From Solibacteraceae bacterium (GTDB taxonomy: Bacteria; Acidobacteriota; Terriglobia; Bryobacterales; Bryobacteraceae), in the NCBI GenBank assembly GCA_021324015.1, contig JAJPJX010000109.1, forward strand, positions 1-64,000: 64,000 bases of DNA, in the 5' to 3' direction. Under the pieces are notes generated by a model that made no database searches, was not told the origin of the DNA, and was given only the letters and a program-made list of their open reading frames with translations. The position numbers were made by a program, and so were the translations under genes. This document shows positions 1 to 64,000 of the stretch, piece by piece; within the stretch, counting starts at the first letter, position 1; every line of letters starts with the position of its first letter.

Positions 1-1256
1 GCCAGGTCCGAGCTCAGGAAAGCATAGTCGGCGTCAAAGACATGCATGAAATTGCGGCTGTTCCAGACCGCATCCTGAATCAGGCGGCGCGTCTCCTCTG
101 TCATGGAGATCGCCAACTCCGGCGTGTACGAGGGGAACAGACGGCGATCTTTGACCGTGTTCAGTAACCGGTCGAAGCGCAGCCATTCCGTGACAAATTC
201 GTCCAGGGCCTGGTGTGCCTTCTTGTCCTGGAGCAAGCGGCGCGCGGCCGTGGTGATTTGTTCCGTGCTCTGCAGGCGCCCTTTCGCCGCCGCCTCCAGG
301 AGTGCATCGTCCGGCATGCTATCCCACAGCAGATAGGAGAGCCGGCTGGCGGTCTCGTATTGGCGCCACTTCGGATCGGCGGTGTTTTCGATGCGGAAGA
401 GGAACTTGGGCGATTGCAGCATGGCCTCGACCACCAATTGCGCGCCCACCGAGAAACGCCCAGCGCGTTTGGCTTCCGCGCGGAAGAGTTCGGAGTAGCG
501 GGCCAATTCCTCGTCCGTCAAGGGGCGGCGGAAGGCGTGTAAGCCGAAGGCCCGCACAAACCTGGCGCGGCAATCCGCGTCACCGGCGGAGCGCGGCGTG
601 CAGCCTAACAGCGGGCTTTTGTCACCCATGCGGAAAGCGTTTCGGGCCAGTTTCTCGGCCGCCGCGCTATACGATTCTTCCAGCAGCGGGGGGATGCCCT
701 GCGCCTCCACCTGGTTCTTGAAGCCGTTGACAAAGTCCTCCTGCGGGAACTGATCCGCCGGATTGGTCTGGTCGCCCAGGAGGTCCCGCACCGTGTGGTT
801 GTACTGGCTGTGGGTCAGCCGGCGCAGCAGCACCGGTGGAGCGGGCGACGCACTCGCGGTGGTCTCCATTTTGAGGTCCGCGGGCGAGAGCTTCACCAGT
901 CGGTCCACCCAGGCTCGCAGCACCGCTTCTTCGTCGCTGCCCGGCAAGATCAGTTTGCCTCCGGTGTGCTTGATGCGCGCCGTGGGCTTGTTCAGCAGCA
1001 GCGACTGCTCCGGGTGGTCGCGGTCCACGAGCACCGCCAGACCCTTGCCGAAGTCCTCGATGGTCTGCCGCGAGGCTCCGGGCTCGGGGAAGTGCAGGCG
1101 AGTGCCCGAGGCGATGCCGTTCTCGTTGTGGCAGCCACGGCAGTGATGCTTCTCAAGCACGGGGTAGAGAGTGTCCGCAAATGACGGATCCGCCGCGGAA
1201 ACGACCGCAGCGCCCGCAAACCAGATGCCGGCCAGCAGCGCAAACCGATAACCCAA
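1..1256 (-). CDS. PSCyt/PSD-type cytochrome (DUF1587/1595/1592), 3' end outside window
   Basis: Exported multidomain cytochrome of the Planctomycetes/Solibacter type. I place the start at a TTG (1254-1256) because a clear Shine-Dalgarno GGAGGGG lies about 6 bases upstream and the frame then opens with a signal peptide (about residues 1-22). A c-type haem motif CRGCH follows at residues 39-43. Next comes a DUF1587-like stretch (RRLTHSQYNHTVRDLLG), a DUF1595-like helix region and a DUF1592-like part (RRPLTDEELARY, then QSPKFLFRIE). The expected C-terminal DUF1588/DUF1585 domains would lie beyond base 1. The frame has no ATG near its 5' end, so ATG-only gene finders would miss it. Substrate is unknown; the family is thought to be periplasmic redox/polymer-related. 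It lies 43 bp downstream of a MauE-thioredoxin fusion and is probably cotranscribed with it. Confidence 0.85.
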   Translation of the reverse strand, partial: MGYRFALLAGIWFAGAAVVSAADPSFADTLYPVLEKHHCRGCHNENGIASGTRLHFPEPGASRQTIEDFGKGLAVLVDRDHPEQSLLLNKPTARIKHTGGKLILPGSDEEAVLRAWVDRLVKLSPADLKMETTASASPAPPVLLRRLTHSQYNHTVRDLLGDQTNPADQFPQEDFVNGFKNQVEAQGIPPLLEESYSAAAEKLARNAFRMGDKSPLLGCTPRSAGDADCRARFVRAFGLHAFRRPLTDEELARYSELFRAEAKRAGRFSVGAQLVVEAMLQSPKFLFRIENTADPKWRQYETASRLSYLLWDSMPDDALLEAAAKGRLQSTEQITTAARRLLQDKKAHQALDEFVTEWLRFDRLLNTVKDRRLFPSYTPELAISMTEETRRLIQDAVWNSRNFMHVFDADYAFLSSDL

Positions 1257-1299
1257 AATTGACCCCTCCGGGACAGAGTGCACCTGCCCCCCCTTGTGA

Positions 1300-2223
1300 T
1301 TAATACACAAAACCCAGCTTCTTCAGCGTGGCGCCAGGCTCCTCGCCGTCGAACTGCGTCAGCGCCATCTTCTCACGGCCGTTCTCCAGCGCCACACCTG
1401 CCGGCGCGCTCACGAACGGAAACACCTTCTTCAAGACCTGCACATCGGGGGAGATCACGCCCTTCAACCCCGTATCCTGCATGAAACCCGGCGCGAAGCG
1501 CGCCTGCTCGATGGGCACCGCTACCAGTTTAGTGTCCCCCCAGTTGAGTTTCGCCATGCGCTTGCCGGCATCCAGGCAGTGCAGGCACTCCGGGTCGAAG
1601 TAATAGATGAAAATCTTTCCGTACTGCAAGGAGTACGGCTTGCCGTCCACGGTGACGTAGTCCGGAGCCTTTACACCGGTCTGCCGCGTCACTTCCACGC
1701 CGTAAGACACCAGTGCGAAGACCACCACGGCTCCCAGCACCAGGGCGGCGCTGCGCAGGCTATGGGAACGCCTCGCCCAGATACCCGCCACCACCGCCAG
1801 CACCAGCATGATGGCGTCTCCAACGAAAAACCCGGGGCCGACCAAACGCTTAACCCAAGGGAAGCAACTGCACTCCGCGCCACGCAGGGCGTTGTAGTTG
1901 ATGGCGAAGTACACGAGGAAGGCCAGCAGGAGCAGGCTGCCCAGCCAGGCGCCCCAGCGGCGGAACCGAGGGACCAGCAGCAGCACGCCGGTGAAGGTCT
2001 CGGCGATTCCGAAAAAGATGGCGGACGGGAGGCTGAGCGTCTCCGGAATGCGCACCTGCGCCATGCGCACTGCCGCGCCTGGAGCATCGGTAATCTTCCA
2101 GAGCCCGGAAATCAGAAACGCCAGCGAAATCAGGATGGCAGCCACCCAGCAGAGCGCGGTTTTCCAGCCGGGGAGATCAAGCGAAGCCAGCGCGCGTTCC
2201 GGCTGTGCCATACTGTGGTTCAT
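1300..2223 (-). CDS. MauE/DoxX-like membrane protein fused to a thioredoxin-like domain
   Basis: 307 residues. The N-terminal half has four to five hydrophobic segments (about 22-42, 66-84, 90-110, 130-150, 158-174) and the CSC motif at 118-120 seen in MauE-type proteins of the DoxX superfamily. The C-terminal half resembles a periplasmic thioredoxin fold with a C-x-x-C pair (CLHC, residues 213-216) after a beta-strand ending in YYFDPE. MauE proteins help mature disulfide-containing or cofactor-bearing periplasmic redox enzymes, so a role in delivering reducing or oxidising equivalents to exported cytochromes is plausible. An AAGGA sits 3 bases before the ATG. The neighbouring downstream gene encodes an exported cytochrome, which fits that inference. 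The exact substrate cannot be read from sequence. Confidence 0.75.
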   Translation of the reverse strand: MNHSMAQPERALASLDLPGWKTALCWVAAILISLAFLISGLWKITDAPGAAVRMAQVRIPETLSLPSAIFFGIAETFTGVLLLVPRFRRWGAWLGSLLLLAFLVYFAINYNALRGAECSCFPWVKRLVGPGFFVGDAIMLVLAVVAGIWARRSHSLRSAALVLGAVVVFALVSYGVEVTRQTGVKAPDYVTVDGKPYSLQYGKIFIYYFDPECLHCLDAGKRMAKLNWGDTKLVAVPIEQARFAPGFMQDTGLKGVISPDVQVLKKVFPFVSAPAGVALENGREKMALTQFDGEEPGATLKKLGFVY

Positions 2224-2301
2224 GGTCCTTATTTTATCCCCTCCGCCGGACGGTGCGGGCCAGCCGTCCGTGGACCAGCGGCCTCCTGCCCGGCACCAGG
2301 A

Positions 2302-2805
2302 ATGATCCTCTCCGCCCTGCTTCTGCTACTTGCCGCGGCCCCCCGCGTGGAACTGGTGGACGAAGTCTTCGAGATTCCCGCCGCGGAATGGCGCTATTTC
2401 GAGATCAGCCTGAAGCAGCAGCCAGTTACCGTAGGCTGCGATTACGAAGTGCAATCCCGCGGCGCGCAGGTGCGGGTCGCGCTGCTCACGCGCGCCGACA
2501 TGATCCGCATGCGCCAGGGCGATCTCTACGGCGTAGTGGCTTCCACGGGCTTCGGTTCCACGGGCAGCGCGCGTTTTCCCGTGCACCTGCCGGGCCAATA
2601 TGCTCTGATCGTGGACAATCGCGCGCCCGCCCCCCGGCCCGCGAAGGTACACCTGCGCGTTTACCTGGATTTCTCTCGGGCGATGCCGCAGATCGGAACG
2701 CTGCCGCCCCGGCGGCAGTTGGCCGTCATCCTCATCAGCTTCGTAGTCTTCTTCGGGATTGTCTTGTGGTCCGGCCGCAAACTGCTGCGTGCGGTCAGGC
2801 GCTGA
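2302..2805 (+). CDS. Exported hypothetical protein with C-terminal membrane anchor
   Basis: 167 residues starting at the ATG preceded by CCAGGA. It begins with a short hydrophobic signal ([13 protein letters not shown]) and ends with a single transmembrane helix (about residues 139-158) and a basic tail. This gives a type I-like topology with a beta-rich, probably extracytoplasmic, domain of about 125 residues containing GQYALIVDN. That pattern resembles small emp24/GOLD-like or PPC-like jelly-roll domains, but I do not recognise a family with certainty. It is divergent from the MauE-thioredoxin gene (78 bp between starts) and its last 11 bases overlap the 3' end of hemL on the other strand. 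Coding potential is supported by uninterrupted frame and clear signal and TM segments. Confidence 0.65.
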
Positions 2806-4075
2806 ACGCCTCGCGCGCGGCATCCACGGTGCGGCGGATGTCTTCTTCGGTGTGCGCTGCCGACAGAAAAGCCGCCTCGAATTGAGAAGGCGGCAGGTAA
2901 ATGCCGCGCTCCAGCATCTTGCGGAAGAACCTGCCAAAGCGCGCCGTGTCGGAACGCTTGGCTGACTCGTAATCCGTGACCGGTCCGCCGGTGAAGAAAA
3001 AGGTGAACATGGAACCGACCCGGTTCACGGTGATGTCCTTGGGCACCGCCGCCTGGAGGGCCGCACCGCGCTCCTCGAGTTGCGTGTAGATCTCCGGATG
3101 CGCCTTCAGGTGGCGCAGCATCGCCAACCCTGCCGCTACCGCCAGCGGATTTCCCGAAAGCGTTCCCGCCTGGTAAACCGGACCGGCGGGCGCCACCTTG
3201 CGCAGGATATCCGCCCGGCCGCCGTAGGCGCCCACCGGAAGGCCGCCTCCGATCACCTTGCCCAGGGTCGTGAGGTCCGGGCGGATGCCGTAGCGTTTCT
3301 GTGCTCCGCCGAACGCTACCCGAAACCCGGTCATCACTTCATCGAAGATCAGCAGGCTACCGTGCCGCGCAGTGATCTCGCGAAGCGCCTCCAGGAATCC
3401 GGGGGCCGGCGGCACGCAACCCATGTTGCCGACCACCGGCTCAACGATCACCGCCGCGATGCGTTCTCCGTGCGCGCGGAAGGCCGCATCCACGGCATCC
3501 ACGGAGTTGAACGGCAGCGCGATGGTGGTATCCGAAAAGCTCTTTGGCACTCCCTGCGTATCGGGGATTCCCAGCGTGGCGATACCCGAGCCGGCCTTCA
3601 CCAGCGGCGAATCCACGTGCCCGTGATAGCAGCCCTCGAATTTCACGGCGAGGTCCCGCCCGGTAAAACCCCGCGCCAGCCGGATGGCCGCCATGGTGGC
3701 TTCGGTGCCGGAGTTCACCAGGCGCACCATCTCCACCGAGGGCAGCGCGTCGCAGATCGCCTCGGCCAGTTCGACTTCCTGCTCGGTGGGCGCGCCGAAG
3801 CTGGTGCCGATTTCGAGCGCTCCGGCTAGCGCCCGGAGGATATCCGGATGCCGGTGTCCCAGCAGCAGAGGCCCCCAGGAGCCTACGTAGTCGACGTATT
3901 CGTTGCCGTCGATGTCCCAGATTCGCGAGCCGTTGCCGCGAGAGATGAACGGCGGGTTCCCGCCTACGCTGCGGTAAGCACGCACCGGCGAATTGACGCC
4001 GCCAGGAATCAATTTCTGCGCTTTCTCAAAAATCGCTTCGGATTTGACGTGGTTCATGATGAGGGACCGGCGCAC
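2795..4075 (-). CDS. hemL: Glutamate-1-semialdehyde 2,1-aminomutase
   Basis: PLP-dependent enzyme converting glutamate-1-semialdehyde to 5-aminolevulinate in the C5 tetrapyrrole pathway, cytoplasmic. At 426 residues it has normal family length. Visible signatures are the N-terminal [14 protein letters not shown], the LVNSGTEA phosphate-binding stretch near 119-126, [10 protein letters not shown] (243-252) and the PLP-binding lysine in [10 protein letters not shown] (Lys273). Start choice: a GTG at 4075 lies 13 bases after a GGAGG embedded in the end of the upstream reductase gene; an ATG at 4057 lacks any Shine-Dalgarno, so the GTG is preferred, but the first six residues could be absent. It follows the flavoprotein gene by 9 bp on the same strand, suggesting cotranscription of haem and isoprenoid-linked functions. 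Confidence 0.95.
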
Positions 4076-4084
4076 CGCCGGCTG

Positions 4085-5266
4085 TTATCCTCCGACCTTA
4101 CCCGGCACCAGCCGTCCCAACCCCAGGTTCATGGCGATCTCGTACAGGCTGCCGTTGAGGTTGCGCATCAAGCGGCGTCTCAAACCCAAATAGGGTTGCG
4201 TGCCCGCGAACAGGTCCTGCATCACGGCACAGAAGCGCGGACTGCGGCGCGTGAACTGCACCATGCGCGCCGGCACCGTTCCGAACAGGAATCGCCCCAG
4301 GAAGACACGCTTCGCCAGGCGGGAACCGAATTCCAGGTCCACAGCGAAATCCCGCCGCAGCATCCGCCGGTAGGCTTGCACCTTCTCCGCGAAGCAACCT
4401 AACTCGGAGAGCAGGGCCTTGGCTGCGAGGTCCGCTGAGCGGATGGCGTAATACAGCCCTTCGCCCGTGATCGGATCCACCAGGCCGGCGGCGTCCCCCA
4501 CTGCCAGCCAGCCATCACCTGCGACGCGGTTGCACTTCCAGCCCGACGGTTCCAGCGACGGCAGCAAGTGGCTGTAGAACGGAGCGCCTTTCCACGCAAT
4601 GCCTTTCTCGGTCATATACGTTTCCAGGCGCTTGCGCAGGGAACCGGCGGGTTCCCCTTTGCCACAGATGCCGATCGAGAGATGTCCGCACCGCGGGAAC
4701 ACCCAGATGTAGCCTTCCAGCCGCGGAAGAAACTGGATGTCGATGCGCTCCTGATTTCCGGGAATGTAATAACCCAGGGCGGACATGGTGTCTTCCGGCC
4801 GCAACTGAGTGCCCACCTCCCGCAGGGGATTGCGCGCCCCGGTCGCCACCACGCAAAAATCGGCGTCCAGGATGCCCGTGCTGGTGCGCAATTTCCAGCC
4901 GCTGCCGGCGCGGTTCATCTCCAGGACGCGGGCCTTCTCGATCCAAGCGCCGGCGCGTTCCGCGCGCTGGAGCAGCATGCGGTTCAGGTCCAGGCGCGAG
5001 TAGATCAACAGCGGCTCCCGCAGGCGCAGGTTGACTTCGCCGGCCCGCGGCGCCGCCAGGACGCTCTCGGTGATCAGCTTCTTCGGCGTGTCGTTCTCGA
5101 TCAGGAAAGGGTATTGATGATAGGCCTTATAGGTGAGACCGCCGCCGCAGGGTTTCTCCCAGGCCAGCTTCTCATCGAAGACCACCGTGCGGATTCCTGC
5201 GGAAGCCAGTTCCGCGGCGGCGAACGCGCCCGCCGGGCCCCCTCCCAGCACAGCCACGCGCTTCAT
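4085..5266 (-). CDS. Geranylgeranyl reductase family FAD-dependent oxidoreductase
   Basis: 393 residues. It has an N-terminal Rossmann FAD motif VLGGGPAGAFAAAELA (GxGxxG at residues 8-13), the PCGGGLTYKA segment typical of the geranylgeranyl reductase/digeranylgeranylglycerophospholipid reductase group, and the second FAD motif VGDAAGLVDPITGEGLYYA. These enzymes saturate prenyl chains on lipids, quinones or chlorophyll precursors. No chlorophyll genes are seen, so reduction of a quinone or lipid isoprenoid is a better guess than chlorophyll. The start ATG overlaps the stop of an upstream lipoprotein gene (ATGA), and hemL follows 9 bp later, so the three genes are probably one transcript. Confidence 0.85.
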   Translation of the reverse strand: MKRVAVLGGGPAGAFAAAELASAGIRTVVFDEKLAWEKPCGGGLTYKAYHQYPFLIENDTPKKLITESVLAAPRAGEVNLRLREPLLIYSRLDLNRMLLQRAERAGAWIEKARVLEMNRAGSGWKLRTSTGILDADFCVVATGARNPLREVGTQLRPEDTMSALGYYIPGNQERIDIQFLPRLEGYIWVFPRCGHLSIGICGKGEPAGSLRKRLETYMTEKGIAWKGAPFYSHLLPSLEPSGWKCNRVAGDGWLAVGDAAGLVDPITGEGLYYAIRSADLAAKALLSELGCFAEKVQAYRRMLRRDFAVDLEFGSRLAKRVFLGRFLFGTVPARMVQFTRRSPRFCAVMQDLFAGTQPYLGLRRRLMRNLNGSLYEIAMNLGLGRLVPGKVGG

Positions 5267-5700
5267 TTCTTTTCCGGAGTGCCCGGCACCGAAGGATGGC
5301 CAGGGGGCAATTGCGTGCCCGAAGGCGCCGCGCTCCCGGGCATCGGCATATCGCCGGCCGCCCCGCCGTGCGGGCTCATGCCCCCTGCGCCATGCGGACT
5401 CTTGCCGGAGTCCGCGCGGCTCTTCACGACCCAGCGGTTGCCCTTCCGCTCCAGCGTGTAGCGCATCTCCATTCCCTGGCTGGGACTCGTCGCCCCCTTA
5501 GGCGCAAACGAGACAACCGCGTCCGCTTCGTTGTCCCGGAACATTACGGACGTGACTTCCACCTTCATCGAGGAGACATTCAGGTTCGTGCGGCCAGACA
5601 GGTAGTCCAGGACGCCTTGCCGGACGGCTTCCTTGCTGTCGATACCCCGATTGCAGCCAAGTGCCGCGAGGAGTGTCAGGAGAAGTGCGACATTTCTCAC
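5263..5700 (-). CDS. Putative lipoprotein with glycine/proline/histidine-rich tail
   Basis: 145 residues from a GTG start at 5700; the longer upstream extension has no signal-like features and is disregarded. The N-terminus RNVALLLTLLAALGC is a lipoprotein signal with the lipobox cysteine at residue 16. The middle (KVEVTSVMFRDNEADAVVSFAPKG...MRYTLERKGNRWVVKSRA) looks like an NTF2/DUF4878-like fold used by many small lipoproteins. The tail is low-complexity, rich in Gly, Pro, His and Met (PHG repeats), possibly metal-binding. It overlaps the start of the geranylgeranyl reductase-like gene by 4 bp (ATGA), indicating translational coupling. No Shine-Dalgarno is obvious before the GTG, so the start is uncertain. 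Confidence 0.65.
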   Translation of the reverse strand: MRNVALLLTLLAALGCNRGIDSKEAVRQGVLDYLSGRTNLNVSSMKVEVTSVMFRDNEADAVVSFAPKGATSPSQGMEMRYTLERKGNRWVVKSRADSGKSPHGAGGMSPHGGAAGDMPMPGSAAPSGTQLPPGHPSVPGTPEKK

Positions 5701-5808
5701 GTTACGATTATAACCATGGATCTTAACGCCTCGCCGGTCCAACGAAGGCCGCACAAACAAATGATGCCTGCCGGTTTTCCCGGAGAGCAGAATCCCGCCT
5801 GAGGGGCC

Positions 5809-8049
5809 ATGGAACGATTCCAGATCAACCGCCTCGTCCGCTGGGTCAATGGCGCGATCGCAATATGCCTGCTGTTGTTTCTTGTCGCGGCTTACCGCTA
5901 CGCCTGGCGTCCGCTGCCGCAGACTTCGGGCACGATCCGGGCGTTCATCCACGAGCGCGTGGAGGTGAGGCGCGACACCCTCGGGGTTCCGCACATCCGC
6001 GCATCGAGCGAGGAGGACGCTCTTTTTGCGCAGGGCTACGTGACCGCGCAGGACCGCCTATTCCAGATGGACAGCCTGCGCCGCCTGGCCGGCGGCACCC
6101 TCTCCGAAGTGGTCGGGCCGGCGGGCCTCTCCCTGGATGAGGACTCTCGCCGCCTGCGTCTGCGGCGGATTGCCGAGGCGGCCTATATTTCCATGGATCG
6201 CCGCGACCGGGCCGTCATGGCGGCGTACGCACGCGGCGTCAATGCCTTCCTCCAAACCCATCTCAACAGGCTGCCCCTGGAGTTCACCCTGCTGCGCTAC
6301 GACCCGCAGCCCTGGAGCGTAGTGGACTCGATCCTCATCGGGCTACACATGTTCCGGACCCTCACCTCATCCTGGCGCCTGGATCTGGAGAAGCGTAGCA
6401 TGCTGGCCGCCGGAGACGCTGCTAAAGTGAACTACCTGTTCTCGCCCCGCGCCGGCGGGGATGTGCAGCCGGGTTCCAACAACTGGGTGCTTTCCGGAGC
6501 CCACACCGCCTCGGGCAAGCCGCTGCTCTCCAACGACATGCATCTCGAGTGGTCTCTTCCCAGCGTGTGGTACATGGTGCATCTTCAGGCGCCTGGCCTG
6601 GATGTGGCGGGCGTCTCCCTGCCCGGCGTGCCCGCCGTGATCGTGGGTCACAACCAGCGGATCGCCTGGGGCGTCACCAACCTGGAATACGACGTCCAGG
6701 ATCTGTACCTGGAGCAACTCGACGATCGCACCGGCCGTTACCGCTTCCGCGGCCAGGTGGAGCAGGCGCGGGGTGAGCGGGAAATCATCCGCGTCAAGGG
6801 AACGAGCCCCACCGAATTGTTCACCTGGGTGACGCGCCACGGCCCGGTGCTGGTGGCCGAAGGCAAAGACCGCATGGCGCTCCGCTGGGCGGCCTCCGAA
6901 CCCGGCACCGTCGACTTCCCTTTCCTCGGGATCGACAAGGCTAGCAACTGGCAGGAGTTCACCGCAGCGCTCACGCGGTTCCGGGGCCCGGCTCAGAACT
7001 TCGTTTATGCCGACGTGGACGGCAACATCGGCTACCGCGCCGCGGGCAATCTACCCATCCGGCGCGGGTTTTCGGGCGATGTGCCGCTGGATGGCGCCTC
7101 CGGCAATTTTGAGTGGGACGGTTTCATTCCCTTCAACGATCTGCCTTCAGCATTTAACCCTCCATCCGGAATCCTGGTAACCGCCAACCAGAATGTCTTT
7201 CCGGCCCATTTTCCCTACCCGGCCTACGGGCGTTTCGCCGCGCCCTACCGCGCCCGGCAGATTCGCGATCTGCTGGCCTCGCGCCAAAACTGGCGAGCGG
7301 AGGACCTGCTAGCGGTCCAGAAAGACGTCTATTCGGGTTTCAGCCTTTTCCTGGCTCGCGCCCTGGTGGCCGCCTACGAACGGCGCAAGGCACACAATCC
7401 CTCGCTTGAAGAGGCCATCGCGCTGCTGCGCTCCTGGAACGGCCAGATGGAAAAGACACAGGCCGCTCCGCTGATCGTCACGCTCACCTACCAGCACTTG
7501 CGCCGGGCCGTCGCCGACAGCGCGGCTCCCGGCAAGGGATTGATCTACGACTACCCACTCAGCGCGTCCGTGATCGAAGAATTGCTGCGCACGCGCCCTT
7601 CCGGCTGGTTCACGGATTACGACCAAACACTGCTGCGCTGCCTTTCCGACGGCGTCGAGGAGGGCAAGCGCGTCTATGGACGCAAGGTGGCGCGCTGGCG
7701 CTGGGGCTCCTATCTGCTGCTGACCATCCGCAATCCGGTGCTGCACCAAATGCCCCTCATCGGGAGCTACTTCGATATCGGTCCGGTCCCCATGAGCGGA
7801 TCCACGACCTCGGTAAAGCAGACGACCACCCGTTTGGGGCCTTCCATGCGCATGGATGCCGACCTCGGCGACTGGGACCGGTCTCTGCTCAGCATTCCCA
7901 TCGGCCAGTCCGGCCAGATCCTCTCGCCGCACTACCGGGACGAATGGAGGCGCTACTACAACGGGGAAAGCTTTCCCATGCAGTATCGGAAGATCGATGC
8001 GAAAGACGTACTCGAGATGCTGCCGCAGCTAAGCCGTAAAAAGGAATGA
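5809..8049 (+). CDS. Penicillin acylase family N-terminal nucleophile hydrolase
   Basis: 746 residues, normal for S45 peptidase/penicillin amidase precursors. A signal anchor spans about residues 13-30. The alpha-domain signature VRRDTLGVPHIRA (53-65) and AQGYVTAQDRLFQMD are typical. The autocatalytic processing site is GSNNW, with the nucleophile serine at residue 223, which becomes the N-terminus of the beta chain after removal of the spacer peptide. NDMHLEWSLPSVWY and GVPAVIVGHNQRIAWGVTN are conserved beta-chain segments. Likely periplasmic, hydrolysing an amide such as an acyl-homoserine lactone, acylated amino acid or peptide; the substrate cannot be deduced. GAGGGG lies just before the ATG. 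Divergent from the lipoprotein gene on its left. Confidence 0.92.
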   Translation: MERFQINRLVRWVNGAIAICLLLFLVAAYRYAWRPLPQTSGTIRAFIHERVEVRRDTLGVPHIRASSEEDALFAQGYVTAQDRLFQMDSLRRLAGGTLSEVVGPAGLSLDEDSRRLRLRRIAEAAYISMDRRDRAVMAAYARGVNAFLQTHLNRLPLEFTLLRYDPQPWSVVDSILIGLHMFRTLTSSWRLDLEKRSMLAAGDAAKVNYLFSPRAGGDVQPGSNNWVLSGAHTASGKPLLSNDMHLEWSLPSVWYMVHLQAPGLDVAGVSLPGVPAVIVGHNQRIAWGVTNLEYDVQDLYLEQLDDRTGRYRFRGQVEQARGEREIIRVKGTSPTELFTWVTRHGPVLVAEGKDRMALRWAASEPGTVDFPFLGIDKASNWQEFTAALTRFRGPAQNFVYADVDGNIGYRAAGNLPIRRGFSGDVPLDGASGNFEWDGFIPFNDLPSAFNPPSGILVTANQNVFPAHFPYPAYGRFAAPYRARQIRDLLASRQNWRAEDLLAVQKDVYSGFSLFLARALVAAYERRKAHNPSLEEAIALLRSWNGQMEKTQAAPLIVTLTYQHLRRAVADSAAPGKGLIYDYPLSASVIEELLRTRPSGWFTDYDQTLLRCLSDGVEEGKRVYGRKVARWRWGSYLLLTIRNPVLHQMPLIGSYFDIGPVPMSGSTTSVKQTTTRLGPSMRMDADLGDWDRSLLSIPIGQSGQILSPHYRDEWRRYYNGESFPMQYRKIDAKDVLEMLPQLSRKKE

Positions 8050-8153
8050 AGAGCTTTTAATCTGATTTTCCGCAACAGAATGTGGAAAACCGCCGTCGAA
8101 GTTGATAGGTTGGAAGGTTGGTAGTCACTTTCGTCTAACGAGGAGAGAAGACC

Positions 8154-8375
8154 GTGCGTACATTGAAAGTCGTCATCCCGGCGGGCATTTTCACGATGGG
8201 TCTGCTGGTTTCCACAACCTCTCTTACTTTCGCCAAGCCCGAGTACTCCAAAAAAGAGAAGAAGCCCTGCACGCTCTGCCATGTGAAGGCGGGATCCAAG
8301 GACCTGAATGATACGGGCAAATACTACAAAGACCACAATCACTCGCTCGAAGGCGCCCCGGGCATGAAGAAGTAG
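8154..8375 (+). CDS. Small exported mono-haem cytochrome c-like protein
   Basis: 73 residues from a GTG with a good Shine-Dalgarno (GAGGAGAG, about 6 bases upstream). Signal peptide of about 27 residues ending TTSLTFA, then a single haem-binding motif CTLCH at 39-43 in a lysine-rich mature region of about 46 residues. No distal methionine-containing cytochrome domain fits in so short a protein apart from a Met near the C-terminus (GMKK). It may be a mini cytochrome or a metal-binding peptide. It lies between the acylase gene and the FAD oxidoreductase on the same strand, with about 100 bp on either side and no obvious partner. Confidence 0.8.
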   Translation: MRTLKVVIPAGIFTMGLLVSTTSLTFAKPEYSKKEKKPCTLCHVKAGSKDLNDTGKYYKDHNHSLEGAPGMKK

Positions 8376-8482
8376 CGCGGTCAAGTTTCCTTCAACCAAT
8401 CCAGTAGAGTGTGCCGCCGGTACCCGGCAGGGAGTGCTACACTTGCCGGGTTCACCCACGTCATGTGGAGCGAGGAGGGCCG

Positions 8483-10132
8483 GTGGCAATCAGGCATACG
8501 GTCGCAGTATTGGGCGGGGGAGTGGGTGGCCTGAGCGCCGCCCACGAACTAGCGGAGCGGGGCTTCGCAGTCACCATCTACGAGCGCCGGGACACGTTTG
8601 GCGGAAAGGCGCGCAGCATCCCGGTTCGGGGCTCGGGAGCGGACGGGCGGAAAGACCTTCCGGGTGAGCATGGGTTCCGGTTTTTCCCCGGTTTCTACAA
8701 GCACGTTACCGACACGATGAAGCGGATCCCCTTCGGGGACCGAGGCGCCAGTTGCTACGACAATCTCACCGTGGCCACGCGCATCCTTCTGGCGCGCGCG
8801 GGCAAAGCAGAAACCTTCTGGGTGGCGCGTCCGCCGCAAACACCAGCCGACTTTGAAACGGCCTTCCTCGAACTGTTCACGAACCTCGAAATCCCGTTCG
8901 AAGAAACCAAGTATTTCGTGCGGCAACTGCTGGGCTTGGCCACGAGCTGCGACGAGCGTTACCTGGCCGAGTTCGAGACCATCGCGTTTTGGGATTTCAT
9001 CGGGGCTCCCACCCGGTCGGTGAACTATCAGAAGTACCTGGGGCAGGGGCTCACCCGATCGCTGGTCGCGATGCGCGCGGAAGAGAGCAGTACACGCACA
9101 GTGGGGCGCATTCTGCTGCAGCTCTTCTATAGCCTCCTGGTTCCTGGACGCGTGATGGACCGCCTGCTCAACGGACCCACAAACGACGTATGGATCGACC
9201 CCTGGCGGCGCCACTTGACGGACCGCTTGGGCGTGGCCTTGCAGCCTAGCGCCGAGGTTCGGGCGTTGAACCTGGCAGGCGGCAGGCTGCGTAGCGTAAC
9301 GATCGAACAGGGCGGGCAGGCCACCGAGGTCACGGCGGACTACTACGTGGCCGCAGTGCCGGTGGAGATCATGCAGGGACTGGCTACCGAGGAACTGAAG
9401 AAGGCTGCCCCTTCGCTCTCAAGGATCGGAGAACTCTGCACGGCGTGGATGAACGGGATCCAGTTCTACCTCCACACGGACGAACCGCTGGCCAACGGCC
9501 ACGCCATCTACCTGGATTCCAACTGGGCGCTGACCTCCATCTCGCAGCATCAGTTTTGGCGGACGTACGACCTTGCGCAGTACGGCAACGGACGGACGGG
9601 CGGTATCCTTTCGGTAGACATCTCCAACTGGACTTCGCCCGGCAATTTCAACGGCAAGCCTGCCATGGAGTGCGTTTCGCGCGAGGAGGTCAAGGACGAA
9701 GTGTGGGCCCAGCTTAAGGCCTCGCTGAACGTCGCCGGTCTCCAGCAGATCGAGGACGAGAACCTGATCGATTGGTTCCTAGATCCGGATATTCAACTAC
9801 CGAATCCTAACGGTGTAACGAACCTGGAGCCGCTGTTGATCAACCACGCTGGATCGCTGGCATTCCGCCCGGAGGCGCACACGGAGATCGGCAACCTGTT
9901 TCTGGCCTCCGATTACGTGCGCACGTATACGGACCTGGCTACCATGGAAGCGGCCAACGAGGCGGCGCGGCGGGCCACCAACGCGATCCTGGCGGCTTCG
10001 GGCGTGGATGCTCCGCCGTGCGGGCTCTGGGAGTTCGATATCCCCGAATTCGCGCGCGCCGCGCAGTTGGTAGATCGGGGCCGCTTCCAACTGGGTCTGC
10101 CCAACCTGATTTTGGGACGTGTGTATCCATGA
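8483..10132 (+). CDS. FAD-dependent amine oxidase/phytoene-desaturase-like oxidoreductase
   Basis: 549 residues from a GTG at 8483, just after a GGAGGG; this places the dinucleotide-binding motif TVAVLGGGVGGLSAAHEL at residues 6-23, as is usual for the family. Further marks are the ERRDTFGGKARS segment and EHGFRFFPGFYKHV. The C-terminal FAD-contact stretch is NLFLASDYVRTYTDLATMEAANEAARRATNAIL. It belongs to the NAD(P)-binding Rossmann FAD oxidases that include phytoene desaturases and the hydroxysqualene dehydroxylase HpnE, but this subgroup has no clear assignment. Its stop overlaps the start of the glycosidase gene (ATGA), so the two are cotranslated. Substrate unknown. Confidence 0.8.
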   Translation: MAIRHTVAVLGGGVGGLSAAHELAERGFAVTIYERRDTFGGKARSIPVRGSGADGRKDLPGEHGFRFFPGFYKHVTDTMKRIPFGDRGASCYDNLTVATRILLARAGKAETFWVARPPQTPADFETAFLELFTNLEIPFEETKYFVRQLLGLATSCDERYLAEFETIAFWDFIGAPTRSVNYQKYLGQGLTRSLVAMRAEESSTRTVGRILLQLFYSLLVPGRVMDRLLNGPTNDVWIDPWRRHLTDRLGVALQPSAEVRALNLAGGRLRSVTIEQGGQATEVTADYYVAAVPVEIMQGLATEELKKAAPSLSRIGELCTAWMNGIQFYLHTDEPLANGHAIYLDSNWALTSISQHQFWRTYDLAQYGNGRTGGILSVDISNWTSPGNFNGKPAMECVSREEVKDEVWAQLKASLNVAGLQQIEDENLIDWFLDPDIQLPNPNGVTNLEPLLINHAGSLAFRPEAHTEIGNLFLASDYVRTYTDLATMEAANEAARRATNAILAASGVDAPPCGLWEFDIPEFARAAQLVDRGRFQLGLPNLILGRVYP

Positions 10133-12258
10133 GCCGCGGAGCGCCGATTCGACCGATTGTTCTGCTGTGGATGGCTGCGCTCGCTGAGGCCGCCTTGCCG
10201 GGCGCTTCCGATCCGCCGGTGTTTCCGGTGCCGCGCCAGATCGAGGTCCGCGCGGAAGGCTTGAAGCTGGAGGAATCCATCCCGATTCTGCTGCCCCAGC
10301 AGCCGTCGGCCGGGGATCTGTTCCTGGCACGTTTTCTGACCGCCGAACTGAGCGACCGCTACGGCCTGGCGCTGCACACGCAGAACGTGGCCAAGCTGCC
10401 CGAGAGTGGCCGCTACGTGCTGATCGGATCGATGGCCAACCCACTGGTGGAACAATATTCCCATCGGCACGGGGTGCCACCCGCCGAGAAGGAAGGCTAC
10501 GCACTGAAAGTGGGGGGCGGCATCGCGGTGGTGGCCGGCCGCGACGAGGCCGGCGCGTTTTATGGTTTGCAGTCGCTGCGGCAGTTGATGAAACGCGATG
10601 ACGGCGGCGTTCGCCTGCCAGGCGTGCGCATCCGCGACTGGCCGTTTCTGCCCTTCCGGGGAATCAAGATGTACCTGCCGGGGCGGGAAAACATCGGGTA
10701 TTTCAAGCGCTTCGTGCGCGATGTGATGGCTCTGTACAAGTACAACCAACTGATCCTGGAAGTGAACGCGGCGATGCGTCTCGACCGGCATCCGGAGTTG
10801 AATACCGGCTGGATCGAGTTGGCCAAAGACCTCGCCTACACGCGCCGCGAGCGCGCCTGGGGACCGGGGCGCCAGTTTCAGGATTCGGCCAACGCCGATA
10901 CGGCCGATGGCGGCGTGCTCGACAAGGAGGAGGTCGCCGAGTTGGTCCGCTACGCCCGGGAGAATCACATCGAGGTGATTCCGGAGATCCCGTCGCTGAC
11001 GCACAGTTACTACCTGCTGACGAGGCATCGGGAACTGGCGGAGGTTCAGGATGCCGAATGGCCGGACACCTACTGCCCTTCCGAGCCCAAAGTCTACGGC
11101 CTGTTGTTCGATGTGATGGACGAATACATCGACGTGATGCGCCCCTCCATGGTTCACGTTGGGCACGACGAGTGGCGGATGCCGCTGGGTGTTTGCCGGC
11201 GCTGCCGGGGAAAGGATCCCACCGAACTGTTCGCCGCGGATCTGAACCGCATCTACGGCCACTTGCGCGCGAAGGGAATCGGCACGGCCATGTGGGGCGA
11301 CCATCTGATCGCACCGTTGCGGGGGGAGAAGACCAGGCACGTAGCCAATCCGCAAGGCACCCCGTACGACATGCCGGGAGCCTTGTCCCCAGACCAGGTA
11401 CGGCGCCTCATCCCGAAAGACATTCTGATCTTCAATTGGTTCTGGGACAACGCGAAGGGCGAGGGCCTGGAGCACGGCCTGGGGGAACCGAACGAGGTGG
11501 CCTTGTCAGAGTGGGGTTTTCGCCAGGTCTTCGGCAATTTCCAGCCGCACATCGCGAACTTCGGCCGGCGCGCGGCACGGCCGGGGATCCTGGGCGGAGC
11601 ACCTTCCTCCTGGGCCGCAACGAACGAAGGGAACTTTGGCAAGGACCTCATGTTCGATTTCCTGGGCTGCGCCAACCTGCTCTGGTCGGTAGAGCGGCCG
11701 GACATGCGGCGGCTGGCCGTGATCGTGCAAGAGCGGCTGCCGGAGATCCGCGCCAGCCTGAGCGCCCAGCCGCTGCCGAGCCTCGACGGTCCGGCGGCGC
11801 CGCTGCCGGTGGACGCCCGAGCCGGCAAACCGATCCCCGTTGGCGAGGATGTCAGCAGCCTGATCTTCGTGCATGCCTGCCGCACGCGGGGGCGCAACGC
11901 CCCGGCCTACCGCGCGACCTGGAACTATGCGGACACGGCGGAACTGCTGGGATGGTACGAAGTGGTGTATCAGGACGGGCTCATCGAGACCATCCCGATC
12001 CGCTACGGCGTAAATATTCTGGAGGAAAGCTGGCCGGAATCCCCAGGCTCCGGCAACCTCGCCTACGAGGCGCAGATCGTGCGCCGCTCCGGCGGCAAAT
12101 CGGATTTCGCCTTCGAATGGAGGAACCCACGCTTCGGCAAGGCGATCCGGGAGATCCACCTGAAGTCCGAATCGGAGGCTAATCCCGTGTCCCTGAGGGA
12201 ACTCCGCATCGTGCGGCCCAGGATCGCCCCCGCGCCGAAAGGTCTACGGGCATTCTAA
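10129..12258 (+). CDS. Glycoside hydrolase family 20-like exported protein
   Basis: 709 residues. The start is the ATG overlapping the previous stop. A signal peptide covers about residues 1-22 (IRPIVLLWMAALAEAALPG). The N-terminal region (VFPVPRQIEV...GYALKVGGGIAVVAGRDEAGAFYGLQSLRQL) is the GH20b domain that precedes beta-hexosaminidase catalytic barrels. The barrel begins near IRDWPFLPFRGIKMYLPGR, and the acid pair is in VHVGHDEW (Asp347-Glu348). Classical members have HxGGDE here, so one glycine is replaced by histidine. Expected chemistry is release of N-acetylhexosamine with substrate assistance; alternative glycans are possible. A C-terminal domain of about 150 residues follows. The tight coupling to the FAD oxidoreductase is unexplained. 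Confidence 0.8.
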   Translation: MSRGAPIRPIVLLWMAALAEAALPGASDPPVFPVPRQIEVRAEGLKLEESIPILLPQQPSAGDLFLARFLTAELSDRYGLALHTQNVAKLPESGRYVLIGSMANPLVEQYSHRHGVPPAEKEGYALKVGGGIAVVAGRDEAGAFYGLQSLRQLMKRDDGGVRLPGVRIRDWPFLPFRGIKMYLPGRENIGYFKRFVRDVMALYKYNQLILEVNAAMRLDRHPELNTGWIELAKDLAYTRRERAWGPGRQFQDSANADTADGGVLDKEEVAELVRYARENHIEVIPEIPSLTHSYYLLTRHRELAEVQDAEWPDTYCPSEPKVYGLLFDVMDEYIDVMRPSMVHVGHDEWRMPLGVCRRCRGKDPTELFAADLNRIYGHLRAKGIGTAMWGDHLIAPLRGEKTRHVANPQGTPYDMPGALSPDQVRRLIPKDILIFNWFWDNAKGEGLEHGLGEPNEVALSEWGFRQVFGNFQPHIANFGRRAARPGILGGAPSSWAATNEGNFGKDLMFDFLGCANLLWSVERPDMRRLAVIVQERLPEIRASLSAQPLPSLDGPAAPLPVDARAGKPIPVGEDVSSLIFVHACRTRGRNAPAYRATWNYADTAELLGWYEVVYQDGLIETIPIRYGVNILEESWPESPGSGNLAYEAQIVRRSGGKSDFAFEWRNPRFGKAIREIHLKSESEANPVSLRELRIVRPRIAPAPKGLRAF

Positions 12259-12416
12259 GCCGCGATTTCGTTTCCTGAGGACCGGATCCCGCGCGGCGGA
12301 CCGCGCCATTGTTCGCCAGACCACGCCGTCCACGCACTGGCGAGCTTTGTCAGGGGGCCCTCGGCTGGTTTTTCGCTTACCTTTGGGATGGCGGAAGACG
12401 CCAGTTGGAGGACAAA

Positions 12417-12827
12417 ATGACCATCAAAACTCTCTGGATGGCAGCCGCAATCGCTGCCGTTTTGACCGCCGGCGCACTACCGGCAAACGCAGTCGTGCTG
12501 AAGGCGAATGTGCCGTTCGAGTTCATGGTGGGGGAGCACCGCCTGCCGGCCGGCGAATGTATCTTTGTGCAGGAGCGTTCGTTCGGTGTGCTTCGAATCG
12601 GCTGCCGGGGCGCGGGCGCACCGCTCACCGTCCTGTACCTGCCGACGATCCCGCGAGAAGCGGATTCTCCGGGTGTTCTGGTGTTTCAGCAGATCGGCGA
12701 ACGCTACTTTCTCAAAGAGATCCAAACCCGCCATGTGGGCGCGCGCTTTTCGAGGTCTCGCGCGGAGAGGGAGTCTCTGACGCGCACCCCTGCTCGAGCG
12801 ACGGTTCTTGCTTCTGTGACCAGGTAG
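12417..12827 (+). CDS. Small exported Acidobacteria-type hypothetical protein
   Basis: 136 residues starting at an ATG with GGAGG 4 bases upstream. The signal peptide (MTIKTLWMAAAIAAVLTAGALPANA) ends near residue 25. The mature part opens with VVLKANVPFEFMVGEHRLPAGEC, a pattern that I associate with a small exported family common in Acidobacteriota (inference from memory, no search). It appears to be a short beta-rich protein; no catalytic motif is visible. The C-terminal 30 residues are basic and Ser/Thr-rich. It has its own 158-bp upstream gap and convergent neighbour, so it is probably a single-gene transcript. Confidence 0.75.
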   Translation: MTIKTLWMAAAIAAVLTAGALPANAVVLKANVPFEFMVGEHRLPAGECIFVQERSFGVLRIGCRGAGAPLTVLYLPTIPREADSPGVLVFQQIGERYFLKEIQTRHVGARFSRSRAERESLTRTPARATVLASVTR

Positions 12828-12862
12828 CCGGCGAGGGCCGGCTACCTCCCCTGATGAAAAGG

Positions 12863-14431
12863 CTATCCAGGGTGGTTCAAGCGGCGCAGCAACTCCTGAA
12901 AGCGCGGATGTGCCCGAAGAGCATCGAGGTTGCTGTCGTGCAAATACCAACCTTTCTGGGTGAGGCCGCTCGCGGCGGCTTTCTCCAGGCAGTCCAGCGC
13001 CGGCTCGACCAGGTCGAGCATGGAGAAGATACAGCCTACGTTGTAGAGGGTCATGGGGTCATCCGGGCGCAAGTCCAAAGCCCGCTGGGCCCATCGGCGG
13101 CCTTGCTCGCGCTCTCCCAGCGCGACCAGTCCGTTGGCGGCCATATAAAGCGCCCGGGCGTCGTCCGGGTTCAGTTGCAGGTGCCGCTCTGCCAACTCCA
13201 CTCCGCGCTTGCGCACCGACCGCGCATCTGCGCCAAGTCCCAGGTCGCCGTAGATCTGAGCCACCAGCAGCGGAGACTGGAAGTCCTCCGGGCGCACCCG
13301 CATGGCTTCCCGGTACAGGGCCGCGGCCTTTGCCGGCTGACCTGCCACGAAACAATGCCGCGCGTAAAAGTAGTGAGCTTCAAAAAGCCCGGGGTCCAGC
13401 CGGACGGCAGTTTCAAATGCGTCTTCGGCTTCCTGATTGCGGCCGTTCAGGGACAGCGAGAAGCCTCGCGAGGCCTGCGCCTGAGCTGACGCGGCATCCA
13501 TCTCGACAGCTTTGAGGCTGGCCTGCTCGGCGCGCTCACGGACCGCTTCCGTTCGGTTGGAGTACAGATAAAGATACGACCAGCAATCCGCTACTCCAGC
13601 GCAAGCCTGCGCATACTCCGGGTCCAGATCCAGAGCACGGGAAAACAATTGCAGCGCAAACTCCATGTCTCGTGGACTGTACTGGTAGTAGTACTTGCGA
13701 CCGCGTAGATAACACTCGTAAGCCAGCAGACTGGTGGTCGCCGGCGTCTGGAGCGCGACATTCTCCTTGGCGCTCAGCCTCACCTCGAGCGCACCTGCGA
13801 TACTTCGGGCAATTTCTTCCTGAATCGCGAAGATATCACTGACCTCGCGATCATACTGGCCAGCCCAAAGCTCAAATCCGCTTCTGGCATCCGCCAGTTG
13901 TGCGGAAACACGGAGGCGCCGCCCGGACCGGCGAACGCTGCCTTCGAGCAGCGCGTCCACTCCCAGTTTGCCAGCGATCTCACGACTGTCGGCGCTCCCC
14001 GTCCGGAACTGAAAGGACGAGGTCCGGGACACCACGCGCAGCCCCCGGATGCGGCTCAATGTGTTGATGATCTCCTCCGCTATTCCCTCGCAGAAATAGG
14101 CCTGGTCCTGCTCCCGGCTCATGTCCACAAAGGGAAGCACGGCGACTGAGGGACTAGCGACGGCTTCGGCGCCACGGTCAGGCGGAAGTTCTGTTTCCCT
14201 GGCTGCCCACCAGGCATCCAGTTCTGAACGATAGGCATAGACCGAACCCAGCCTCTCATGCTGCAAGCGGTGGACAGGCAAGTGCTCCTCGCGCTCCCAT
14301 CGCTGGACGGTCCGCGCACCGCGCTTAAGGTAGGCCGCGATCTCCTTCCAGGAGTCCAGCCGGCCGCTCGCCCCTCCGCTCGCCTGCGGATCGGAAATCG
14401 GCACGACCTTGTGTGCCCGCTGCTCGCTCAT
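12863..14431 (-). CDS. Winged-helix regulator with TolB-like (FlgO-type) domain and TPR repeats
   Basis: 522 residues. An N-terminal excisionase/MerR-like HTH (SWKEIAAYLKRGARTVQRWE, about 26-45) recurs in many Acidobacteria regulators. It is followed by a TolB/FlgO-like domain (VAVLPFVDMSREQDQAYFCEGIAEEIINTLSRI) once described from adenylate-cyclase-like proteins. The rest is TPR-type helix pairs, for example AAYLYREAMRVRPEDFQ and ALDLRPDDPMTLYNVGCIF. No transmembrane segment is seen between HTH and TPR, so it is likely cytoplasmic. The 235-bp gap to the divergently transcribed PEP-CTERM gene could hold promoters for both and an autoregulatory site, but I see no clear operator. Target genes unknown. 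Confidence 0.8.
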   Translation of the reverse strand: MSEQRAHKVVPISDPQASGGASGRLDSWKEIAAYLKRGARTVQRWEREEHLPVHRLQHERLGSVYAYRSELDAWWAARETELPPDRGAEAVASPSVAVLPFVDMSREQDQAYFCEGIAEEIINTLSRIRGLRVVSRTSSFQFRTGSADSREIAGKLGVDALLEGSVRRSGRRLRVSAQLADARSGFELWAGQYDREVSDIFAIQEEIARSIAGALEVRLSAKENVALQTPATTSLLAYECYLRGRKYYYQYSPRDMEFALQLFSRALDLDPEYAQACAGVADCWSYLYLYSNRTEAVRERAEQASLKAVEMDAASAQAQASRGFSLSLNGRNQEAEDAFETAVRLDPGLFEAHYFYARHCFVAGQPAKAAALYREAMRVRPEDFQSPLLVAQIYGDLGLGADARSVRKRGVELAERHLQLNPDDARALYMAANGLVALGEREQGRRWAQRALDLRPDDPMTLYNVGCIFSMLDLVEPALDCLEKAAASGLTQKGWYLHDSNLDALRAHPRFQELLRRLNHPG

Positions 14432-14666
14432 GATTTCTGGCGCGGGACCGCGCGTCCGCAGGATGGACGTGGCCTCGTGCGGCGCCGGCGCAAAACTTTC
14501 ACGCCTCTCCTGTTTCGGAGTTTACTACACCTTTGTGCTCTGTGATACTGCATGAGACAGGTTTTTGCCAGGCCTGCCGGAGCTGACAGCGGCTCTCGGT
14601 GAGGCTGTAAAACATACCAACAGGTTCGAATTGCAATTTTCAACTAGGCTTGGCTATACTTTCCGC

Positions 14667-15230
14667 ATGAAGGCTGCGACTCTAGTTGTCAGTGTCGTTT
14701 CCTGCTGGTGTTCTGCGGGCTACGCAGGCACGATCTATTACACCTTTACCGGGTCGGCAACCGGCGACTACAACGGCACGCCGCTCAACACTACGCCCTT
14801 CACCATCGTCCTCACTGGTGACACTGGTGCACGGACGGGAAGCGGTCCGGCCTATCAACTCACCGCGACGGCCGCGACGGTTGGAGTGGACGGGTTTCCT
14901 ACAGCGGACTTTTCCGACACGATGAGCGTGTACGTGAATGGCTTGTTCACGCTGAACTCATCAGCAAAGGGCAGTCTTTTCGAGGGCACCGGACCGGCAG
15001 ATCTGATTTCGCCCGGCGGGCCTTATGGATTCGGCCTGTTTTCACACGCCGGCCAGACGCAGTTCAACTCGGTGGCCACCACCGGGGGACTGCTGACCTT
15101 CAGCAGCTTGGCTGGGGGAGCCATGACCGTCTCGCTGGGCACTACCGGCATCCCGGAACCTTCCACTTCCGTGCTCACAATCGGAGCGCTGCTCGGGCTG
15201 AGTCTGCTTGGAAAGCTCCGCTTGAGGTGA
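14667..15230 (+). CDS. PEP-CTERM sorting-domain exported protein
   Basis: 187 residues. The signal peptide (MKAATLVVSVVSCWCSAGYAG) is cleaved near residue 20. The body is Thr/Gly/Ser-rich and beta-strand-like (TIYYTFTGSATGDYNGTPL). The C-terminus has the tripartite PEP-CTERM arrangement: a PEP motif (IPEPSTS), a hydrophobic helix (VLTIGALLGLSLLG) and a basic end (KLRLR). Such proteins are handled by exosortase and linked to extracellular polysaccharide. No exosortase gene is in the window. The start was chosen at the internal ATG because the longer frame carries no signal peptide. Upstream is a 235-bp gap to the divergent HTH/TPR regulator. Confidence 0.82.
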   Translation: MKAATLVVSVVSCWCSAGYAGTIYYTFTGSATGDYNGTPLNTTPFTIVLTGDTGARTGSGPAYQLTATAATVGVDGFPTADFSDTMSVYVNGLFTLNSSAKGSLFEGTGPADLISPGGPYGFGLFSHAGQTQFNSVATTGGLLTFSSLAGGAMTVSLGTTGIPEPSTSVLTIGALLGLSLLGKLRLR

Positions 15231-15346
15231 ACAAACCCTATCGTCCGCCACTACAGAGGCTCTATGCTTGACAGGTTCTGGGACGGGGATTGCCCGCCTT
15301 TGGCGTACAGGCTGCCGCTATTGGCGTCGGGCCTGCGGAACCGGGA

Positions 15347-15393
15347 TTGGTGGACCTGGTGAGATTCGAACTCACGACCTCTTCCATGCCATG
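15347..15393 (-). repeat. Partial tRNA-Ala(GGC) copy (attachment-site remnant)
   Basis: Forty-seven bases identical to 17648-17694, that is the 3' part of the intact tRNA-Ala gene from the anticodon loop through the encoded CCA end (plus one flanking base). The identity stops abruptly at both ends. The copy lacks the D-arm and the 5' acceptor strand and so cannot be a functional tRNA. Its same orientation and location downstream of the intact tRNA is the layout left when a tyrosine-recombinase element inserts at a tRNA 3' end. It marks the left boundary of the small island. Confidence 0.9.
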
Positions 15394-15538
15394 TAAGAAA
15401 TATCAATCGCTTGCAGACGGTTTGGCGCAAAACAGAATACTTAGGAAGAGACGGCGTGGACTCCGGTGGACGCCACGGGGCTCCTCTGCACCGGACTGGC
15501 CCGTGGCGTGCTTTCCCGCGCGGTTGCAGGCTGCAGTG

Positions 15539-15566
15539 ATTGTTGTCTTCCGAAGGAGACAACAAT
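15539..15566. repeat. Inverted repeat (hairpin) in island
   Basis: The arms ATTGTTGTCT and AGACAACAAT pair perfectly over 10 bp, and the stem can be extended through TCC/GGA around a GAA loop with one bulged base. No run of T follows on either strand, so an intrinsic terminator is not well supported. It sits about 70 bp before the palindrome that precedes the toxin gene. It could be a leftover element end, a recombination-related hairpin or a structured leader. Confidence 0.5.
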
Positions 15567-15632
15567 TGATTTCCCGATAAGGATGATGCCCACGTGGAGC
15601 GGTGAGCGCTTCGCGGCTTCGCAAGCAAACTT

Positions 15633-15658
15633 GCTTATTCGCAATATTGCGAATAAGC
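15633..15658. promoter_or_regulatory. 26-bp perfect palindrome before toxin-antitoxin operon
   Basis: The 13-bp half-site GCTTATTCGCAAT is followed immediately by its exact reverse complement, centred at 15645/15646. It ends 9 bp before the GTG start of the toxin gene. It is AT-rich in a GC-rich genome, as expected for a promoter-operator. HigA/Xre-type antitoxins bind such palindromes to repress their own operon, so this is the likely autoregulatory operator. An imperfect inverted repeat (AAGCAA..TTGCTT) overlaps its left side (15623-15636). Confidence 0.7.
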
Positions 15659-15667
15659 TGGAATCGA

Positions 15668-16036
15668 GTGCCCAAGATCAGAGTCGCCCTCTACCGGGAG
15701 GAAGACGGATCATGCCCGTTCATCGAGTGGTTCGACAAGTTACCAGCGAAAGTACAGGACAAGTGCTACCTCCGGTTGGAGCGCCTGCGCGAGATGGGCC
15801 ATGAACTGCGTCGGCCCGAAGCGGACTTCCTGCGCGACGGTATCTACGAACTGCGCGTCAGCCTGGGAGGCGTTCACTACCGGATCCTGTACTTCTTCCA
15901 CGGGACTGTGGCGGCCGTGGTCTCTCACGGTCTTGCGAAAGAGCGGGTGGTCCCGCCGAAAGAGATCGATCGGGCCGTCGAACGTAAGAAGCGGTTTGAG
16001 GCGAATCCGGCGAAGCACACTTACGAGGAGGCTTGA
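15668..16036 (+). CDS. HigB/Gp49-like RelE-superfamily toxin
   Basis: 122 residues from a GTG at 15668; the upstream extension lies in the palindrome and is unlikely to be translated. Family marks are FIEWFDKLP, LRRPEADFLRDGIYELRVSLGGVHYRILYFF and the C-terminal AVVSHGLAKERVVPPKEIDRAVERKKRFE. These match phage-derived Gp49-like HigB proteins, which cleave mRNA at the ribosome. The length is typical (about 110-120). The stop codon is followed 2 bases later by the antitoxin ATG, and the antitoxin Shine-Dalgarno lies inside the toxin frame. Toxin-first order is the usual HigBA arrangement. Confidence 0.88.
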   Translation: MPKIRVALYREEDGSCPFIEWFDKLPAKVQDKCYLRLERLREMGHELRRPEADFLRDGIYELRVSLGGVHYRILYFFHGTVAAVVSHGLAKERVVPPKEIDRAVERKKRFEANPAKHTYEEA

Positions 16037-16038
16037 CC

Positions 16039-16371
16039 ATGCCAAACAACAAAGCAAAGACGCGGAAGCCGACCAGCGACGCGGTGGAGATCCTTCACCG
16101 CCGGTCCTACGAAGGCAGGCCGGCCCGGCTGAAGAACCTGGAAGAGGCTCGCGCGAATGAGGAGATCGCCCGCAAAATCCAAGAACTGAGGGCAGCGGCG
16201 GCACTCACACAAACTCAGCTTGCCAAGCTCATAGGCACCACGGCATCGGTCATCTGCCGCCTTGAGGACGCCGATTATGAGGGCCACTCCCTGGCGATGT
16301 TGCGCAGGATAGCGGGCGCGCTGAATCAGCGGGTCGAGATTCGTTTTATACCGATCCGGCGTTCGGCATAG
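16039..16371 (+). CDS. Xre-family HTH antitoxin (HigA-like)
   Basis: 110 residues from the ATG at 16039, which has a strong GAGGAGG 7 bases upstream; an in-frame TTG at 16033 overlapping the toxin stop is less likely. The N-terminal 40 residues are basic and presumably flexible, where the toxin may be wrapped. The Xre helix-turn-helix is LTQTQLAKLIGTTASVICRLED (about 58-79), with LAMLRRIAGALNQRVEIRF at the end. It should neutralise the upstream toxin and repress the operon through the palindrome at 15633-15658. Confidence 0.88.
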   Translation: MPNNKAKTRKPTSDAVEILHRRSYEGRPARLKNLEEARANEEIARKIQELRAAAALTQTQLAKLIGTTASVICRLEDADYEGHSLAMLRRIAGALNQRVEIRFIPIRRSA

Positions 16372-16699
16372 ACCGCGCTAGTGCTCAGGCCCCCGCGACG
16401 GGCGTAAAGGAGGTTCGCTCGTTCCTGGAAAAGCAGTGTCACCCTTTCAAGGCGAGCGCCGGTCCCGGGTAGCGAGGCCGAGGAGCATCACGATGGGTTC
16501 AATGTCTGGGCCGATGGACGGAGGACGGAACGGCCATTGCTCCGTTTAGCGTGGTGCATCTCGATCGCACCCCGATCTGGGCTTGGGTTTGAACCGAAGC
16601 GCCGCCTTCATCGAAACGGAGCTGTTCGGGCTTGAATGTGTTTCTAAGCGCGTAGTGCGTTCGAGGCCGGACCGCTTTTCGCTATGGTACGTTCTTGGA
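16372..16699. other. Non-coding stretch in island
   Basis: No frame with coding character, tRNA or convincing terminator hairpin is visible in these 328 bases. A GTAAAGGAGG sequence occurs near 16405-16414 but is not followed by a start in a long frame. The region must contain the promoter of the DUF3800 gene unless that gene is read from the toxin-antitoxin operon. It may also hold decayed sequence from the original mobile element. Confidence 0.5.
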
Positions 16700-17434
16700 A
16701 TGACGGGCTGCTACATCGACGAGAGCGCAACCGACAGCAATCTTCCTATCGCAGTAGTCGCTGGTTTGCTCCTGGACGGCAAGGGTTTCTTCTGGCTTGG
16801 CCAGGAATGGGAGAAAATCCTCGCCCGGCACCACATCCCCGGTCCCATTCACATGCGGGAGTTCGGGCCACACGGGCGTTTTAAGGATCTGACTCATGAC
16901 GCGCGCCGGGCGCTGTTCGCCGATTTGGTCAAGGCCATAAACGACAACAAGCTTATGAGCGTGGCTGGCACTCTGACGGCGGACCAATACCGCAAGACGT
17001 TCAAGGGCATCACGAAATTGAGTATGTATGCCGCTTGCTTCTGCAATGTGGCCTTGTTCTGCGGTATCGGCCTGGACAAATACAGCCAGCATCGTTGGCC
17101 GCTGTCATTCACGCTCGACGACGGCAACACGTACAAACAGCAGGTGGTTGAAAGCAAGCCGGTCATCCTCAAAGCGTTTCCGCGAGTCTCAAAAATCTGC
17201 TTCGAGTCTGACGACAACCTAACCGTTCTTCAGGCCGCTGATGTTTTGTCCTGGGCAGTTCGGCGCTCCTCGAGTGCCACGCTTACGCATGGTTTCGAAC
17301 CGCTAGAGGACCTTTTCGACGAGCAGTACTTGAAAATTGAATACAAGGAAGAATGGATGAAGGGCGTCGCCGAGAAGATCAAAGCTGCAGAGTCTGAGGA
17401 CAACTCACCTGGACAATCTCAGCAGGATTGTTAA
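16700..17434 (+). CDS. DUF3800 domain protein
   Basis: 244 residues. The start ATG at 16700 gives the family's usual opening CYIDESATDSN with acidic residues Asp7 and Glu8 right after the first strand. Later features are the acidic FTLDDGN region and QAADVLSWAVRR, together consistent with the RNase H-like fold predicted for DUF3800. Function is not established; the family turns up on mobile elements and near defence genes, and nuclease activity is a reasonable guess. GGAA precedes the ATG; a longer upstream extension lacks family similarity. It is the last gene before the tRNA boundary of the island. Confidence 0.8.
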   Translation: MTGCYIDESATDSNLPIAVVAGLLLDGKGFFWLGQEWEKILARHHIPGPIHMREFGPHGRFKDLTHDARRALFADLVKAINDNKLMSVAGTLTADQYRKTFKGITKLSMYAACFCNVALFCGIGLDKYSQHRWPLSFTLDDGNTYKQQVVESKPVILKAFPRVSKICFESDDNLTVLQAADVLSWAVRRSSSATLTHGFEPLEDLFDEQYLKIEYKEEWMKGVAEKIKAAESEDNSPGQSQQDC

Positions 17435-17537
17435 GCTTCCTTGGCGGGATAGAGATCTCAGCCTAGTGCATCGAAAAAGAATGTTTTTTTCCTGCGGCGG
17501 CTCAGGGGATCGCTCATCGCGCTCAGGCTGGCCGGCT

Positions 17538-17578
17538 GGAGTCCAAGTTTTCACCGTTTTGGACTCCAAATGGACTCC
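17538..17578. repeat. TGGACTCC octamer repeats near island right end
   Basis: One inverted copy (GGAGTCCA, 17538-17545) and two direct copies (17560-17567 and 17571-17578) of TGGACTCC lie about 70-110 bp from the tRNA boundary. A further direct copy lies at 15457-15464, about 65 bp inside the left boundary. Phage and island integrases use short repeated arm-type sites near att cores, so this is a candidate set, but the copies are few and unproven. Confidence 0.4.
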
Positions 17579-17648
17579 GCGTGACCTCTTCCGCGACGTG
17601 GAAGAGCGCAAGCGTTTTCGTATCTCTATGTTTTATTGGGCTTTGTTT

Positions 17649-17724
17649 TGGTGGACCTGGTGAGATTCGAACTCACGACCTCTTCCATGCCATGGAAGCG
17701 CGCTCCCAACTGCGCCACAGGCCC
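17649..17724 (-). tRNA. tRNA-Ala (anticodon GGC)
   Basis: 76 bases folding into a full cloverleaf on the minus strand. The acceptor GGGCCTG pairs with CAGGTCC and includes the G3:U70 wobble that identifies alanine tRNAs. The D-arm is GCGC/GCGC. The anticodon stem is CTTCC/GGAAG with loop ATGGCAT, giving anticodon GGC (reads GCC). The T-arm is GTGAG-TTCGAAT-CTCAC. The CCA end is encoded. Its 3' part from the anticodon loop onward is duplicated at 15347-15393, so the gene was probably the integration target of the adjacent island and was restored by the element's own copy. Confidence 0.95.
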
Positions 17725-17804
17725 ACTCGGCGAGGTCTTCCCTAATATAACACGGTGGGCCGCGAGTTTGACACTCTCCTTCCCCGGCTGACTACAATGA
17801 AACG

Positions 17805-18746
17805 ATGCGCTTCAGGCCCCTCGCGGCCCGGATGTCGTTGTGCTTCCTGATCTTGTTGGGGCTCACATCCTGTCTTGCCCGGCGCCGCCTGATCACCCGC
17901 AACGGACACGCGGCCTCCCAACCCCTGGCCACCGCCGACATTCAGGGACTGCTCCGCCGCATCGCGCAACAGTTCGAGCGGGTTCGGGATTTCAGCGCCA
18001 CCGTGGACATGGTCCCCGCCCTGGGCAGCACCGAGAAGAGCAGAATTACCGAATACAAGGACGTCCGCGGATACATTCTCTTCCGCCAGCCGGCTGATAT
18101 TCGCATCATCGGACTCTATCCCGTCGTCCGGACCACAGCCTTCGACATGGTCTCTAACGGCACCGACTTCCGCCTTTATATCCCCGGCAAGAACCGGTTC
18201 GTGGTCGGCAAGAACGATCTGGCCACCTCCTCGCCCAACAAGATCGAGAATCTCCGGCCGCGGCATTTCCTGGAGGCGATGCTCATCCCGCCGCTCGACG
18301 CCTCACACGAAAAACCAGTGCTCGAAAACTTCACGGACGAGGACAATGCCGTCTACATCGTACATTTCCTCCGGGAATCACCGGATGGTCCGTTGCGGCT
18401 GGACCGCCAGGTCTGGTTTGACCGTCTGAGCCTGACCCTTGTAAGGCAACTAGTGTTTGATCCTTTGGGAAACATCCTGACCGACGCGCGCTACACCCAG
18501 TGGCAGTCCTATGACGGCGTGCCATTCCCCAAGCACATCGAGATCAACCGGCCCCAGGACGAGTACGCGGTGGTCCTCACAATCGTTAAGATGGATATGA
18601 ACAAGGGCGTGTCGAACGACAAGTTCGTTCTGAACCAACCCGAGGGAACCGTGTTGCAGGTCCTGGGAGAAAAGGCTCCCACTGCTGCGCAGCCGCCTTC
18701 TCCGCCGCCCGCCCTAAAGCCGAAGGGAAGAAAAGGCAGAAAGTGA
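17805..18746 (+). CDS. LolA-like/outer-membrane-lipoprotein-sorting-type lipoprotein
   Basis: 313 residues. The signal MSLCFLILLGLTSC has a lipobox with cysteine near residue 23. The mature part shows alternating strands typical of LolA/LolB-like half-barrels (DFSATVDMVPALGS, VRGYILFRQPADIRIIGLYPVV, FDMVSNGTDFRLYIPGKNRFVVG). The tail is rich in Pro, Lys and Ala. Its stop overlaps the GTG start of an ABC permease, so it is part of a three-gene operon with the permease and ATPase. A periplasmic lipoprotein or lipid carrier working with the transporter is a reasonable inference; substrate unknown. Confidence 0.75.
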   Translation: MRFRPLAARMSLCFLILLGLTSCLARRRLITRNGHAASQPLATADIQGLLRRIAQQFERVRDFSATVDMVPALGSTEKSRITEYKDVRGYILFRQPADIRIIGLYPVVRTTAFDMVSNGTDFRLYIPGKNRFVVGKNDLATSSPNKIENLRPRHFLEAMLIPPLDASHEKPVLENFTDEDNAVYIVHFLRESPDGPLRLDRQVWFDRLSLTLVRQLVFDPLGNILTDARYTQWQSYDGVPFPKHIEINRPQDEYAVVLTIVKMDMNKGVSNDKFVLNQPEGTVLQVLGEKAPTAAQPPSPPPALKPKGRKGRK

Positions 18747-19843
18747 CTGTCAAGCTCGTATTGGAAAATCTGAAGCACCGGCCTGTGCGGAGCGCGCTGA
18801 GTGTCTTTCTCATCGCCATCCCCGTCACGCTGATCCTCACCCTGGTGGGACTCAGCGAAGGGTTGCTGGCCGATTCCGCGCGCCGCGCCCGGGGCGTCGG
18901 CGCTGATATCTGGGTCCGTCCCCCCGGCAGTTCCGTCCTCACGTTGAGCGGCGCACCACTTCCCGAAAAGATGGTGGAGGTGCTGGCCCGCAACCCCCAC
19001 GTGGCCGCGGCCGCCGGCATGATCAACCATCCCATCTCCAGCACAACATTTGTGGCCGGCATCGATATGGATAGCTTCAACCGCATGAGCGGGGGGTTTA
19101 AGTACCTGGAGGGCGGCCCTTTCCGCAAGCCCGATGATGTGATCCTCGATCAGCCTTATGCCCGGCAAAACAAGGTGCATGCCGGGGACAAGATCAACCT
19201 GCTGAACCACGAATGGACGGTGGCCGGCGTGGTCGAGCCCGGCAAACTCTCGCACATCTTCCTGCCCATGCCAGTGGTGCAAAGTCTTTCCGGCAACACC
19301 GGCAAAATCAGCCAGATCTTCCTCAAGCTGGATGACCCCGCCAACACCGGCGCGGTCATCAGAGAGCTGAAGGAGACAATGCCGGACTACCAGATCTACT
19401 CGGTGGCCGAATTTACGTCCCTTTTGACCGTCAATAACGTGCAGGGCGGCATGCTCCGCAACTTCATCAATGTGATGGTTTCCATCGGCGTGGTGATCGG
19501 CTTCGCGGTGGTACTCCTCTCCATGTACATGGCCGTGCTACAGCGCACCCGCGAGATCGGCATCCTGAAGTCTCTCGGCGCCTCGCGCTGGTTCATTCTT
19601 CGCACCATCTTGATCGAAGCCATCGTCATGGGTTTCTGCGGGACGATCCTGGGGATCCTGTTCAGCTTCGGGGCGCGCTGGCTGATCATGACTCTCTACC
19701 CCGCCTCGCTCTCCGAAGCCATCGTGCCGGCCTGGTGGCCCATCGCCGGAGGCGTCACGCTGGCGGGTGTGACGCTGGGCGCCATGTATCCAGGACTCAG
19801 CGCCGCGCGCCAGGATCCCATCGAGGCGCTCGCCTATGAGTGA
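18743..19843 (+). CDS. ABC transporter permease (MacB/FtsX/LolC-type)
   Basis: 366 residues from a GTG that overlaps the lipoprotein stop (GTGA). It has the FtsX-like topology: one N-terminal TM helix (ALSVFLIAIPVTLILTLVGLSEG), a large periplasmic domain (about 45-240), then three TM helices in the last third, with ERTREIGILKSLGASRWF-type motif (QRTREIGILKSLGASRWFILR). Homologous systems export lipoproteins, peptides or macrolides, or remodel the envelope, by mechanotransmission. The ATPase gene starts within the last 8 bases. Confidence 0.9.
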   Translation: MTVKLVLENLKHRPVRSALSVFLIAIPVTLILTLVGLSEGLLADSARRARGVGADIWVRPPGSSVLTLSGAPLPEKMVEVLARNPHVAAAAGMINHPISSTTFVAGIDMDSFNRMSGGFKYLEGGPFRKPDDVILDQPYARQNKVHAGDKINLLNHEWTVAGVVEPGKLSHIFLPMPVVQSLSGNTGKISQIFLKLDDPANTGAVIRELKETMPDYQIYSVAEFTSLLTVNNVQGGMLRNFINVMVSIGVVIGFAVVLLSMYMAVLQRTREIGILKSLGASRWFILRTILIEAIVMGFCGTILGILFSFGARWLIMTLYPASLSEAIVPAWWPIAGGVTLAGVTLGAMYPGLSAARQDPIEALAYE

Positions 19844-20513
19844 CCGCCCGATCATCGAGATCCGCGGGCTGCGCAAAGTCTATCGAGTCGGAAAGGTAGA
19901 GGTGCCGGCCCTGCGCGGCGTCGATCTGGACGTTCCCCCAGGCGAGTTTCTGGCTATCGTGGGCCCCTCGGGCTCGGGTAAGTCCACGCTCTTTCACATC
20001 GTCGGAGGCCTCACGCCGCCTAGTTCCGGCACCGTCCGCGTTCAAGACCAGGATGTGGCGGCCATGACTGACGCCGGCCGCACCAATCTGCGCAAGACCT
20101 GCGTCAGCTTCGTCTTCCAGAAGTTCAACCTGCTGCCCAATCTCAGCGCGCGCGATAACATCGCCATTGCGCGGCATATCGCCGGCCTGAATCACGATCC
20201 GGACCCGAAGTTCGAGGAGGTGCTCGCATTGCTGGGCATCGCGAATCGCCTCGACCACAAGCCCGCGGCGCTTTCCGGCGGCGAGCAGCAGCGCGTGGCG
20301 ATCGCTCGCGCCATCGTGACTCACCCCGCCATCCTGCTGGCCGACGAGCCCACCGGAAACCTGGATAGCGAAAATTCCCGCGTCGTGCTGGGAGTCTTAC
20401 GCGACCTGAATGAACGGCTCGGACAGACGATCCTGATGATCACCCACAATCCCGAAGCCGCCGCCTTTGCCCACCGCACTGTGCACATGCGCGACGGGCG
20501 GATTGTGGACTAA
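19836..20513 (+). CDS. ABC transporter ATP-binding protein (LolD/MacB type)
   Basis: 225 residues, the normal size for LolD-type ATPases. Visible are Walker [10 protein letters not shown] (43-51), the signature [15 protein letters not shown] and Walker [14 protein letters not shown], with the H-loop in [11 protein letters not shown]. Overlap of 8 bp with the permease gene shows coupling. It powers the preceding permease, likely for lipoprotein or lipid transfer given the LolA-like lipoprotein in the same operon. The stop overlaps the end of the convergent epimerase gene by 4 bp. Confidence 0.95.
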
Positions 20514-21349
20514 GCCATATTCTTCTTCAGGAATTTGACGCCTTCGAATGCAATGGCCTCTGGCGTGGGCGCGATGTCCCGCCAGATGGAGGCCGCCGCC
20601 GATAGTTCTCCCAGGGAGAATCCGAAGCTCTCGATGGTCAACCAGCCATCGTACCGCACGTCGCGCAGCGCCTGGAACACGTCCGGCCACTCCACGTGGC
20701 CCGAACCCGGAATTCCGCGGTCGTTTTCGCAGGTATGGACGTGCTTCAGATACTTGCCCACCGTCCGGTATGCGGCCCCAATGTTCTTCTCTTCGATATT
20801 GGCGTGAAAGGTATCGAACAGGACCCCCACGTTCGGATGCCCGATCTGTTCGCACAGGGCCACGGCATCCGCCGCGGTGTTCAGAAAATAAGTTTCGAAG
20901 CGGTTCAGGGGCTCGATGGCGATCGTCACCCCGTGGCGCTCCAGCGCCGGACCGAGCGACTGGTAGCACTCCACTGCCCAGTGCCACTCATCGGCGGTGC
21001 GGCGCGTGCCCGTCATCAACCCCACAGGCGAATACAGCGGACCAGCGATGATCCTGGCACCCACCTCCGCAGCCGCCTGAATACACTCCTCCATGTGAAC
21101 CCGCGTCTTCCGCCGCACGGCCGCATCCGGCGAGATCATGTTCATCCCGCCCGTCAGCACGGAGCAGATGGTGCACTCGAGGCCGTTCTCTTCCAGGCCG
21201 CGCCGGATATCGGCGGCGGCGAACTGTCCCGGTTGGAAGAGCGGCACCTCAACGCCGTCGAATCCCGCCGCCTTGATGCGCGGCAGCATGGGCAGGTTCG
21301 AGCGGTCAAAGTTCGCTGTCCAGATGAAGGTGTTGACGCCGAACTTCAT
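20510..21349 (-). CDS. Sugar phosphate isomerase/epimerase, D-tagatose/D-psicose 3-epimerase-like
   Basis: 279-residue TIM barrel (MKFGVNTFIWTANF start). The metal ligands of the ketose 3-epimerase family are present: Glu146 (IAIEPLNRFET), Asp179 (VLFDTFHANIEE), His205 (HVHTCENDRG) and Glu240 (TIESFG). The spacing is exactly that of the Pseudomonas cichorii D-tagatose 3-epimerase as I recall it (152/185/211/246, all shifted by six). Cytoplasmic, Mn/Co-dependent epimerisation of a ketose at C3 is expected, or a related inosose/hydroxypyruvate reaction. The ATG overlaps the cupin gene's stop (ATGA). Last gene of the six-gene operon. Confidence 0.85.
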   Translation of the reverse strand: MKFGVNTFIWTANFDRSNLPMLPRIKAAGFDGVEVPLFQPGQFAAADIRRGLEENGLECTICSVLTGGMNMISPDAAVRRKTRVHMEECIQAAAEVGARIIAGPLYSPVGLMTGTRRTADEWHWAVECYQSLGPALERHGVTIAIEPLNRFETYFLNTAADAVALCEQIGHPNVGVLFDTFHANIEEKNIGAAYRTVGKYLKHVHTCENDRGIPGSGHVEWPDVFQALRDVRYDGWLTIESFGFSLGELSAAASIWRDIAPTPEAIAFEGVKFLKKNMA

Positions 21350-22557
21350 TTCGTCACTCCGCGCGCGTCCGGATTGTCCGGCCCGAAATGCTTCAGCATC
21401 ACCAGGTCCTCTTTGTCGCTGCGGTTGGCGATGGCCAGGCCCCGCCGGGCGGTCTCCGCCGTGACGAAGAACTCGTCCTTGGTCATCTGGCCGTAGCGGA
21501 TCAGCGCAGGCGTCTCGGCTTCCAGTTTGCCCACCGATCCCCAGCCCTGCACCACGATTGCGCCGTAGGCCGCCGCGTCGCGAATCACCGCCGTGCGCCC
21601 CGGAAATACGGTCAGTTCCTTGGCCGAATAGTGCGGTGTCGAATAGGCAACCCACTTTTCCGAGTACCCGGCATCGGCCATTTCCGCCTCATCGCGCACC
21701 GGCTTGGGCTGGAACAGGCGATGTTTGGCGAACTCCGGGTCCACATTCGCCTCCCAATCCAGCATGCCCACGATGTAATCCAGGTCGTGGTGATGTTCAG
21801 GAGGGACGTCCTTCACCAACAGGTCCCAAGGCACCGCCCGGCCCTCCACCATCGACTGGAACATCCCGAACACGTCGGAATTCACCTGCGGCTCATAGGT
21901 CACCAGCGACCCCGGCGCGTGCAGAATGCCGGCATCGATTTGCCATCCGGTGCCCGGCTGCAGCTTGTATGCCTTGGCATGGTAGAGGATGCCGTTGTCG
22001 CCCTGGTTCCACCGCTCCAGGCACTGGCGCACGTCGTCCGGCGTGGTTCCCGGCTCCAGGCCCATGAAGGTGTACGGGAAGTTGTTCCCCTTGAAGTTGT
22101 ACTGCGGCGGAAAGTAATAGGCCTCCGGCTTGCCTTTACGCCCCACGCGCCGGGCGTGCTCCTCCATCTGGTGCATGTGGTGCGGAATCGGCCCCAGGTT
22201 GTCGAAGAATTTGCACAGCACGTTCCAGCCGCCGTGCTGGCGCATCACCTCCGCGCCCAGAAAGTCATCGCCGACTTGCTCAATGGCCGTTTTGAGCAGC
22301 ACCCGCTTGCCCTGGATGTCGATGTAGCTCAACCCCTCGTCGGCCGGAGTGCCTGGACCGTTGTCCGCATTCGTGGTGGAAGAGAACCAGCGCTCGTCGA
22401 TTCCGCCCCGGTGCGCGCCCAGGGCGTACAAGTCTCGAGGATCCAGTTTGAGTCGGCCGCCGGGCATCAGGAATGAGCGCGGCACCCAGCAAGGCGCAAG
22501 TCTGACGACGCCCTCGCCTGCCTGGAGAGCTTCTTGAACTAGCGAAAGATCGGACAT
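21346..22557 (-). CDS. Cupin/mannose-6-phosphate isomerase-like protein
   Basis: 403 residues without signal peptide. A cupin metal site is suggested by HHMHQMEEH (His126, 127, 129) with Glu145 in KPEAYYFP and a later GWQIDAGILHAPGSLVTYEPQ. This arrangement resembles class I phosphomannose isomerases, but the rest is divergent and I do not recognise a characterised member. Encoded 4 bp after the PPC-domain gene and overlapping the epimerase gene, it likely works in the same sugar-converting pathway as the epimerase. Confidence 0.65.
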   Translation of the reverse strand: MSDLSLVQEALQAGEGVVRLAPCWVPRSFLMPGGRLKLDPRDLYALGAHRGGIDERWFSSTTNADNGPGTPADEGLSYIDIQGKRVLLKTAIEQVGDDFLGAEVMRQHGGWNVLCKFFDNLGPIPHHMHQMEEHARRVGRKGKPEAYYFPPQYNFKGNNFPYTFMGLEPGTTPDDVRQCLERWNQGDNGILYHAKAYKLQPGTGWQIDAGILHAPGSLVTYEPQVNSDVFGMFQSMVEGRAVPWDLLVKDVPPEHHHDLDYIVGMLDWEANVDPEFAKHRLFQPKPVRDEAEMADAGYSEKWVAYSTPHYSAKELTVFPGRTAVIRDAAAYGAIVVQGWGSVGKLEAETPALIRYGQMTKDEFFVTAETARRGLAIANRSDKEDLVMLKHFGPDNPDARGVTK

Positions 22558-22561
22558 GGAT

Positions 22562-24976
22562 TTATTTCTTCGCCGATGATCCTTCCAAAGCCGAACGGAT
22601 CACCGTGCCAGCGGCCTCGGTTCTGGGCTTCACGCGGAGCAACACCGGCTCGGAAGCGTACGAGGTCTGCTGGGCGTCGGCACGCGTCTCGATCTTACCA
22701 GATAGCACGATGGACTGCTCGATGGGCGGCGCCGACGGCAGCGCCTCCAGGACGAAGCTGCGGGTGCTCTCATTCTCGTTGATCAGCACGCCGTTCAACC
22801 CCACGTCCTCGACCAGCACACCCGGGGGCAGGTTGCGCACCTCCACCGGCACGCGTCCGCCGAAATCGTTGTTCCGCTGGATGGCCACCTGCACCTCGAC
22901 TTTCCCACCGGGTTCCAGCACCACTTCCTTGGCCTTGGCGGTCATCAGGATATCAGGCTTGGGCATCAAGGCCACCAGCTTCAGCCCATCGTCCGGATCG
23001 GCCAAGTGCGCCACGGTGCGCCCGGCGATCTTTGCCCGTCCGGAGACCTTCAGCGGCGCGGCCTGCGCCATTCGCGCGTGCTCGTCGGCGCTGAGCAGCA
23101 GCGTGGTGCTCACCTGACCGGCGGCGATGGTGCTACTTGTGGCATGCAACCCTGCCGGAAGTCCTTCGAGCGAGACGGCAATCGGTCCTTCAAAATCGTC
23201 CAGGCGCAGGGCCGTCACCGTGATGGGGATACGCCCTCCCTCCGGCACATTCGGATTGCGCGGGCTCACACTTAACAGGAAATCGGGTTCCGGCTCCCGC
23301 GCCGTCAACCGGTAGGCGTAGTCCTCCCCCTTGAGCCCCCGCACGTCGCTGATGCGCAGGATATACTCTCCGTCCTCCGGCGCGGTGAAGTGCAAGCGCG
23401 AATCCTTCCCGTACCCCGGCCCGCCGTCATCGTTACGGTACATCAGGTGCACGACCGGCAGCCCGTTGGGTGTGAACTTCGTCCCCGGCGGATAGATCTT
23501 CACCTTGTAGACCGGCGTATCGACCGCGTGGTCCTCGGGCGTGGTATCCAGCAACGCCAACCGCCGGCCGCCGAACGAAGTAAAACGCATATCATCATCG
23601 GGCCCGCGCGGCATGGCGTCCACCTCTATGATTTCGCCGCCCACCATCAGGTAGTCGCCCACGGCGAGTCCCGTGGGGGAAAGGATCCGCAGCCCGGGCG
23701 AGATCGAATCCCGATCGCTGAGCGTGGTGGATGTTTCGAGCAGGCACCGCACCGTGGCACGCTCCACCGGCTTGCCGTTCGCCTCCAGAACCTCCAGCAG
23801 GGAATCCAGCTTCGAGCCCAGCCGCGCCGCGTTCACGTCAAACACCAGTTTCTGTCCCTTGCGCGCCTGGAACCGGAAATCGTTCTCCGCTGCCAGCAGT
23901 TTGCCGTTGATCGTCACCGGCAAGGGGATGCGCTGGGCGCCGGTCACGGAAGTGTTGGTCCCGGCGGACCCCATCTCCGGCTCGTTACCCAAGGCCAGCC
24001 GGATCTCGTTGAAGGCCACTCCAGCCGGCACCTTCGGGCGCAAAAACACGCCCCGCTCATCCCGCGGCGAAGGCTCGCCCCGCACCTCCACTTTCGCCGC
24101 ACCCAGGTTGTAGCCGTTCAACGTGACCGCCGTGGTGGCGCCCTTACGGACCCCCAACGGAAACGCCGAGGTCACCAGTGGAAATCTGCCCATCAGGATG
24201 CGATAAAAATGCCGCGGACTGCCGCTGTTTTCATAGTCCGAGATCTTCACGAAGTAAGGCCCGGTCTTGGCGAACTTCCACGAAAACCACTTGCTGTCGG
24301 TATCCCCGTCCCGCCCAAACTCTTTCAACAGCGTCTGGTCACCGTCATACAGCGAGACGATCGGCTGGAGCCGCGAGCCTAGCAGAAAAGCATTGTTGGC
24401 GAAAACCAGTTCCTCTCCGGCCTTGGCTTCGAACTTGAAGTAGTCCACGTCCCCGGGCCTGGAGATCGTGCCCACCAGGATAGTCGGCGTGTACGTCTCG
24501 AAGGCGTCCTCCGGTGCGTCGTTGGGCTCCCGGTCGGGACTCTCACCGTAATACGGCTCGATCAGGAACTGCGCCTCCGGGCTGGTGCCGAGTGGTGTCT
24601 GGAGCCGGAAACCAATCGGGCCGACCTCCGCCTCCGGACTGACGTCCAACTCCACCGTCACCTGGTTCCGCGGCGGCAGCGGACCAAGGTCCACTGTCGA
24701 GGGCGTTCCGTTCGAGCCCAGCCGGATGTCCGGCAGGTCCGGCAGTTCCTTTATCCGCAGAATCCGCGCCTTGACTCCGGGGCGGCTGAAATAAATCGCG
24801 CTGGTCTTAGCCAGGTTTAGGCCCTCGACGGTCATTTCCACCGTCGCCCCGCGCGCCACCCCCAGCGGCGAAACCGCGTTGATGGTCGGAGGCGTGGTGC
24901 GATTCCCTGTGGGCCAGTCCGTCGTTTCCGCGCCGTATACAAAACACGCACACGCAAAGACCAGGAGCGTTCTCAT
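22562..24976 (-). CDS. Exported PPC-domain protein of the DUF1549/1553 cluster
   Basis: 804 residues with a signal peptide (MRTLLVFACACFVYGAE). Repeated bacterial pre-peptidase C-terminal-like beta-sandwich units are visible. The first is DVDYFKFEAKAGEELVFANNAFLLGSRLQPIVSLYD, then another with DFRFQARKGQKLVFDVNAARLGSKLDSLLEVL; a third appears near HFTAPEDGEYILRISDVRG. The opening TPPTINAVSPLGVARGATVEMTVEGLNL is IPT/TIG-like. Such proteins accompany PSCyt/PSD cytochromes in Planctomycetes and Solibacter and presumably bind carbohydrate or stabilise a surface complex. No catalytic motif seen. Lies 44 bp after the WD40 gene. Confidence 0.75.
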   Translation of the reverse strand: MRTLLVFACACFVYGAETTDWPTGNRTTPPTINAVSPLGVARGATVEMTVEGLNLAKTSAIYFSRPGVKARILRIKELPDLPDIRLGSNGTPSTVDLGPLPPRNQVTVELDVSPEAEVGPIGFRLQTPLGTSPEAQFLIEPYYGESPDREPNDAPEDAFETYTPTILVGTISRPGDVDYFKFEAKAGEELVFANNAFLLGSRLQPIVSLYDGDQTLLKEFGRDGDTDSKWFSWKFAKTGPYFVKISDYENSGSPRHFYRILMGRFPLVTSAFPLGVRKGATTAVTLNGYNLGAAKVEVRGEPSPRDERGVFLRPKVPAGVAFNEIRLALGNEPEMGSAGTNTSVTGAQRIPLPVTINGKLLAAENDFRFQARKGQKLVFDVNAARLGSKLDSLLEVLEANGKPVERATVRCLLETSTTLSDRDSISPGLRILSPTGLAVGDYLMVGGEIIEVDAMPRGPDDDMRFTSFGGRRLALLDTTPEDHAVDTPVYKVKIYPPGTKFTPNGLPVVHLMYRNDDGGPGYGKDSRLHFTAPEDGEYILRISDVRGLKGEDYAYRLTAREPEPDFLLSVSPRNPNVPEGGRIPITVTALRLDDFEGPIAVSLEGLPAGLHATSSTIAAGQVSTTLLLSADEHARMAQAAPLKVSGRAKIAGRTVAHLADPDDGLKLVALMPKPDILMTAKAKEVVLEPGGKVEVQVAIQRNNDFGGRVPVEVRNLPPGVLVEDVGLNGVLINENESTRSFVLEALPSAPPIEQSIVLSGKIETRADAQQTSYASEPVLLRVKPRTEAAGTVIRSALEGSSAKK

Positions 24977-25020
24977 ATCACCACCTCAAGCCGGCAGGTT
25001 TGTACGCCTGCCCTTATCCT

Positions 25021-26337
25021 TTACCGCTGGGCCACATGCGCCACAGGGCGCCGGCCCCAATCGGCCGCGGGATAGATCGTCAGCGACCCGTCAAAGCGTC
25101 CCGCGGCGACGCTCTTGCCGTCCGGAGCGAACTCCAGCGCCATCACCCAATCCGGCTGATCCCCCAGCGTGCGGACTTCCGTCAGGTCATCCGCCTGAAA
25201 AACCTTTATGGTGCGGTCGGCGGCGCTCGACGCCAGGTACTTCCCATCCGGCGACCAGGCGATTTGCAGAATTGCGTCCTCATGCGCAATGAGGGAATTC
25301 AGCAGCTTGCCGCCCTTCTCCCCCAGACTCCATACCCGGATGGTTTTGTCGAGCCCACCCGCCGCCACGCGTTTCCCCGCCGGGTCCAGGGCCACGCAGT
25401 TCAGTCCGTCCTGCGCGTCGCTCAGCGTGTACAGCCGCTCCCCGCTGGCCACGTCCCAAACCTTGACGGACCGGTCCGCCGCGGCTGAAACCAGCCGCTT
25501 GCCATCCGGCGTAAACGCCAGCGCGAAGACCGAATCGATGTGGTCCTTCAGTGTCCGGATCTCCTGGCCCGTGGCCACATCCCAGAGCTTGATGAGCTTG
25601 TCATAGCTCGAGGTGGCAACCGACTTGCCGTCCGGCGAAAAAGCCACCGAGTAGATACAATCCGCATGGCCATGGATGGTCCGCAACTCCGCGCGCTTTT
25701 CCACGTCCCAGATCTTCACTTCGCCGTTGCGCGCCGGCAGACCTCCGGCCGCCGCCAGCAGTTTCCCGTCCGGGGAAAACGCCACCGAGCGCACCTCCTG
25801 CGCATGCCCGCCCAGCGTGGCCACGGTTTGGCGGGTTTCCGGGTTCACCAGCCGCACCTCCCTATAGGCGCCCAGGGCCAACAGTTTTCCGTCCGGACGC
25901 CACGCCAGGGAACCGATTTCCGGCTTGACCGGCACCCGCGGCTTGATATCCGGGATGGCCGGCACGTGTTTCGCCGCCACCTCACCGGGCGCGGGCGGCC
26001 TGGCCCCGGCATCGATCCACTTTCGGATGGTTTCGATCTCACCCTGCGCCAGTTTCTTGCCGCTCAGCGGCATGGCCGGCGCCGCCTGACCCGTGACCAT
26101 CAGATACAGCCGGCTCTCAGCGCTCTTGCCCGGCACGATCACGGTCCCATTGTTGCCGCCCTTCATGAGCCCTTCGAACGTATCCAGATCCAGGCTGCCC
26201 ATCTTCACATTGGAGGCATGGCAACCCGAGCAATTGGACTCGAAGATCGGCAGCACGTCCCTCGCAAAAGAAGGCGCCTGCTGCGCGCGTGCCGCCAGCG
26301 GCAGGAGCGCTCCGATCGCCAAAGCTGCGATTCTCAT
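25021..26337 (-). CDS. c-type cytochrome domain plus WD40 beta-propeller protein
   Basis: 438 residues starting at MRIAALAIGALL (signal peptide ending ARAQ); the longer frame overlaps the upstream gene and is ignored. A PSCyt1 domain (DVLPIFESNCSGCHASNVKMG) carries the haem motif CSGCH, and MPLSGKKLAQGEIETIRKWIDAGA is its C-terminal end. Seven or so WD40 blades follow (for example SVAFSPDGKSVATSSYDKLIKLWD), making a propeller. Exported redox scaffold in the DUF1501/1549 cluster. Only 5 bp separate its ATG from the upstream stop. Confidence 0.85.
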   Translation of the reverse strand: MRIAALAIGALLPLAARAQQAPSFARDVLPIFESNCSGCHASNVKMGSLDLDTFEGLMKGGNNGTVIVPGKSAESRLYLMVTGQAAPAMPLSGKKLAQGEIETIRKWIDAGARPPAPGEVAAKHVPAIPDIKPRVPVKPEIGSLAWRPDGKLLALGAYREVRLVNPETRQTVATLGGHAQEVRSVAFSPDGKLLAAAGGLPARNGEVKIWDVEKRAELRTIHGHADCIYSVAFSPDGKSVATSSYDKLIKLWDVATGQEIRTLKDHIDSVFALAFTPDGKRLVSAAADRSVKVWDVASGERLYTLSDAQDGLNCVALDPAGKRVAAGGLDKTIRVWSLGEKGGKLLNSLIAHEDAILQIAWSPDGKYLASSAADRTIKVFQADDLTEVRTLGDQPDWVMALEFAPDGKSVAAGRFDGSLTIYPAADWGRRPVAHVAQR

Positions 26338-26342
26338 GGCTT

Positions 26343-28784
26343 TCAATAGTTGAACAGAAATTCCTTGCTGGTCAGCACGGCCCACATCATGTCTTCGAGG
26401 GCCTGCTGGTGCGCCTGGCGCTGCACTTCCGCCGAGCCCGTGGTGAGTCGCGCCTTCCGCAGCGCAGACAGCATCGGCGGCTTCTCGTTCGGGGACGGAT
26501 ACCGCGCATACGCCGAAAGATACAGATGGTCCAGAATGTCGGCGTCCGAGAGCCCCAGCTTCAATGCCAGCGCGGCGTACCCATCCGGAGCGCTTAGTTT
26601 CTTGTTCAGCGTGTCCCCGTTGATTACGTGCAGCGCCTGCGCGATGCTCGGGTCGCTCGAACGCTCCGCGGCGTCACAAATCACCCGCTTCGGCCGCCCG
26701 AAGGAAGCGAGAAATTCCGATTTCACCTGCGTGTCCGGCAACTGTAGCGCGCGGGTACCGGGCGGGTAGCCGGCAAAGCGGGTAGGCACGCCGGTCACTT
26801 GCGACATCGCGTCCAGCAACACCTCCGCGGGCAGCCGCTTGATGATGTACTTCGAGTAATACTTGGTGTCGTTCTGGTTGGTCGCGTTGGCCTCGGAAGA
26901 AAGCTGATACGTCCCGGAATTCATGATTTCGCGGATCAACCGCTTCACGTCGAAGCCGTGCTCCACGAAGTCCTTGCTCAGCGCCGCGAACAGTTCCTCG
27001 TTCGAGGCCGGGTTGGTGGCCCGCACGTCATCCACGGGGTCCACCAGGCCGCGCCCCATGAAGTTGGCCCATACGCGGTTCACCAGCGACCGGGAGAAAT
27101 ACTGGTTGTTCGGGCTGGTCAGCCATCGGGCAAAGGGCACCCGCCGGTCCGCCGTGGAGTTGAGAGGCATGGGGTTGCCGTCCAGCGGGGTCGGCGGGAG
27201 GGGCTTCAGCAGCCGCGGATGGTTCACGTCCCCCAGGGCCTTGACAAACACCACCGTATCGCCCGGCGAATTCCCGTTCTTCAGCCCGATACGGGCGAAT
27301 TGATTCACAAACGCGTAGTACTGGGTCTGGGTCCATTTCTCCAGCGGGTGGTTATGGCAACGCGCGCAGGTGATGCGGTTTCCCATGAACGCCGCCGTGG
27401 CGTTCTCGGCGATGTCAATCGGATCCTTGTGCAGCACGAAATAGTTCAGGGCGCCGTTTTCCCGCGTATCCCCCGAGGAGGTGAAAATCTCGTAGGCAAA
27501 CTTGTCCCAGGGCTTGTTCTCTTTCACGCTGTCGCGGATCCAGTCGTAGAAGGACCACATCGCCTTGGACCGCAGTTTCCGGCTGGACACCAGCAGGAGG
27601 TCGGACCACTTGTACGCCCAGTAGTCCACGAACTCTTCGCGCTCCAGCAACCGGTCGATCAGTTTCGTCCGCTTGTCCGGCGACCGGTCCGCCAGGAATT
27701 CCTCCACCTCTTCCGCCGTGGGCAGAATGCCGGCGGCATCCAGGTACGCGCGGCGGATGAAGGTCGAGTCATCGCAGGGCTTCGACGGCGCGATGTTCAA
27801 GGCCTTCCACTTCGCCAGCACCAGGTCGTCGACGAAGTTGTGCCGTTCGAACCGGGTGTAGATACTGGGATCCACCTGGTTGGGATAGGGAACACTCAGC
27901 CGCGAGTACAGCACCAGGCTCGAATACCACAGCGTGATGGCGGCCTCTCCGCTGCCGTTCATCTTCACGCGGCCTTCGTCGTCCACCGTGGCCACGCCTT
28001 CGTCGCTCGAGCTGAACTTCACCCAGTGCGTCACATCCCGTACGTCGCCGTCGGAGAACTTGGCTTCCACTACCAGTTGCTGCTCGGCAGAAGGCTTCAA
28101 GGTGGCCGAAGCTGGATATACCTGGAGGCCCACCACCCTCGGATCCTTATCCGTCGGCGGCGCTGCTCCTGCGGCGATCCATTCCGAAATGATGCGGTAT
28201 TCCAGCGAACCCACCGGGAACCGCTTTCCGCCGCCGTGCGGCACGGCCATGGTGGGCTTGAGCAGCATGAGGCTCTTAGCCGGCTCGGAAAGATCTACGC
28301 GGCGGCCCAGGGATTGCCGCGTCAAGGTATCGTAGTCGATCACAGGATCGTATCCGCGCAGAGTCAGCTTGAAGCCATTCTTGCCCGCCAGCGCCCCGTG
28401 GCAGGCCCCCGAATTGCATCCCACCTTGCTCAGTACCGGGATCACGTGATTGCGGAAGTTCCACGTGAAAGGGACTTGCATGGCCGTGACCTGTACGGCG
28501 GCCGAAGCCGAGCGCCCCTGCGCGCTCGCTGTGATCGTCGCCGTGCCGTCCGCCACAGGAGTGACCATGCCCGTCTGATCGACCGTGGCGACCTTCGGAT
28601 TCGACGAGCTCCAGTGCGCCGTGCGGGTCCAGTCCTCGGCATGGCCTCCCGAGGTGGCCTCGGCCAGCAACTGATGCCGGGCCTCCGGTCCCCGCAACTG
28701 AATCGCATTCGGCAAGACCCTCAGTTCCGGAGCAGCCCAAAGACTGCCGGCTCCGAGGGCCAACAAAAACAACCTTATTTTCAT
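26343..28784 (-). CDS. DUF1549/DUF1553 (PSCyt2/PSD1) protein with Big_2 domains
   Basis: 813 residues, signal peptide MKIRLFLLALGAGSLWA. Domains in order are a Big_2-like Ig domain (about 20-105) and a haem-like motif GCNSGACHG, in which the cysteines are four apart (CX4CH), unlike classic CXXCH. Next is a second Big_2-like domain (VYPASATLKPSAEQQLVVEA), then DUF1549 (FVDDLVLAKWKALNIAPS) and DUF1553 with a CARCHNHPLEKWTQTQYYAF motif. Exported surface redox protein of a family found in Planctomycetes and Solibacter; role not proven. Second gene of a six-gene operon led by the DUF1501 gene. Confidence 0.85.
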   Translation of the reverse strand: MKIRLFLLALGAGSLWAAPELRVLPNAIQLRGPEARHQLLAEATSGGHAEDWTRTAHWSSSNPKVATVDQTGMVTPVADGTATITASAQGRSASAAVQVTAMQVPFTWNFRNHVIPVLSKVGCNSGACHGALAGKNGFKLTLRGYDPVIDYDTLTRQSLGRRVDLSEPAKSLMLLKPTMAVPHGGGKRFPVGSLEYRIISEWIAAGAAPPTDKDPRVVGLQVYPASATLKPSAEQQLVVEAKFSDGDVRDVTHWVKFSSSDEGVATVDDEGRVKMNGSGEAAITLWYSSLVLYSRLSVPYPNQVDPSIYTRFERHNFVDDLVLAKWKALNIAPSKPCDDSTFIRRAYLDAAGILPTAEEVEEFLADRSPDKRTKLIDRLLEREEFVDYWAYKWSDLLLVSSRKLRSKAMWSFYDWIRDSVKENKPWDKFAYEIFTSSGDTRENGALNYFVLHKDPIDIAENATAAFMGNRITCARCHNHPLEKWTQTQYYAFVNQFARIGLKNGNSPGDTVVFVKALGDVNHPRLLKPLPPTPLDGNPMPLNSTADRRVPFARWLTSPNNQYFSRSLVNRVWANFMGRGLVDPVDDVRATNPASNEELFAALSKDFVEHGFDVKRLIREIMNSGTYQLSSEANATNQNDTKYYSKYIIKRLPAEVLLDAMSQVTGVPTRFAGYPPGTRALQLPDTQVKSEFLASFGRPKRVICDAAERSSDPSIAQALHVINGDTLNKKLSAPDGYAALALKLGLSDADILDHLYLSAYARYPSPNEKPPMLSALRKARLTTGSAEVQRQAHQQALEDMMWAVLTSKEFLFNY

Positions 28785-28817
28785 TTGCTTTGATTCATGT
28801 CCGCTCGCGCCGCTTCC

Positions 28818-30197
28818 CTACGCGAACAGTTCTTTGATCGGCTCTACGCCGCGTTCCACCAGCGGGATAGGCCGTCCCTGCGCCCCCGGCAGCTCGAGGT
28901 CGAGTGAAATCCCAAGCCCCCTGTAAATCGTCGCTGCCACCTCGGCAGGCGTGGTCGGGCGGTCCTTGGGAGTCGCCCCGATATCGTCGGAAGCCCCGAT
29001 GACCTGCCCGCCTTTGAACCCGCCGCCCCCCATGAGAATCGTCCAACACTGCGGCCAGTGATCGCGCCCGCCCGCCGGGTTTACCTTCGGCGTGCGTCCG
29101 AACTCACCCATGGCCAGCACCATGGTGTTCTGCAGCATGCCGCGCTGCTCCAGGTCCTCCAGGAGCGAACTGAACGCCATGTCAAACATGGGACCCACCA
29201 GGTCGCGGTAGCAACTGATCGGGCTGAACGGTTTCGATCCGTGAATGTCCCAGGTGATTTCGTCGAACACGGTCTCGAACATGTTGACGGTGCAAAATCG
29301 CACGCCGGCTTCGATCAGCCGCCGCGCCAGCAGGCAGCTCTGCCCAAAGCGGTTCAAACCGTACTTTTCCCGAACCTGGTCCGGCTCTTTGTGCAGTTCG
29401 AAGGCCTCCCGCGCTTTCTGCGAGGACATCAGGGTGTAGGCCTGGTGGAAGGTGGTGTCCAGAAGCCGCGCATCCTGTGAGGTTTCGAACTTACTGACGC
29501 TCTTGTCGATCATCTCCCGCCAGTTCCTCCGGCGGTCCACCCGCAGCGCCGAAAGATAGTCCGGGGGAAGCATGTCGGGCACCTTGAAGTTCGGGTCCGA
29601 CGGGTCCGCATTCAGCACGAACGGATCATAGGTCTTACCCAGAAAACCCGCGGACTGCCCGTGCGGCATGTTCCCGCCCGTGTTTCCGATGGGTCGGGGC
29701 AGCAGCACGTGCGGCGGAACATCCCCGTTCGGTCCCTTGTACTTCGCCAGCACGCAGCCGATGTGCGGGTACTCCACGCCCCCCTGGAAGAGCCGGCCAG
29801 TCTGCATCATCTGGTGGCCGGTGTCGTGCACAGCCGCCGCCGTGTGATACACGCTGCGGATCAGCGCGTACTTGTCGGCATGCTTGGCCATGCGCGGGAA
29901 GTTTTCGGAGATCTCGATCCCCGGAACGTTGGTCTTGATCGGCTTGTAGGGGCCGCGGATCTCCACCGGCGCGTTCGGTTTCATGTCCCAGGTGTCCAAT
30001 TGCGATGGACCGCCCACCAGGAACAGCATGATGCAGTTCTTGTCTTTCCTGGCGCGGTCCACGGCGCCTAGAGCCTTGAGTCCGAACAGTTGCGGGAGAC
30101 TCAAACCCAAAAATGAGAGCGACCCCGCGTGCAGAAAATCGCGCCGCCGCAGGCCATCGCAGAACCCCACCGGCCGGTCGGCATCCAGACGAAACAT
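28818..30197 (-). CDS. DUF1501 family Tat-exported protein
   Basis: 459 residues. The N-terminus has a twin-arginine signal (LRRRDFLHAGSLSFLGLSLPQLFG). DUF1501 features include FLVGGPSQLDTWDMKPNAP, MLPPDYLSALRVDRRRN and LAMGEFGRTPKVNPAGGRDHWPQ, typical of alkaline-phosphatase-superfamily-like proteins. AGGAGGG stands 3-4 bases before the ATG. It is the first gene of the cluster that runs to the epimerase. The folded Tat route suggests a cofactor- or metal-bearing enzyme; the sulfatase/phosphatase-like fold is an inference. Confidence 0.88.
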   Translation of the reverse strand: MFRLDADRPVGFCDGLRRRDFLHAGSLSFLGLSLPQLFGLKALGAVDRARKDKNCIMLFLVGGPSQLDTWDMKPNAPVEIRGPYKPIKTNVPGIEISENFPRMAKHADKYALIRSVYHTAAAVHDTGHQMMQTGRLFQGGVEYPHIGCVLAKYKGPNGDVPPHVLLPRPIGNTGGNMPHGQSAGFLGKTYDPFVLNADPSDPNFKVPDMLPPDYLSALRVDRRRNWREMIDKSVSKFETSQDARLLDTTFHQAYTLMSSQKAREAFELHKEPDQVREKYGLNRFGQSCLLARRLIEAGVRFCTVNMFETVFDEITWDIHGSKPFSPISCYRDLVGPMFDMAFSSLLEDLEQRGMLQNTMVLAMGEFGRTPKVNPAGGRDHWPQCWTILMGGGGFKGGQVIGASDDIGATPKDRPTTPAEVAATIYRGLGISLDLELPGAQGRPIPLVERGVEPIKELFA

Positions 30198-30224
30198 CGG
30201 GCCCTCCTAATGGAATGCTAAGTC

Positions 30225-30269
30225 TGAGAAAATTCTATCGCCTCCGCTCGTCCCCGGCAAGCGAGAGGC
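30225..30269 (-). terminator. Possible intrinsic terminator after fliJ
   Basis: Immediately after the fliJ stop, minus-strand GCCTCTCGCT pairs with AGCGGAGGC across an 11-base loop (one bulged base), followed by GATAGAATTTTC. The U-rich part is short. It would end the flagellar transcript before the DUF1501 operon, whose Shine-Dalgarno and start follow within 50 bp. Confidence 0.5.
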
Positions 30270-30701
30270 CTAACGGCGCCAGCGGCTGAGGAACATCTCG
30301 CTGGCCTGCGCGTCGAATTCCCGGCCGAGTTGCAGGGTGTATTCGGCCAGGCGCCGCTCCTTGAGCTTCTCGAGCAGGCGGCAGCGGCGGCGGGCTTCGA
30401 CCCAGCGCCGGCGTTGATCGGCGAGCCGTTGTTCGCATTCCTGCTCCTGACGCCGGAGCGCCGCTTCGCGCAACGCCAGATGGCGGCGATAGCCGGCCAG
30501 AGCGGCCAGGTCGCGTGGATGCAGAGTGGCTGCCTGGACGGTTTCGCGGCCGGCGCCGGCGCGGCTGCTCTCCACCTCCACCAGGGCGGCACGGGTCTGC
30601 GCCAGCGCGGCGCTCATCTGCTTGGTGCGGTTTTCTTCCAGGTCGGTTTGCGTGCGCTGCCAGCTGAGCACCTTCTCCAGCCGGAAACGGAACGGTTCCA
30701 C
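30270..30701 (-). CDS. fliJ: Flagellar export protein FliJ
   Basis: 143 residues of almost continuous charged alpha-helix beginning FRFRLEKVLSWQRTQTDLEEN, the classic FliJ opening. It forms the central stalk-like coiled coil that sits in the FliI ATPase ring and links it to the export gate. It has the expected size (about 147 in enterics). It follows fliI by 7 bp and is the last gene of the flgBC-fliEFGHIJ block. Confidence 0.85.
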   Translation of the reverse strand: MEPFRFRLEKVLSWQRTQTDLEENRTKQMSAALAQTRAALVEVESSRAGAGRETVQAATLHPRDLAALAGYRRHLALREAALRRQEQECEQRLADQRRRWVEARRRCRLLEKLKERRLAEYTLQLGREFDAQASEMFLSRWRR

Positions 30702-30708
30702 CGGGCCC

Positions 30709-32031
30709 TCAGCTCAACTGTGCCGCCACAGCGGCCAGGCGGCCCTGGGTCTCCGCCAGCGGGGTCTTCACGCCGGGCTCCTGCCGCAGGAAGTCCTGGA
30801 TTTGGGCCTGGGCCCGGATGCTGGCGCCCAGCCGCGGGTTGGAGCCGGCAACGTAGGCTCCCAGTTCGATCAGGTCGCGGGATTGTTCGTAGGCTGCCAG
30901 AGCATCGCGGAGCCTGCGTGCGGCCTCGCGCTGTGCGGGAGCGGCCAGCGAGGAACCCAGGCGGCTCAACGAATGGAGCACATCGATGGCCGGGTAATGG
31001 CCGGAGGCCGCTAATCCTCGAGAGAGCACAATATGACCGTCCAGAATCGAACGCACCGCATCGCTGATGGGCTCGTTGAAGTCATCGCCTTCCACCAGCA
31101 CCGTGAAGAAGCCGGTGATCGAGCCACGCTGGAAACGGCCAGCGCGTTCAAATACTCGCGGCAGCAGGTGGAAAACCGAGGGCGTATAGCCCTTCTGGCT
31201 GGGGGGCTCTCCCGCGGCCAGACCGATTTCCCTCTGGGCCAGCGCCAGGCGCGTCACGGAGTCCATCACCAGGAGCACGTTGGCACCCTGATCCCGGAAG
31301 TACTCGGCCACCGCCAGCGCAACGAAACAGGCGCGCACGCGCACCGGCGCTGGCCGGTCGGAAGTCGAAACCACGAGCACGGAACGGCGCCTGCCCGCCT
31401 CTCCCAATTCGTGTTCCAGGAAGGCGCGCACCTCGCGGTTGCGCTCGCCCACCAGGGCCACCACACTGACGTCCGCCGCGTTGTGCCGCACCATGGCGCC
31501 CAGCAACGTGCTTTTGCCCACGCCACTGCCTCCGAAGATGCCAATGCGCTGGCCCAGCCCACAGGTCAACAGGCCGTCAATCACGCGAATGCCGGTGGCT
31601 AGGGGCTCGACGATGTGCTCCCGTTCCAGCGGGCTGGGCGGCTCTTTGAAAAGCTCATAGGCGTCCGCGGCGCGAAGGTCCGGCCCTCCGTCCATGGGCC
31701 GGCCAAACCCGTCCAGGACCCGGCCCAGGAGGTCCGGGCCAACCGGCACCCGCGCCTGTTCGCGGCGCGCCACTACCGCGTCGCCGAGCCGCACTCCATC
31801 CAACTCTTCGAGCGGCATGGACAGCACGCGGCCGTCGCGGAAGCCGATCACCTGGGTGCGCACGCGCCGGCCACCCGCAGTGCGGATTTCGCAGAAGTCC
31901 CCCACCGCCACGGCGGGACCCCGGGATTCCACCAGCAGGCCGACCAGTTGGGTTACCGCGCCGGTCCAAGGGAACAACTCGCATGCCCGCACATCACGGA
32001 TGTAGGGGGCCAGGTCAATCGCGCCGGTCAC
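30709..32031 (-). CDS. fliI: Flagellum-specific ATPase FliI
   Basis: 440 residues. Walker A GGSGVGKS at 167-174, Walker B VLLVMDSVTRLALAQRE, and the FliI/YscN-type SVTRLALAQREIGLAAGEPPSQKGYTPSVF block. Homohexameric ATPase energising type III export of flagellar subunits, regulated by FliH. Start ATG overlaps fliH by 4 bp, so it is translationally coupled. Nothing unusual in its catalytic motifs. Confidence 0.97.
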   Translation of the reverse strand: MTGAIDLAPYIRDVRACELFPWTGAVTQLVGLLVESRGPAVAVGDFCEIRTAGGRRVRTQVIGFRDGRVLSMPLEELDGVRLGDAVVARREQARVPVGPDLLGRVLDGFGRPMDGGPDLRAADAYELFKEPPSPLEREHIVEPLATGIRVIDGLLTCGLGQRIGIFGGSGVGKSTLLGAMVRHNAADVSVVALVGERNREVRAFLEHELGEAGRRRSVLVVSTSDRPAPVRVRACFVALAVAEYFRDQGANVLLVMDSVTRLALAQREIGLAAGEPPSQKGYTPSVFHLLPRVFERAGRFQRGSITGFFTVLVEGDDFNEPISDAVRSILDGHIVLSRGLAASGHYPAIDVLHSLSRLGSSLAAPAQREAARRLRDALAAYEQSRDLIELGAYVAGSNPRLGASIRAQAQIQDFLRQEPGVKTPLAETQGRLAAVAAQLS

Positions 32032-32693
32032 GCGCGGCCCTGCCTTCCCAGGCGGTCAGCCAGACCTTCTTCGATTTCACGGAACTGGGTTTGCACCGAA
32101 GCATCCAGAATGCCGCAGGCCGCCTCGAACAGCAGGCCGCCGGGTTCGAGCGAGGCGTCCGCGACGACTTCCACGCGGGCCTCGCCGAGCCGCTTGAGGG
32201 CATCCCGTATCCAGCCCTCCTGCGCCGGGTGGACCCGAACGCGGTGGATTTCTTGAGCTTGCGCTTTTTCCAGAGCATGCCGGATCAGCGCGTCCACAGC
32301 CTCCGGATCGGAGCGCAGTTCGCGGTGCACAATGCGGCGGGCGATTTCCAGGGAAAGCTTGAGCATGTCTTGTTCGGTCTGGCGGAATAGCCGGCTGCGG
32401 GCCTGCGCCAATTCGGTGATCACCCGGGCGACTTGAGCCTGGAGCCCCTCGATCTGGGCGGCCGCTTGTTTGTGAGCGAGTTGCTCTCCTTCGCGCCGCC
32501 CGGCTTCGAAGGACTCCCGCAGACGTTGTTCCATCGACTGCTGCAATTGCGACAAGCGTTGCTGCGCGAGTTTCAGTTCCTGTGCGGCGGGGTCTGGCTC
32601 AGCAGCCGCATCCTGCCGGTCCTCGCCGCCAGGCCCGGGCCGCCAGGCCAGCGGCCGCACCGCCGCCGGATCTCGTACAATCCTACACGACAT
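32028..32693 (-). CDS. fliH: Flagellar assembly protein FliH
   Basis: 221 residues. A long central coiled coil rich in Gln, Ala and Arg (QELKLAQQRLSQLQQSMEQRLRESFEAGRREGEQ) and a C-terminal FliH/YscL domain (LSLEIARRIVHRELRSDPEAVDALIRHAL). Acts as negative regulator and peripheral stalk of FliI. Its ATG lies within the last codons of fliG (11-bp overlap), and its stop overlaps fliI by 4 bp. Sequence identity is low as usual for FliH but context is decisive. Confidence 0.88.
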   Translation of the reverse strand: MSCRIVRDPAAVRPLAWRPGPGGEDRQDAAAEPDPAAQELKLAQQRLSQLQQSMEQRLRESFEAGRREGEQLAHKQAAAQIEGLQAQVARVITELAQARSRLFRQTEQDMLKLSLEIARRIVHRELRSDPEAVDALIRHALEKAQAQEIHRVRVHPAQEGWIRDALKRLGEARVEVVADASLEPGGLLFEAACGILDASVQTQFREIEEGLADRLGRQGRA

Positions 32694-33756
32694 ATTGATC
32701 GCCGCCAGAGCCTCTTAGGCTGAACTGGCCCTCGGCCTGCAGCCGGCGGGCAATCGCGATGATCTGTTGTTGGGCTGCCTCCACTTCCTTGATGCGCACG
32801 GGCCCCAGCGCTTCGATGTCCTCATTGAGCATCTCGGCGCCGCGTTGGGACATGGCCTGCATAAACTGACGCTTCAATTCCGGACTGACACCTTTCAGCG
32901 CGACCGTCAGAGCCTTGCGGTCCGTCTGCGCCAGGAGCGCTTTCATGCTGTTGGCGTCCACCATCAGGAAATCCTCGAACACAAAACGGAGCTGACGGAT
33001 GGTCTCGGCCAGCGCGGCATCATCTTTTTCGATATCGGCCAGAATTTCGTCGCACGCGGTGGAATCCAGGCGATTCAACATTTCCGCCACGGCGCGCACG
33101 CCGCCGTAGGATTCACGGCTGAACTCGCCCAGGTCCTTCAGCTTCTGGCCGATGATGCCCGCAATCCGGCTCACAATTTCGGGCGAAATCTGCTCCAGGC
33201 TGGCCATGCGGCGTACCACGTCGGAACGCAGATTCAAGGGCAGTGAACCCAGCAGCGAGGCCGCCTGAGACGGCACGAGGTGTGAAAGAATCAGGGCAAT
33301 CGTCTGGGGGTGCTCTTTATGGACAAATTTGGCCAGTTGCTGGGGATCGGCTTTTTGCAGAGCATCGAAGCTGGCGGCCTCCGCGGTCATGGCCTTGCCC
33401 AGGCGTTCCAGCAGCCGCTTCGCGGTATCCGTGTCGAAGGCCCCCTGCAGCATTTTCCGGGCATAGTCCAGTCCCCCCTTAATGACGTATTGCCCGGCCA
33501 GAGTGATGTGGTAATACTCTTCTAAAACAGACTCGGCGTTCTCGGTGGAAATCGAACTGATGCGGGCCACTTCGCGACTGACCTTTTGCACCTCGTCCTC
33601 GGTGAGATGACGGATGATCTCGGCGCTGGCCTGCTCGCCGAGCGTGACCAGAAGAATCGCCGCCTTGCGCACGCCCGGCAGGCTGGCCGGTGAGTGGGGC
33701 GCCGGTGGGGCTTGCTCCTGCGGCTCGGTTCGCGGCTCGGTTTCGGTGTTGGCCAT
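32683..33756 (-). CDS. fliG: Flagellar motor switch protein FliG
   Basis: 357 residues from the ATG at 33756, which has GGAGGAG 11 bases upstream inside the end of fliF; a GTG at 33780 would extend it by eight residues. FliG-N begins near SLPGVRKAAILLVTLGE. The EHPQ motif lies at 148-151 in the middle domain (KEHPQTIALILSHL). The C-terminal torque helix contains charged residues in DANSMKALLAQTDRKALTVALKG. It couples stator torque (MotA contact) to the rotor via FliF and FliM. An N-terminal Pro/Glu-rich extension of about 25 residues is unusual but not rare. Confidence 0.97.
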   Translation of the reverse strand: MANTETEPRTEPQEQAPPAPHSPASLPGVRKAAILLVTLGEQASAEIIRHLTEDEVQKVSREVARISSISTENAESVLEEYYHITLAGQYVIKGGLDYARKMLQGAFDTDTAKRLLERLGKAMTAEAASFDALQKADPQQLAKFVHKEHPQTIALILSHLVPSQAASLLGSLPLNLRSDVVRRMASLEQISPEIVSRIAGIIGQKLKDLGEFSRESYGGVRAVAEMLNRLDSTACDEILADIEKDDAALAETIRQLRFVFEDFLMVDANSMKALLAQTDRKALTVALKGVSPELKRQFMQAMSQRGAEMLNEDIEALGPVRIKEVEAAQQQIIAIARRLQAEGQFSLRGSGGDQYVV

Positions 33757-33764
33757 GTGACGGT

Positions 33765-35426
33765 TCACTCCTCCAACCACGTGCGTAGCGACTTAGCCGC
33801 TAGTTCGGGCTCCTTGTGAATCGTTTCGATAAGGTTTTGTTTCAAGGCTTCCGCCCGGCTGGTCTGCACTCTTGGCAAAACCGCGCTCCCGGAAATAGCG
33901 GCTCCCAATTGCTGCCGGCTCTTGGGCCCGGCGAGTGTTTCGGTGCGGCGCGAGGCGGTGGAAGAATCCGTGAGTTGCTCAACCGTTGTGGCTTCGCCGG
34001 CTGCCAGGGCGCCTCGCGTTTCCACGCCATGCCGCGGCGGGTGCCGGCGCCGCAACAGAAACGCTCCGCCGCCGAGCAACGCCAGGAGCGCGGCCCCGGC
34101 CATGCCGGACAAGATGAGAATGCGTGGGTTCCGGTTCCACCACGGAGCGGGAGAGGGCGGAACAGGGGTCTCCGGCCGATCGGCGTGCAGGGTCGACTCA
34201 AACGGCAGCGATTCGACAATCAACTGATCGCCGCGCGCGGGGTTGAGACCGGTCGCGCCAGCCACCACGTCGCGGATGACCTTCAACGTCTCCGGAGCAG
34301 GCGGGGCGAGTACGCGCCGCGCCGACCGGCCCTGCCCCTCCCAGTGCATTTCCTGATCCACGAGCACGGAAACCGACAAGCGCTTGATATTGCCTTGTGC
34401 CAGCCGGGTTTTCTTCACCAGCCGGCTGGGCTGATAGGTGACGTTTTCCGTGCGCCGCGTGAGCCCGGAAGCGCTAGCCAGGGGGCGGGAGGTCGGGCGG
34501 GGAAGGTTGGAGGCCGTCCCCGGCACGCCGGCGGAATTGCCTCCGGCGGCATTCTCTTCCGATTTCTGGGAGCTCAGAACCGCTTCCCGGGCCGGATCGT
34601 AGGTCTCCTCACTCTGCTCCGCGCTGTTCCAATCGCACTCGACCGCAGCGGCTACCCGAAACCGCTCCGCCCCCAGCAGCGGCGCCAGGGTAGCGTTGAT
34701 TTTGGAGACCAGGTCGCGCTCCATGCGGCGCTCGAGTTCCAGAAATTCGGCTGACGGCTGGCCGGGCTCGGAGGCCGCTTTCCGCTGGCTGCTGAGCAGG
34801 TTGCCATGCATATCGAGGACCGCGACAGCCTCCGGGGCCAGTCCTTCCACCGCGCTCGCGACCAGGTGGGAGATCGCCAGGACATTTTGCGGCTGAAGGC
34901 GGGCTCCGGGGCGCAGGCGCAGCATGACGCTGGCCTTGGCAGGCTGCGCGGACTCCAGGAACACGGATTCCTTGGCGAAGGTGAGGTGTACACGCGCCTG
35001 TTCCACCTCCGCCAGAGCCATCATGGAACGCTCCAGCTCGCCTTCGAGGGCCCGTTGATAGTTGATGTGCTCCACAAACTCGGTAGCGCCGAAGTTGGTC
35101 TTGTCGAACAGCTCAAATCCCATGCGGCCGCTCTTCGGGAGGCCTGCCGCCGCCAGTTCCAGACGGGCTTCGGCCACCTTGGCGGAGGGCACCAGGACCG
35201 TGCCCCCGCCATCTCCCAGACGGTAGGCCACACCGCTCTCCTTCAACTTCTGTACGACCGCGCCGGCATCCTCGGGCGCCATGGAGGTGTAGAGCGGCTT
35301 GAAATCACCGGCGCGCCTCCAGTCCGTCAGCGTCCAGATGGCCCCCGCGCACACGACAACCGCCGCCAGGATGGCCAGGCGTTGCCGGGGCGACAGGCTT
35401 TGAAACAGCTTTTTGAGTTGGTCCAT
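33765..35426 (-). CDS. fliF: Flagellar MS-ring protein FliF
   Basis: 553 residues from the ATG at 35426. Transmembrane helices near 15-33 (LAILAAVVVCAGAIWTL) and near 430-450 (ILILSGMAGAALLALLGGGAFLL) flank the periplasmic ring-building motifs (YTSMAPEDAGAVVQKLKESGVAYRL, then ARVHLTFAKESVFLESAQPAKASVMLRL). The C-terminal cytoplasmic end (ETIHKEPELAAKSLRTWLEE) binds FliG. It forms the inner-membrane platform of the basal body. Sits in order fliE-fliF-fliG as in many bacteria. Confidence 0.95.
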   Translation of the reverse strand: MDQLKKLFQSLSPRQRLAILAAVVVCAGAIWTLTDWRRAGDFKPLYTSMAPEDAGAVVQKLKESGVAYRLGDGGGTVLVPSAKVAEARLELAAAGLPKSGRMGFELFDKTNFGATEFVEHINYQRALEGELERSMMALAEVEQARVHLTFAKESVFLESAQPAKASVMLRLRPGARLQPQNVLAISHLVASAVEGLAPEAVAVLDMHGNLLSSQRKAASEPGQPSAEFLELERRMERDLVSKINATLAPLLGAERFRVAAAVECDWNSAEQSEETYDPAREAVLSSQKSEENAAGGNSAGVPGTASNLPRPTSRPLASASGLTRRTENVTYQPSRLVKKTRLAQGNIKRLSVSVLVDQEMHWEGQGRSARRVLAPPAPETLKVIRDVVAGATGLNPARGDQLIVESLPFESTLHADRPETPVPPSPAPWWNRNPRILILSGMAGAALLALLGGGAFLLRRRHPPRHGVETRGALAAGEATTVEQLTDSSTASRRTETLAGPKSRQQLGAAISGSAVLPRVQTSRAEALKQNLIETIHKEPELAAKSLRTWLEE

Positions 35427-35446
35427 GGGCAATCAGCGACGCCCGG

Positions 35447-35743
35447 TCACATGGGCATGCGCATGATCTCCTGATACGCCTGTACCACCTTGTTGCGTAC
35501 TTGCAGGCCGAGTTCCAGGGCTAGTTCAGCGCGCTGCGTGGCCAGAGCCGCCGTGTGCAACTCCTCGGTCTCGCCGGACAGAAAGCTCTCGACCGCTCTG
35601 GCGGCATCCGTGCGCAGGTTTTCTACCCCTTGGATGGCGCCTTCGAGGATGCTCTGAAATTCGCCGGGTTTGCCTTGTGAGACAGCCGGACTCGAAGCCG
35701 CCGTGAGCGGCAGGCTGCTGAGGGCAGGGATAGACAGCGACAT
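35447..35743 (-). CDS. fliE: Flagellar hook-basal body protein FliE
   Basis: 98 residues, normal size. C-terminal region LHTAALATQRAELALELGLQVRNKVVQAYQEIMRMPM is the conserved FliE part ending in the typical EIMRMPM. It connects the MS ring to the rod and is the first exported rod component. Located between flgC and fliF. Confidence 0.92.
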   Translation of the reverse strand: MSLSIPALSSLPLTAASSPAVSQGKPGEFQSILEGAIQGVENLRTDAARAVESFLSGETEELHTAALATQRAELALELGLQVRNKVVQAYQEIMRMPM

Positions 35744-35757
35744 AGCTTCTCTCGCAT

Positions 35758-36195
35758 TCAGCGCAGCAGATCAATGGAGCGCTGGATCATGTCCTTGACG
35801 GCCGAAATGGCAGCCACGTTGGCCTCGTAGCCGCGCGAGGCGGCCATCAGGTCTACCATGTCCTCGGCGGGGTTGACCCGCGGGAAAGCGACATAACCGC
35901 TCGCGTCCGCGTCCGGATGGCCGGGCAGATAGCGCTGTTCCGGAGGCCGCCCGTCCACGACGATCTCCGCCACCTGGACGCCGGTAGCTTCCGGCTGCGT
36001 CTGGGCCTCGAGCAGAGAAGCGAACGATCCGGCCACTGGCTGGCTTTCGAAAACCGCGTCCTTGCGGCGGTACGGCCCACCTTCGGGAGTGCGTGTGGTT
36101 TCCGCGTTGGCCAGATTCTCGACCAACAGTTCAGCCCGCGTACGCTGGGCAGCCATCCCAGAGGCGCTTACCGCTAATGCAGTAAACAGGCTCAT
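35758..36195 (-). CDS. flgC: Flagellar basal-body rod protein FlgC
   Basis: 145 residues. N-terminal ALAVSASGMAAQRTRAELLVENLANAETT and C-terminal NPAEDMVDLMAASRGYEANVAAISAVKDMIQRSIDLLR are the rod-protein signatures (the ANVAAI-type C-terminal helix). Component of the proximal rod. Overlaps flgB by 4 bp (ATGA). Confidence 0.95.
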   Translation of the reverse strand: MSLFTALAVSASGMAAQRTRAELLVENLANAETTRTPEGGPYRRKDAVFESQPVAGSFASLLEAQTQPEATGVQVAEIVVDGRPPEQRYLPGHPDADASGYVAFPRVNPAEDMVDLMAASRGYEANVAAISAVKDMIQRSIDLLR

Positions 36196-36530
36196 CCGTT
36201 TTTCCCTTCCTCAATCGCACTCCGGACCATGCGAATCTGCGATCGGAGCAAGTTGGAGGCCGCGCTGAAGCGCATGGCGTTTTCCGCCAACTGGCGCGAC
36301 TCGCGGTCCAAGCTGACATTATTGCCGTCGTTTCGCGTGGTGAGGCCGGGAACCTCGACGGGGCGCGGCGGAACCCCTTCGAGCGCCCGGCGAAATTCGC
36401 TGGCAAAGTCCAGATCTACGGTCTTATATCCCGGTGTATCCGCATTCGCGATATTGGCTGTGGTGAGCCTCTGCCGGAGGCTGAGCAGATCCATGTAACA
36501 CTCTAAGGCGCCCGCGATTCGATCCAGCAT
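36192..36530 (-). CDS. flgB: Flagellar basal-body rod protein FlgB
   Basis: 112 residues from the ATG at 36530 with GGAAGGGTGG just upstream; the longer frame adds 26 residues with no family similarity. MLDRIAGALECYMDLLSLRQRLTTANIANADTPGYKTVDLDF is a textbook FlgB N-terminus. C-terminal SNLLRSQIRMVRSAIEE. Proximal rod component. First gene of the flgB-fliJ block; about 146 bp lie upstream to the fliT-like gene, with no sigma-28-like octamer seen there. Confidence 0.92.
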   Translation of the reverse strand: MLDRIAGALECYMDLLSLRQRLTTANIANADTPGYKTVDLDFASEFRRALEGVPPRPVEVPGLTTRNDGNNVSLDRESRQLAENAMRFSAASNLLRSQIRMVRSAIEEGKNG

Positions 36531-36676
36531 CAGCCACCCTTCCTGCAACGCGGTATCCAGATCTAAATGCCTGAAAGAACGTCCTGCTGGCAGGAAAGGA
36601 GCCGTCAAATTCTTGCCGCATGACGGGATCTTGGCTCTTGCGAAGCAGACCGGCGCGGAACCTTCCAGTCAGTCGG

Positions 36677-37018
36677 TCAGCCGGTGCAGTCGATCGAGTT
36701 CGGAGGTTGACGGTCGCCGCCGACCTGCTGGAGCCAGCGGACTTCCCGTTTGCGTTCGCTCCACTCGGCTCGCAAGGACGCCCGATGAATGGCCAGACGC
36801 AGGCAAGCAGCCCCGCCTTTGGCACAGGCGCTCTCCAGCCTTGCGCACAAGCCTGGCGGCAGAGCCCCCCGGCCGAGTTCCGCTTGCAACACGGCGATGA
36901 CGCGAGCGCGCGTATCCAGGGCGTCCTGTATAGCCGGGGTATCCCCGAGGTCGACCGCCAACAGACGGGCGGTCGCCCGTTCCAGATCCGCGATGAGGTT
37001 CTCCCAGTCCGTGGCCAC
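36677..37018 (-). CDS. Small helical FliT/FlgN-like chaperone, probable
   Basis: 113 residues of mostly charged amphipathic helices (WENLIADLERATARLLAVDLGDTPAIQDALDTRARVIAVLQAEL, then LRAEWSERKREVRWLQQV). Placed 3 bp after fliD, as fliT usually is in other bacteria. No sequence motif proves the family; FliT binds FliD as chaperone and often has low similarity. It could equally be an FlgN-type chaperone for other late substrates. Confidence 0.55.
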   Translation of the reverse strand: MATDWENLIADLERATARLLAVDLGDTPAIQDALDTRARVIAVLQAELGRGALPPGLCARLESACAKGGAACLRLAIHRASLRAEWSERKREVRWLQQVGGDRQPPNSIDCTG

Positions 37019-37021
37019 GGC

Positions 37022-38407
37022 TCACTGCTGCGTGTTCTGCTGCTGCTGCCCGTAAAGAGTGTAGTTCAGCGACTGAATGCTGGCTTGCAGCATGGTCTGC
37101 TGGGACTCCAACTGCGCCAACTGAGCGTCGGCTGCCTGGAGCTTGGAGGACAGCGACGCTTGCATGTTGTTGATCCGTTCGGTCAGGACATTGACCTGGC
37201 TGGTGATCTGCTGGTCGGTGGTGTCGTATTCGTCCTGCTGCAGTTTGATCTCACCGGACACCGGGTCGGTGATCTGGTTAAAACTGCTCGCCAGGGCGCT
37301 TAAGCCGTTCCCCGGTGTGCCCAGAAATGAGATCGCAGCCGACAAGTCGCTGTCCGAGAGGGCATTCAGCTTGTCGGCGTTAAACGACATCTGGCCCGAG
37401 TCGCTGAGTTCGATGCCCAGGTCGGCGAAACTCTGTATGTCGCCAGATCCGCTCCCATGATACTGCGTCAGCTGCCGTAGACTGTTCTGCACGTCGCGAA
37501 CCAGCGAACTACCGCTCAACAGTCCGGCGTTGGGACCGATCTGCGCGTTCACTTTGCCGGCGACGTTGTTGTATTGAGTGACCAGATCCTGGAGCGCCGC
37601 GGCGATCTTGCTTCGGTCGGGAGACATCGACAGAGTTACGGTCTGGTCCGAAGAAGTAGTACCAAGAATCTCAAACGACAGCCCGGGCACCACGCTTTGA
37701 ATCAGGTTGCTGGGCTGATCGACGGCGACTCCGTTCAGCAGGAAGGCAGCGTCAGACCCCTGGTTCTGGCTGGTGAGCAGTTCCTTGGGAGAGCCGTTGG
37801 GATCATCCACGAGGCGCAGGGTGGTTGCCCCGGTCTGGTCGGCGGTGACGGAAAGGTAATACGGCTGGTCGCCCGTGCCGGTGGCCAGGATGGAGGCGGT
37901 GACGCCCGCTCCAAGCTGATTGATAGCATCCCGCAGCCCTGCCAGAGTGTTGTTGTTGGAGCCCAGAGCGATCTCGTACTTCTGGGTGCCGGCGATGAGT
38001 TCCAACGTGCCCGTGCTCGAAACCGCCGTCGCATCGGGGCTGGTGTAGCCGGAGAGCGAGCATTCGGCGGCCGCTTTGGCTATCGACGTGATGTCGCTGA
38101 TGTCGTAGTTGCTGCCCGTCGCGGTCGTCGTGCTGATCACGGAGACTTTACTCGGGTCCGAACTGACAGCCGACAGCGCCCCGTTCGCCCCCAGGTTGGC
38201 CAGCGCCGTCACGCTGTCTGTGAGACTGCGAAACGCGACGCCAAGATCGGTCGTCAGCTGTTTCTTCTGGAGAATATCCGCCTGTTGGTTCTGCAGGCTC
38301 TGTACCGGCAGGCTGGCAATCGAAACTGCGCGGCTTAGAATGGTCTGGAAGTCGTTGGAGAACTGGCTGACGCCGGTGAAGGTCAGTGGCGTGAGGCTCG
38401 TGCCCAT
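37022..38407 (-). CDS. fliD: Flagellar cap protein FliD (HAP2)
   Basis: 461 residues from the ATG at 38407 preceded by GAGAGG. N-terminal FTGVSQFSNDFQTILSRAVSIASLPVQSLQNQQADILQKKQ and C-terminal INNMQASLSSKLQAADAQLAQLESQQTMLQASIQSLNYTLYGQQQQ are the characteristic coiled ends. Forms the pentameric cap over which flagellin polymerises. A GCCGATGA octamer 21 bp before the ATG may be part of a sigma-28 promoter. The fliT-like gene follows. Confidence 0.92.
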   Translation of the reverse strand: MGTSLTPLTFTGVSQFSNDFQTILSRAVSIASLPVQSLQNQQADILQKKQLTTDLGVAFRSLTDSVTALANLGANGALSAVSSDPSKVSVISTTTATGSNYDISDITSIAKAAAECSLSGYTSPDATAVSSTGTLELIAGTQKYEIALGSNNNTLAGLRDAINQLGAGVTASILATGTGDQPYYLSVTADQTGATTLRLVDDPNGSPKELLTSQNQGSDAAFLLNGVAVDQPSNLIQSVVPGLSFEILGTTSSDQTVTLSMSPDRSKIAAALQDLVTQYNNVAGKVNAQIGPNAGLLSGSSLVRDVQNSLRQLTQYHGSGSGDIQSFADLGIELSDSGQMSFNADKLNALSDSDLSAAISFLGTPGNGLSALASSFNQITDPVSGEIKLQQDEYDTTDQQITSQVNVLTERINNMQASLSSKLQAADAQLAQLESQQTMLQASIQSLNYTLYGQQQQNTQQ

Positions 38408-38428
38408 ACGATTCAATCCTCTCTGTTC

Positions 38429-38455
38429 TCATCGGCCGGTTGCCGAGTTCCTCTC
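38429..38455 (-). promoter_or_regulatory. Possible sigma-28 promoter of fliD
   Basis: On the minus strand GCCGATGA (38436-38429) matches the FliA -10 octamer GCCGATAA at 7 of 8 positions and lies 21 bp before the fliD ATG. The -35 position 15 bp upstream reads GAGA rather than TAAA, so the site is weak on that side. Supported by recurrence of the same octamer before flgM, cheY and others. Confidence 0.45.
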
Positions 38456-38546
38456 GTGCAAGCACTCTGCCGCTGCTGAGGTGCTGCAGGCAAACAGGTT
38501 AGCGCCGGACAACCCCACCGGCACGCCGTCAAAAAATCGACGGTGG

Positions 38547-39383
38547 TCACCTTCCGGCCGCACCCTTAGCCCTGGCAGACGCAGACCGGCCCACCGGGTC
38601 ACTGGCTGGCTCACTGCTTGTAAGAGGCTCGGCGGCCACGGCCTGCTGGTTCAAAATCACCAGGTCCACCCGGCGGTTGCGGGCGCGGCCGGCGGCCGAA
38701 TCGTTGGAATCCAGCGGCGCGGTATCGGCATATCCAGCAATCGCCAGGCGGCTTTCCGGGATCTGGAACCGGCGCGTCAGTACCTCCAGCATGGCGATGC
38801 TGCGCGCCGCCGAGAGCTGCCAATTGCTGCGAAAGCGCGCTGTGTGGATCGGGACTGAGTCCGTGTGGCCTTCCAGCCGGACGGGGTTGGGCAGCGACCG
38901 CAGGGTGACGGCGATTTTTTCGATCGTGGGGAACGTGGACGAGTCGATGTTGTCTTCCCCGGAAGGGAAAAACGCGGCTTCTCGCAGGCTGATGACCAGC
39001 CCGCGGGACTCCAGCCGAACTTGCAGCTTGCCGGCCTGGATTTCCTTTTCCAGTTCCCGGCTCAGGTAGTGCAAAGAGGGGAGCAATTCGACTGTTCCGG
39101 GATCGGCCCGCTGGCTCTTGGGTGGAGTAGCCGGTGGGCTCCCGGCGGCTCGGCTGGTTCCCGGATCGGCTCCACCCAGGACTCCCTGCATCGCGGTCAG
39201 GACACCTCCCGTGTCCAGCGCCTGGCGCACGGATTCGGACACCCGCTGCGTCTTCGCCTTGTCGGTCTGCGCGCTGGCAAACATCACCACGAAGAAGGCG
39301 AACAGCAACGTGATGAAGTCCGCATAAGATACCAGCCAGCGTTCATGATTTTCGTGCGCGGCGTGGCGCTTGCGGCCGGGCAT
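38547..39383 (-). CDS. motB: Flagellar stator protein MotB
   Basis: 278 residues. The single N-terminal TM helix contains the proton-binding aspartate (Asp22 in SYADFITLLFAFFVVMFA) preceded by the basic start. C-terminal OmpA-like peptidoglycan-binding domain includes RLEGHTDSVPIHTARFRSNWQLSAARS. With MotA it forms the ion-driven stator; the Asp is present, so it should be functional. Proton versus sodium use cannot be decided from sequence alone. Two bp downstream of motA. Confidence 0.95.
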   Translation of the reverse strand: MPGRKRHAAHENHERWLVSYADFITLLFAFFVVMFASAQTDKAKTQRVSESVRQALDTGGVLTAMQGVLGGADPGTSRAAGSPPATPPKSQRADPGTVELLPSLHYLSRELEKEIQAGKLQVRLESRGLVISLREAAFFPSGEDNIDSSTFPTIEKIAVTLRSLPNPVRLEGHTDSVPIHTARFRSNWQLSAARSIAMLEVLTRRFQIPESRLAIAGYADTAPLDSNDSAAGRARNRRVDLVILNQQAVAAEPLTSSEPASDPVGRSASARAKGAAGR

Positions 39384-39385
39384 GG

Positions 39386-40219
39386 TTATCCTGCGGCGCG
39401 CGCTTCGACGGGCTTCGGGGTGCGCGCCGACTTGTGGTCTCCGGCAGCGGGGGCCGGACCGTAGCCCTCCAGCTTGAGGCGAATCAGCTTCGGATTCAGC
39501 CCCTCCACGATACCCACCACGCCTTCGAGCGAAAGTTCCCGCATCTGAACTTCCTGATGCAGCCGGGCTCTTAGCTTGTTGGCGGCCGGCAGGAAGAACA
39601 GGTTGGCGGAGCCCACCCCGTAGACCGTAGCCACAAACGCCACCGCGATACCGCGGCCTACTTCCTCGATATTCGAGAGGTTCTTCATTACCTGCATCAG
39701 CCCCAGGACCGCGCCAATGATCCCGATGGTCGGGGCATAGCCCCCGGCCGATTCGAAAACCTTCGCTTCAGCCTCGCCGCGCTGCTCGATCAGGCCGATC
39801 TCCAGTTCCATCATGCGGCGGAGCTGTTGCAGGTCGGTGCCGTCCACCGCCAGGTTGAGAGCCTTGCGCAGGAAGGGATCCCCAATCGCTTCCGCGTCCT
39901 GTTCCAGGGAAACAATACCCTCCCGGCGCGCCTTGGTCGCGAACGCCAGGATGTTCTCGATGGCGCCCTCCGGATCCATGGCTTTCTCCAGGAAGACCTG
40001 CGGCAGGCGGCCGATGGCGCGCTTCAGGGTTTTCGGAGGGGTCGTCACCATCACGGCGCCGATAGTGCCCCCGAGCACAATCATGGCAGCGGTCACCTGT
40101 TGGACATCCTGAATCCGGCCACCCTCCAGGATCAGGCCGCCCAAAATGCCCCCGACTGCCAGCACCAGCCCGGCCACGCTTGCCAAGTCAGGTCGGCTGC
40201 CAATGCCTCTCGCGCTCAT
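39386..40219 (-). CDS. motA: Flagellar stator protein MotA
   Basis: 277 residues from the ATG at 40219; upstream extension is shadow sequence. Transmembrane helices near 13-33 (LASVAGLVLAVGGILGGLIL), 36-55, then two in the middle (APTIGIIGAVLGLMQVMKNL and IAVAFVATVYGVGSANLFFLPAANKLR). The cytoplasmic loop between helices 2 and 3 contains charged residues that contact FliG. It is PomA/MotA-like overall. Transcribed before motB and after flbD. Confidence 0.93.
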   Translation of the reverse strand: MSARGIGSRPDLASVAGLVLAVGGILGGLILEGGRIQDVQQVTAAMIVLGGTIGAVMVTTPPKTLKRAIGRLPQVFLEKAMDPEGAIENILAFATKARREGIVSLEQDAEAIGDPFLRKALNLAVDGTDLQQLRRMMELEIGLIEQRGEAEAKVFESAGGYAPTIGIIGAVLGLMQVMKNLSNIEEVGRGIAVAFVATVYGVGSANLFFLPAANKLRARLHQEVQMRELSLEGVVGIVEGLNPKLIRLKLEGYGPAPAAGDHKSARTPKPVEARAAG

Positions 40220-40235
40220 GGTCGGCCGCGGGCCC

Positions 40236-40496
40236 TTACGCTGAGGGACCCGTGCTCCTTTCGGCCGTCTGGGGAGCCTCTTGCACCTCCGCGTGGGCCA
40301 GCACCGCGCACAGGCCACGGAAGACCGCCCTCCGGAAGCTGATGATGCGGGCCACCACTTCATCGACCGATTCCCGCACCATGATTTTCTCGTCGCTCGT
40401 CAGGGTGATGACCGTGTCCGGGGTCGCCTCAATGTGCTGGATCAGGTCCGAGTTCAGCACCATCGGCAGATGGTTGAGCCGGGTCAGGTGGATCAT
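40236..40496 (-). CDS. flbD: FlbD family flagellar protein
   Basis: 86 residues. The small FlbD signature MIHLTRLNHLPMVLNSDLIQHIEATPDTVITLTSDEKIMVRESVDEVVARI is typical (ILTRLNG-type start, LNP/LNSDLI, DTVITL..). The short FlbD family is named from spirochaete and Bacillus flagellar operons and commonly precedes motA. It is distinct from the Caulobacter transcription activator of the same name. Biochemical role unclear. Followed 16 bp later by motA. Confidence 0.9.
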   Translation of the reverse strand: MIHLTRLNHLPMVLNSDLIQHIEATPDTVITLTSDEKIMVRESVDEVVARIISFRRAVFRGLCAVLAHAEVQEAPQTAERSTGPSA

Positions 40497-40545
40497 AATC
40501 CCCGAAGTACATATCGTCCAGAACCGGGGAACCGTTCGCTTAGGG

Positions 40546-40572
40546 GAAACAAACCGCGTACCCTGCCGATGA
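40546..40572 (+). promoter_or_regulatory. Sigma-28-like promoter before plus-strand gene
   Basis: Plus-strand GAAA (40546-40549), 15 bp, GCCGATGA (40565-40572): one mismatch from TAAA and one from GCCGATAA with consensus spacing. It ends 16 bp before the ATG at 40589 and the AGGAG Shine-Dalgarno lies in between, so the leader would be about 10 bases. Confidence 0.55.
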
Positions 40573-40588
40573 GACGGGTAGGAGCCAC

Positions 40589-40990
40589 ATGCCAGATCCG
40601 TCAGCCACTTCCGACGCCGCCCGTTGGGCCAGCTTCATTCTGATTGCCTGGAACACCGGGGACCTCCACCAATTGGAGAGCGCCCTCGAGCGGGCGGCCG
40701 ATTCCTGCGCCCGGCCCGCCAGCACTACCCTCGAAACCGAGCGTCGGGAGCTTCTGGCAGGGGTAGCCGACCGGCTGCGGGATGATCTTGGCCCGAAGTC
40801 CGGCCCTCTCACCGGAACCGAGGATTCCCAGCAAGTTTGCCTGAATCTTTTGCAGCACCTCGCGGTCCGCCGCCACCCAAACCCCAGCTTCCCCCGGCCT
40901 CAGACACCGGGCAGGCACCACCGGTGCGGCCGTCAGCCCTCCGGAGGCAGGCCCGGTTTGCTGCCTGCCTCGATGTGTTCCTCGATCTGA
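40589..40990 (+). CDS. Uncharacterised small protein in flagellar locus, opposite strand
   Basis: 133 residues, not recognised. It has a proper Shine-Dalgarno (AGGAG, about 5 bases before ATG), a sigma-28-like promoter just upstream and alternating high third-position GC over its first ~95 codons. Its first part is helical (ILIAWNTGDLHQLESALERAAD, ETERRELLAGVADRLRDDLG); the last ~35 residues are Pro/Arg/Gly-rich and may be fortuitous read-through since they overlap the fliM 3' end by 58 bp on the other strand. If real, it would be a late, FliA-controlled gene lying between flbD and fliM. Could instead be a non-coding spacer with chance frame. Confidence 0.5.
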   Translation: MPDPSATSDAARWASFILIAWNTGDLHQLESALERAADSCARPASTTLETERRELLAGVADRLRDDLGPKSGPLTGTEDSQQVCLNLLQHLAVRRHPNPSFPRPQTPGRHHRCGRQPSGGRPGLLPASMCSSI

Positions 40991-41916
40991 AACCCCAGCT
41001 TGTGGTTGTTCGCCACAATCCGGCCTTTGAACTTGGGCCGCCCGTTGACTGTCCCCTCCAATTGTCCGCCGGCGGCTGAGTCGAAGGAGACGACATCGCC
41101 TGGCTTCAGTTCGGTGAGTTGCTGCACCCCGACGGCCCCCTGGAGCCGGGCGTCGAAATGCAGCCTCGCCTGTCGCAGCAGGCGGAGTATCCGCGCTTGC
41201 GTGGCACCGCCCTGTTCCAGCTTGCGCGCGGTCCACTGCTGATCGAATTTCTGGCGCATCATCTTAATGGTGATGGAGGGGATCGCCAGATTCATGGTGC
41301 CAACGGTCTCGCCGATGTGCAGTTCGATGCCGATCGCCACCACTGCCTCGCTGGGCGTAATGATTTGCAGGAATTGCGGCTCGGTCTCGAGGGACTCAAT
41401 CTGAAATTCGATAGTGGCAATGGCCTTCCAGGTCTCAGCAAGCTCATGCACGATGATCCGAAACAAACGGTCCAGCAGGTTCTGCTCGATTTCGGTGACT
41501 TCGCGCTGGATGGCCGCCGGGGACTTGGCTTTTCCGCCAAGCAGCAGTTCCAGAATGGAAAAAACCAGGGGCGGATTCAGCTCCAGCACCGCATTCCCAT
41601 GGTACGGCCGTAGGCTGAGCGAGACCATGCAGGTGGGTGACGGAAGGGCTTCCAGGAATTCGGCGTAGGGTAACTGCTCGACGGTCACCAGATTCCCCGA
41701 AAGATACGAGCGCAGATAGGCCGAAAGGTTGGAGATCAGGTTGCGCACGAAAGTCTCGTGCAGGAAGTGGATGGTGCGTAGCTGCGACTTGGCGATCCGG
41801 TCGGCCCGCTTGAAATCGAAAGGGACTGCCCGGCTGCTCCCCCCTTTGGACCCGGTCTGCACCTGCAGGTTCTGAAAGACCGCGTCAATCTCCTGTTGCG
41901 ATAACTGGCGGTTCAA
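40933..41916 (-). CDS. fliM: Flagellar motor switch protein FliM
   Basis: 327 residues. The N-terminal CheY-binding motif LSQQEIDAVF matches LSQxEIDALL-type peptides. Middle CheC-like domain (NLLDRLFRIIVHELAETWKAI) and C-terminal SpoA domain with GRPKFKGRIVANNHKLGFQIEEHI. It receives phospho-CheY to switch motor rotation. Its C-terminus overlaps a plus-strand frame. Precedes no fliN directly: the two fliN genes lie 7 and 14 kb away in the locus. Confidence 0.95.
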   Translation of the reverse strand: MNRQLSQQEIDAVFQNLQVQTGSKGGSSRAVPFDFKRADRIAKSQLRTIHFLHETFVRNLISNLSAYLRSYLSGNLVTVEQLPYAEFLEALPSPTCMVSLSLRPYHGNAVLELNPPLVFSILELLLGGKAKSPAAIQREVTEIEQNLLDRLFRIIVHELAETWKAIATIEFQIESLETEPQFLQIITPSEAVVAIGIELHIGETVGTMNLAIPSITIKMMRQKFDQQWTARKLEQGGATQARILRLLRQARLHFDARLQGAVGVQQLTELKPGDVVSFDSAAGGQLEGTVNGRPKFKGRIVANNHKLGFQIEEHIEAGSKPGLPPEG

Positions 41917-42016
41917 TGCAACACTCCTTCCGTTCCACGCTGGCCCCGGCAGGGATCCGCCCGCGCCCTCGCTGCCGGATGGGAAAGGGGCACGCCCGCT
42001 GCCACAGCGGAGGGCG

Positions 42017-42562
42017 TTAACCTCGGCCCTCCGAAGCCGCGGTCTCCGGCTGGTCCAGGCACGGCGTGCCGCCTGCCTGGCGGGGATTCGGCGTCAAACA
42101 GACCTTTACGTCCAGGCGCTGTCCCGCCACCCGAAAGGGCACCACGGTCCATTCCTGCCCGGAGGTGCTATGTGCCCGGAACTGCGTACCGCAGATTACC
42201 GTTGGGATGGTTAGGCCCATCGGACCAAGACACTCTTCAATGCTGTTCTTGAATCCTCCCAAGACCATGTTTGTAAGCTCTCCAAACGCGTCCAGGACCT
42301 CTTCACCGACCGTGCGACACTCATTCATCAGCAGCCGCGAGGACAGGTCGCAAGCGGTCTCGGCGCTGCACGACAGACTCCCGGTCCCCACCCACCGGCC
42401 CGCCATCCCGATCAGGGAGACCACCCCGTCGACCTGGCTGGCATTATCCCGCTCTGTGAATGCTTCTCCAGGTTCCGGAGTCACTCCCAGCATGGTCGAA
42501 AAAACCTCCCGGGTGGCGCCGGAGAGGGCGCGGACAACCCGTCTCTGGTCCACCTCGCTCAA
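42017..42562 (-). CDS. cheX: CheX-like phospho-CheY phosphatase
   Basis: 181 residues from a TTG at 42562: a perfect AGGAGGTGA lies 6-7 bases upstream, overlapping the stop of cheY, whereas the track-style ATG start adds unrelated residues. The CheC/CheX phosphatase signature ExxN is present (ELTN, residues 95-98). It dephosphorylates CheY-P and terminates the signal. Encoded immediately after cheY, so the pair is stoichiometrically linked. Only one ExxN is seen, as in CheX. Confidence 0.85.
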   Translation of the reverse strand: MSEVDQRRVVRALSGATREVFSTMLGVTPEPGEAFTERDNASQVDGVVSLIGMAGRWVGTGSLSCSAETACDLSSRLLMNECRTVGEEVLDAFGELTNMVLGGFKNSIEECLGPMGLTIPTVICGTQFRAHSTSGQEWTVVPFRVAGQRLDVKVCLTPNPRQAGGTPCLDQPETAASEGRG

Positions 42563-42566
42563 GCGC

Positions 42567-42950
42567 TCACCTCCTGGCGTCGAAAAAGCTGCCCAGCTTT
42601 TCCTGTATCTGCTCCGGCGTGAATGGCTTGCGAACGTAGCCACTAGCCCCTAACTGGACGGCTTCCAGTACCTTTGCGGGGCTGCCTTCCGTGGTGATCA
42701 TCACCACCGGCAAGTCTTTCCAGAGATCGTTGGATTTGAGGCACTTCAGCAGGTGGAGACCGTCCATTTTCGGCATATTGATGTCCGTCAGGATTAACCC
42801 GATCTGGTTTTCCCGGAGTCTGGCCAGAGCTTCCTGGCCGTCTCCGGCCTCGTAGACAGTACCGACAGGGACGTCGGCCTGCAGAAGCACTCGCCGCAGA
42901 ATCTTGCGAATCGCGGCGGAGTCGTCAACGATCAGCAGGTTGAGAGACAT
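42567..42950 (-). CDS. cheY: Single-domain response regulator CheY
   Basis: 127 residues from the ATG at 42950; a TTG at 42974 is not likely, since the sigma-28-like promoter would put the transcript start near 42972. The acidic pocket (Asp9, Asp10) and phosphoacceptor Asp56 (LILTDINMPKMDG), the switch Thr86/87 in MITTEG and Lys108 (VRKPFTPEQI) are all present. Probably binds FliM's N-terminal peptide. No histidine kinase CheA is in the window, so its phosphodonor is elsewhere. Confidence 0.92.
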   Translation of the reverse strand: MSLNLLIVDDSAAIRKILRRVLLQADVPVGTVYEAGDGQEALARLRENQIGLILTDINMPKMDGLHLLKCLKSNDLWKDLPVVMITTEGSPAKVLEAVQLGASGYVRKPFTPEQIQEKLGSFFDARR

Positions 42951-42978
42951 GACGGAGGCGATCGTCCTCTGCAACCTT

Positions 42979-43006
42979 TCATCGGCCGAAGGCGCAGGGT
43001 GCTTTA
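42979..43006 (-). promoter_or_regulatory. Sigma-28-like promoter of cheY-cheX
   Basis: Minus strand TAAA (43006-43003), 16 bp, GCCGATGA (42986-42979). TAAA is exact and the -10 octamer has one mismatch; spacing is one base longer than consensus 15. It lies between flgL and cheY, and the transcript would begin near 42972. Confidence 0.65.
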
Positions 43007-43022
43007 GACACCGGAACCCGTC

Positions 43023-43943
43023 TTACTGTAAGAAATCGAAAAGGCTGGTGCGCGGCATTTGTGCCCGCGCCGTCAAGGCGGCCTGCTGCTGCGTGTTACC
43101 CTGGTTCAATTCCAGAATGGCCGCGGTGAGATCGGCGTCCTGCAGCGCGCTGAGCTGGCTTTGCTGCTGCAACTGGATCTGGCTCGCTTGATTGGTGGCG
43201 GCAGCCACCCGATCCTGGACGGTGCCGTAGAACGTGAGTTGCTGATTCAAGTACGCCCCGGCCTTGTCGAGCGCGTCCATGCAAGTCCGGATGGCCGCCT
43301 GGTCATTGTTATTCAGGGCTGCGGTGAGACTATGGACGGCGGCGAAGACGTTGTCCTGCGCCAGGGTGTTGTCCGCATTGCGGTGGTCGAAAATCTCCTG
43401 GGCAGTATGGGAGACCGTGAACAACGTGCCGCTGGCATCTTCGATCTGACGGGTAGCCGGCGCCGCCTGCAGACGATCCACGCCGTTGGGCTGCCCGCCA
43501 TCCCAGGTGTAGGCGGGAGAGCGATCCAGATCGCCACTGAAGACGAACCGGCCGGAAACCTCGGTGCGGCTCAATCCGACCAGTTCCTGTTCGAGGCTCT
43601 GCACCTCCTGGGCTAGATTCTTTCGGGCGTCCGCGTCTGCCGTGCTGGTGGCTCCCTGGGCCGCCAAAACAGATGCGCGTTCGACGACTTGCACGGCGGC
43701 CTGCAAAGCCTGTTCGGAAGTGTCTACCTCTGTCTTCACTTGCGAGAGGTTCTGCTGCCGCTGTACGGTCTGCGCCAGCGCCGCCCGCACCTGGAGAATC
43801 TGGCTGACCTCGTCCGGAGCATCCGAAGGCTGCTGAACGCGCAGACCGGACGACAGCTGCCGCTGTGCCTGTTCAGTGGTGCGCTGGATGCGCTCCAGGT
43901 CCGCAAGAAATTGATCGGTCCCTCCGTTTAGGCCGCGAATCAT
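43023..43943 (-). CDS. flgL: Hook-filament junction protein FlgL (HAP3)
   Basis: 306 residues with flagellin-like coiled ends: N-terminal DQFLADLERIQRTTEQAQRQLSSGLRVQQPSDAPDEVSQILQVRAAL and a C-terminal helix with ATNQASQIQLQQQSQLSALQDADLTAAILELNQG. Forms the second hook-filament junction ring. Follows flgK by 7 bp. Length normal (about 300). Confidence 0.93.
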   Translation of the reverse strand: MIRGLNGGTDQFLADLERIQRTTEQAQRQLSSGLRVQQPSDAPDEVSQILQVRAALAQTVQRQQNLSQVKTEVDTSEQALQAAVQVVERASVLAAQGATSTADADARKNLAQEVQSLEQELVGLSRTEVSGRFVFSGDLDRSPAYTWDGGQPNGVDRLQAAPATRQIEDASGTLFTVSHTAQEIFDHRNADNTLAQDNVFAAVHSLTAALNNNDQAAIRTCMDALDKAGAYLNQQLTFYGTVQDRVAAATNQASQIQLQQQSQLSALQDADLTAAILELNQGNTQQQAALTARAQMPRTSLFDFLQ

Positions 43944-43950
43944 TGTTGCC

Positions 43951-45378
43951 TCATGTTGCGCTCGCCATATTGATGGTGGTTTGGGTCAAGTCGTCCAAAA
44001 CGGAAACCATCTTGGCCACCGCCTGATAAGAACGCTGGAATTGCATCAGGCAAGCGGCCTCCTCATCGAGCGACACCCCGGAAATCTCATCCCGGAGGCT
44101 GCGTGCCTGGGCCACCAGTTGCTGCTGTGCGTCCCGGCTCTCCCGCGCTGCCGCAACTTCGCGGCCGGCCCGGGCTGATAACTCGCCGTAGAAACCCGTG
44201 AAACTCTGGCCGTCAATCTGACCACTCTGTGTCGCCAGATCCGCCAGTTTCAGGGCTGTGCCGTTGCTGCTGTAGGGCGGTCCCGGATCGATGGCGGCAA
44301 GTTGGTCCGCGCTCAAGTCGGAATTCACGCTCACGGTCTGGGCCACGGCGGCATCGCTGCTGGTGTCATAAGAGAACAACGGTGTTCCCGGCACCGGCGG
44401 CGGGCCATCGGAGGCCCAGCCGGCCTCCAGGATCTGGTTCATCTGGTCGGCAAGACCCTTGGCCAGGCGGTTCAAGTCTCCGGGTTGGTTGGCGTCCCCC
44501 AGGTACGATGGCAACACACGGTTACGCACGTCCAGCAGCCCGCCCAGGCGGCCGCTCGAAATCTGCGCGGTGATGTCCGCGCCGTCCGCGCTGCGAACGG
44601 TCACCGCTGGCGGTGCGGAGCCTGCCGGTCGGGCATCGCTTCCAGCCGAGGTCGAGAGAGTATAGCTGCGGCCCCCGATCACCAGCGGCGTCTGGCCGCC
44701 GAGCAAAACCGTCACCGAGCCGTCCGGCTGCACACTCGCCGTGAAGTCCACCCACTCCGCCAGATTCTCCAGCGTGGAATGTAGTCTGGCATCCAGCCCC
44801 GCATCGGGATGTCCACTGCGCAAGCGCTCCTGGTTGATCTGCTGGAGCTGGCTGCCGAGCGTATTGATTTGGTTCACCGCCGCGCGGATCTGCGCTTCCA
44901 CGTCAGACTGGGTTTGGGCCAGGTCCGCAGCCGCCTGCCGGAAGCCCCGGGCTACACCATCCGCACTAGCCAGCACCGACTGGCGTGCACTCGCGTCATT
45001 CGGGTCCGTGCTCCATTGCGACAGGCTGCTGTATAAGTCGTTGAGCGCACTAGCGATTCCGCTGTTGTCCGCAACCGGGAAGACGGCCTCGAGGGCGGCC
45101 AGGCTGGTCGCCTCTTGATCACTTCCCCCCCATGCCTGTACCTGGCTGCGGACCTGAGACTCGGCGTATTCATCGCGCGCGCTTTGTACTTCCCCGGCTG
45201 TTACCCCACCCACGTTCCCCTGCGCCGGATCGAAAGGGAGGGCCTCGAAACTGGCGCGTTGCCGGGCGTAACCCGGCGTGGAGGCGTTGGTCACGTTGTT
45301 ACTCGTGACTTCGAGAGCCTGGTCGAAAACATTCAGGGCGCTGGAGGCAACGTTCAGCGAGGCGAAGAGGTTGGCCAT
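43951..45378 (-). CDS. flgK: Hook-filament junction protein FlgK (HAP1)
   Basis: 475 residues. N-terminal LNVASSALNVFDQALEVTSNNVTNASTPGYARQRASFE is the rod/hook consensus, and C-terminal LDEEAACLMQFQRSYQAVAKMVSVLDDLTQTTINM is the axial-protein ending. Middle D2-like domain is shorter than in enterics (553). Follows the FlgN-like chaperone by 3 bp. Confidence 0.93.
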   Translation of the reverse strand: MANLFASLNVASSALNVFDQALEVTSNNVTNASTPGYARQRASFEALPFDPAQGNVGGVTAGEVQSARDEYAESQVRSQVQAWGGSDQEATSLAALEAVFPVADNSGIASALNDLYSSLSQWSTDPNDASARQSVLASADGVARGFRQAAADLAQTQSDVEAQIRAAVNQINTLGSQLQQINQERLRSGHPDAGLDARLHSTLENLAEWVDFTASVQPDGSVTVLLGGQTPLVIGGRSYTLSTSAGSDARPAGSAPPAVTVRSADGADITAQISSGRLGGLLDVRNRVLPSYLGDANQPGDLNRLAKGLADQMNQILEAGWASDGPPPVPGTPLFSYDTSSDAAVAQTVSVNSDLSADQLAAIDPGPPYSSNGTALKLADLATQSGQIDGQSFTGFYGELSARAGREVAAARESRDAQQQLVAQARSLRDEISGVSLDEEAACLMQFQRSYQAVAKMVSVLDDLTQTTINMASAT

Positions 45379-45381
45379 GTT

Positions 45382-45759
45382 TCATCCTGCCAGAGAGAGT
45401 CGGTAACTTATGGGGAAATCCGCAGCGATACCCCGGGGGGTATACCCCGCGCCCAGGCTAGACCGGAGGCCGCCCCAGCCCAGGTAAAAAGAGGCCGCGG
45501 CATCCAGCAGTGAACGCAATTGCACCAAATCCCGCCGTACGCTGGCGATCGCCAGGCGCCGCTCCTGGAGGTTTTGCGGACCGGCGGCGGCCCAGGTGCC
45601 AGGCACCGCCTGGAGTAAGCCGGCGGCTTCTTCCAACAGGGCCCTGCCGCTTTCCAGATGCCGGGCATCGGGCTGCACCAGATGCAGGCGTGCCCTACAT
45701 AGGCAGTCCTGCACGGCCGCCAGGGGTGCGTTGGACGCTGTTTGACGCTGGCCGGCCAT
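45382..45759 (-). CDS. flgN: FlgN-like flagellar export chaperone
   Basis: 125 residues from the ATG at 45759; the longer frame overlaps flgM. Helical, with LLEEAAGLLQAVPGTWAAAGPQNLQERRLAIASVRRDLVQLRSLLDAAASFYLGW. Placed between flgM and flgK, which is the usual flgM-flgN-flgK order, so function as chaperone of FlgK/FlgL is likely. Sequence similarity alone is weak. The last ~25 residues (RSSLGAGYTPRGIAADFPISYRLSLAG) look unlike a helical chaperone. Confidence 0.7.
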   Translation of the reverse strand: MAGQRQTASNAPLAAVQDCLCRARLHLVQPDARHLESGRALLEEAAGLLQAVPGTWAAAGPQNLQERRLAIASVRRDLVQLRSLLDAAASFYLGWGGLRSSLGAGYTPRGIAADFPISYRLSLAG

Positions 45760-45761
45760 GT

Positions 45762-46091
45762 TTACTGGATCTTCGCTCCCGCCCCGTTGGCTACCCATTC
45801 CGCCACAATGCGTTGGCTCAACGGGCCGGGCTCTACCTGATAGCGGCCCTCGGCGTACAGCCTCGCGAGATCCTGCACCCGGCTGGCACGTTCCGCCGAG
45901 TGAGCCCCCTCCACTTGCACAATCCGGCCCGCCAGGGACGAAAGCTCAATCTGATCCCCGCTATTCCAGGGCCGCGAGGACTGGATGGACCCGGCGCCAC
46001 CGCGTTCGGATCCCTGGGTCGCCGGGGCACGGTCTGCGCGGGCGGCAGTGGCCTCCGCGGGCAGATGGTTCTGTACTTTTGTTGGTTCCAC
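45762..46091 (-). CDS. flgM: Anti-sigma-28 factor FlgM
   Basis: 109 residues from a GTG at 46091. C-terminal RIVQVEGAHSAERASRVQDLARLYAEGRYQVEPGPLSQRIVAEWV carries the FlgM sigma-binding helices. The N-terminal half is disordered and Gly/Ser/Ala-rich, as needed for export. Binds FliA until the hook is complete, then is secreted. A sigma-28 -10 octamer GCCGATAA 46 bp upstream suggests autogenous sigma-28 control. Two bp before the flgN-like gene. Confidence 0.9.
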   Translation of the reverse strand: MEPTKVQNHLPAEATAARADRAPATQGSERGGAGSIQSSRPWNSGDQIELSSLAGRIVQVEGAHSAERASRVQDLARLYAEGRYQVEPGPLSQRIVAEWVANGAGAKIQ

Positions 46092-46136
46092 TGGAAACCT
46101 GCTCTCCGGGAAGCCTCGCGGTCTTCCTCAGGGTTC

Positions 46137-46164
46137 TTATCGGCAGCCAGGGACCATCGGACTA
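46137..46164 (-). promoter_or_regulatory. Sigma-28-like promoter of flgM
   Basis: Minus strand GCCGATAA (46144-46137), an exact match to the FliA -10 consensus, with TAGT (46164-46161) 16 bp upstream as an imperfect -35. It sits about 45 bp before the flgM GTG. It lies back to back with the plus-strand octamer before the sigma-54 regulator. Confidence 0.6.
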
Positions 46165-46206
46165 GGCGCAAACAAAGAATTTCTCTCAAAAATCCGCCGC
46201 GGCCGC

Positions 46207-46234
46207 TAATCTTACCGTGCCAGACGGCCGATGA
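46207..46234 (+). promoter_or_regulatory. Sigma-28-like site before sigma-54 regulator
   Basis: Plus strand TAAT (46207-46210), 16 bp, GCCGATGA (46227-46234). The octamer ends only 7 bp before the proposed GTG start at 46242, so a transcript from here would be almost leaderless, or translation begins further in. Hence the site could be coincidental. Confidence 0.35.
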
Positions 46235-46241
46235 AGCCAAA

Positions 46242-47780
46242 GTGGCACGGACTTTAAAGCGACTCTTGGCCATCGCCGCCGATTCTTCCTACCCCGCCAG
46301 GCCGGGGTGTTGGAAGGAGGCGCCCGGGTTCGCCGTCGAAGAGGCCGGCGTGGCAGAGGGCCTGAACCGGCTGGCGGCCGTGCCAGCGGACGCGGTATTG
46401 GCTCATTTGCCGATTCCGGACTGGCCCCCCGACCAGTTGCTGGAGGCCATCCAAAGCGTCGATCCGCTGGTCCCGGTGGTATTCCACCAACCGCGGCTAT
46501 CTCCGACCGAGACGGCCCGCCTGGTCCATCTAGGCGCCTGGCAGTGCGTCGACGATCACGTGGAGCCAGCCGACTGGGAGCAACTCGCCGAGGACGCTGC
46601 GGCAGAGAAACGCCTCCGAGAGCTCTCCCTGCGCCGCCCATGCACCCAGGGAGAATCCTGGAAGCGCTTTCTGGTGGGCGAGAGCCGGGCGATTCGGGAA
46701 TTGGAACAGATCGTGGGCCTGGTGGGCCCACGGCGTTGCACCGTGCTGATCACCGGCGAGACCGGCACGGGTAAAGAGATGCTGGCGCGCGCGCTGCACA
46801 CGGCCAGCCCGCGATCCCGCCAGCCCATGGTCTCGGTGAACTGCGGGGCCTTGCCCCCGCAACTCCTCGAAGCAGAACTGTTCGGGCATGTCCGCGGTGC
46901 ATTCACCGGAGCTATCCAGCACCGCGTAGGGCGGTTCGAACAAGCTCGGGGGAGCACCCTGTTTTTGGATGAAGTCGGGGAAATCCCGCTGGAACTTCAG
47001 GTGAAGCTACTCCGCGTGCTGCAAGAGCGCGCGTTCGAGCGCTTGGGAAGCTCGGAAACAGTTCGCGTGGACGTACGGGTCATCGCTGCCTCCAATGCGG
47101 ATCTGCCTGAACTAGTCCGGCAGGGCAGATTCCGCGAGGATCTGTATTATCGGTTGAACGTAGTGCCCGTGCACCTGCCGCCTTTGCGGGAGCGCTGCGG
47201 GGATGTCCCCCTGCTGGTCCACCACTTCCTGGCCAAGATTTGCGAAGCGGACGGCTTGGCGAGCCGCCGCGTGACCCCGGAAGCCCTGGACCGGCTGAGC
47301 GGCTACGCTTGGCCCGGCAACGTTCGCGAATTGGAAAACGCGGTCGAGAGAGCCATCGCCATGAGTGGAGACCGCCTAGTTCTCTACCCGGCGGACTTCC
47401 CGTTAGGGAGGCCGCGCCTGGCTGTCTCTCCGGCGAGCGGTCTCCCGGCAGCCTTGCCTGGCGGAGGCATGGACCTGGAAGGCACCGTGCGAGCATTCGA
47501 GGCAGAGATGATCGCACAGGCGCTCGCACAAGCAGGCGGCAACAAAACGCTGGCGGCCGAACTGCTCGGTCTGAGGCGCACCACACTGCTGGCGAAATTG
47601 CATAGCCTCAGCGGGCGTGATCTTCGCGGTTTCTCCCCGGGGCTGGCCAACTCACCGGTCCGGCGCCGCCGGGCCGCGACACAACACCCCAGCGTCAGGA
47701 CGGCGCCGCAGCAGGCCGCGGCTCAGGACTGTTTCAACACCAACCGTTGGACTTTCAGGAGCAGCTCGACTTCTCTTTGA
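46242..47780 (+). CDS. Orphan sigma-54 activator with degenerate receiver (FleQ-like)
   Basis: About 512 residues if translated from the GTG at 46242; no upstream ATG fits, so the start is tentative. Residues 8-115 look like a receiver fold, but the beta3 end reads ADAVLAHLP with His55 where the phosphorylated Asp should be. The AAA+ domain is intact: Walker A GETGTGKE (172-179), GAFTGA (219-224) and LFLDEVGEIPLELQVKLLRVLQE. The C-terminal Fis-type HTH (LAQAGGNKTLAAELLGLRRTTLLAKL) is followed by about 50 basic, disordered residues that overlap the convergent gene. FleQ of Pseudomonas, a flagellar master regulator, also lacks the Asp; the resemblance is by architecture only. No sigma-54 promoter was found convincingly in the locus. 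Confidence 0.8.
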   Translation: MARTLKRLLAIAADSSYPARPGCWKEAPGFAVEEAGVAEGLNRLAAVPADAVLAHLPIPDWPPDQLLEAIQSVDPLVPVVFHQPRLSPTETARLVHLGAWQCVDDHVEPADWEQLAEDAAAEKRLRELSLRRPCTQGESWKRFLVGESRAIRELEQIVGLVGPRRCTVLITGETGTGKEMLARALHTASPRSRQPMVSVNCGALPPQLLEAELFGHVRGAFTGAIQHRVGRFEQARGSTLFLDEVGEIPLELQVKLLRVLQERAFERLGSSETVRVDVRVIAASNADLPELVRQGRFREDLYYRLNVVPVHLPPLRERCGDVPLLVHHFLAKICEADGLASRRVTPEALDRLSGYAWPGNVRELENAVERAIAMSGDRLVLYPADFPLGRPRLAVSPASGLPAALPGGGMDLEGTVRAFEAEMIAQALAQAGGNKTLAAELLGLRRTTLLAKLHSLSGRDLRGFSPGLANSPVRRRRAATQHPSVRTAPQQAAAQDCFNTNRWTFRSSSTSL

Positions 47781-48112
47781 GGAACAGCCAGCGCCGCCGC
47801 GATGGTGGGAACCGCTTCTCCCCGGCGGTACAGGCGCAGGACCTGGGCGCGCCTGTTCAAATTCAGGCCCACATGCAGGACCACTCCGGCACTTTGGCCG
47901 GGCTGCGCTTCCCGGACCTCCGCCCGCAGTTCCTCCAGCCGGCTGCAAGCCCCCCGCAGTGCGGATTCCAGCACATCCATCCGGGCCGCAGAACGCCGGC
48001 GCTCCGTGCACTGCTCCCGCTTGATACTGCAAAAGAGGTACAAAGCACAGCCTAATCCGGCCGCCAGCAAGCTGTACGCTAGAAGCAGTTGCGAAATCCA
48101 GAAAACGGGCAT
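47723..48112 (-). CDS. Membrane-anchored hypothetical protein, flagellar cluster (DUF2802-like)
   Basis: 129 residues. One N-terminal TM helix (ISQLLLAYSLLAAGLGCALYLFC), a coiled middle (RRRSAARMDVLESALRGACSRLEELRAEV) and a C-terminal HTH-like part (NRRAQVLRLYRRGEAVPTIAAALAVPQREVELLLKVQRLVLKQ). The last resembles DUF2802-type proteins found near flagellar motor genes (memory-based, no search). It follows fliN by 5 bp and overlaps the 3' end of the sigma-54 gene by 58 bp on the other strand. Function unknown. Confidence 0.65.
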   Translation of the reverse strand: MPVFWISQLLLAYSLLAAGLGCALYLFCSIKREQCTERRRSAARMDVLESALRGACSRLEELRAEVREAQPGQSAGVVLHVGLNLNRRAQVLRLYRRGEAVPTIAAALAVPQREVELLLKVQRLVLKQS

Positions 48113-48117
48113 GGTGC

Positions 48118-48498
48118 CTACTCCTCCGCTCCGCCGGTTCCCACGGTCTCCGCTCCCGCCGGATGCCTGGCTGGGCCGAGCGTGTCCAAAGCCCGCGCGG
48201 ACTGGGAGGCAACCAACTGCTGCACGCGAACTCCGTAGTTTCCGTTGACCACCACTACCTCGCCGCGGGCCACCACGCGATCATTCACCACGATGTCCAC
48301 CGGGTCGCCCACCGACCGGTTTAGCTCGATGATGGACCCCGTGGTCAACCGCAACACATCCTGCAGCGGCAGCTCGGCCTGGCCGAGCGAAATGCTGACC
48401 GGCAGATCCATGTCCAATAGCCGCCACAACGTCGGTGAAAACGCTCCTTCGCTCGTTCGTTCCGCCGCGGGTTGTCCCAAGACCTGCGTTTCATTCAT
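48118..48498 (-). CDS. fliN: Flagellar motor switch protein FliN (first copy)
   Basis: 126 residues. The SpoA/FliN domain is DMDLPVSISLGQAELPLQDVLRLTTGSIIELNRSVGDPVDIVVNDRVVARGEVVVVNGNYGVRVQQLV, complete. The first 28 and last 25 residues are extensions poor in structure. C-ring lower part with FliM. A second, 84-residue FliN-like gene lies at 55840-56094. Transcribed after fliA. Confidence 0.92.
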   Translation of the reverse strand: MNETQVLGQPAAERTSEGAFSPTLWRLLDMDLPVSISLGQAELPLQDVLRLTTGSIIELNRSVGDPVDIVVNDRVVARGEVVVVNGNYGVRVQQLVASQSARALDTLGPARHPAGAETVGTGGAEE

Positions 48499-48557
48499 AT
48501 GTCACCTGTCCTCACCGCGCGGGCTTCCCCCAACGCAGTTTTTTTCCGATCCGGGCA

Positions 48558-49331
48558 TCAGACGTACGTGCCGGCGGGCCGATCCTCCCCCACGGAGGCC
48601 TCGGCGGGCAGACTCCAGCGCCTCTCCAGATAGCTACGCAGGCGCAGGACTGCCTGGGTCTTCAATTGCGCGACACGCGAAAGCGGGAGGTCCATCACCT
48701 GCGTGATTTCCCGCAGGCTGAGATCTTCCTGGTAATAGAGGCTAAGCACAGTCTGTTCCACCTGCGGAATGCCGCGGATGGCCTCGGCCAGCAGGCGCTC
48801 GAGTTCGGAGCGCTCCAGCAGGCGTGCGGGAGATTTCTCCTCGCTGTCGGAGATAAACTGCAACAACTCCTGTCCCTGCTCCCCGTACTCCAGACTCTCC
48901 AGATCCAATCCCTGCGCCTCACCGAGCCATCTCTGATACTCAGCGAGAGGAATGCCCAGTTCCCCGGCAATCTCCTCCTCGGTGGGCTCCCGGTGGTGGC
49001 GCTGGCCGGCGGCCAGCATAGCAGCCTCGATCTGCCGCGCCTGTTTGCGGCGGGCGCGGGGCGCCCAATCCAGATCGCGCAAGCTGTCCAGAATCGCGCC
49101 GCGAATCTTGTGCTCGGCGTACGTCTTTAGTTTGACGTTGCGCTGTGGGTCGAAATGGTCGACGGCAGCGATCAAGCCCACGATTCCCGTCGAGATTAAG
49201 TCCTCGAGGCTAACTGTTTCAGGCAGGCGCGCATGAATACGCCTGGCGATCAGCCGCACCTGGGGAAGATGCTCCAGGATCAGGCGCTCCCGTTCCGTCG
49301 CTCCCATTCGTTCGCTCTGATAGGAATACAT
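48558..49331 (-). CDS. fliA: RNA polymerase sigma factor FliA (sigma-28)
   Basis: 257 residues from the ATG at 49331 with AAGGGAAGGG upstream; a longer frame with no family similarity is dropped. Region 2 (EHLPQVRLIARRIHARLPETVSLEDLISTGIVGLIAAVDHFDPQRNVKLKTYAEHKIRGAILD), region 3 and region 4 (IPQVEQTVLSLYYQEDLSLREITQVMDLPLSRVAQLKTQAVLRLR) are all present. Drives late flagellar genes from GCCGATAA-type promoters, consistent with the octamers found in this window. Gene follows flhF; flhG is absent between them. Confidence 0.96.
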   Translation of the reverse strand: MYSYQSERMGATERERLILEHLPQVRLIARRIHARLPETVSLEDLISTGIVGLIAAVDHFDPQRNVKLKTYAEHKIRGAILDSLRDLDWAPRARRKQARQIEAAMLAAGQRHHREPTEEEIAGELGIPLAEYQRWLGEAQGLDLESLEYGEQGQELLQFISDSEEKSPARLLERSELERLLAEAIRGIPQVEQTVLSLYYQEDLSLREITQVMDLPLSRVAQLKTQAVLRLRSYLERRWSLPAEASVGEDRPAGTYV

Positions 49332-49392
49332 GTTGCCCTTCCCTTGTCGCTGCCGAGGCGCCCCCCGGCAGGCCCCGCGCAACGCCCAGGAT

Positions 49393-50586
49393 TCATACGG
49401 CGCACCCGGCGCGGCACTTCGGCTGCCGCAGAATCTCCGCCGCGACGCGGCTCTTGCTGGCCGGCTCGATATCTTCCGGGATTATCGGGCCACAGGCCAA
49501 GAATGACAGCGGCTTCCCACTGCGGACAGCGGCGCAGAACACCGCACCCCAGGCATCCGTCTCGTCCAAACGCGTGAACAACAGCTTGGCTGGGCGAAAT
49601 ACCTCGAATTCGTGGAGCGCTCGGAGCATGTCGCGGTAGCGCATGGATGCCGGCAGCACCAGGTGCGTGTCGATGTCCGCACGCTGGCAGAGTCCACGAG
49701 CCAAATCCTTGGCCTCTGGCATCGTGGACGGGCTGAACCCGGGAGTATCGATCAGGATTAGGCCTTTTCCCCGGTGTTCGGCCAAAGACTGCTCCAGGCT
49801 GCGGGTGGTTTCGACGGCCTGAAATCCCACTCCCAGGATGGCGGCGTAGGATCGCAACTGCTCGGCGCCGCCGACTCGCCAACCGTCCATCGAGATCAGG
49901 TGCACTGGACGGTGCGCGGTGAGACCGTAATTCACAGCCAGTTTCACCAGAGTGGTGGTCTTGCCTGCACCCGGTGGCCCCACCAGCGCAGCCACTCGGG
50001 TGCGGTCTTCTTCCGGCTTCAGCTCCGGCGCAACCGCCAAACGCCTTTCCAGTTCCGCCGCAAGTAGTTGGTGGACTTCTTCCCCGCCCCCTTCCGCATC
50101 TCGACAGGATGTTATGCTGCCAGAGCGGATTTCTACCGCCGCTTTTGCCGGAAAAGCCGTCCAAACGCCTTCTACGATCTCGCGCGCCAGTTCCGGCTCG
50201 ACGTCCGCACCGGTCAACACCTGAAGCCATTCGTCCAGTTCCGCCTTCCGGTGCGGGCCGCGCATCCCCGCCATGGCGTCACGCATGCGACGCAGCTGTT
50301 CTCTCAGGTCCCGCAATTCCCGGGACACAGATTCCCAGGCCTCCTCCGCTGCGTTGCCGGCGCCATCCACGCGAAGTTCCGCCGCGGCCGGGGCCGGGCT
50401 GGTCGCGAAGACCACTTCGTATTCTCCGAGATGCCGGGCCTCCTGCGGAGCGCGGCGCGAATTCACCAGCAGGGCTTCCGGGCCCAACTCACGCAGCGCC
50501 TGATCCATGGCCGCTTCTACCGAGCCGGCGAAATACGCCTTGATCGCCAATCCCTGCGATGTGTCCGGTGTGTTCGTCATCGTCAT
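49393..50586 (-). CDS. flhF: Flagellar biosynthesis GTPase FlhF
   Basis: 397 residues. SRP-type NG domains: G1 GPPGAGKTT at 203-211, G3 LILIDTPGFSPSTM, and G4 region TRLDETDAWG. N-terminal basic/variable B-domain of about 190 residues. Helps place the flagellum (often polar) and recruits the MS ring. Its usual partner gene flhG (MinD-like regulator of flagellar number) does not follow; fliA does. Gap to flhA is 15 bp. Confidence 0.93.
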   Translation of the reverse strand: MTMTNTPDTSQGLAIKAYFAGSVEAAMDQALRELGPEALLVNSRRAPQEARHLGEYEVVFATSPAPAAAELRVDGAGNAAEEAWESVSRELRDLREQLRRMRDAMAGMRGPHRKAELDEWLQVLTGADVEPELAREIVEGVWTAFPAKAAVEIRSGSITSCRDAEGGGEEVHQLLAAELERRLAVAPELKPEEDRTRVAALVGPPGAGKTTTLVKLAVNYGLTAHRPVHLISMDGWRVGGAEQLRSYAAILGVGFQAVETTRSLEQSLAEHRGKGLILIDTPGFSPSTMPEAKDLARGLCQRADIDTHLVLPASMRYRDMLRALHEFEVFRPAKLLFTRLDETDAWGAVFCAAVRSGKPLSFLACGPIIPEDIEPASKSRVAAEILRQPKCRAGCAV

Positions 50587-50601
50587 TTTCGTCGTCCGCC
50601 G

Positions 50602-52680
50602 TCATTGAATAATGCCCAGCGAGAGGATCCGCACTTCGGGTGGTATCTCGTTGTGCGAGAGGAAATAGAGGTTTCCGAGCGTGGGCTCTACGATCTGCCG
50701 GAGGAAGGAACGCGCTGCCGAGACGGTCACCACGGCCACCGGCGCGGCGGGCGTGCCAGCCTTCTGCTCCAGGCGGTTCAGCAAGTCGCGGATGCCCTGC
50801 GGCGAGAGCGTCAGGTGGCTGGTCTGCTCGCCGTGCTCGACGGCGGATTCCACCATGGTTTCCAGTGCCGGATCCAGCAGGTACGCGGGCAAGTCACCAC
50901 CAGGGTTGAGGTACGGACGGACCACCGTCCGGCGGATGGCCTGGCGCACGTACTCCGTCAACAGGATGGGATTGCGCGTGGTGGAAGCGGCTTCTCCCAA
51001 AGCCTCCAGGATGGAGACGCTGTCGCGGATCGAGACCCGCTCACGCAGCAGGTTTTGCAGAACGCGTTGTACCGTCGCCAGCGGAAGCAACTTCGGCACC
51101 AGGTCTTCGACCACCTTGGGATGGTCCAGCGCCACACGGTCCAATAGCTTCTTGGCATCCTGCCGGGAAAACAGCTCGTGCGCGTACCGCCGAATCAACT
51201 CCGCCAGGTGGGTTCCCAGCACGCTGACCGGGTCCACCACCGTAAAGCCAGCCTGGCGTGCCTTCTCCGCCTGGACTGCGGGAATCCACCAGCCCGTCAT
51301 ACCGAAGGCAGGTTCGCGGGTCTGCTGGCCTGCCGGGGGTGGATCGGCCGCGCCCACCGGGATGGCCAGTTCACACCCTTGCGGCAGCTCATAGCGCGCC
51401 ACGGCGGCGCCTTTTACCGATACGACGTATTCCCGGGCACGCAACGCCAGATTGTCGGTTACGCGCACGGGCGGCAGCAGATAGCCTAAGTCGCCGGCCA
51501 GTTGGCGGCGGATACTGGCGATGCGCCGCAGCAGGGGGGAGTTCTGCTCGCCCTCCACCAGACTCACCAGCCCCAATCCGACTTCTACCGCCAGGGGCTC
51601 TACCTTCAACAAAACTTCGAGGTTTTCGCGAGGTGCCGCGGGCCGCGTGGCTGCCTCGGCTTTTTCCCGCTCCTGAGTGGCGCGCCGCATGCGCCAGGAC
51701 ACCGTCCCCAATCCCCCGCCCAGCAACAGAAACGGAAGCGTGGGCAGACCCGGAAACGTAGCCAGGGCCACAAGCACGCCGCTGGCCAGCAGCAGCGGCT
51801 GGGAGTTTCCGAACAACTGCTTGTGAAAATCGACTCCGAGACGCGCATCGGAACTGGCGCGCGTTACGATCAAGCCTCCGGAAATCGAGATCATGAGCGC
51901 GGGAATCACGGTCACCAACCCATCGCCGATGGTTAGCACCGTGTATGTTTCCAGCGCCCGGCGCAGGTCCATGCCATGCTGCAGCACGCCGATCAGAAAC
52001 CCCGCGATGATGTTGATGCCGGTGATCAGGATGCTGGCTACCGCGTCGCGCTGGGTAAATCGGGAGGCGCCGTCCATGGCGCCGTAGAATTCGGCCTCGC
52101 TCGCCAGCTGTTTGCGGCGCGTACGCGCCTCCCCCTCGTCGATCAGGCCGGCATTGAGGTCCGAGTCGATGGACATTTGCTTGCCGGGCATGGCGTCGAG
52201 GGTGAAGCGCGCGGTGACCTCGGAGATGCGCACGGCTCCGTGGTTGATGACCACGTATTGGATAGCGATCAGTACCAGGAAAATCACCGCCCCGATGATG
52301 TAGTTGCCGCCGACCACAAACTGCCCGAAAGCCTGGATCACCTCTCCGGCCGCCGCTGTGCCGGTGTTGCCATTCATGAGGATCAGGCGCGTGGAAGAAA
52401 TGTTCAGCGCCAGGCGGAAGAGGGTCAGCAGAAGAAGGGTGGTGGGAAAAACGCTGAACTCCACGGGCCGCAGGATGAACAACGCCGCCATCATGACGAC
52501 CACCGAAAGCATGATGTCGGTGACAATCAACAGGTCCAGCAGAAAGCTGGGCAGCGGCGTGATCAGGGCAATCAGGATGGCCAGCACCGCCAGGGGTACG
52601 CCCAACTCCCGCAGGTCCACCTGCAGGACACCTGGGAATTTCCAGGAGCCGGCAGCCGGAATCGCCTTCGCTTGTGCCAA
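50602..52680 (-). CDS. flhA: Flagellar export gate protein FlhA
   Basis: 692 residues. About eight N-terminal TM helices in the first 330 residues (LAVLAILIALITPLPSFLLDLLIVTDIMLSVVVMMAALF is the first block), then the FHIPEP signature region with SEVTARFTLDAMPGKQMSIDSDLNAGLIDEGEARTRRKQL (residues about 152-190). The C-terminal cytoplasmic domain docks late export chaperones. Ion-driven export gate. Normal length. Follows flhB by 3 bp. Confidence 0.97.
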   Translation of the reverse strand: MAQAKAIPAAGSWKFPGVLQVDLRELGVPLAVLAILIALITPLPSFLLDLLIVTDIMLSVVVMMAALFILRPVEFSVFPTTLLLLTLFRLALNISSTRLILMNGNTGTAAAGEVIQAFGQFVVGGNYIIGAVIFLVLIAIQYVVINHGAVRISEVTARFTLDAMPGKQMSIDSDLNAGLIDEGEARTRRKQLASEAEFYGAMDGASRFTQRDAVASILITGINIIAGFLIGVLQHGMDLRRALETYTVLTIGDGLVTVIPALMISISGGLIVTRASSDARLGVDFHKQLFGNSQPLLLASGVLVALATFPGLPTLPFLLLGGGLGTVSWRMRRATQEREKAEAATRPAAPRENLEVLLKVEPLAVEVGLGLVSLVEGEQNSPLLRRIASIRRQLAGDLGYLLPPVRVTDNLALRAREYVVSVKGAAVARYELPQGCELAIPVGAADPPPAGQQTREPAFGMTGWWIPAVQAEKARQAGFTVVDPVSVLGTHLAELIRRYAHELFSRQDAKKLLDRVALDHPKVVEDLVPKLLPLATVQRVLQNLLRERVSIRDSVSILEALGEAASTTRNPILLTEYVRQAIRRTVVRPYLNPGGDLPAYLLDPALETMVESAVEHGEQTSHLTLSPQGIRDLLNRLEQKAGTPAAPVAVVTVSAARSFLRQIVEPTLGNLYFLSHNEIPPEVRILSLGIIQ

Positions 52681-52683
52681 AAT

Positions 52684-53763
52684 TCACGCCCTCCCCGTCC
52701 CGGCGGGCATCCGGCCGGGCATCAGGCGGAAGATATAAGCCAGAATCTCCGCCACGGCGCGGTAGAGATGCGCCGGAATCTCCTGCCCCACTTCCGCGGA
52801 GCGGTACAAAGCCTGCGCCAGCGGGGGGTTTTCCACCAGCGGCACCTGGTGCTCGATGGCCTTCGCGCGGATCCGCAGAGCCAGGTAGTTCTTGCCCTTG
52901 GCGACCACCACCGGAGCCGCCATGGACGAGATTTCGTACCGCAGGGCAACCGCAAAATGCGTGGGGTTGACGACCACCGCCGTGGCGCGCGGCACCTGCT
53001 GCATCATGCGGCGGCGGAGCACATCGCGCCGCAGGCGGCGGATGTGCGCTTTCATCTGCGGATTGCCCTCCACTTCCTTCAACTCGTCGCGGATCTCCTG
53101 TTTGCTCATGCGCAGATCCTGGGCGTAGATCCGGCGCTGGCGGATCAAGTCGACGCATCCGAAGACCAGAAGCGCCAGGGTGGCTTTCCAGAGCAATTGT
53201 TCGAGCGAGCCGCTTACCCGGTGGGCACCGGCGGCCGCGCTCTCCAGCGGAAGGGTTAGATACGCCGCCAGGTTGTCCCGCACCAGGAACCAGAGCGCCG
53301 CTCCGAAAACCGGCAGCAGCAGCACAGCCTGCAACATGGCCGGAAGATTCTGTCGCGGGAGTTGCCGGAGCTTGGTCAGCGGGTTGAGACGCCCGGCATC
53401 GGGCGCCAACTTCTTCAGACTCACGCCCAGGCGCGTGCTGGCCAGTTGCAGAGCCAGAGTGATCAGAACTACCCCGCCGCCGGCCAGCAGCAAGGGCCGA
53501 AAGCTGCGTTCGATCAGATCCGCGGAGAGACCGACCGCGTCCGGCCCGGCCAGATCTTTGCGGAAGGCGGCGCCGATCATCTCCCGCAGGTTCACCTGCA
53601 TGGAGGCAACCCAGGTTTTTCCCCACGCCGTGATGACACCCACGCTGGCCAGCAACTGGACGGCGCTGACGAAGTGCCGGGCGGATGGAAATTGGCCTTC
53701 CTTGCGAGCTTTCTCCAGGCGCTTGGGTGTGGGCTGCTCGGTCTTCTGGCTCTTATCGGGCAT
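52684..53763 (-). CDS. flhB: Flagellar export switch protein FlhB
   Basis: 359 residues. Four TM helices, and the self-cleaving NPTH motif at 266-269 (VVNPTHFAVALRYE). C-terminal end ARALYRSAEVGQEIPAHLYRAVAEILAYIFRL is typical. Cleavage switches export specificity from rod/hook to filament; FliK at 57647 is its partner. Immediately follows fliR. Confidence 0.97.
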   Translation of the reverse strand: MPDKSQKTEQPTPKRLEKARKEGQFPSARHFVSAVQLLASVGVITAWGKTWVASMQVNLREMIGAAFRKDLAGPDAVGLSADLIERSFRPLLLAGGGVVLITLALQLASTRLGVSLKKLAPDAGRLNPLTKLRQLPRQNLPAMLQAVLLLPVFGAALWFLVRDNLAAYLTLPLESAAAGAHRVSGSLEQLLWKATLALLVFGCVDLIRQRRIYAQDLRMSKQEIRDELKEVEGNPQMKAHIRRLRRDVLRRRMMQQVPRATAVVVNPTHFAVALRYEISSMAAPVVVAKGKNYLALRIRAKAIEHQVPLVENPPLAQALYRSAEVGQEIPAHLYRAVAEILAYIFRLMPGRMPAGTGRA

Positions 53764-53766
53764 AGC

Positions 53767-54540
53767 CTAATGCTCCAGCAGCAGGCGCAGGATACCCTCC
53801 ATCCCTCTGGCCGAGCCCCGCAGGACCGTGGGAAACAGGGGCGCGGTGGTTGCCAGCAGCGCCAGGGCGCCGAGCATCTTCACCGGGAAGGCCATGCTCA
53901 GCAACTGCAACTGTGCGTGAACGCGGCCGAACAAGGCCAGCGCGACATCCACCAGCATGAGCAACCCCAGCGCGGGCATAGCCAGCCGCAAACCCGTGCC
54001 GAACATCTCCCCTCCCAGGCGCCATACCTGCTCCGTCAGGGGCCGCGAGAGGGCAAACCTCCCCGGCGGATGCGCCTGCAGACTAGCGGCCAGGGCACGT
54101 ACAATCTCGCGATCCAGGCCCAGCGTGAAGAACAGCAGGCCAGCGCTGAGTTGGGCCAAGACCAGCAAGATGCCGGAATCAGCCTGCGTATCGGGGTCGA
54201 TGGTGGAGGCGTAGGCGTAGCCCGCCTGCAGGCCCGTGACCTGTGCGCCTAGCACAAAGGCTTCCAGCATAAAAGCAACGGCCAAACCGATCGTGATCCC
54301 GAGCGCGGCCTCACCTAGCATCCAGACCGCCAGCCGCCCGAGTTCGGCCTCGGAAGCGTCCACCGCCGGCCATTCGGGAAACAGCGACAGGGTGACCGCC
54401 AGCGAAAGGAAAATCCTGGGCGTCTCAAAGCCGCTGCGGATCCCGGGGAGAGGGATCCAGATGAAGGCGCCGGTCACACGCGCCAGCACACACAAAAATC
54501 CGCACACGGTAGAGAGCGACAGCAGCGGTTCAGTGGGCAT
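53767..54540 (-). CDS. fliR: Flagellar export protein FliR
   Basis: 257 residues, six hydrophobic segments, with conserved FIWIPLPGIRSGFETPRIFLSLAVTLSLFP and GLQAGYAYASTIDPDTQADSGILLVLAQL. Part of the FliPQR export gate. The start overlaps the end of fliQ by 11 bp. Confidence 0.94.
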   Translation of the reverse strand: MPTEPLLSLSTVCGFLCVLARVTGAFIWIPLPGIRSGFETPRIFLSLAVTLSLFPEWPAVDASEAELGRLAVWMLGEAALGITIGLAVAFMLEAFVLGAQVTGLQAGYAYASTIDPDTQADSGILLVLAQLSAGLLFFTLGLDREIVRALAASLQAHPPGRFALSRPLTEQVWRLGGEMFGTGLRLAMPALGLLMLVDVALALFGRVHAQLQLLSMAFPVKMLGALALLATTAPLFPTVLRGSARGMEGILRLLLEH

Positions 54541-54799
54541 AGCGTCCCAGGTCTCGCAGCAACAGCGTGGTGTAACTCACGATCTTTTCGAGCATCCAGG
54601 GCATCAATAGCAGCAGGCCTGCCAGAAAAGCCCCCAGGCGCGGGATGGTGCTGAATCCGGTGTCCTGGATGGAGGTCACGATCTGCACCAGGCTGACCAG
54701 AATGCCGGCCGCCAGGCCGATGATCAGTAGCGGCGCGCTGATCCAGAATGTCGCCAGCAGGGCCTGCCGCACGATTTGCACCACCAGTTCCGGTGTCAT
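54530..54799 (-). CDS. fliQ: Flagellar export protein FliQ
   Basis: 89 residues with two TM helices (LLATFWISAPLLIIGLAAGILVSLVQIVTSIQD and FLAGLLLLMPWMLEKIVSY), as in the FliQ family. Export-gate component. Overlaps fliR and lies 7 bp after fliP. Confidence 0.94.
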   Translation of the reverse strand: MTPELVVQIVRQALLATFWISAPLLIIGLAAGILVSLVQIVTSIQDTGFSTIPRLGAFLAGLLLLMPWMLEKIVSYTTLLLRDLGRYAH

Positions 54800-54806
54800 G
54801 ATGTCT

Positions 54807-55550
54807 TCACACCAAGCTCTTCATGAGGGAACCCACAACCAGGTTCCAGCCGTCCACCAGCACGAACAGCAGAATCTTGAACGGCGCCGAGATCATGACC
54901 GGGGGCAACTGGATCATCCCGATCGACAGGGTCACCGAAGCCACCACCAGGTCGATGACCAGGAAAGGCAGGAACAATACCGCCCCAATTTGAAAGCCGG
55001 CCTTCAGTTCCGAAAGGATGTAGGCTGGGATTAGGACTTTCAGGTCCAGATCTGCCGGAGTGCGGGGCGCCGGGGCGTGTGAGATTTCCAGGAAAAGCTT
55101 CACATCCTTTTCTCTTGTGAAGCGGATCAGGAACTGGCGCAGCGGCAGCGTACCCGCCTCGAAGGCCTGGCCGGCACTCAACTCGTTTCGCTCGAGCGGC
55201 ACCCAGCCCTTCTGGTACATCTCCATGGCGACCGGCTGCATGATGGCGATGGTCAGAAACAGAGCCAGTCCCAGCAGGACCTGATTGGAGGGGGTTGACT
55301 GCGTGCCCAACGCCTGCCGCAGGAAGTGCAGCACCACAGTAATTCGCAGAAAAGGCGTGACACACATGACCATGGCCGGGAGCAGGGTCAGCAGTGTCAA
55401 AAGAATGATGATCTGGATGGGCACACCCAGCGCGGCCCTGCCACTGCCGGCGGCCGCACCCAGCCAGCCCGCCGCGAGATCGGGCGAGGGCGCGGCCGCG
55501 GCCGCCACCGGCAGGAGCACGGCCGGCAGACTTCGCAGCAGGCGCCTCAT
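54807..55550 (-). CDS. fliP: Flagellar export protein FliP
   Basis: 247 residues from the ATG at 55550, which overlaps the fliO stop (ATGA); longer upstream frame has no signal. N-terminal cleavable signal, then PIQIIILLTLLTLLPAMVMCVTPFLRITVVLHFLRQALGTQSTPSNQVLLGLALFLT, the FliP consensus, and C-terminal YILSELKAGFQIGAVLFLPFLVIDLVVASVTLSIGM. Core of the FliPQR gate. Confidence 0.96.
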   Translation of the reverse strand: MRRLLRSLPAVLLPVAAAAAPSPDLAAGWLGAAAGSGRAALGVPIQIIILLTLLTLLPAMVMCVTPFLRITVVLHFLRQALGTQSTPSNQVLLGLALFLTIAIMQPVAMEMYQKGWVPLERNELSAGQAFEAGTLPLRQFLIRFTREKDVKLFLEISHAPAPRTPADLDLKVLIPAYILSELKAGFQIGAVLFLPFLVIDLVVASVTLSIGMIQLPPVMISAPFKILLFVLVDGWNLVVGSLMKSLV

Positions 55551-55825
55551 CGCGCGACTTCCGCCGGCCCGTGAGACCAGGCCGGCTCGAGGAGGCAGCA
55601 GCCGGACGGAGACAGGGCGATCAGTACCGTCTTCCCGTCCACCCGAACCAGGAGTAGGGAGTGCTGTGGCGTCAGAGAGAGGCGTTCCAGCAACTGCAGG
55701 CGGTGCATCGTCCGGGCGCCGGGCGAGCCGAACTGCGCCAGGCCGCGCCGCCGGAGCCACCACAGGGCCAGGGCCAGCAACAGAAGCACGCTGAAGACTG
55801 CGGCGAGAGATTGTATGACCTGCAT
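55547..55825 (-). CDS. fliO: Flagellar protein FliO
   Basis: 92 residues. An N-terminal TM helix (VFSVLLLLALALWWLRR) followed by a short cytoplasmic domain (LQLLERLSLTPQHSLLLVRVDGKTVLIALSPSGCCLLE) matching FliO-like proteins. Chaperones FliP assembly. Located directly after the short fliN gene. Confidence 0.85.
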   Translation of the reverse strand: MQVIQSLAAVFSVLLLLALALWWLRRRGLAQFGSPGARTMHRLQLLERLSLTPQHSLLLVRVDGKTVLIALSPSGCCLLEPAWSHGPAEVAR

Positions 55826-55839
55826 GGCCGGCGCTCTCC

Positions 55840-56094
55840 TCAGCTACGGTCTTCCAGGTTGGTGATGCGGACGGCCATGGTGTTGTCCACGATCAGGATC
55901 TCTCCCGCACCAATCCTCACGCCGGCCACGTAAATGTCCACGTTCTCGCCCGCTGACCTTTTCATGACAATCAAGCTGCCCACCTTCCAATCCAGAATTT
56001 CGCTGACGGGCATCGCGCGCCGGTCCACTTCCACCTCCAGGCGAAGCGGCACGTCCGCCAGCCGGCTGATCTGTTCCAAAGCCTCCATCGGCAC
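55840..56094 (-). CDS. Second FliN-like SpoA-domain protein
   Basis: 84 residues, the core SpoA/FliN domain alone (DVPLRLEVEVDRRAMPVSEILDWKVGSLIVMKRSAGENVDIYVAGVRIGAGEILIVDNTMAVRITNL). The 126-residue FliN at 48118 has extensions; this one has none. In many flagellar operons FliN stands before fliO, as here, so this could be the ancestral-position copy. Possible duplicate switch subunit, FliM/FliN hybrid partner or export-apparatus HrcQ-like component. Confidence 0.85.
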   Translation of the reverse strand: MPMEALEQISRLADVPLRLEVEVDRRAMPVSEILDWKVGSLIVMKRSAGENVDIYVAGVRIGAGEILIVDNTMAVRITNLEDRS

Positions 56095-56109
56095 AATCGT
56101 GCTCCTGCT

Positions 56110-57375
56110 TTACCGTTTGAGGTTCAAGGTTTCCTGGCTGAGTTCGTCCGCCGTGGTGACCACCCGCGCGTTGGCCTGGTAGCTGCGCTGCATCACGATC
56201 AGGTTGGTGAACTCGCGGGCTATATCTACGGTGGAGGATTCCAGAGCGCCGCCCATGATCTGGCCGCGCCCCGCCGTGTTGGGCGGGCCGACGGCCGCCG
56301 TGGCGGTGTCATAGGTAACTTGCAGATTGTTGTTGCCCACCGCCGTCATGGATTCCGGATTGCGGAAAGTTGCCAGGGCCAATTGGCCGACCGCCTCATC
56401 CTGGCCATTGGAGTAGTGCGCCAGCAGGGTGCCGCCGTCGGCCAGCTTGACTTCCGTCAGATGTGCCGTGGCTGCCCCGTTCTGGCTGCTCTCGCCGGTC
56501 GAGGCTTCGGCATACTGGGTCACACGCGGAGTCAGGTCGGCGTTGTACAACGACCAGTCGATGTTGAGGTCGGCCGCGCCCGTGGTCAGGCCGGCAATCG
56601 TGATCGGCACGGTGCCGCTGTCAGCCGGAGGATCGCTGAGATGCCCCTGCGCATCGAACGTCAAGGTGCCGCTGGCGCCCGGAATGGCGTAGGGTGTCCC
56701 TGCCGTGCCAGCCGTCACGTCCTCACCAGGGATGGTGATTTGGAAGTCCCAGGTATTCGCGTCGGTCTTGGTGAAGGTGGCCGTCAGGACGTGCGTGCTG
56801 CCCTCCGAATCGAACACCTGTACCGGCGTCGAAAAGGTGTCCCCCGTCTGGCCGGTCACGGCACTGGCGTTCAGGTTCATGTCGATGGACATCTGCGTCG
56901 TGGCTTGGGGGGCGAACTGCGCGCTGGAAGGCAGGGTCAGATCGCCCAGTACGGCCGCCGAGGGGTCCAGCACTCCGTTGACGGCTTGCCAGCCCTGCAC
57001 CCGCTCACCGGTAGCGGTCAGCAGGTGTCCTTGCGCGTCCACGTGGAAGTTGCCGGCGCGCGTGTAGAGCGTTTGCCCCGCGCCGTCCCGCACGATAAAG
57101 AACCCGTCGCCCTGGATGGCCGCGTCCAGCCGCCCGCTGGTGGTCTGCACGGTGCCCTGCGTAAATTGGCGGACTGTCAGGGGACGCCCCACTCCGATGC
57201 CGGTCGGGTTAGCCGCGGAATCCACACCCATGGAGGCCGCCACCATGTCGTAGAACGAAACCGTGTTCGCTTTGTATCCGGGTGTGTTCAGGTTGGCCAA
57301 GTTGTTGCCCACCGTGTCCACGCCGACGGAGGTGGCGTTCAGGGCCGAGAGGGCCGTGGAAAAAGCTGTGTACAT
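56110..57375 (-). CDS. flgE: Flagellar hook protein FlgE
   Basis: 421 residues. N-terminal AFSTALSALNATSVGVDTVGNNLANLNTPGYKANTVSFYDM and C-terminal VDIAREFTNLIVMQRSYQANARVVTTADELSQETLNLKR are the axial-protein ends. Central domains D1/D2 are full length. Builds the hook. Follows flgD by 23 bp. Confidence 0.95.
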   Translation of the reverse strand: MYTAFSTALSALNATSVGVDTVGNNLANLNTPGYKANTVSFYDMVAASMGVDSAANPTGIGVGRPLTVRQFTQGTVQTTSGRLDAAIQGDGFFIVRDGAGQTLYTRAGNFHVDAQGHLLTATGERVQGWQAVNGVLDPSAAVLGDLTLPSSAQFAPQATTQMSIDMNLNASAVTGQTGDTFSTPVQVFDSEGSTHVLTATFTKTDANTWDFQITIPGEDVTAGTAGTPYAIPGASGTLTFDAQGHLSDPPADSGTVPITIAGLTTGAADLNIDWSLYNADLTPRVTQYAEASTGESSQNGAATAHLTEVKLADGGTLLAHYSNGQDEAVGQLALATFRNPESMTAVGNNNLQVTYDTATAAVGPPNTAGRGQIMGGALESSTVDIAREFTNLIVMQRSYQANARVVTTADELSQETLNLKR

Positions 57376-57398
57376 AGTCGTCGATCCTCCTGCGGAGT

Positions 57399-57671
57399 CT
57401 ACGGATTCGCTGCGCCGCTGGCGCCGGCGTCGGCGTGCTGGCGCAGATCCGCCACGTCGCTACGAATCCCGATGGTTTGCTCAAGCTGGCTGAACTGCGC
57501 CAGTTGCGTGACAAACTGGACACTGTCGGTGGGATCCAGGGGATTCTGGTTCTGGATCTGTGCCACCAGCAGTTTCAGAAACGTTTCGCTGTTCGCCAAA
57601 TTGTCCAGCGGCGACGCGGCGCCGGGAGTCGGTGCTGCGCCGGAGGTCACCGCAGAGACTGCGGAAGCCAT
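57399..57671 (-). CDS. flgD: Short FlgD hook-capping protein (N-terminal domain only)
   Basis: 90 residues, whereas FlgD is usually about 220. The conserved N-terminal stretch is present (NSETFLKLLVAQIQNQNPLDPTDSVQFVTQLAQFSQLEQTIGI). The C-terminal tudor-like and FN3-like domains are missing; a stop follows RQHADAGASGAANP and flgE begins 23 bp on, so it is not a frameshift with a continuing frame that I could see. It overlaps fliK by 25 bp. Whether it still caps the hook is open. Confidence 0.8.
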   Translation of the reverse strand: MASAVSAVTSGAAPTPGAASPLDNLANSETFLKLLVAQIQNQNPLDPTDSVQFVTQLAQFSQLEQTIGIRSDVADLRQHADAGASGAANP

Positions 57672-58873
57672 GAGATGCTCCTTTCCGAATCAGATCCCGC
57701 GGCGCGGAATCCGTTTTCCATTTCGTCGATCCATTCGGGCCGCGACTGGGAGTGCTGCTGATGCCGCCGGCCGTGCCCCTGTTCGCCGGCGGACCCATCC
57801 TGCGGTGCCTGCCGCTGTCCGGAGGAATGCTGCTGCTCGAATCCGGCCTCCGGCGGACGCCACGTTTCGGCGCGGTAGCCGCTGCCTTCCAACAGGCCCA
57901 TCAAGTCTGTCAGTCCGGCGTTCAGACCGCGGCGCAGATCGGCGTCAGCGGCGTGTACCGCCACACGTACTTCTCCATCTCGCTCTACCAGGCGCACCTC
58001 GACTCGCTCCTGGCCCGCCGGGTTGACGCGCAGCGAAACGTCCCGCACCGCATCGGCGCGCGGCGCCGGCGCCCGATCCGCTTCTGCCGCCGGCTCAAGA
58101 GGCGGCGCGGGCTTGGCTTCCGGTTTGACAGACGGCTGCGGCGCCACCTCGCGGGGTGCGGGCGGCACAGCAAACAGGGCGCGAGCGTCTCCCGGTAGAT
58201 CCTGAGGCCCCGCCGGGAGAGGAGCCGCTTCACGCCGCTCCCTGACGGCACCCGGCACTTCAGCAAGAGCATCCAACGGCTGTCCAGCCGGCTGCGGGGT
58301 GGAACGAGCGGCGCTATCCGCTACAGCCGCTGGCGCTTCCTGAGTCGGACCGGCATCGGTCGCTCCTCCGGCGGTGTTGGGGGAGAGCCGCGCCGCGAAG
58401 GCCAGCGGCGTGTGGGGAGCCGCGGCGCGCGCGTCTGTGCCTCGATGCTCTGCCTCCACGCCATCTCCGGCTGCGTTCCGCGTGGACCCCGGAGGACCTC
58501 CGGCCCCGCCGGCGGAAGCGTCCCCCGCGTCGCCGTCGCCACCCGGCGGCGGCAGCAACTCCGCGAACACCGGCGTGACTGCAAGGCCGACGGCGTGCGG
58601 ATGCTTCTGCCGGTCAGGTGACTCTTGGATCTGCTTGCCGGAGGGCTTGCCTTTGCGCTTCCCGCGGGAAGAGGCGGCAGAGCCAGTTCGTGGGGGTGTG
58701 TTCCCGGCCGCTTCTTCCCTAGCGGCTGACGGCTGCTCCGCCGGCTCCTCGGGAGTCGCGCTGGCGAGCTCTTCAGAAAAGGATGCCCGGGGGCTCGCAT
58801 CCGGCCCGCGCCTGCCGGGACTCTCCGCGAGTGGCGCGGTCTCGCACGGCAGAGTGGCGCAGAGTATCGACAC
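57647..58873 (-). CDS. fliK: Flagellar hook-length control protein FliK
   Basis: About 408 residues from a GTG, start uncertain as no Shine-Dalgarno stands out. The first 270 are Pro/Ala/Gly/Ser-rich and low complexity, as in FliK rulers. The C-terminal Flg_hook domain is VSLRVNPAGQERVEVRLVERDGEVRVAVHAADADLRRGLNAGLTDLMGLLEGSGYRAE. Acts as molecular ruler, triggering FlhB switching. First gene of the minus-strand block; a plus-strand flgF transcript begins about 230 bp away with no gene between. Confidence 0.85.
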   Translation of the reverse strand: MSILCATLPCETAPLAESPGRRGPDASPRASFSEELASATPEEPAEQPSAAREEAAGNTPPRTGSAASSRGKRKGKPSGKQIQESPDRQKHPHAVGLAVTPVFAELLPPPGGDGDAGDASAGGAGGPPGSTRNAAGDGVEAEHRGTDARAAAPHTPLAFAARLSPNTAGGATDAGPTQEAPAAVADSAARSTPQPAGQPLDALAEVPGAVRERREAAPLPAGPQDLPGDARALFAVPPAPREVAPQPSVKPEAKPAPPLEPAAEADRAPAPRADAVRDVSLRVNPAGQERVEVRLVERDGEVRVAVHAADADLRRGLNAGLTDLMGLLEGSGYRAETWRPPEAGFEQQHSSGQRQAPQDGSAGEQGHGRRHQQHSQSRPEWIDEMENGFRAAGSDSERSISWLPQSLR

Positions 58874-59103
58874 ACAGGCGGAGGTGCAGGCGGTCCGCCA
58901 AAACCGAGGGGCCCATTTTCATATGCTTAGCAACCGCGCCGGGCGCCAATTCCCTGACGCTATGCGCTAAGCGTCAAGACTCTGACACTTTCCCGCTCGC
59001 GGGATTCTCCATGGGATTTTGCGTCCTTGCAACAACTTATGCGCATCCAGCCGGATCCTTGGAAATTGGGACCCGGAACTGCAAGAGCACCGCCGGGTTC
59101 GTT

Positions 59104-59847
59104 ATGGACGCGCTTAGTATCGCGGCGGCCAGCGGGTTGCGCTCCAGGATGGATTCGCTGGAGATGCTGGCGAACAACCTGGCCAATGCCGCCACGGACG
59201 GGTTTAAGGTAGACCGGGAAGGCTACGGTCTTTATCTGTCTCCGGAAGCGGCAGCAGATGCGGCCAATGGATCCTTGCCGACTGTCGCCCCGGTGGTCGA
59301 AAGACATTGGACGGATTTTGCACAAGGCGTGCTCAGGCCCACCGGGAATCCGCTGGACCTGGCCCTCTCGGGAAGGGGCTTCTTCGCGGTCAACGGCCCT
59401 TCCGGGCTGATGTACACGCGCAACGGCAGCTTTCGCCTGGCGCCGGACGGGCAGCTTACCACCCCCGAAGGATACCGCGTGCGAGCCCGCGGCGGAGCTG
59501 GGCTGCGGCTGGTCTCTTCGGAACCGCCGGAGGTGTCTCCAGACGGGACGCTGCGCCAGCGTGGCCAGCTCATCGGCCAGCTCGAACTGGTAGAATTCCG
59601 CAGTCCCGCCAGCCTGGCCAAAGCCGGGAACAGCTATTTCCGCAATCCCGATCCGGCGCAGGCGCCCACGCCGGCGGCCGTAGAAGTGCGGCAAGGACAT
59701 CTGGAAAGTTCCAACGTGAACACTGCCGAAGCGGCCGTGCGGCTGATCGGAATCATGCGCCAGTTCGAGATGCTGCAGAAAGCCATCACACTCGGCGCAG
59801 ACATGAACCGCAAGGCGATCGAGGAAGTTGCCCATGTGGGCCAGTAG
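59104..59847 (+). CDS. flgF: Flagellar basal-body rod protein FlgF
   Basis: 247 residues from the ATG at 59104; the longer frame starts in FliK antisense sequence. N-terminal ALSIAAASGLRSRMDSLEMLANNLANAATDGFKVDRE and C-terminal HLESSNVNTAEAAVRLIGIMRQFEMLQKAITLGADMNRKAIEEVA identify a rod protein; order before flgG fits FlgF. Distal-proximal rod component. Divergent from fliK; 230-bp intergenic region without a clear sigma-28 or sigma-54 site. Confidence 0.92.
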   Translation: MDALSIAAASGLRSRMDSLEMLANNLANAATDGFKVDREGYGLYLSPEAAADAANGSLPTVAPVVERHWTDFAQGVLRPTGNPLDLALSGRGFFAVNGPSGLMYTRNGSFRLAPDGQLTTPEGYRVRARGGAGLRLVSSEPPEVSPDGTLRQRGQLIGQLELVEFRSPASLAKAGNSYFRNPDPAQAPTPAAVEVRQGHLESSNVNTAEAAVRLIGIMRQFEMLQKAITLGADMNRKAIEEVAHVGQ

Positions 59848-59874
59848 CTCCTGAAGGAGGGAGGAAATCGACTC

Positions 59875-60447
59875 ATGACCATACGCTTGCAGTTAGAACA
59901 CACACCCGCCGTGGCGGCCGAGCAGCCGGCCCGGCCGGCGGCCCACGCCACCGCGGAGCAGGCCACCGCTTCGGCTGATCCACCCGAAGTCAACCGCTTT
60001 TACGAGATGTTCGACCCCAAGAACTGGGAACGGCCCACCACCGCCGGTTCTCAGACGCCTTCCAACACCGTCTCGCAAAACCCGGCGCAAACGTCCGGAC
60101 CGCAATCGGTGCCCACCGTGGAAGGCCTATTCGGCCCAAATCCCTGGCAGACGAATCCCACCGGGTATGGCCCCAACGGCCAGACCTGGTCATACAATCC
60201 GCTCTACTTCGCGACCCGCCAAACAGCGGAAACGGTCGCCCAAATGGTGGGTGGGACGGTCGTCGAGCAGAATCAATTCTGCCCGTCCGGCCCGCTGGTG
60301 CAGGCACAGCCCAATGAAATGGTACAACTGCCGAATGGCCGGGTGTTTAATGCCGGCGAGTTTGTGGGACTGTTCTCGCACGGGTACCCGCAGTCCTACG
60401 TGGACCGCCTGATCCAGCAGGAACTCACTGGAGAGGTCAAAGGATGA
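59875..60447 (+). CDS. Uncharacterised protein between flgF and flgG
   Basis: 190 residues, not recognised. GGAGGGAGG precedes the ATG. N-terminal half is Pro/Ala/Gln/Thr-rich and probably disordered ([19 protein letters not shown]...[26 protein letters not shown]). The C-terminal half is ordered ([71 protein letters not shown]). It overlaps flgG by 4 bp, so it is translationally coupled. No signal peptide; could be exported through the flagellar gate or act in the cytoplasm as a chaperone or regulator of rod assembly. Confidence 0.75.
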
Positions 60448-61235
60448 TCCGCGCACTTTACAGCGCGGCCAGCGGCATGACCGCGCAGCAGTTGAATGTG
60501 GACAACATCGCCAACAATCTGGCCAACGCGAATACAGCCGGCTACAAACTGCGCCGCGCGCAGTTTCAGGACCTGCTGTACCAGAACCTCGTGCAGCCGG
60601 GCGCTTCGGCAGGCCAGCAGACGCTGGTTCCGACCGGGCTGCAACTGGGCCTGGGCACCAGGGCGGCCTCCAACGAGATCATTTTCACGCAGGGAAACTT
60701 CGCCTCCACGGAGAATCCGCTCGACGTGGTGATCCAGGGGCGCGGTTTCTTCCAGGTACGGCTGCCGACGGGGGACATTGCGTACACCCGTGCAGGCTCT
60801 CTCCACGTGGACCGGGACGGCAACCTGGTTACCTCCGACGGCGATCCGCTGGAGCCGCAGATCACGATTCCAGCTGAAGCGCAGTCCGTCACCATTGCTC
60901 CCGACGGGACGGTCAGCTATCTCCTGCCGGGGCAGACCACGGCGCAGCAAGCCGGGCAGATCCAACTGGCCAATTTCCAGAACCCGGCCGGGCTGAACAG
61001 CATTGGCCGGAATCTATACATGGCCACGGACTCCTCCGGAGATCCCACGGTGGCCAACCCGGGCGGCCAGGAAGGGCTCGGAACCCTGCTTCAAGGATAC
61101 GTCGAACAGTCCAACGTGTCGGTAGTCGAGGAGTTTATCAACCTGATCGTGAGCCAGCGCGCCTATGAGGCCAACTCCAAGGTGGTAAAGGCCGCCGACG
61201 ACATGTACCAGCAGGTAAACAATTTGCCACGATGA
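60444..61235 (+). CDS. flgG: Flagellar basal-body distal rod protein FlgG
   Basis: 263 residues. [41 protein letters not shown] and [46 protein letters not shown] are the FlgG ends. Distal rod. Overlaps the upstream orphan and the downstream flgA by 4 bp each. Confidence 0.97.
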
Positions 61236-62161
61236 TCCGGATCATCCTGCTGCTCGCGGCGGCACCAGGCACGGTGACGCTGGCTGGCGCCTCCGCGTGT
61301 CTGGAGCTTGCGCCGACGGGCGATCAGATTCTGGCCAGAGACCTGGCGCCAGCGTGGCCCGCTCTGCGGAGCCTCCCCGGCGATGCCGCTCTCGGTTACA
61401 TGCCCGCTCCAGGCACCCGGCGGGTGTTCCGGGGGTCCGATCTCGCGCGGCTGGCCGCGCGGTACCAGATTGCGCCGCCGGGCTCTCCCCTCTGCGTGGG
61501 GCATGCCATGGAGCCGCTCACGCGCGCCCGGCTGCTTGCAGCCATGCGGGCCGCTCTGGATCTGCCGGAAGCGCAGGTGGGGATCCTGGAATTCAGCCGC
61601 TTTCCGGCGCCGCGCGGCGAACTGGATTTCCCGCTCTCCGGTTTGGCCCGGCCGGCGTCGCCGTCGGCGGGCACGGCGGTCCTGTGGAAGGGATCCGTGC
61701 GCTATCAAGGCCGGCGGCGCTTCGCGGTTTGGGCCCGCGTGCGGATCTCGGCTCCGATTGCGCAAGTGGTGGCCATCGAGAACCTGCCCGCGGGCAAACC
61801 GATCCGGATGGCTCAGCTTCGCGTGGAAACGCGGGATGGATTTCCGCTGTTGCAACCCTTTGCCCGGTCCCTGGCGCAGGTGGCGGACCGCCTGCCGCGC
61901 CGCGCCATTGCTGCCGGCGCGCCGGTACCGTTGTTCCTGCTCGAAGAAGCCCCCGAGGTCCGGCGCGGCGATCCGGTGGAAGTCCGGGTGGAAACGGGAG
62001 CCGCGCGTTTGTCTATCAGCGGCCGCGCGGAATCGTCCGGGCGCCGCGGCGACCGCATTTCGGTCCGGAATCTGTCGAGCGGCAGAACCTTTAGCGCCCG
62101 TGTGGAGGACAAAGACCGGGTAGCAGTGATCGTCCCAGGCCTCCGAGGTACTCATCCATGA
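61232..62161 (+). CDS. flgA: P-ring chaperone FlgA
   Basis: 309 residues with signal peptide ([22 protein letters not shown]). SAF domain near [23 protein letters not shown] and C-terminal FlgA region ([56 protein letters not shown]). Periplasmic chaperone for FlgI. Longer than the usual 220 by an N-terminal extension of about 90 residues that looks like additional beta structure. Confidence 0.88.
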
Positions 62162-62865
62162 TGCCCGTTGTGCATAGAATATTCGCAGCCGCAGCGTTGC
62201 TAGCGCTGGGCCTGCCGGCGGCTGCCGCCCGCAAAACTAAGCCGTCCGAACCCTCGCCGCTCGATCGCTACATCCAAGAAGCCACCAGCCGTTCCACTCC
62301 GAATGCGGCGGAGTCCGCAACCGGCTCGACCTGGTCCCCCTTTTCCAGGCTGGCAGACCTGGGGAGCGATCTGCGCGCCAGCCAACTGGATGATGTGGTC
62401 ACCATCGTGGTGGCCGAGCAGGCCTCCGCGGTCTCCGCCGGTACGACCAAAACGGCGCGGCAGTCCAGCGCGAAAAGCAGCGTCACCGCCATGGCGGGCG
62501 TCACGCGAGCGACGGGGCCGTGGGCCAACCTGGCTGGCGCCAATACGCAGACCCAACTGGACGGGCAAGGCACCACCAGCCGGCAAGCCACGCTCAGCAC
62601 CACCCTGGCTGCGCGGGTCTCGCTTGTTCTGCCGAACGGTTCTCTGGTGGTGGAAGGAGCCAAGGAGTTGGAGATCAACGGCGAGCGCCAGTTGATCACG
62701 GTGCGCGGGGTAGTCCGCTCGGTCGACCTCACTCCCGGCAATACGGTGCGCTCCGACCACCTGGCGCAACTCGAAGTGCGGATCAACGGCAAGGGCGTCG
62801 TGGGCGACGCCATCCGGCGCCCGCACTTCCTCTATCGCCTGCTGTTGGGTCTGCTTCCGTTCTGA
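62158..62865 (+). CDS. flgH: Flagellar L-ring protein FlgH
   Basis: 235 residues. The conserved FlgH core is LADLGSDLRASQLDDVVTIVVAEQASAVSAGTTKTAR and VEGAKELEINGERQLITVRGVVRSVDLTPGNTVRSDHLAQLEVRINGKG. FlgH is normally a lipoprotein, yet this one has a signal peptide (AAALLALGLPAAAA) but no cysteine anywhere, so no lipid anchor can form. It may be held in the outer membrane by the ring itself. Overlaps flgA by 4 bp. Confidence 0.93.
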   Translation: MMPVVHRIFAAAALLALGLPAAAARKTKPSEPSPLDRYIQEATSRSTPNAAESATGSTWSPFSRLADLGSDLRASQLDDVVTIVVAEQASAVSAGTTKTARQSSAKSSVTAMAGVTRATGPWANLAGANTQTQLDGQGTTSRQATLSTTLAARVSLVLPNGSLVVEGAKELEINGERQLITVRGVVRSVDLTPGNTVRSDHLAQLEVRINGKGVVGDAIRRPHFLYRLLLGLLPF

Positions 62866-62875
62866 AAGAGCTCCT

Positions 62876-63979
62876 ATGCGTAAATGGCAATCCGCGATTG
62901 TGCTGCTGGCCCTGCTGCCGCTGCCGGAAACGCGCGCCGCGGCCCGGCTCAAAGAACTGGTCTCGATCGCCGGCGTGCGCGACAACCAATTGATCGGTTA
63001 CGGCCTGGTGGTGGGGCTGGCCGGAACGGGAGACCGCCGGCAAACGATCTTCTCGGCCCAGAGCTTGGCCAATCTCCTGGAGCGCATGGGCGTCTCGATT
63101 CCGGCTGCGGCCATTCAGGTCAAGAACACCGCCGCTGTGATGGTCACCGCTACGCTACCGCCGTTTGCGCAGCCGGGAGCGCACATCGACGCAACCGCCG
63201 CCGCGGTCGGGGATGCCTCCAACCTCCAGGGTGGCCTGCTGCTGCTCACCAGCCTACGCGGCGTGAACGGGCAGATATACGCCGTGGCACAGGGGCCAGT
63301 GATCACCGGCGGATTCGTGGGCGGGCAGGGCGGCAACCGGCAGACCGTGAATCATCCCACCGTCGGCAGGGTGCCGAACGGCGCCATTGTGGAGCGCGCC
63401 GCCCCTGCGGCGGCGCTCGCGTCGCCTTTGCACCTGCAGTTGCGGCAGGCCGACTTCACCACGGCCGCGCGGATCGCCGAGGCAGTCAACAAACGCTTTG
63501 CGGCCCAGGAATCTCCTATCGCGCGCGCCGAAAACGCCGCCCTGATCCGGGTGGGCATCCCTGGCGCCTACGCCGCCCGAGCCACCGAATTCGTCGCCGA
63601 ACTCGAAACCCTCTCCGTGGAAGCAGACCGGCCCTCCAAGATCGTGGTCAATGAACGCACCGGCACCATCGTGATGGGCAAAGAAGTGCGCATCTCTCCG
63701 GTGGCCATCATGCACGGCAACCTGACCGTGGAGATTCAGACCAGCTTCGTCGTCTCCCAGCCGGCGCCACTCTCGAATGGCCAAACCCAGGTCGTGCCGC
63801 AAGTGGGCGTGGGCGTCAAGGAGGAAAAAGCCCGCAACCTGGTGCTGAAGCAGGGGGCCACGGTGGAAGAGTTGGTGCGGGCTCTGGGCTCCATCGGGGC
63901 GACCCCCCGCGACGTGATCGCCATCTTGCAAAACCTGCGCGATGCCGGCGCCCTCGAGGCAGACCTGGAGATGATCTGA
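62876..63979 (+). CDS. flgI: Flagellar P-ring protein FlgI
   Basis: 367 residues, signal peptide (MRKWQSAIVLLALLPLPETRAAARLKE). RLKELVSIAGVRDNQLIGYGLVVGLAGTGD and SLANLLERMGVSIPAAAIQVKNTAAVMVTATLPPFAQPGAHIDATAAAVGDASNLQGGLLL are canonical. C-terminal LVRALGSIGATPRDVIAILQNLRDAGALEADLEMI. Complete. Followed 3 bp later by another ATG. Confidence 0.97.
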   Translation: MRKWQSAIVLLALLPLPETRAAARLKELVSIAGVRDNQLIGYGLVVGLAGTGDRRQTIFSAQSLANLLERMGVSIPAAAIQVKNTAAVMVTATLPPFAQPGAHIDATAAAVGDASNLQGGLLLLTSLRGVNGQIYAVAQGPVITGGFVGGQGGNRQTVNHPTVGRVPNGAIVERAAPAAALASPLHLQLRQADFTTAARIAEAVNKRFAAQESPIARAENAALIRVGIPGAYAARATEFVAELETLSVEADRPSKIVVNERTGTIVMGKEVRISPVAIMHGNLTVEIQTSFVVSQPAPLSNGQTQVVPQVGVGVKEEKARNLVLKQGATVEELVRALGSIGATPRDVIAILQNLRDAGALEADLEMI

Positions 63980-63982
63980 GCG

Positions 63983-64000
63983 ATGCCTTCTGCTCCCGTC
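63983..64000 (+). CDS. Start of next gene, possibly flgJ (truncated by window)
   Basis: Only the first six codons (MPSAPV) are inside the window. An ATG lies 3 bp after the flgI stop, where flgJ or a rod-binding protein is often encoded in flgAHIJ-type operons. Identity is guessed from position alone. Confidence 0.4.

Follow-up and report, generated by a model that had tools for sequence, protein, structure and literature searches.

A conserved small-protein gene with a sigma-28-type promoter box in the flagellar clusters of Bryobacterales

Introduction

The flagellar export chaperones FliS, FliT, and FlgN are small, helical proteins that belong to a late flagellar context. FlgM is built from a disordered N-terminus and a two-helix hairpin. 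The Fed proteins of Campylobacter are encoded by genes of the sigma-28 regulon that have no direct part in assembling the flagellum (PMC6196472). SwrD is reported to increase motor power (Hall 2018, as cited in PMC9195833).

The window analyzed here, a stretch of 64,000 nucleotides from a Solibacteraceae bacterium, contains a flagellar cluster in which a small gene stands between flbD and fliM. Titles and abstract openings, mainly of open-access papers, yielded no literature on the flagella of this family (Bryobacteraceae), and a search by title, likewise mainly open-access, yielded none on the gene itself.

A conserved gene between flbD and fliM

The elements of the locus are as follows:

40589-40990, plus strand: open reading frame of the new gene, ATG start, 133 amino acids
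40589-40873, plus strand: conserved part of the new gene, residues 1-95, with four predicted helices and the signature
40579-40585, plus strand: Shine-Dalgarno-like TAGGAGC, read from the sequence
40236-40496, minus strand: flbD, divergent neighbour and head of flbD-motA-motB (Pfam FlbD, PF06289, 3.5e-27); we take FlbD to be of the SwrD family
40933-41916, minus strand: fliM, convergent neighbour (Pfam FliM, PF02154, 5.3e-54)
40933-40990: overlap of the new-gene tail with the fliM 3′ end, 58 bp

A preliminary description of this DNA had proposed a plus-strand gene between flbD and fliM, preceded by a Shine-Dalgarno sequence and overlapping fliM by 58 bp, and each of these elements is present: both neighbours were identified by Pfam, the AGGAG stops 4 nt short of the ATG, and the overlap starts at residue 115. 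In the surrounding cluster, MotA, FlbD, FliM, the FliA-type sigma factor, CheX, a CheY-type receiver, and FliP were confirmed by Pfam, and FlgM matched its own Pfam model at 45804-45956 (minus strand); the remaining gene names in the window were assigned from sequence reading and context. Two separate FliN-type genes (48118-48498 and 55840-56094, minus strand; Pfam FliMN_C) are present. The longest MotA frame (39386-40363, minus strand) extends into flbD; by reading, translation probably begins at the ATG near 40219 (MSARGIGSRPDL).

A first search with the protein against 61 genomes returned weak matches, several of which adjoined flbD or fliM in other genera, and a divergent small reading frame of the same pattern was found upstream of flbD in 17 of the 30 flbD loci fetched first. 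An iterated profile was then applied to these loci and to 60 extra ones, which were the top of the flbD match list rather than a random sample, lower-scoring flbD places being left out. It collected 66 frames, 59 of them distinct, including one that is probably spurious (the second L110 frame) and one cut by a contig end (L053). Matches were obtained at 57 of 91 distinct flbD loci, with the gene divergent to flbD within 600 bp in 51 and beyond fliM in 6; no match was seen at the other 34, two of which have less than 350 bp to inspect.

A profile of the first ~95 residues, built from part of the same 150 family genomes that were later counted, matched 81 of them (E <= 0.001) in 50 of 76 genera and left 69 unmatched. 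The unmatched flbD loci and genomes indicate that the gene is either dispensable or too diverged to be seen there. It was found in 79 of 129 family genomes bearing flbD versus 2 of 21 without flbD (Fisher p 8e-6, uncorrected for shared ancestry). In the genome of the window, the profile gave a single significant match, the next best being at 0.085. An alignment of 42 rows (A1) revealed the invariant residues A14, E51, and L88, with R52 and E54 each kept in 33 rows and H90 in 36. Values of dN/dS were 0.12-0.39 in 10 of 11 same-genus pairs, with one pair saturated.

A search of 24 genomes of the order and class gave 2 matches below 1e-3 and two further ones at 0.01-0.03 inside longer frames. The sister-family genomes G044 and G049 matched the profile at 4.1e-7 and 8.3e-5, and these are the two FliS-bearing genomes among the 14 sister-family genomes searched; in another, G053, FlgM was matched and the new gene was not. 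A phylum-wide search matched 1 of 396 genomes (the window's own), but it scored 12 candidates per genome, and 18 of the 21 rows listed belong to one other family, so that it says little.

Conservation of the frame in relatives had been put forward in the preliminary description as a check on the gene, and the frame is kept across genera under purifying selection. Judged from this conservation, from dN/dS, and from conservation of the promoter (see below), the reading frame is a real gene, beyond chance. The same evidence largely refutes the reading that it is a chance frame in a GC-rich intergenic stretch, or that only an RNA antisense to fliM is made here. That reading could appeal to the tail, which is unconserved and lies opposite fliM, and to the stretch from 40200 to 41200, which is without a terminator-like site, but we find it hardly credible; the chance frame as such is rejected on the family-wide profile matches, dN/dS, and the conserved promoter box.

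Promoter elements

Two promoter elements and a candidate sigma factor were located in the window:

40546-40573, plus strand: sigma-28-type promoter of the new gene, GAAA-N15-GCCGATGAG (pattern match, with the box conserved in relatives)
40511-40518, minus strand: GACGATAT, weak sigma-28-type -10 box of flbD, from the sequence
48558-49382, minus strand: FliA-type sigma factor (Pfam sigma-70 regions 2, 3, and 4), named from sequence and context

The C of the CGAT lies 22 nt from the ATG of the new gene. The N15 spacing is shared with E. coli FliA sites, for example, TAAA-N15-GTCGATAA (PMC4183435). The pattern DMAA-N15-GNCGATRAG, which was written with the 40546-40573 site known, has its sole perfect match in the 64 kb at that site (chance 0.06; 6 of 100 shuffles reach one match). 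Since the pattern was made after the site had been seen, the promoter is better supported by its conservation in relatives. In 38 of the 51 divergent loci, CGATRAG lies no more than 70 bp ahead of the conserved domain, compared with a mean of 0.72 and a maximum of 4 in 200 rounds of shuffling, and alignment of the boxes from 37 loci gave the consensus TCAA-N15-GCCGATAAG. A start codon lies 10-60 nt downstream of a CGAT[AG] box in 40 of the 51. The stretch inspected was without CGAT[AG] in 11 of the 51, several of which have a one-letter variant or offer only a very short stretch. The sigma-28-like promoter of its own that the preliminary description had assigned to the gene is thus matched by a similar box in relatives, and late (class III) timing, also suggested there, is the natural reading of a promoter of this type that recurs among them. 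We infer that sigma-28 would be used in vivo. The consensus could be used to search the order Bryobacterales for further sigma-28 genes.

On the flbD side, [CT]ATCG occurs no more than 60 bp from flbD in 50 of the 51 loci with a divergent gene (7.9 in shuffles) and in 37 of the 40 others (4.9 in shuffles), and the stricter C[TA]TATCG within the same distance in 37 of 51 and 23 of 40 (shuffles, 0.58 and 0.24). A box of this kind thus belongs to flbD-motAB itself, with or without the new gene nearby.

Over the window as a whole, the promoter pattern with one mismatch gave 3 matches versus 2.3 expected. A one-mismatch sigma-28-like site lies just upstream of fliD (38428-38455, minus strand), within this chance-level count. 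CGATRAG alone is likewise at chance level (20 found, 15.9 expected). CGATAAG at 46136-46142 (minus strand) precedes flgM (CTGCCGATAAG).

Genomic contexts of the copies

The right-hand neighbour of the 51 flbD-divergent copies is fliM in 8, flgL or flgK in 3, and cheY in 1, while 39 have no match there to a flagellar query. By reading, many of these 39 neighbours are MerR-type, VOC-like, or other genes; one MerR was checked. Further copies are divergent to motA (L160 and L166) or follow flgL (L161, L164, L170, L078, L103, and L104, with L044 added by reading the upstream sequence). The post-flgL copies mostly have looser CGAT[AG] forms, which stand without a shuffle comparison. The L164 copy stands before flagellin, and the sister-family L220 copy is divergent to flagellin with CCCGATAAG upstream; both flagellins were confirmed by Pfam. 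Copies thus adjoin flbD-motAB, follow flgL, or stand beside flagellin, so that context does not choose among a motor, a chemotaxis, and a filament role.

One reading of this linkage is that the protein is a stator or motor accessory, which would act with FlbD/SwrD, MotA, and MotB across the shared promoter region and tune motor output. The gene is divergent to flbD in 51 of 91 flbD loci and to motA in two more stretches. However, 40 of the 91 have no divergent gene, other copies follow flgL, adjoin flagellin, or sit without a detected flagellar gene, and a shared promoter class alone could account for the linkage. We hold a motor role to be a tentative reading, on the unlikely side.

Eight stretches carry a copy and no match to the flagellar proteins of the window (L158, L159, L162, L163, L165, L167, L168, and L169). 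The queries were the window's own genes; with neither a flagellin nor a chemoreceptor among them, flagellar neighbours of these copies could be missed. Four of the stretches (L158, L159, L163, and L165), 3-12 kb long and without a detected flagellar gene, keep the box just before the gene, as CGATAAG in L158 and L165 and as CGATACG in L159 and L163. The L167 copy (1.1e-7) has no box upstream. Only loose boxes, 45 and 75 bp upstream of the match, were seen for L162, which matched in three pieces (1.9e-12), and L169, which matched at 1.9e-7 with an internal stop. The L168 stretch opens at a contig end and has a box on the flbD side; it may simply be a truncated locus of the usual divergent type. 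Upstream of the G044 copy lies GCCGATGAG, and no match to the window's flagellar proteins was seen within 12 kb. PilZ-domain genes lie near two off-locus copies (L159, 499-900; L163, 7177-7515).

The four isolated copies that keep their box would fit a protein coexpressed by sigma-28 that has no role in motility, as with the Campylobacter Feds and their place in the sigma-28 regulon. Against this, a larger number of copies stand with flbD, motA, flgL, or flagellin, and the limited query set could have hidden flagellar neighbours of the isolated ones; we consider the reading quite unlikely.

The 3′ tail and fliM

The part of the gene that faces fliM belongs to its variable end:

40874-40990, plus strand: unconserved tail, residues 96-133 and the stop codon, with no counterpart seen in relatives

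Residues past the conserved domain number 0-49 in the 51 loci (median 8) and 38 in the window, where the tail has a changed codon GC pattern (second position 0.71 vs 0.54). In the 8 loci in which fliM is convergent, 7 overlap by 4-104 nt and one pair is 24 nt apart. The antisense transcript against fliM that the preliminary description had drawn from the overlap is weakened: with an unconserved tail, and with fliM convergent in only 8 of 51 divergent loci, a general antisense role is unsupported, as is a conserved one. At this particular locus, read-through antisense to fliM may occur, though with no conserved design.

Predicted fold and family searches

AlphaFold2 modeling on A1 predicted helices at residues 9-23, 26-40, 47-67, and 78-92 (pLDDT 86.5, pTM 0.78), a confident model in which the long form of the protein is a soluble four-helix bundle. 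The signature of the conserved part, E51-R52-x-E54-L-L ... L-L-x-H90-L, falls in the last two of these helices. The short form, represented by 13 relatives aligned with the window (A2), gave a poor model (mean pLDDT 65; helices 40-57 and 62-78; pLDDT below 50 over residues 1-22 and 24-29), in which the last two helices alone are kept with any confidence. The median pI of the 42 members is 5.8 (quartiles 5.1 and 8.0).

A Foldseek search returned nothing at E <= 0.001 (best 0.8). With VIA-align, designed bundles and FRB domains scored Z values as high as 8 and FliS scored 5.9-6.5, values that are common for helical bundles. Scans of the 42 members against Pfam, NCBIfam, and PHROGs revealed no shared family: the commonest Pfam match occurred in 2 of 42 at 0.14, and single-member matches reached 0.0042, 0.012, and 0.0045. 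A sequence search of the PDB gave E >= 0.1 only. Phage records gave no match, and a phage origin was rejected. Neither Pfam nor NCBIfam has a name for the protein family, and no known relative was found.

The predicted short form, a disordered N-terminus with a two-helix hairpin, recalls FlgM, and the gene has its own sigma-28 box. These features would suit a feedback regulator of late transcription, for example, a second FlgM-like anti-sigma-28 factor. However, the window already has a FlgM, and HMM-HMM comparison with FlgM gave a probability of 0.7% (against 30 aligned FlgM rows, a few of them apparently spurious), and we regard this reading as very unlikely.

Proposed role

The explanation that we prefer, and consider on balance probable, is that the gene encodes a late flagellar small helical protein that is transcribed by FliA (sigma-28) and is most likely a cytosolic adaptor. 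As part of that explanation, and with the same confidence, it would represent an undescribed small-protein family of Bryobacterales that is single-copy in this genome. Transcription by FliA would cause the product to be made late, once the hook is complete. The 95 conserved residues would fold as a soluble four-helix bundle, the last two helices being the constant part, and the protein would most likely stay in the cytosol. By analogy with the flagellar export chaperones, the E-R-x-E-L-L / L-L-x-H-L hairpin may bind a late flagellar protein or regulator. The adaptor role by itself we infer as possible rather than probable. Among the readings, we would place a chaperone- or regulator-like adaptor first, a motor accessory second, a Fed-like protein third, and a second anti-sigma factor fourth.

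A more speculative and rather unlikely form of the adaptor reading is a lineage-specific control element: a helical adaptor made under sigma-28 that, alongside FlgM, FliW, and the known chaperones, would gate or tune a late step (at the stage of flagellin, the filament junction, or the stator) and bind through its two-helix hairpin. The gene flags a part of late flagellar assembly or control that is specific to the lineage, and the conserved promoter together with the conserved short protein makes an overlooked gene directly testable.

Comparison with known systems

Like FliS, FliT, and FlgN, the new protein is small, helical, and found in a late flagellar context. FliS chains are among its structural neighbours, though no better than unrelated bundles; unlike a FliS homolog, it has no sequence match to FliS, and FliS is a separate gene in the family (21 of 25 family genomes searched, including the new-gene carriers G010, G015, and G017). 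Membership in the FliS family was rejected, since FliS was not among the Pfam matches of the 42 members and hhalign gave a probability of 0.15% (10 FliS rows); replacement of FliS was rejected because the two coexist in other genomes. In the window's own assembly (98.8% complete), neither FliS nor FliW was found, which reflects either an assembly gap or a real loss. FliW was found in 115 of 150 family genomes versus 81 of 150 for the new gene.

FliT and FlgN were not among the Pfam matches of the 42 members at E <= 0.5, a test with little power in this lineage because the window's genes in the fliT and flgN positions (36677-37018 and 45385-45798, minus strand) likewise match no Pfam family. 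Single-sequence search recovered the gene in the fliT position in only 9 of 101 family genomes; it is thus fast evolving. Comparison with the FliT-position rows by hhalign gave a probability of 0.10%, from a 10-row alignment in which at least five rows look spurious. A weak match was obtained with a FliT-position protein of G044 (E 2.2e-6 when one locus was searched, 0.083 over the genome).

The new gene resembles flgM in being a small gene behind a sigma-28-type box, and its short form is predicted to share the disordered N-terminus and two helices. In contrast, the two have no profile similarity, the long form is predicted as a bundle, and FlgM is encoded separately in the window; FlgM was also absent from the Pfam matches of the 42 members at E <= 0.5, and membership in its family was rejected. 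With the Campylobacter Feds the likeness is one of regulon: sigma-28-type coexpression outside the assembly machinery is conceivable for the new gene, whereas more of its copies lie inside flagellar loci. Set against these systems, it is a new family, but a familiar kind of protein.
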